Part shown: piece after piece, positions 1-19,708 of the stretch
Layout: each line of letters opens with the position of its first letter
How positions within the stretch are numbered: position 1 is the first letter of the stretch
NCBI GenBank assembly: GCA_000405345.1
Contig: ASPC01000011.1
Span: 11,035-30,742, forward strand
DNA length: 19,708 nt
Reading direction: 5' to 3'
Source of the DNA: Atribacteria bacterium SCGC AAA255-N14
GTDB taxonomy: Bacteria; Atribacterota; JS1; SB-45; 34-128
Position numbers and translations under genes: made by a program
The notes under the pieces: generated by a model
What the model was told of the DNA's origin: nothing
The model's input: the letters and a program-made list of their open reading frames with translations, nothing else
The model's database searches: none

Positions 1-2
1 AA

Positions 3-293
3 AAGGAATTCGATCAAAGTAGAAATCCATTTCAAGATACCGATTCACTAGTTTATCTTCGAAATGCTCTGATTCATTATAAACCAGAATGGGACGATGA
101 AGCTAAAGTCCATCAAAAGATCAAAGCACGTCTACATAAAAAATTTTCGTTAAATACTTTTTCAAAACCGAAGAGCTTATGGTTTCCACACCAATGTCTT
201 GGTGCTGGTTGTGCTAAATGGTCTGTAGATACGATTGAATCATTTATGTCAGAATTCTGCAAAGTGCTAGGAATTCCAAATAGATTTGAATAG
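3..293 (+). CDS. 3' end of a gene with an HEPN-like Rx4H motif (partial)
   Basis: An open frame enters from the left edge and ends at TAG 291-293, giving 96 visible C-terminal residues. Near its start lies LRNALIHYKPEW (visible residues 19-30). Its R20-N-x-x-x-H25 spacing matches the Rx4H catalytic signature of HEPN ribonuclease and toxin domains and sits in a plausible helix. The rest is basic, then rich in Trp and Cys (WFPHQCLGAGCAKW), a possible small metal site or structural motif. No upstream sequence is visible, so the start, length and domain architecture are unknown. A HEPN assignment from one short motif is tentative; it could be an unrelated hypothetical protein. The gene is followed by 246 bp of non-coding DNA holding copy A of a local repeat. 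Confidence 0.6.
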   Translation, partial: KEFDQSRNPFQDTDSLVYLRNALIHYKPEWDDEAKVHQKIKARLHKKFSLNTFSKPKSLWFPHQCLGAGCAKWSVDTIESFMSEFCKVLGIPNRFE

Positions 294-387
294 TGATCGA
301 TCAAATTATTTGTTGTAGTCTATTAAAAAAATAACGATTTCGTATTTTTATAATTACTAATAGTATAAGATATGACAGGGAATGGAT

Positions 388-530
388 GTGCCGGCTCAAT
401 AATTCGGTAACTTTTTCTAACTTATCGTAAGGGGTCTGATAAGTTCAGATTCCCGATGTCTTCTCAAATGATTAGGATATGGCAGTAGGCGAGCATTTAT
501 TATTCTTTCATAATATTTTAGAAATTATAA
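388..530 (+). repeat. 143-bp local repeat, copy A
   Basis: This segment aligns along its length with 2290-2431. Shared blocks include AATTCGGTAA, GGTCTGATAAGT, ATGTCTT, ATTAG-ATATGGCAG and TATTTTA-GAAATT. I estimate about 75% identity by eye. It ends about 50 bp before the start codon of the TPR gene. Copy A can form the hairpin AACTTATC/GATAAGTT (414-421 with 438-445), which copy B does not keep intact. It may be a mobile repeat, a tRNA-derived relic or a shared leader. Confidence 0.7.
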
Positions 531-581
531 TGTGTCAGAATGAAGATCTATCCCTTATATTTTAAAAGGAAGGAAAGTTTA

Positions 582-2033
582 ATGTATAAAATAATTACAT
601 TCATTTCAACTCTTATGTTACCAATTTTAACTCTGATAATTTCAATATATGTAGGCAAAATTAAAATTATTCAATCTCGACAAAAGATTATAATTATTAG
701 TTTATGTGTTCTAATGCTAATTATTGCAGTAATTACAATAGTTGAAAGAAATAAAAAATATGAGAAACAAGGCGATCTGATAAAAGAGCTCCAAGAGACG
801 GAAGAATTTAATTCACAGTTATTGCAAAGACAAATTCTGCATAATTGTGAAGGATTAGAAATTCCGTATATTAATAATTTAGGAAATGATCCAGTATATA
901 AATATCATTTTAATCTAGGGATACAGCATTATAATAATTATAAATATGCAGAAGGAATAGATGAATTTAATAAATGTTTAAATGTAAAAACAATTTCTTT
1001 GGAAAATAAAGTTACAGTAAATACATTCTTGGGAAATTGTTTTTATAATGTAAATTATGCTGACAAAGCAGAAAAATATTATAAAGAAGCAATTATTAAT
1101 GCTAAAAGCATAAAAGATCAAAAAACTAGTAAAGAAGAGGTGGCAAATGCCACAGTAGAAATAGGAAACGTATATTATATAAACGGTGATTATATAGAAG
1201 CATTAAAGTATTACAATGAAGGTCTTGAATTTTTTAGGAATACTAAAAATAAGGATAAAGTTGCTAAGATATTAAATAATATATGCAATATACTTGATAT
1301 TCAAGGAAAATACGAAGAGGCATTAGATAATTATAAAGAGATATTATCTATATTTATCTCAACAGGAAATCAAATAGGTATCGCCCGAACATATAATGGG
1401 ATTAGTAGTACTTATAAAGAAATGGGCGATTATAATAAAGCAATGGAAAATTGTATTAAAGCAATTGAAATTTTAGACAAAACAAAGAGTAAACATGATC
1501 TAGCATTAGTTTATGGTAATAAAGCTAATATTCTTCGATGTCAAGAAAAATATGACGAAGCATTGAATATTGCAGAAAAATCTCTTTTTTTATTCATTTT
1601 GACAAATGACATATTAAATATTGCAAACTCTTATAACACAATAGGAACCATATATTATATAAAAAAGGAATACAATAAAGCATTGGAAGAATTTCAAAAA
1701 TCTTTTGAGTTATTACAAGAAACAAATAATATAAAATCTATTGAGAATGTAATAGGGAATATGGGTAATGTTTACAAAGATATTGGAAAATATGATGAGG
1801 CTCTAAATAAATATCAGGAAGCGTTAAATATTGCAGAAGAAATAAATCACGTAAAAGGCATTTTTCTAGCAAATCAAAATATTGGGCACTTATACTATAT
1901 TCAAAAAGAATACGAAAAGGCTTTAAAATATTATTTGGAAGCCGAAAAGATCAACGATGAGTATCATTTTTTAAATGAGCATGAAAAAGAAAAATTTAGT
2001 TTAAGAATAGGAATAATCAAAAAAAAAGATTAG
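582..2033 (+). CDS. Membrane-anchored tetratricopeptide-repeat protein
   Basis: The protein has 483 residues from the ATG at 582, preferred over the upstream in-frame ATG at 540 because AAGGAAGG (568-575) lies just ahead of it. The N terminus has two hydrophobic segments (about residues 3-25 and 36-54), then a charged, probably coiled-coil stretch. The rest, from about residue 95, is a run of about nine TPR units spaced by roughly 40 residues, with recurrent patterns such as NNIGNVY-x-x-x-G-x-Y-x-x-A. TPR arrays bind partner proteins; this one is probably displayed on the cytoplasmic side of the membrane. No enzymatic domain is visible, so the partner and process cannot be named. The gene is very AT-rich compared with the ATPase operon, and it lies between copies A and C/B of the local repeat, which suggests accessory or transferred DNA. 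Confidence 0.85.
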   Translation: MYKIITFISTLMLPILTLIISIYVGKIKIIQSRQKIIIISLCVLMLIIAVITIVERNKKYEKQGDLIKELQETEEFNSQLLQRQILHNCEGLEIPYINNLGNDPVYKYHFNLGIQHYNNYKYAEGIDEFNKCLNVKTISLENKVTVNTFLGNCFYNVNYADKAEKYYKEAIINAKSIKDQKTSKEEVANATVEIGNVYYINGDYIEALKYYNEGLEFFRNTKNKDKVAKILNNICNILDIQGKYEEALDNYKEILSIFISTGNQIGIARTYNGISSTYKEMGDYNKAMENCIKAIEILDKTKSKHDLALVYGNKANILRCQEKYDEALNIAEKSLFLFILTNDILNIANSYNTIGTIYYIKKEYNKALEEFQKSFELLQETNNIKSIENVIGNMGNVYKDIGKYDEALNKYQEALNIAEEINHVKGIFLANQNIGHLYYIQKEYEKALKYYLEAEKINDEYHFLNEHEKEKFSLRIGIIKKKD

Positions 2034-2109
2034 TAATAATCATACAGAATTGAATATTACTTATGGAAAAGAAGAAACAAGAAAACAATAAATTCTTTAT
2101 TTATGTAGT

Positions 2110-2190
2110 GGTGCAAACAGGCAGGAGACATATATATTAGCCTTATAATTCGGTAACTTTTCTTGGTTTTTAGTAAGTGATTAGATTAGC
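2110..2190 (+). repeat. Partial third copy (C) of the local repeat
   Basis: The segment contains GGCAGGAGA (2121-2129), as in copy B, followed by TATAATTCGGTAACTTTT (about 2145-2162), which matches the start of copies A and B. The middle and end of the repeat are missing, and the order of the two blocks is reversed relative to one full unit. That would fit the junction of two adjacent degraded copies. Confidence 0.45.
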
Positions 2191-2192
2191 AT

Positions 2193-2233
2193 TAAAAAAA
2201 ACTTTTTAGTTTTACCATTTATACTAAAAGTTG
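2193..2233 (-). terminator. Rho-independent terminator-like hairpin, minus strand
   Basis: AACTTTTTAGT (2200-2210) pairs with ACTAAAAGTT (2223-2232) with one bulged base and a 12-nt loop. Read on the minus strand the stem is followed by a run of seven or more T (2193-2200). It lies about 18 nt downstream of the tRNA 3'-end fragment on the same strand, where a tRNA terminator would be expected. The stem is AT-rich and therefore weak. Confidence 0.45.
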
Positions 2234-2250
2234 TGAAGCTGACCACTAGG

Positions 2251-2272
2251 GGGAGCCGGGCAGGATTCGAAC
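2251..2272 (-). pseudogene. tRNA 3'-end fragment (T-loop and acceptor strand only)
   Basis: Read on the minus strand the segment is GTTCGAATCCTGCCCGGCTC followed by CC. This is a canonical T-loop (TTCGAAT), the 3' strand of a T-stem (CCTGC) and a 3' acceptor strand. The expected 5' T-stem strand (GCAGG) is absent; the bases before it are AAAAT. There is no D-arm or anticodon arm on that strand, so it is not an intact tRNA. Such displaced 3' ends are typical of att sites left by tRNA-targeting integrative elements. Confidence 0.5.
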
Positions 2273-2289
2273 ATTTTAAGTATGAAGGG

Positions 2290-2431
2290 TTGTCCTAGCT
2301 CAGTAATTCGGTAATTTTTTTTCACTCTTCGTAAGAGGTCTGATAAGTCCAGGTTCGTAATGTCTTTTTAAATAATTAGAATATGGCAGGAGATAATTCT
2401 TTACCACGCTTTTATCATATTTTAAGAAATT
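2290..2431 (+). repeat. 143-bp local repeat, copy B (tRNA-Thr-like features)
   Basis: This is the partner of the 388-530 segment. It contains pieces that resemble a degenerate tRNA in the right order: TAGCTCAGT...CGGTA (D-arm-like, 2296-2313), CTCTTCGTAAGAG (2325-2337; anticodon-arm-like, with CGT at the anticodon position) and AGGTTCG (T-arm-like, 2351-2357). The spacings are several nt too long, and the D-stem and T-stem do not pair, so it is not a functional tRNA. It ends about 70 bp before the preferred start of the next gene. Confidence 0.6.
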
Positions 2432-2503
2432 GCTGCACCTAAAATGCAAAGGACTTGTTTATTGATAAAACTAGTAAGAATATATCAAAGGTTTATAATT
2501 TTT

Positions 2504-3118
2504 ATGGAGAAAACAAAAAACAATAAACAAAAAAGAGAGGACGACTCCAAGCAGGTTGAAAAATCTAGTTGTCAGGAATTTTTAGAGCTTTACAATAAAC
2601 AATTTAGCAAAAATATTAAATTTATAAAGGTCGGTAATCCGGATTTAGGTAAAGGAGAACCCGATTGTATTTGTAGTGATGGGCTAAATATTGAAATTGC
2701 TGGAGCTTATTATGACAATGAACATGCGAAAAATACTTGGGGTATTATAGATTTACTTAAAAATCGTATAAGTAAAAAAGATTATAAGAAAAAATATCCA
2801 GATAACACTCTTGGTATGGACAACCCTGATTATGGTCTATATGATAACATAAATAAAAGAGTCGTTAATAAAAAGAAAAAAGAATATAAATATGAGGGAA
2901 AATTATTTTTATTAATAATTTCTCGGCCACCATTAACTGGAGAGAGAGACATAGAAGCATATATAAAACATTATCGTAATTTTGAAAATATAAATTTTGA
3001 TGAAGTTTGGTTTCTTCTGTATAATGGTCATTACTCGATTTTCCAACTAGCTAAGCATGGGGATAAATTTTTATCAAAAACAAACAATAAAATTAAATTT
3101 GAGAGAATAAAAAAATAG
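2504..3118 (+). CDS. Hypothetical protein, possible PD-(D/E)XK-like nuclease
   Basis: The protein has 204 residues from the ATG at 2504, with a weak AAAGG upstream at 2488-2492. An in-frame ATG at 2444 would add a 20-residue basic, hydrophobic lead with no clear ribosome binding site. The first 20 residues are charged (MEKTKNNKQK). A core then reads GEPDCICSDGLNIEIAGAYYD (about residues 51-71). P53-D54 followed ten residues later by E64-x-A66 fits the topology of PD-(D/E)XK nucleases, with E25 as a possible helix-A glutamate. The usual lysine of E-x-K is alanine here, so catalysis is uncertain. The middle is lysine-rich, consistent with nucleic-acid binding, and the C-terminal part looks like alternating strands and helices. 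I do not recognise the family. Its AT-rich composition and the repeat upstream place it in the accessory region. Confidence 0.65.
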   Translation: MEKTKNNKQKREDDSKQVEKSSCQEFLELYNKQFSKNIKFIKVGNPDLGKGEPDCICSDGLNIEIAGAYYDNEHAKNTWGIIDLLKNRISKKDYKKKYPDNTLGMDNPDYGLYDNINKRVVNKKKKEYKYEGKLFLLIISRPPLTGERDIEAYIKHYRNFENINFDEVWFLLYNGHYSIFQLAKHGDKFLSKTNNKIKFERIKK

Positions 3119-3267
3119 TCAAATTAACATTCTTTGATATTGAACTAAAAAAGATTTGTATTGTATTTAATAAATTACAGTATGTCAAATACTATAATCT
3201 TCCTTCTTGTTTATTCTACATAATCAAAAATTCTATTCTATACACCCCAGCCATCACACAATTTAAG

Positions 3268-3330
3268 TTGTAAAATCCAACAAAGAAATTGTATAATTTT
3301 AATAATTTATTTAACAGTACTACATAAATT
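3268..3330 (+). promoter_or_regulatory. Promoter and leader of the HAD gene (twin of the atpD promoter)
   Basis: The -35 is TTGTAA (3268-3273) and the -10 is TATAAT (3292-3297), separated by 18 nt. Transcription should begin near 3304. The following leader block TTTAACAGTACTACATAAA (3310-3328) recurs almost exactly in front of atpD. Confidence 0.75.
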
Positions 3331-3356
3331 AATTCAAGGTATAAGAAGAATTGAAA

Positions 3357-4160
3357 ATGAAAATATTAGCAGTGGATTATGACGGGGTCATTAGTGACAG
3401 TGCTTTAAAATCTTTATTTATAAGTCATAATGCCTATTGTAAATATTTTGATTCGGGAGTAAAGAAAAATTTTGGTGGGGAATTGTTTACTTTTAATAAT
3501 TGGGAAGAAATGCAAAAAAAATACAAAAAAGAAATGGATGATTACCGCCGCTTAAGGTCTTATATCGAATTGTCGGGTGATTTTTTTGCTATTCTTAAAA
3601 TTACGGAAGAGCAGGTTAAGATTAAGGACCAACAGGAATTCATTGCTTATCGTACTCAGCTTCAATTCGATTATCAATTTTTTCGGGAATTATTTTTTAA
3701 AGAAAAAGAGAGATGGCAGAAAAAGAATTTTAAAAAATGGTTTTTTCTGTCACCTGTTTTTAAGGAAGTCATCAAAGGGATTCAGCGATTTACAAAGGAA
3801 GGTCAAAAAGTTGTCATTGCTACCTCCAATCTTGGGCAAGCCATTCATCGTGCCTTTCAACCGGAATATCTTGGTTTTGAAATGGACATTGAAGATATTT
3901 TTGATAAAAACTTTGGCAAGCATAAGGCAGAGCATATGCAGGCCATCGCCAAAAAATATGATGCCAAATTAAATGAGATTTATTTTGTTGATGACCAGCT
4001 GAGTTACCTTATGGGAACTGACGCTTTGGGAGTCAACGTTTTTTTGGCCGGATGGGGTTATTGTACAGAAAGCCAGAAGGAGAAAGCAAAAAAGGAAAAA
4101 ATCCCCATAATTGAGAGGGAGAAAGATTTTTATCCGGTGTTAAAGAAAGCCTTGAGTTAG
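3357..4160 (+). CDS. HAD-superfamily hydrolase
   Basis: The protein has 267 residues. ATG 3357 is chosen because AAGAAG lies 7 nt upstream; a TTG two codons earlier is the alternative. All four HAD motifs are visible: motif I DYDGVISDS near the N terminus (nucleophile Asp and general-acid Asp), motif II around VVIATSNLGQ, the motif III lysine in FGKHKAEHM, and motif IV FVDDQLSYL. A helical insertion of about 100 residues between motifs I and II forms a C1-type cap. The family consists of Mg2+-dependent phosphatases acting on small phosphorylated metabolites, such as phosphoglycolate phosphatase-like enzymes; the substrate cannot be inferred. The gene stands alone, 157 bp before atpD, but its promoter and leader are nearly copied in front of atpD, so the two transcripts may respond to the same signal. 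Confidence 0.85.
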   Translation: MKILAVDYDGVISDSALKSLFISHNAYCKYFDSGVKKNFGGELFTFNNWEEMQKKYKKEMDDYRRLRSYIELSGDFFAILKITEEQVKIKDQQEFIAYRTQLQFDYQFFRELFFKEKERWQKKNFKKWFFLSPVFKEVIKGIQRFTKEGQKVVIATSNLGQAIHRAFQPEYLGFEMDIEDIFDKNFGKHKAEHMQAIAKKYDAKLNEIYFVDDQLSYLMGTDALGVNVFLAGWGYCTESQKEKAKKEKIPIIEREKDFYPVLKKALS

Positions 4161-4180
4161 GCCAAACGATTCAATTCAAA

Positions 4181-4245
4181 TTGTACAACCTTATAAAGAA
4201 ATAGTATAATTAAAAATAATTCGTTTAACAGCACTACATAAAATA
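4181..4245 (+). promoter_or_regulatory. Promoter and leader of the N-ATPase operon
   Basis: The -35 is TTGTAC (4181-4186), the spacer is 18 nt and the -10 is TATAAT (4205-4210). The start of transcription should lie near 4217. The leader contains TTTAACAGCACTACATAAA (4224-4242), which differs by one base from the block in the HAD leader. About 75 further A-rich bases lead to the GGAGA ribosome binding site (4306-4310). Confidence 0.78.
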
Positions 4246-4317
4246 ATCAGAAAAAAGAAAAAAGTAAAAATAAATTAAAACTTAAATGGACAAAGAATAA
4301 TGAGTGGAGATATTTGA

Positions 4318-6088
<1,771 letters not shown>

Positions 6089-6412
6089 ATGGAACATCAG
6101 AATAAATCAAAAGATATAAAGCAGGGTTTTCTCAAAAAAATCGAGAAAAAAGAAAAACGGAAATTAAGGGCTCGAGACAAAAAATATCAGGCTATCTGGT
6201 TTGGTATGGGTTCGTTCGGGGTGATTGGCTGGTCAGTGATGGTACCGACCGTGATTGGCATTGCAGTGGGTATTTGGGCTGATAAGAAGTGGCCGGGTCA
6301 TATTTCCTGGACCTTGACTTTTCTCTTTTTGGGAATCATTCTTGGCTGTATCAACGCCTGGTACTGGGTGGAAAAAGAACGAAAATCAATTGAAGAGGAA
6401 AACGAAGAATGA
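6089..6412 (+). CDS. atpQ: N-ATPase accessory membrane subunit AtpQ (AtpI-like)
   Basis: The protein has 107 residues. A 35-residue very basic N terminus (KKIEKKEKRKLR) precedes two membrane helices, about residues 43-68 and 73-92. The segment between and within them, GIWADKKWPGHISWTL then GCINAWYWV, resembles the small AtpI-like/AtpQ family always found between epsilon and AtpR in N-ATPase operons. The family is thought to help assemble the c ring or supply Mg2+; that role is known only by analogy with AtpI. The start codon directly abuts the atpC stop, and its own stop overlaps the atpR start in ATGA, so the genes are translationally coupled. Confidence 0.85.
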   Translation: MEHQNKSKDIKQGFLKKIEKKEKRKLRARDKKYQAIWFGMGSFGVIGWSVMVPTVIGIAVGIWADKKWPGHISWTLTFLFLGIILGCINAWYWVEKERKSIEEENEE

Positions 6413-6699
6413 ATCTTAGCATTTATAGCTTCTTATATTTGTTCATCGGCCTGGGATTAGGACTATTTTATTTTGGCGGTTTATGGCTGACTATTAAAAA
6501 TATGAATCAGGCTCGTTCGCCAATTATATTAACCTTGGGAAGTTATATTTTAAGAATAGCTGCCGTGTTTTTTGTATTAATCTATATTGCCCGTCAGGGT
6601 GATTGGGGAAATATTTTAATCCTGTTGGTCGGATTTATTATCGCTCGTATTTTTTTAAGTAGAAGGATTGGGAAAACAAAAAAGGGACCAAAGCAATAA
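6409..6699 (+). CDS. atpR: N-ATPase accessory membrane subunit AtpR
   Basis: The protein has 96 residues with three predicted membrane helices, about residues 4-28, 39-62 and 66-85. GLGLGLFYFGGLWLT in the first helix, an arginine within the second (YILRIAAVF) and FIIARIFLSRR near the third match the AtpR family, which occurs only in N-ATPase operons. The family's molecular role is unsettled; proposals include placing a conserved arginine next to the c ring during assembly. The gene overlaps atpQ by 4 nt. A purine-rich GGGGGTGGGG follows before atpB. Confidence 0.87.
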   Translation: MNLSIYSFLYLFIGLGLGLFYFGGLWLTIKNMNQARSPIILTLGSYILRIAAVFFVLIYIARQGDWGNILILLVGFIIARIFLSRRIGKTKKGPKQ

Positions 6700-6727
6700 T
6701 ATTTGAATAGGGGGTGGGGAATTAAAA

Positions 6728-7441
6728 ATGGAAATAAGTCCGGATGCTATTATTTTATTTAAGTGGAATGGAATTCATCTTAACGCCACGATTTTTTTTA
6801 CCTGGGTAGTCATGCTAATACTTATTTTAATCAGCTGGCTGGCTACCAGAAATTTAACCATCGGGCCTAAAATCACTCGCTGGCAAAATTTTTTGGAAGT
6901 GATTGTTGGTTACATACGGCAGCAGGTGAAAGAAATTACCCAGCAGAATCCGGACCCTTTTATTCCTTTTTTAGGCACCCTATTTTTATTTATTTCAGTA
7001 TCCAATCTGTTGGCTATTATCCCCGGTTATCAGGCTCCGACCGGTTCATTGTCCACTACCAGTGCGCTGGCCATTTGCGTATTTTTTGCCATACCTATTT
7101 TTGGCATTGCCAAAAAAGGGGCGCTGGCTTATTTTAAACATTACCTGGAGCCTTCTATTTTCATGGCGCCTTTTAATGTGATTGGCGATTTTTCCCGTAC
7201 GCTGGCCCTGGCGGTCCGATTATTCGGGAATGTGATGAGCGGCTCATTGATTGTGGCGGTTTTATTGATCATCACCCCCTTGTTTATACCTATTGTGATG
7301 CAGGTTTTAGGATTATTAATTGGTCAAATACAGGCTTATATCTTTACCGTGCTAGCCACGGTTTATATTGCTTCGGCAACACGGATAGAAAATAAGCCGG
7401 AACAGATAGAACAAAAGGAAGGGAGTAAAGAAAATGAGTAG
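6728..7441 (+). CDS. atpB: N-ATPase Fo subunit a
   Basis: The protein has 237 residues with about six hydrophobic segments, a stator subunit of the membrane sector. The essential ion-path arginine lies in LAVRLFGNVMSG (R164), and the upstream GDFSRTLAL element is typical of a subunits. Near the C terminus, IGQIQAYIFTVLATVYI contains the conserved Q-x-Y-x-F element. The gene has a strong ribosome binding site (GGGGGTGGGG, about 14 nt upstream) after a 28-nt gap from atpR, so translation may be reset here for the Fo genes. Its end overlaps atpE by 8 nt. Confidence 0.95.
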   Translation: MEISPDAIILFKWNGIHLNATIFFTWVVMLILILISWLATRNLTIGPKITRWQNFLEVIVGYIRQQVKEITQQNPDPFIPFLGTLFLFISVSNLLAIIPGYQAPTGSLSTTSALAICVFFAIPIFGIAKKGALAYFKHYLEPSIFMAPFNVIGDFSRTLALAVRLFGNVMSGSLIVAVLLIITPLFIPIVMQVLGLLIGQIQAYIFTVLATVYIASATRIENKPEQIEQKEGSKENE

Positions 7442-7703
7442 TATTGATATTATCGGTGCGGTTTCTATTATTACTGCGGGAATCACCATTGCCATTGGTT
7501 CGATAGGTCCCGCCATAGGAGAAGGGATGGCCCTGGCCCGGGCATTGGGAGCGATTGCTCAACAGCCGGATGAAGCCAATACCATTACCAGAACATTATT
7601 TGTGGGATTGGCCATGGTTGAATCGACGGCGATTTACTGTTTGGTCATTTCAGTCATTCTTATTTTTGCCAATCCTTTCTGGAATTATGTTTTAAGTCTT
7701 TAG
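7434..7703 (+). CDS. atpE: N-ATPase Fo subunit c, Na+-type rotor protein
   Basis: The 89-residue hairpin has two membrane helices and a polar loop ALGAIAQQPDEA containing the conserved Q-P. The glycine-rich first helix reads AIGSIGPAIGEG and holds a carboxylate at E30, where many Na+ c subunits have glutamine. The second helix has the ion-binding E63 in VESTAIY. E63, S64, T65 and Y68 correspond to the Na+ ligand set E-S-T-x-x-Y defined in Na+-translocating c rings. E30 with E63 makes this a two-carboxylate type, seen in some Na+ rotors. I therefore infer Na+ coupling. A good AAGGGAG site precedes the start, inside atpB, consistent with the high copy number needed for c. Confidence 0.96.
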   Translation: MSSIDIIGAVSIITAGITIAIGSIGPAIGEGMALARALGAIAQQPDEANTITRTLFVGLAMVESTAIYCLVISVILIFANPFWNYVLSL

Positions 7704-7712
7704 GGGGTTAAT

Positions 7713-8507
7713 ATGCTTATAGATTCATTTACTATCATTGCCCAAATCATTAATTTTTTAATCCTGATCTATCTATTGAAACGATTTTTATTTAATCGGA
7801 TTATTCAGATTATGGATGAGCGGGAAAAGCAAATCACCGACCAGATGCAAGATGCTAAAACAGCAAAAGAGACAGCTCAAAAAGAATTGGATGAACAACA
7901 AAGGATAAGAGAAGAACTGCAGGAAAAATGGAACGAGATGCTTGCTCAGGCCAAGAAGGATGCCCAAAAGAAGCGGGAAGAATTGGTAAAGGATGCCAGA
8001 AGTAAAATTGATGAAGAGCAAAAAAATTGGAGAGAGGCGATATTAAAACAGCGCACCGCTTTTTTAAGAGACCTTCGCCATTTATCCTGCGAGCAGGTGT
8101 GTCAGATGAGCAGAAAGGTTTTAGCTGATTTAGCCGATGAAAAATTGGAAAATCAGCTGATTGAAAATTTCTTGATCCAGTTGGGGAAGTTGAGCAAAGA
8201 GGAAAAAGATGATTTTATCCGGTTTATCAATAAAGATGAGCGGAAGATATGGGTAGATAGCAGTTTTAAACTGACCGGCAAAAAAGAATCCGAGATCAGG
8301 AAAATACTGGAAGAGATAATCGGCGATAAGGTTGAAATCAATTTTAAGGTTTCTCCTAAATTGATTTGCGGCATTGAAACGCGAACAGAGGGTAAGAAGA
8401 TTTCCTGGAATATTGAAAACTATTTAGATGGACTGGAAGAGCAATTAAAGAAAGCTTTTACTGAATTCAGTTTTCAAGAATCGGATGTCGAGAAGAAAGA
8501 AAACTAA
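7713..8507 (+). CDS. atpF: N-ATPase peripheral stalk: subunit b with delta-like C terminus
   Basis: The protein has 264 residues, about 100 longer than an ordinary b subunit. One N-terminal membrane helix (about residues 5-24) is followed by IMDEREKQI and a long charged coiled coil to about residue 120. From about residue 150 the sequence changes character. SPKLICGIETRTEGKKISW followed by IENYLDGLEEQL resembles the C-terminal segment of delta subunits. No separate delta gene (atpH) is present in the operon, so this protein probably does both jobs: holding the alpha3beta3 head and joining it to subunit a. Longer b subunits that replace delta are known in N-ATPases. A GGGGGTTA ribosome binding site lies before ATG 7713. 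Confidence 0.9.
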   Translation: MLIDSFTIIAQIINFLILIYLLKRFLFNRIIQIMDEREKQITDQMQDAKTAKETAQKELDEQQRIREELQEKWNEMLAQAKKDAQKKREELVKDARSKIDEEQKNWREAILKQRTAFLRDLRHLSCEQVCQMSRKVLADLADEKLENQLIENFLIQLGKLSKEEKDDFIRFINKDERKIWVDSSFKLTGKKESEIRKILEEIIGDKVEINFKVSPKLICGIETRTEGKKISWNIENYLDGLEEQLKKAFTEFSFQESDVEKKEN

Positions 8508-8556
8508 TCTGATTTGGATGGATTAGGATGTCATTTATGGTTATGTGGGGGTATTG

Positions 8557-10143
8557 ATGGATAATACAACGAAAGAGATAGATACTTTATCTTTAAAAGA
8601 AAATTTAAATAGGACTTTTTCCAGTATGAATCGCGTGATCAAACAACAGAAAGCCTCCTTATATATACAGGAAATCGGGATTGTATCTGCAGTAGGCAAA
8701 GGTATTGTCACAGCAAAAGGGTTACCGGAAGTAAAGGCAGGGGAAATCGTTATTTTTAAAGACCGTCAGCGGGGCATGATCTTTAATCTGGAACCGGGCA
8801 AGGTAGATATTGTTCTACTTGATGATGCGAAGGGGATTAAAGCCGGAGATGAAGTGAGAAGAACAAACCAGGTTATGGATGTGCCGGTTGGCGAATCATT
8901 GTTGGGAAGGGTCATTGACCCGGTATGCCGTCCCCTGGATGATTTGGGAACCTTAAGGACCATGGAAAGATATCCCATTGAGCGTGAATCTCCTCCTATT
9001 ATGGATAGAGAACCGGTAAATGTTCCTTTGCAGACGGGTATTTTAGTCGTCGATGCCCTGGTACCTATTGGCCGGGGACAGCGGGAGCTTATCCTGGGAG
9101 ACAGACAGACCGGAAAAACAACGATTGCCGTGGATACCATACTTAACCAAAAGGATAAAGAGGTTATTTGTATTTATTGTGCTGTCGGTCAAAAGTTATC
9201 TTCGGTGGCCAGAGTCATTGCTCAACTTAAAAAATCAGAAGCAATTAAATATAGTATAGTCATGGTAGCATCAGGAGAAGATACACCCGGCTTAAATTAT
9301 ATTGCTCCTTATGCTGCGACCAGTATCGGTGAATATTTTATGGAAAGAGGGAAAGATGTTTTAGTCATCTATGATGATTTAACCCATCATGCCCGCTCTT
9401 ACCGGGAGCTGTCGCTTTTATTAAGAAGGCCGCCTGCCCGGGAAGCCTATCCCGGAGATATTTTTTATATTCATTCCCGTCTTTTAGAAAGGGCGACTCA
9501 TCTGAAGAAAGAAAAAGGTGGCGGTTCTTTAACTGCTTTGCCCATTATCGAAACCCAGGCACAAAATTTATCAGCTTATATCCCTACCAATCTTATTTCC
9601 ATTACCGATGGTCAAATTTATCTTTCCCCTCAATTATTCCAGGGAGGGCTGTTGCCGGCCGTGGATGTGGGGAAGTCAGTTTCCCGGGTAGGAGGAAAAA
9701 CGCAATTAGCTTCCTATCAAGAAGTAGTGGGCAGCCTGCGTTTAACTTATTCTCAATTTCAAGAGCTGGAAATCTTTTCCCGCTTCGGCACCCAGTTAGA
9801 TGAGAGTACCATAAAAATCCTGGAAAGAGGAAAAAGAATAAGAGAGATTTTAAAACAGAATCAATACGCTCCCTACTCAGTGATGGAACAAATAACCATT
9901 CTGCTTATGGTAAACCAGGGATTATGGGATGGGGTTTCGGTTGAAGATATTAAAAAAAGGATCATAGAAATAAAAAAGAATTTGGAAGACAGATTTCCCC
10001 AATTGGAAGAAAAAGTGATGAATAATAAAAAACTGGATAGTGATGAAGTAAAAAGGATTCTTGATTTTGTGGAAACAACCATTTTAAAGAGAGAGGAAGC
10101 CCAGCCAAATGCAGATGCTGGAAGCGATTCAGAGAAAAATTGA
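8557..10143 (+). CDS. atpA: N-ATPase F1 subunit alpha
   Basis: The protein has 528 residues from ATG 8557. A GTG four codons earlier is in frame, but GGGGG at 8547-8551 overlaps it and fits the ATG as ribosome binding site. The P-loop is GDRQTGKT (residues 181-188). The arginine finger that reaches the beta catalytic site is R377 in SVSRVGG. The N terminus carries an extension of about 20 residues before the usual helix. The sequence between the P-loop and R377, including the GEYFMERGKDVL and YDDLTHHARSYRELSLLLRR segments, is typical of alpha. Its 3' end overlaps atpG by 35 nt, an unusually long overlap that couples the two genes. Confidence 0.97.
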   Translation: MDNTTKEIDTLSLKENLNRTFSSMNRVIKQQKASLYIQEIGIVSAVGKGIVTAKGLPEVKAGEIVIFKDRQRGMIFNLEPGKVDIVLLDDAKGIKAGDEVRRTNQVMDVPVGESLLGRVIDPVCRPLDDLGTLRTMERYPIERESPPIMDREPVNVPLQTGILVVDALVPIGRGQRELILGDRQTGKTTIAVDTILNQKDKEVICIYCAVGQKLSSVARVIAQLKKSEAIKYSIVMVASGEDTPGLNYIAPYAATSIGEYFMERGKDVLVIYDDLTHHARSYRELSLLLRRPPAREAYPGDIFYIHSRLLERATHLKKEKGGGSLTALPIIETQAQNLSAYIPTNLISITDGQIYLSPQLFQGGLLPAVDVGKSVSRVGGKTQLASYQEVVGSLRLTYSQFQELEIFSRFGTQLDESTIKILERGKRIREILKQNQYAPYSVMEQITILLMVNQGLWDGVSVEDIKKRIIEIKKNLEDRFPQLEEKVMNNKKLDSDEVKRILDFVETTILKREEAQPNADAGSDSEKN

Positions 10144-10996
10144 AAGTGCCCAGGATTTATATTCTGTGGTTAAAACCATGAAGGCATTGGCGGCAGTGAA
10201 CATTCATTATCATGCGCGCGCCGTAGAGGCCATTACCGAATATCACCAATCCATTGAGATAGGTTTCCAGGCATTGTTAAAGGAAAAACCGGAAATATTA
10301 AAAAAACCGCTATTAAAAAATGAAAGACGAATGGGAGTCATTATCTTTGGCTCGCAAAGAGGAATGGCCGGTAAATTTAATGTGATGGTGGCTAATTCCT
10401 TTATGGAGTGGGAAAAAGGTAGCACTTTCGATTATGCTCAATTAAAAATAGCGGTTACCGGAGAGAGAGTCGAAGAACAGTTAAAAGAAATTGGTTACCA
10501 ACCGGCAGCCAGGATTGATTTTCCTGAATCCAGGTATAACCTGAATAGCGCTATTCAAGAATTACTGGTATTGGTGGAGTCATGGCGGTTTCGGGAAAAA
10601 ATAGATGATATTTATTTATTTTATAATAAGCTGAAAAGAGGAGTAATCTTTGAGCCCTTTCAATTTCATCTATTCCCCCTGGATCAGGAATGGTTACGGG
10701 AATTAACTTTAAGAAAATGGCCTTCCCGTAATTTCCCATCATATACCCTTCCCTGGGAACAGCTGCTCTATTCCTTCATCCATCAATTTTTTTACATTTC
10801 CTTATATAGGGCTTTTATCGAGTCGATGGCCAGTGAGAACGCCAGCCGTTTAACGGCCATGCAGAAAGCTGAAGAGAACATCGAGGAACGTTTGGATAAT
10901 CTGAACGCTCAATTTAACCGCCAACGGCAAAATTCGATTACCGAAGAATTATTGGATATCGTTGCCGGTTTTGAAGCCCTGGCAAAATCTATTTGA
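10109..10996 (+). CDS. atpG: N-ATPase F1 subunit gamma
   Basis: The protein has 295 residues, the rotor shaft of F1. The N-terminal helix contains KIESAQDLYSVVKTMKALAA, matching the conserved gamma coiled-coil motif (R/K-I-x-S-x-x-x-x-x-x-I-T-x-x-M). The C-terminal helix has the hallmark ASENASRLTAMQKAEENIEE, followed by the N-x-x-RQ-SITEELLDIVAG segment. The middle domain is divergent, as is usual in this branch. The start lies inside atpA, with AGAGAGGAAG about 11 nt upstream. This is the last structural gene of the ATPase. No terminator is visible after it, and the methyltransferase begins about 60 nt later. Confidence 0.95.
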   Translation: MQMLEAIQRKIESAQDLYSVVKTMKALAAVNIHYHARAVEAITEYHQSIEIGFQALLKEKPEILKKPLLKNERRMGVIIFGSQRGMAGKFNVMVANSFMEWEKGSTFDYAQLKIAVTGERVEEQLKEIGYQPAARIDFPESRYNLNSAIQELLVLVESWRFREKIDDIYLFYNKLKRGVIFEPFQFHLFPLDQEWLRELTLRKWPSRNFPSYTLPWEQLLYSFIHQFFYISLYRAFIESMASENASRLTAMQKAEENIEERLDNLNAQFNRQRQNSITEELLDIVAGFEALAKSI

Positions 10997-11058
10997 AGAG
11001 AGTGTGACGGGGGAGACAGTAAAAAATAGAGAGTAAGAGAATGATGGGAAGAAGCAAA

Positions 11059-11685
11059 ATGAAAAGTAATAATGGTTTTATAGCAAAGATATATGACCCT
11101 ATTTTTTATTTAGCTCTTAAGCCAATAAGAATTGCGGTAATGAATGAGCTTTTGAAATACAAAGAGAAAATAATTTTAGATTTATGTTGCGGCACCGGGA
11201 ATCAGATCAAGTTACTTTCAAAGCACGGATTTAGAAACCTTTCTTGCCTCGACATATCTGATTCAATGTTAGAAATTGCAAAAAGAGGTAATTCCTCTAA
11301 AAAGATTTATAAAGAGGATGCAACAAATACAAATTTTGATGATGCGTCGTTTGATGTAGTAATTTTAAGTTTTGCAATACACGAAAAAGATAGGAATACT
11401 CAACAAGCTCTTATGAATGAAGCGTATAGAATTATAAAAAAAGATGGACTTATGCTGGTTGTTGATTATGTTTTTGATAATAAAACGACTAAATTTGGTA
11501 AAATATTAGTAAGCATAATTGAAAGAATAGCCGGGGGAGAGCATGATAGAAATTTTAAAAACTACATACAGAACAAGGGGCTATCAAGTTTGATAAAAAA
11601 GGATAAATTCAAACTTATAAAATATAATAGAATGTCATCCGGAGCTGTTACTATATCAATATATCAAAAGATGCCTCTTTTTTAA
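11059..11685 (+). CDS. Class I SAM-dependent methyltransferase
   Basis: The protein has 208 residues from ATG 11059, placed four nt after GGGAAGAAG; in-frame ATGs at 11041 and 11044 are alternatives. Motif I is IILDLCCGTGNQ (about residues 38-49), followed by the acidic motif II in LSCLDISDSML and a post-I EDATNTNFDDASFDVVI. AYRIIKKDGLMLVVDYVF is the motif IV-VI region. This is the UbiE/Methyltransf_11 style of fold; the acceptor substrate cannot be named. Codon use is more AT-rich than in the ATPase genes, so the gene may have a separate origin despite following atpG closely. TTTTTT after its end (11678-11683) has no clear stem, so the operon's terminator is unclear. Confidence 0.88.
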   Translation: MKSNNGFIAKIYDPIFYLALKPIRIAVMNELLKYKEKIILDLCCGTGNQIKLLSKHGFRNLSCLDISDSMLEIAKRGNSSKKIYKEDATNTNFDDASFDVVILSFAIHEKDRNTQQALMNEAYRIIKKDGLMLVVDYVFDNKTTKFGKILVSIIERIAGGEHDRNFKNYIQNKGLSSLIKKDKFKLIKYNRMSSGAVTISIYQKMPLF

Positions 11686-11761
11686 TTTGGTTTTTAATCT
11701 TTATCTCTCTCCCTTCTATCATTCCTGTTCTGCTTCAAGTCCAAATTTACTTCTGAACCTA

Positions 11762-13108
11762 TTAAGGTAACAAAGAATGAATGTCATAGGAAAAAGTGGG
11801 ATAACCATAGACCGTGGTTTGGATTTGTTCCACTGTAAGCTGATGACGCATGGCCAGTGAAAATAAATTTATGACTTCCTCCGCATGATGTCCCATCAAA
11901 TGGGCTCCAAGTATCTGATGGTTTGACTTATCAATTAATATTTTAGAAGCAGAATACTTTAAACCCAATCGTCTTGAAGCTATCCAGTTAGAGGTATCAT
12001 TAAAATGTTTCTCAAAATCAATTCCTCTTTTAAGGGCTTCTTCTTCATGAAGACCCACTGAAGCAACAGAGGGTATGGTAAATAATACACTGGGAACGAC
12101 ATGATAATTGACTTTTTCCATTTGCTTTTTAACGATTTGAGCTGTAATCAAGCGTGCCTCCATATCCGCCACAGGCGTTAAAGGAATACCGTAAGCATTT
12201 ACATCTCCTGATACATAGACTGAAGGATTAGATTGGCTCCGAAGGAATTCATCTACCAGAATACCTCTCCTGTCACGGGAAATATTTCCGGCTTCCAGGT
12301 TTAATCCCTCTAAATTAGGGACTCTGCCTGCGGAATGAACGATTAAATCAGCGGTGTATTCATTCCCTTCTTCTTTTCCTGTATAGACTTTCAGTTTTTT
12401 CCCTAACTTCTCTATCCTCTCAACATCCTGATTCATTTTAACCTCAATACCGATTTCTTCTGATGCCTTCATGAGCAGACGAATAATATCCGGATCAAAT
12501 TTGTTCAAAGTCTGGTTTCCACGCTGTAAAACAGTGACTTTGGCACCAGCCCGAGCGGCAATATGGGCAAATTCAAAGGCAATATAACCACCGCCCACAA
12601 AAAGAACTTCTTCCGGTAATCGATTAAGCTCTAAAAAACATTCGCTGTTACAAAGTAAATCCTCTCCGGGAATATTGAGTTCCCGGGGCCTGGCACCGGT
12701 GGCAACCACGATACATTTACCCTCAATCAGCTCATCACCGACCCGAATGGTCTTTTCATCTGAAAACGATGCTTTTCCCATATAAAGTTCAACACCTATC
12801 TCCCGATAATATTTTTCATTGCTTTTGGGAATGGGTTGGGTAAATGTCCTTTTAAACCGCATGAGTTCCGGCCAGTCAATCTTGACGTGGCCCACTATTC
12901 CTTTTCCTTTCATGTCCTTAAACCGGGCCACCACTTCCGAGGCATGCACCAGTACTTTTTTCGGATTACAACCTTTCAAGGCACAGGTACCGCCTAGAGG
13001 TCCAGTATCCGCCAGGGCAACACTCAAACCCGCATTTCGGCACTTGATGGCAATAGTGCCCCCCGCAACACCACTTCCAATGACCACTAAATCATATGTC
13101 TTACTCAT
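11762..13108 (-). CDS. Flavin disulfide oxidoreductase (dihydrolipoamide/mercuric reductase-like)
   Basis: The protein has 448 residues and a near-perfect ribosome binding site, AAAGGAGGT, on the minus strand (13114-13122). The FAD fold is G11-x-G13-x-x-G16 in VVIGSGVAGG. The redox disulfide is C42-x4-C47 in GGTCALKGCNPKK. The NAD(P) fold is VLFVGGGYIAFEFA in the middle, and the second FAD motif is VYVSGDVNAYG. It therefore belongs to class I pyridine nucleotide-disulfide oxidoreductases. Near the C terminus, where glutathione reductase and lipoamide dehydrogenase have H-P-x-x-x-E, this protein reads YGYPTFSYD, so the His-Glu catalytic pair is missing. The natural disulfide or other substrate is therefore unclear. 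An exact inverted copy of codons 27-129 lies at the right edge of the window. It is transcribed toward the ATPase operon and convergent with it. Confidence 0.9.
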   Translation of the reverse strand: MSKTYDLVVIGSGVAGGTIAIKCRNAGLSVALADTGPLGGTCALKGCNPKKVLVHASEVVARFKDMKGKGIVGHVKIDWPELMRFKRTFTQPIPKSNEKYYREIGVELYMGKASFSDEKTIRVGDELIEGKCIVVATGARPRELNIPGEDLLCNSECFLELNRLPEEVLFVGGGYIAFEFAHIAARAGAKVTVLQRGNQTLNKFDPDIIRLLMKASEEIGIEVKMNQDVERIEKLGKKLKVYTGKEEGNEYTADLIVHSAGRVPNLEGLNLEAGNISRDRRGILVDEFLRSQSNPSVYVSGDVNAYGIPLTPVADMEARLITAQIVKKQMEKVNYHVVPSVLFTIPSVASVGLHEEEALKRGIDFEKHFNDTSNWIASRRLGLKYSASKILIDKSNHQILGAHLMGHHAEEVINLFSLAMRHQLTVEQIQTTVYGYPTFSYDIHSLLP

Positions 13109-13570
13109 TTTATACCTCCTTTAATAAAAATTATAAACAACAAATGTCTTTTTCTATTTGTTAACGCAAAAATCATTGCTTTAAAAAAATACTAATTAAT
13201 TAGGAAAGATTTTCTTTTTTGTTCAATAGATTTCAACAAAGATTTAAATGATTCTCTAATTTTCCTTATCTAACCACAAAACTTATTTGTTTTTCTATTG
13301 GTATAGAACAATTCATATAGATAATCCTCATCCTTATCTGTATCTTATTCTTATAAAGGAAAGTTTATACAGTAAATAATTTTACAGCTTCAATTGTTAT
13401 TACTTTTGTTATTCAACCCGTTTATAAAATATCCTCTTATCAGCTTTTGCCAATAAGAGGATATTCATTTTACACGACTTCTTATTCGCTTATTTAAGCT
13501 AATATAAAAGGGTGCTTTTTGTTTTTTATAATAAATCAAAAGATTGGTATGGTCAAATATATTTATATAA
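13109..13570. other. Intergenic region without a gene
   Basis: No frame of convincing length or composition is present. The stretch is very AT-rich and presumably includes the minus-strand promoter of the flavin oxidoreductase. It contains a 12-bp perfect palindrome, CTAATTAATTAG (13192-13203), which might be an operator, and the hairpin at 13428-13465. I cannot assign a clear -35/-10 pair. Confidence 0.6.
13428..13465. terminator. 13-bp hairpin, possible bidirectional terminator
   Basis: AATATCCTCTTAT (13428-13440) and ATAAGAGGATATT (13453-13465) pair perfectly around a 12-nt loop. T-rich tracts follow on both strands (CATTTTAC on plus, TTTTATAAA on minus). No gene ends nearby on either strand, so it may be a relic or a regulatory structure. 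Confidence 0.5.
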
Positions 13571-14024
13571 TGTGACAGGGGATGGTTCTTTGACACATTG
13601 CGTAAAAAGGCATATAATTAAAAAAAATTAGGTACAAGGAAATTATTATGCCTAGACAAAAAAGAAATATTAACCATTTTTTCATCTAAAATACCTTAAA
13701 AATTCCTAAAGCCATCCAACTCTTTCAAGCCTTCCCACAAAAACCATCAATGTTTATTAGTTTGGAATATAAATCAAATAATATACCGGCAAAAGAAATT
13801 ACCAATTACGAGTAAGCTTATAAATATATAAAAAGACATGTTAAAGAAAAAGATCTAAAGATTGAAGATATTTCTAAAAGCCAGAATAAATATTATAGGG
13901 ATGATTTGATATTAAATCTAAAAAGGAAATTTAATTTATCCATCAGGGAGATAGCTGAAATTTTAGTATTAATCGAGGTCTAGTATCGAGGATTAAAGTG
14001 TGACAAAGACCGTCCACTGTCACA
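13571..14024 (+). mobile_element. Remnant of a REP/RAYT element with inverted ends
   Basis: The left end (13571-13597) begins TGTGACAGGGGATGG. The right end (13998-14024), reverse complemented, begins TGTGACAGTGGACGG and ends TTTGTCACAC. Allowing one indel the two ends match over most of 27 nt, and each is itself an imperfect TGTGACA/TGTCACA palindrome, as REP units are. A decayed transposase lies between them. The whole unit is about 454 bp. Confidence 0.75.
13648..14003 (+). pseudogene. Decayed REP-associated tyrosine transposase (RAYT)
   Basis: An AAGGA site (13636-13640) precedes ATG 13648, and the N terminus MPRQKRNI resembles RAYT starts. In-frame stops occur after 13 residues (TAA) and again after NYE near 13815. 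The segment holding the catalytic HUH motif and tyrosine is missing, because only about 115 codons remain of an expected 200 or more. The C-terminal helix-turn-helix is still readable: FNLSIREIAEIL, then after a one-base frameshift a segment resembling GINRGLVSRIK, ending at TGA 14001-14003 inside the right REP-like end. The gene is clearly non-functional. The protein would have been an HUH-like nuclease that mobilises REP sequences. Confidence 0.75.
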
Positions 14025-14054
14025 TATTATAAATAAAGAAAAGGAGGAGAACTT

Positions 14055-14846
14055 ATGAATAATAATCGGTTAAGAAAAACTTTATCAATCCTAAATTTGT
14101 TAGGCTTTTTCGGTATGGTTATCGTAAACTATCTTGCTGTCGCCCTTCCTTTAAACAACAAGACCACCGGTGAGTTATCTGACCAATACCCTAACTTATT
14201 TGTTCCGTCAGGATTTACTTTTTCAATTTGGGGGGTAATCTATCTATTACTTGCTATTTTCATTGTTTATCAGTTGGTCTATGCTTTTAGAAAGAATACG
14301 CAAAATATTTCTTTCATAGAAAAAATAGGTATCCTATTTTTTGCTTCTTCTCTTGCCAACCTCATTTGGATTTTTGCCTGGCACTTTGAACTTCTCTCTA
14401 TATCCCTTTTTCTTATGTTAGTCCTATTGGTTTCTTTAATAGGTATCTATGTAAAACTGCAGATTGGCAGAGCAGATTCATCAAAATCTGAAAAATACTT
14501 GGTTCATCTTCCCTTTAGTGTATATCTTGGTTGGATTACCATCGCCACCATTGCCAATACCACAGCACTTTTGGTGAATCTTGGCTGGAATCGATTTGGG
14601 CTCAGTGAACCGTTCTGGACTGTAGCTGTCATCATTATCGGTATAGCTATCTCACTCACTATGCTTTTTTATCGAAAGGATATCTTTTACTGCCTGGTAG
14701 TGGATTGGGCTTTATTCGGGATATTAATGAAACGACTTACTGCCGATGCTGTGCCAGTTCAAAGTATAGTCACAGTTGTTATCATTGGATTAACTTTCAT
14801 TTCACTTGGAATAATTGTACAGATAATAAGAAAGAAAATTTATTAG
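14055..14846 (+). CDS. TspO/MBR-like tryptophan-rich membrane protein
   Basis: The protein has 263 residues with an excellent AAGGAGG site just upstream. Seven or eight hydrophobic segments span the whole length. The first segment is followed by NYLAVALPLNNKTTGELSD and then LFVPSGFTFSIWGVIYLLL, which is the F-x-P-x-x-x-F-x-x-x-W motif area of TspO-like tryptophan-rich proteins. WIFAWHFELL and the later YLGWITIATIANTTALLV segment add further conserved-looking Trp and Asn. Classical TspO has about 160 residues and five helices, so this belongs to the longer relatives usually named 'tryptophan-rich sensory protein'. TspO proteins bind tetrapyrroles and related ligands; the ligand here is unknown. 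It follows the RAYT remnant by 30 bp and has no evident operon partner. Confidence 0.75.
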   Translation: MNNNRLRKTLSILNLLGFFGMVIVNYLAVALPLNNKTTGELSDQYPNLFVPSGFTFSIWGVIYLLLAIFIVYQLVYAFRKNTQNISFIEKIGILFFASSLANLIWIFAWHFELLSISLFLMLVLLVSLIGIYVKLQIGRADSSKSEKYLVHLPFSVYLGWITIATIANTTALLVNLGWNRFGLSEPFWTVAVIIIGIAISLTMLFYRKDIFYCLVVDWALFGILMKRLTADAVPVQSIVTVVIIGLTFISLGIIVQIIRKKIY

Positions 14847-14870
14847 AAAAAAGTAAACAGCTCTATAATA

Positions 14871-14910
14871 AATAGGGACAAATCCTATTAAAGATGAATA
14901 GGGTCGAATC
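14871..14910 (+). repeat. Pair of 14-bp direct repeats
   Basis: AATAGGGACAAATC (14871-14884) and AATAGGGTCGAATC (14897-14910) match at 12 of 14 positions and start 26 bp apart. The second copy runs into the hairpin at 14907-14955. They may be regulator-binding half sites or another worn REP-like unit. Confidence 0.5.
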
Positions 14911-14955
14911 TTTATTCTTGGCAAATAGTTTAATTAACTGTAAAGAATAAAGATT
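14907..14955. other. 13-bp perfect inverted repeat upstream of the kor operon
   Basis: AATCTTTATTCTT (14907-14919) pairs with AAGAATAAAGATT (14943-14955) around a 23-nt loop. No T-run follows on either strand, so it does not look like an intrinsic terminator. It lies about 100 bp before korA, where an operator or RNA structure could act. It could also be a relic of a REP-like palindrome. Confidence 0.55.
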
Positions 14956-15058
14956 TAACTCCCAGTACTAAAAAATGCAGAAATTTTAATTCAGAAAAAA
15001 AAGAATTTGTAGATTTTTTAACATTTTTAGATTAAATTAGAAATAGAGGTGAGTAAAG

Positions 15059-16798
15059 ATGGTTAAACCGTATAACAAAAAAAATCATCCAGGTAAAGAT
15101 AAACAGGTTATTTCTTTGGTGTTATGTGGTGCAGCTGGGCTTGGAATACAAACTGTTGAAATGTTATTGACCCGGATTTTTAAATTAGGTGGTCTCAACG
15201 TATTTGCCACCAAAGAATATATGTCTCGAGTAAGAGGCGGAAGTAATTCTACTCAGATAATCATATCTTCCAAGAAAGTATTGGCTCCCTTGAATCGAAT
15301 AGATATTTTAATTCCTCTGGATCAGTCTGCCCTGTCTCACTTAAAGAAAAGGATCAGTAAAAATACGGTTATTTTAGGAGAAAAAGAAAAAATTCTTCCT
15401 GAAAGAGAAATTTTAGACGTTCCCTTTACGAAAGTGGCGAAAGAAATAGGAAATCCAATTTTTGCAAATATTGTGGCAGTGGGTTTAATCGCTGCCATTT
15501 TCGGGATAAAGCAGCAAATTCCTCTTGAATATACAAGGAAACATTTTTTTACTAAAGGAGAAAAAATTGTTCAGGGAAATATTGCTGCCATTAAAAGAGG
15601 GTATGAGCTTGCCTCTGATTTAATAAAAAAAGGAAGTTTGGCCCAACTTTCTATACCTGTTCCTGACCCCGAACAGAATATTCAAGAAGAAATTATTCTA
15701 AATGGAGCTGAAGCAGTTTCCTTAGGGGCAATTTCCGGGGGATGTCATTTTATTTCCGCTTATCCCATGTCTCCTTCTACCGGAGTCTTAACTTTCCTTT
15801 CCCAGCATGCAGAGGAGTTCAACATCATTGCCGAGCAAGCCGAAGATGAGATAAGTGCTATTAATATGGCCCTGGGGGCCTGGTATGCAGGAGCCCGAGG
15901 GATGATCACCACATCCGGTGGCGGACTCGCTTTAATGGAAGAAGGAGTTAGTTTGGCTGGTATGTTAGAATTGCCTGTTGTAATACATCTTGCCCAAAGA
16001 CCCGGTCCGGCAACCGGTTTACCCACCAGAACGGAGCAGGGAGATTTAGAGTTGGCTTTGTATTCCGGTCATGGAGAATTTCCCAGAATTATTTACGCTC
16101 CCGGAGGAATTCAGGACTTATTTTATCTCACACAACGCGCTTTTAATTTAGCTGATAAATATCAAATTCCGGTTTTTATACTAACTGACGAATATCTAAT
16201 GGATTCTTATTACAATACAGTAGAGTTTGATTTAAGCAAAACAAAAATTGAAAAATATATAAGCAAAACAAAAAAGAATTATAAAAGATATCAGTTAACC
16301 AAAAATGGCATATCAGATCGAGGCATACCCGGTTGGGGAGAAGGGTTGGTATTAGTAGATAGTGATGAGCACGATGAATACGGTAGAATTACCGAAGATT
16401 TAAATTTAAGAACGAAAATGGTGGATAAGAGGTTAAAAAAATTGGAAGAAATAAAGAAAGATGAAATTTCTCCTGAATTAATAGGAAACCAGGAATACGA
16501 AATTCTCATCGTCGGTTGGGGTTCCACCTATCATATTATAAAAGAAGCTCTGGAGAGTTTAAAAAAACCCAATATCTCTTTCTTGCATTTTAAACAAATT
16601 TATCCTTTGTCCTCTATAACTGAAGATTATCTTAAAAAAGCTAAAAAAGTTATTGTAGTGGAAAACAATGCCACCTCTCAATTCAGTAAATTATTGAAAC
16701 TTTTTGCCAACACAGAGGTAGAACATAAAATACTTAAATACAATGGATTACCTTTTTATGTGGATGAACTCATTGGTGAATTGGAAAAAGCCATTTAA
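15059..16798 (+). CDS. korA: 2-oxoacid:ferredoxin oxidoreductase, gamma-alpha fusion subunit
   Basis: The protein has 579 residues. The N-terminal gamma domain (about 17-190) opens with [11 protein letters not shown] and contains [11 protein letters not shown], both typical of the gamma part. The alpha domain (about 205-579) has [20 protein letters not shown] near residue 226, [23 protein letters not shown], and the [13 protein letters not shown] segment. With korB it makes a two-subunit enzyme that oxidatively decarboxylates a 2-oxoacid to an acyl-CoA and reduces ferredoxin. Substrates may be 2-oxoglutarate or another 2-oxoacid; the sequence alone does not decide. The start is set by GAGGTGAG just before ATG 15059. 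A weak promoter (TTGTAG, 18 nt, ATTAAA at 15007-15036) is possible. korB follows 16 nt later. Confidence 0.92.
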
Positions 16799-16814
16799 GT
16801 GAAGGAGGACTATC

Positions 16815-17675
16815 ATGGAAAATTTATTTGATTTGGAAGATAAAAATATAGACCTGGCCTGGTGTCCGGGATGTGGTAATTTTGGAATACTTCAAGCTTT
16901 AAAGAGAGCGCTTACTGAATTGAAAATAAAACCTGAAAGTTTAGTGCTGGTTTCAGGAATAGGGCAAGCTACCAAAACGCCGCAATACTTTAAGACCAAC
17001 ATGTTTAATGGATTACATGGAAGGGCATTGCCGGTAGCTACTGCCATAAAGGCATGCAATCCCGAACTAACAGTTATTGCTGAAGGGGGAGATGGTGACA
17101 TGTATGGGGAAGGGGGTAATCATTTTTTGCACGCGATTCGTCGAAATCCGAATCTAACCAATATCGTTCATAATAATATGGTTTATGGCTTAACAAAAGG
17201 ACAGGCTTCTCCTACCAGCCAACCGGGTTTTAAAACCCCTGTCCAGGTCAATGGCGTATTTTTAGAACCTTTTAATCCTTTGGCGGTGGCCATAGCTCTT
17301 AATGCATCTTTTGTGGCGAGAGCTTTTATCGGAGATGAGGAACAGACTATAGAGATATTAAAGGAAGCCATTAAACATAAAGGATTTGCTCTGGTAGATA
17401 TTTTTCAACCCTGTGTATCTTTCAATAAGCTAAATACCTATCCCTGGTTTAAGGAAAAAACATTTTATTTAAAAAAACATGATCCTTATGATAGGTTGGC
17501 AGCTTTTGAGCAGGCTGTACAAACAGAAAAGTTGCCTCTGGGGATTTTCTATAAACACCCGGGTAAAAAAACTTTTGAAGAAGGTATAAAAGCCTATGAA
17601 ACAGATAAGGCACCCATAATAAATAGAATGCCTGATAGAAAAAAACTGGAAAAATTGATAAAAGCAAAGAGATAA
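16815..17675 (+). CDS. korB: 2-oxoacid:ferredoxin oxidoreductase beta subunit (TPP-binding)
   Basis: The protein has 286 residues and a strong AAGGAGG site upstream. The N terminus has C17-x-x-C20 in [10 protein letters not shown], two of the [4Fe-4S] ligands. The thiamine diphosphate and Mg2+ motif is [12 protein letters not shown] (about 92-103), followed by [19 protein letters not shown], a stretch diagnostic of KorB-type subunits. C200 in FQPCVSF is the likely last cluster ligand. The third ligand, usually a cysteine in S-G-I-G-C, is glutamine here (SGIGQATK, Q51). C81 in KACNPEL is the only other cysteine in that part. The beta subunit binds TPP and catalyses decarboxylation; electrons leave through its cluster to ferredoxin. 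It forms an operon with korA and probably with msrA, which starts 51 nt downstream. Confidence 0.93.
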
Positions 17676-17726
17676 AATAAAAAATTCACTTTATATATTA
17701 TACCAGAGGGAAAGGTGGTGAAAAAT

Positions 17727-18506
17727 ATGAGAAATTTAGTAATTTTTGTTATCGTTATTTTTTGTTTAATTCAGGTAAATGGAAATTTTTTCAAGAATAT
17801 AAGTCATTCTAATATTATTTTTGCATGTTCAACGAATAGCCGGGAAGGCAATATTCCCATAATCGATCGGAATATGCCTACTAATATTGAAACGGCTACT
17901 TTTGCCATGGGTTGATTTTGGGGACCGGATAGTTTATTCGGAATTTTACCTGGTGTGATTCGCACCCGAGTTGGATATGCCGGCGGAGAAAAAATAAACC
18001 CGACTTATCATGACCTGGAAAATCATAGCGAAACCATTCAAATCGATTATGACCCGGAAAAAATAACCTACCCCCAGTTGCTGCAAATATTTTGGGATAA
18101 CCACAATTGCAAATTGAAATCTTTCAGCCGACAATATATGTCTATTGTTTTTTACCATAATCTAAAGCAGAGAGATGCGGCTATCCAATCAATGCAGGAA
18201 CAAGAAAAAAAACTGGATACAAAATTAGTTACCGAAATCGTTCCATTGACTCAGTTCTATAGGGCAGAAGATTATCATCAGAAATTTAGGCTGCAGCAAA
18301 ATGAGGAGATAAGTGGCGAATTAAAAAAAATATATCCAAATTTTCAGGATTTTGTAGATTCTACGGCTGTAGCAAGATTGAATGGTTTTATCGGAGGGCA
18401 TGGCACATGCGAACAGTTAAAAAAGGAAATAAGTACCTATGGATTAACTGAAGTTTCGGAGAAATACCTGTTAAATTTGGGTTGCCCATCGATCCAGGAT
18501 CAGTAG
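17727..18506 (+). CDS. msrA: Methionine-S-sulfoxide reductase with selenocysteine at the catalytic site (TGA read-through)
   Basis: The protein has 259 residues from ATG 17727, eight nt after AAAGGTGG; in-frame GTGs at 17715 and 17718 are alternatives. A hydrophobic N terminus (about residues 3-17) suggests export or membrane anchoring, and IIFAC (C34) might even be a lipobox. The MsrA signature A-T-F-A-x-G-C-F-W-G appears as TATFAMG-TGA-FWG, so TGA 17913-17915 replaces the catalytic cysteine codon at residue 63. After TGA the frame stays open for 591 nt with clean MsrA sequence: TRVGYAGG, NPTYHDL, HSETIQIDYDPEKI and GGHGTCEQL, which supplies a possible resolving cysteine. A SECIS-like hairpin begins 9 nt after TGA. 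It should repair oxidised methionine in an exported or surface protein. The alternative is a recent nonsense mutation or sequencing error. Sec-MsrA is already known in clostridia such as Alkaliphilus oremlandii. Confidence 0.82.
17913..17941 (+). promoter_or_regulatory. UGA Sec codon and bacterial SECIS-like hairpin in msrA
   Basis: TGA lies at 17913-17915. The segment CCGGATA (17925-17931) pairs with TATTCGG (17935-17941) in seven pairs, one of them G-U, around the apical loop GTT (17932-17934). Sixteen nt separate TGA from the loop, and the loop starts with G. Both features match the published bacterial SECIS consensus (16-37 nt spacing, G in the first two loop positions). The selenium machinery itself (selA, selB, selC, selD) is not in this window. 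Confidence 0.72.
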
Positions 18507-18542
18507 GAAAAACGACTTACTAACCCAAGGAAAAGGAATTAA

Positions 18543-19241
18543 ATGAATAAAATAGTAAATGAAATCAAAGAGATATGCCCACAAGAAAATTATGAAATTG
18601 GGTATGCTTCACTCTCAGGATTATTAAAACCAGAATACGCAAAATATAAATATGGCATATCATTAGCCAGAAAATTAGATGATCAAATTATTAATCAAAT
18701 TTCCAATGGTCCTACTGATTTATACTATGATCTCTATTGTAACATCAATGATGAGTTAAACATGAAAACCAAAGCAATATGCAATTTATTGAAAACCTAT
18801 CATATCGAAGCATATCCAATCAAAGCAACGGTAACAGATAGTGAGCTTAATGATACCTATGAAAAAACATTACGATATTCTTTTTCTCACAAATTGGCAG
18901 CAACCAGATCAGGAATAGGATGGATTGGGAAAACAGATTTACTCGTAACCTCAAGATTCGGTCCAAGAGTTAGACTTGCCAGTGTATTAACAACAGTAAG
19001 CATTTCTAAAAGCGGGATTCCAATAAATACAAGTCAATGTGGAAGTTGTAATGTTTGTGTGAGTCATTGTCCTGCTAAAACTGCCACTGGACAATTATGG
19101 ACAACTTCAATTGATAGAGATGTATTTTTTGATCCTTTTAAATGCAAAGAGTATTGCAGAAAAATATCAGCAGAAAGGATCAAAAAGGAAGTAAGCATAT
19201 GTGGAATATGCTTATCTGTTTGCCCGAAAGGTAAAAAGTAG
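18543..19241 (+). CDS. QueG-like double [4Fe-4S] cluster protein
   Basis: The protein has 232 residues; AAAAGGAAT lies just upstream of ATG 18543, 36 nt after the msrA stop. The central SHKLAATRSGIGWIGKTDLL followed by RFGPRVRLASVLT matches the cobalamin-binding core region of epoxyqueuosine reductase relatives. The C-terminal third has two bacterial ferredoxin-type cluster motifs: C-G-S-C-N-V-C-V-S-H-C-P, then FKCKEYC with CGICLSVCPKG. QueG proper is about 310-380 residues with a HEAT-like tail; this short form lacks it and ends right after the second cluster. It may be a reductase acting on another substrate, so a queuosine role is only a possibility. An iron-sulfur protein next to Kor and Msr genes fits anaerobic redox metabolism. 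Confidence 0.78.
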   Translation: MNKIVNEIKEICPQENYEIGYASLSGLLKPEYAKYKYGISLARKLDDQIINQISNGPTDLYYDLYCNINDELNMKTKAICNLLKTYHIEAYPIKATVTDSELNDTYEKTLRYSFSHKLAATRSGIGWIGKTDLLVTSRFGPRVRLASVLTTVSISKSGIPINTSQCGSCNVCVSHCPAKTATGQLWTTSIDRDVFFDPFKCKEYCRKISAERIKKEVSICGICLSVCPKGKK

Positions 19242-19320
19242 ATTTCCGAAAATACTGCGTATAGCACTAAAAAACTTTTCAAGAAAAGCAGGATTTTTAA
19301 AACTAATGTCGAATATATAA

Positions 19321-19389
19321 AAGAGGATTACATTTCAACCTCGTACTAACCTAAGAAAAAGGGAGGAAGTAATCTTCTCTTATCCTCCC
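19321..19389. other. Overlapping inverted repeats before the inverted copy
   Basis: GGGAGGA (19361-19367) pairs with TCCTCCC (19383-19389) around 15 nt. A second, overlapping pairing is possible between AAGAGGATTAC (19321-19331) and GTAATCTTCTCTT (19369-19381) with two bulged bases. The two structures cannot form together except as a pseudoknot. The block lies 10 nt before the junction of the inverted duplication. No T-run follows. Confidence 0.45.
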
Positions 19390-19398
19390 GTAACTAAT

Positions 19399-19708
19399 GG
19401 GTTTGAGTGTTGCCCTGGCGGATACTGGACCTCTAGGCGGTACCTGTGCCTTGAAAGGTTGTAATCCGAAAAAAGTACTGGTGCATGCCTCGGAAGTGGT
19501 GGCCCGGTTTAAGGACATGAAAGGAAAAGGAATAGTGGGCCACGTCAAGATTGACTGGCCGGAACTCATGCGGTTTAAAAGGACATTTACCCAACCCATT
19601 CCCAAAAGCAATGAAAAATATTATCGGGAGATAGGTGTTGAACTTTATATGGGAAAAGCATCGTTTTCAGATGAAAAGACCATTCGGGTCGGTGATGAGC
19701 TGATTGAG
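19399..19708 (+). repeat. Exact inverted copy of part of the flavin oxidoreductase gene
   Basis: These 310 bases equal the reverse complement of 12722-13031 with no mismatch that I can see, and they continue to the window's edge. In frame they encode oxidoreductase residues 27-129, including the C-x4-C redox pair, but not the first FAD glycine motif. An in-frame ATG at 19397 is formed at the junction, but no ribosome binding site precedes it. The fragment cannot make a working enzyme unless more sequence lies beyond. It is either a real inverted duplication or a fold-back assembly or amplification chimera. Confidence 0.9.

Follow-up and report, generated by a model that had tools for sequence, protein, structure and literature searches.

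An msrA gene from a probable Atribacterota bacterium with an in-frame UGA very probably read as selenocysteine at the catalytic residue

The stretch of DNA analysed here (the window, 19,708 nucleotides in length) carries a reading frame for a methionine sulfoxide reductase, MsrA, that is interrupted by a TGA, and the question it raises is whether this is one gene in which UGA is read as selenocysteine (Sec) or a gene that has been broken by mutation, wrongly sequenced or decoded with a different code. Read from the ATG at 17727, the frame has TGA as residue 63 and no second in-frame stop in its 260 codons. The first-pass annotation had placed the TGA exactly at the catalytic cysteine of the MsrA motif, and this position is exact, since the motif reads G-TGA-FWG and the match to the Pfam PMSR domain spans the site. 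The 591 nt that follow the triplet (17916-18506) are open, as had also been described, and lead to the MsrA C terminus and a TAG stop. That standard gene callers would split such a gene is borne out by the protein database, in which a product of 183 aa (P0006), 100% identical to the window protein, begins after the TGA; gene callers thus cut the msrA of the window at this codon. The features discussed below are compiled in Table 1.

Table 1. Coordinates of msrA, its parts and its neighbours in the window.
Feature	Position	Strand	Remarks
2-oxoacid:ferredoxin oxidoreductase (OFOR), alpha	15059..16798	+	TIGR03710
2-oxoacid:ferredoxin oxidoreductase (OFOR), beta	16815..17675	+	stops 51 nt before the msrA ATG
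msrA	17727..18506	+	259 residues if the TGA (residue 63) encodes Sec
msrA, alternative starts	GTG 17715, GTG 17718	+	
Hydrophobic N terminus, probable signal peptide	17727..17825	+	residues 1-33, by eye
MsrA catalytic domain	17886..18296	+	residues 54-190
Proposed Sec codon, in-frame TGA at the catalytic position	17913..17915	+	G-TGA-FWG motif
Proposed SECIS hairpin, CCGGATA-GTT-TATTCGG	17925..17941	+	7 bp, triloop GTT 17932-17934
Helical C-terminal part, matching the helical domain of CoMsrA in the alignment	18297..18458	+	residues 191-244
QueG-like double [4Fe-4S] cluster protein	18543..19241	+	36 nt after msrA; under the QueG curated cut-off

The identity of the enzyme was examined by domain searches run with a cysteine in place of the TGA residue. 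Both Pfam PMSR (PF01625; 143.3 bits against a cut-off of 23.7, E 9.2e-42, across the site) and TIGR00401 (120.6 bits against 108.1) recognise the protein, and its best match in the PDB by phmmer (E 6.4e-54) is a natively Sec-containing enzyme, CoMsrA, the selenoprotein MsrA of Clostridium (Alkaliphilus) oremlandii (PDB 4lwj, 4lwk, 4lwl, 4lwm, 4u66), described in passages of PMC4333827. The two share the GUFWG active site and align without gaps, residues 54-244 of the window protein corresponding to residues 7-197 of CoMsrA. According to the same passages, the active site of CoMsrA comprises GCFWG together with Y47, E55, Q89, Y90, H137 and Y140; five of these six further residues are identical in the window protein (Y94, E102, Q136, Y137 and H184), while Tyr140 is replaced by Phe187. 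The gene product is therefore very probably, as judged from homology, a peptide-methionine (S)-S-oxide reductase with Sec as its catalytic residue.

The window protein also differs from CoMsrA in several respects. It has a probable signal peptide, comes from a different phylum and contains the cysteines C13, C34, C128, C228 and C253, whereas CoMsrA has none besides its Sec in the account of PMC4333827. With C128, C228 and C253 lying in its enzyme domains, it falls outside the 1-Cys type to which CoMsrA belongs; C253 is nearly invariant within the close clade. The passages of PMC4333827 further state that the C-terminal helical domain is conserved in some selenoprotein MsrAs. The Pfam model of this domain (MsrA_helical, PF20939) gave 15.4 bits with the window protein, below its cut-off of 23.7, and the phmmer alignment with CoMsrA extends through residue 244. 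An AlphaFold model of moderate confidence (mean pLDDT 69.9), taken as secondary evidence, has helices in the C-terminal part, in agreement with that alignment. A Foldseek search with it returned the CoMsrA entries first, but the rmsd is large (about 11.5 for 205 aligned columns), which makes the domain placement in the model untrustworthy.

The same codon was compared in related genes, for which a scan of genome contigs found at least 595 matching stretches, at least 561 of them relatives. We kept the 80 best loci, which were chosen by similarity and without random sampling and are 40-58% identical to the window over the best segment, and left L078 out of the codon count because its site was not covered. 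When the remaining 79 loci were aligned, the catalytic codon was TGA in 66, TGT in 10 and TGC in three, and in none was it TAA or TAG. The Cys-encoding relatives, from Dehalococcoidia, Halanaerobium, Haloarcula and other loci, are homologous to the window over most of the protein and keep the same residues on both flanks of the catalytic site, differing from it in having TGC or TGT there. Because exchange of this kind, 66 TGA against 13 TGT or TGC, occurs at the homologous sites, and because none of the other window genes checked (19 with msrA) has an internal TGA, the TGA at the catalytic codon is above chance. The TGA loci of this best-80 set are labelled as Chloroflexota, Nitrospirota, Deltaproteobacteria/Desulfobacterota, Bacillota, Planctomycetota, Acidobacteriota and Thermoanaerobaculia, Actinomycetota, KSB3 and one unplaced bacterium, and include the named isolates Desulforamulus aeronauticus, Clostridium tunisiense, Dethiosulfatarculus sandiegensis and Salipaludibacillus daqingensis. 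The view that Sec-MsrA is documented in a few clostridia and algae, from which the first-pass annotation started, is too narrow in the light of these 66 genes from many phyla. Among viral contigs, 24 pattern matches included no MsrA relative.

These counts bear on the possibility that the window holds a fresh pseudogene, in which a nonsense mutation has turned a Cys codon into TGA and the cell makes no full-length protein. A random nonsense mutation could have taken any of 121 one-substitution routes from a sense codon of this frame to a stop, yet the TGA lies exactly at the catalytic codon, the 260 codons contain no other in-frame stop, and the same codon is TGA in 66 of 79 homologues drawn from the best 80 of at least 561 relatives. 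We regard a pseudogene as improbable, and the points that speak for it are given below where they arise. An error of sequencing or assembly, with TGA standing for TGT or TGC, appears more improbable still. The window does contain an exact inverted repeat of 310 nt (12722-13031 and 19399-19708), the second arm of which reaches its last base; this is probably an assembly artefact at the contig end, or else a recent inverted duplication, and such an artefact would lend the error some credence. Against it, TGA recurs in 66 homologous loci of other assemblies, and the truncated P0006 represents 84 member sequences and 9 contigs clustered at 90% identity (totals for the cluster, not member by member).

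The protein database offers a view of closer relatives. A search with the window MsrA gave 6210 matches, the best 120 of which were examined; none of the best 80 genomic loci reaches the identity level of the metagenome proteins among them, so that the species of the window lies outside the scanned genome collection as far as the search patterns extend. Three close full-length relatives (P0002-P0004), 82-86% identical to the window, have Cys at the site. This belongs to the exchange between TGA and Cys codons, and it is also what would be expected if the TGA had recently arisen from a Cys codon in a pseudogene. Across the sorted rows of the best 120, Cys occupies the site in 95 and Trp in seven. 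Fifteen shorter metagenome relatives included in a tree lack the site, and 14 of them begin 14-19 residues past it, a pattern that argues against a lone nonsense mutation and suggests that the nearest metagenome relatives also have TGA there; the fifteenth, P0017, begins further downstream. The database favours Cys rows because TGA rows are cut. On the tree, built with FastTree and used as a hint only since many branches are weak (P0006, P0097 and P0103 were left out), 12 changes between Sec and Cys fall on the rows of known state, 16 when the rows of presumed state are coded as Sec, and six on the loci alone.

Two of the close relatives, P0005 and P0007, are predicted to have Trp at the site, as a gene call under code 4 would yield, and Trp is also found in five more distant relatives. 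This would fit a reassignment of UGA to Trp or Gly in the organism, which we consider the least probable of the alternatives. Among the 19 window genes checked, four end in UGA (4318-5703, 6089-6412, 8545-10143 and 10109-10996), with the msrA TGA as the sole internal one, and reassignment is rejected since it is contradicted by UGA termination on the same contig. The Trp of P0005 and P0007 is probably a TGA translated with code 4.

Reading UGA as Sec requires dedicated machinery, and we scored SelB as a match to TIGR00475 over its cut-off in 65 of the 66 genomes with a TGA locus (that of L020 was left out) and in the 13 genomes with a Cys locus. SelB is present in 58 of the 65 (33/36 and 25/29) and in one of the 13, a co-occurrence with a Fisher p of 1.4e-8 when genomes are treated as independent, although relatives are not. 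Two TGA genomes without SelB over the cut-off, G072 and G078, have strong tRNA-Sec matches (72.9 and 69.7 bits). In the 49 genomes searched for tRNA-Sec, matches just over the cut-off also occur in Cys genomes, such as G051, G052, G053 and G060, and several SelB-bearing TGA genomes have no match well over it, so that the tRNA-Sec cut-off was not used as a test in this set. In G076:C5 and G085:C148, a second SelB gene has tRNA-Sec-like matches (47-51 bits) immediately beside it, which are perhaps unusual types of tRNA-Sec. Searches of the whole window found no tRNA and no Rfam match at the gathering threshold.

The window was placed by its ATP synthase. Among 50 genomes of one phylum, the Atribacterota by labels, its AtpA is 94% identical to that of G031 and 92, 92, 89, 89 and 88% identical to those of five others; over 6,834 nt, a 16-kb stretch of G031 is 92.8% identical to the window. 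OFOR alpha, tried as another host marker, reached at best 58% in the 50 genomes and was of no use for placement. The labels are those of L048 and L055 of the best 80 loci and of P0178; in addition, a query with the SelB of G031 gave, among the 14 listed matches with an organism or sample name, six Atribacteria/Atribacterota, five named simply "bacterium", two metagenomes and one Actinobacteria. The ATP synthase operon itself (window 4318-10996, 92.8% identical to that of G031, subunits named by eye) begins with the beta and epsilon subunits, an order that we take to be that of N-type ATPases. A diverged noncoding repeat (about 70-76%) occurs at window positions 380-520 and 2284-2424 and, in G031, upstream of the ATP synthase genes (L173 14591-14896). 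Apparent internal TGA or TAA codons in AtpA of G035, G037 and G040 lie in alignment columns 525-528 of 532 and were set aside as earlier natural ends.

SelB exceeds its cut-off in only 16 of the 50 genomes, which counts against the Sec reading. The 24 genomes G027-G050, comprising all AtpA matches of at least 68% and all OFOR matches, were searched further, and tRNA-Sec, SelA and SelD each exceed their cut-offs in 18 of them; SelD of these 18 genomes has an internal TGA in 14 and none in four. At AtpA identities of at least 88%, G031, G032, G035 and G040 have all four components over cut-off, G037 combines a TGA-containing SelD with no more than a partial match to SelB, and in G034 none of tRNA-Sec, SelA, SelB and SelD is over cut-off. 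In G031, a close relative, the four genes lie within 4.5 kb (contig C186, 52946-57409), with one TGA inside selD and a tRNA-Sec in which TCA can be read by eye at the expected place of the anticodon. Also against the Sec reading, msrA has no close full-length counterpart in the 50 genomes: the three matches with the best E-values are 47-49% identical, well short of the metagenome relatives, and G031 keeps only a remnant. This is a 3' piece of 176 nt that aligns to window 18106-18281 at 89% identity and with a gap of one base. Consequently, msrA seems dispensable in the lineage, and the truncated remnant in so close a relative favours a pseudogene. In G031 (L173 4872-5595), this MsrA piece lies right against the end of a gene for a P-type ATPase and continues into an MsrB domain.

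The exchange of TGA and Cys codons at the exact residue in many phyla, the co-occurrence with SelB, the Sec genes of a close relative and the continued use of UGA as a terminator in the window make a single gene with UGA read as Sec by far the best reading. This reading, first proposed in the first-pass annotation, is strongly supported; the enzyme would be a Sec-containing S-sulfoxide repair enzyme, presumably exported, and we give the reading a probability of about 0.93.

The element that would direct Sec insertion is less clear-cut. A hairpin of seven pairs with a GTT loop begins 9 nt past the TGA, with 16 nt between the TGA and the loop, just as the first-pass annotation had it. The bacterial SECIS model set out in PMC13188914 allows loops of 3-9 nt and stems of 4-16 bp, and expects a G among the first two loop bases, a spacing of 16-37 nt and a minimum free energy of at most -7.5 kcal/mol. 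The hairpin agrees with four of these five features (3-nt loop, 7 bp, GTT, 16 nt), its spacing being at the edge of the range, and misses the energy limit: the two stretches that have it as their minimum-energy fold give -6.3 and -6.8 kcal/mol, and the hairpin folded alone gives -5.0. Another structure is the minimum-energy fold in two of the four stretches folded around it, the pair probabilities of its stem vary by stretch from about 0.4 to 0.9, and none of the four stretches is more stable than its dinucleotide-shuffled versions (z 0.23 to 0.94). When synonymous codons were resampled, 2.6% of 20,000 samples matched its score. The hairpin is thus only moderately beyond chance.

In the homologues, the loop of the best-scoring hairpin falls at +19 or +20 in 63 of 66 TGA loci, most commonly as GTT at +20 (43), and resampling gives p < 0.05 in 37 of the 66, compared with one of the 13 Cys loci. 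The exception, a Dehalococcoidia Cys-MsrA with TGC (L001 5407-5470), has a perfect SECIS-like hairpin of 12 bp and is likely, to judge from this structure, a relic of a Sec gene turned to Cys. The family hairpin at +19/+20 is absent from the window, whose own loop lies at +16, and this absence is a further point for a pseudogene. All 15 TGA-containing selD genes retrieved from the phylum (14 genomes) carry a GGT or GGG triloop at +27 on a stem of 8-10 bp, from which we infer that the lineage uses triloops starting with G, as in the window. Given the energy over the limit, the missing family hairpin and the G-starting triloops of the lineage's selD, the SECIS of the window is plausible and at the same time the weakest link of the Sec reading, the evidence for it being moderate. 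We offer only tentatively, as a rather doubtful scenario, that the SECIS was repositioned: the family hairpin would have been lost and a new GTT-triloop hairpin formed 4 nt upstream, the codon staying Sec while near relatives changed to Cys, and the product would act in the envelope as a Sec-MsrA whose selenenylsulfide cycle, running through C253, sets it apart from CoMsrA.

The N terminus of the window protein looks by eye to be of the signal-peptidase I kind, and VFA-S or VSA-D occurs near the end of this stretch in some relatives; C34 is not kept in P0002-P0004. A crude rule, which asks for a start codon immediately ahead of a hydrophobic stretch, marks an export-like N terminus in 40 of the 66 TGA loci, 11 of them with a lipobox-like motif, and in eight of the 13 Cys loci. 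On this rule export-like N termini are common in Sec-MsrA, for which an exported or anchored form had been thought less usual. Export of the window MsrA is probable from these features.

OFOR beta and msrA may possibly belong to one operon in the window, and among 67 loci (the 66 TGA loci and the window) there is no general conserved neighbour of Sec-MsrA. The largest neighbour cluster, 15 loci all on the reverse strand near the gene, was discarded as probably shadow frames of msrA itself. Another cluster, absent from the window, is found at six of the 67 loci, on the same strand in five; its member in L004 (7339-7965) is an MsrB (SelR domain, by Pfam for this member only) with a hydrophobic N terminus.

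In the Sec reading, translation would proceed as follows. SelB loaded with Sec-tRNA(UCA) would be recruited by a stem-loop just 3' of the UGA, probably CCGGAUA-GUU-UAUUCGG, and its delivery would insert Sec at residue 63 in the cell from which the window comes. The product would probably be exported through its N-terminal signal peptide and would repair S-sulfoxidised methionines in envelope proteins, probably of an Atribacterota bacterium. Sec would attack the sulfoxide, releasing methionine and leaving a selenenic acid, which may be reduced directly by some reductant, as CoMsrA is by glutaredoxin and not thioredoxin (passages of PMC4333827), or through a cysteine such as C253. In those passages, the Sec form of CoMsrA is 20-fold more active than its Cys version.

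Sec-MsrA is an already known kind of enzyme, which is present in more bacteria than the first-pass annotation assumed. A review of 2026 lists it with the motif GUFWG/H and Sec at the catalytic position (PMC13188914), a 2006 survey reports it in Syntrophobacter fumaroxidans (PMC1794560), the GOS study counts nine sequences (PMC2398784) and a selenoproteome survey includes the bacterial form (PMC9312934). In the passages concerned, all four describe Sec at the catalytic position, as in the window, and name few holders, unlike the many phyla found here. In PMC13188914 and PMC9312934 "atribacter" is not found, and in a full-text collection that lacks most subscription journals no paper joins "Atribacter" with "selenocysteine" or "selenoprotein"; this is weak evidence of novelty.

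The Sec reading explains why MsrA is truncated in the annotation and adds a probable selenoprotein to the Atribacterota. The switching between Sec and Cys among close relatives, together with the hairpin of the Dehalococcoidia gene, makes the gain and loss of Sec testable, and, if the repositioning of the SECIS were true, SECIS turnover and Sec/Cys switching would have taken place inside one genus-like group. Since the Sec form is more frequent than the Cys form in the sampled MsrA relatives (the best 80 of at least 561) and many have export-like N termini, anaerobes may commonly use selenium to repair their envelope proteins.
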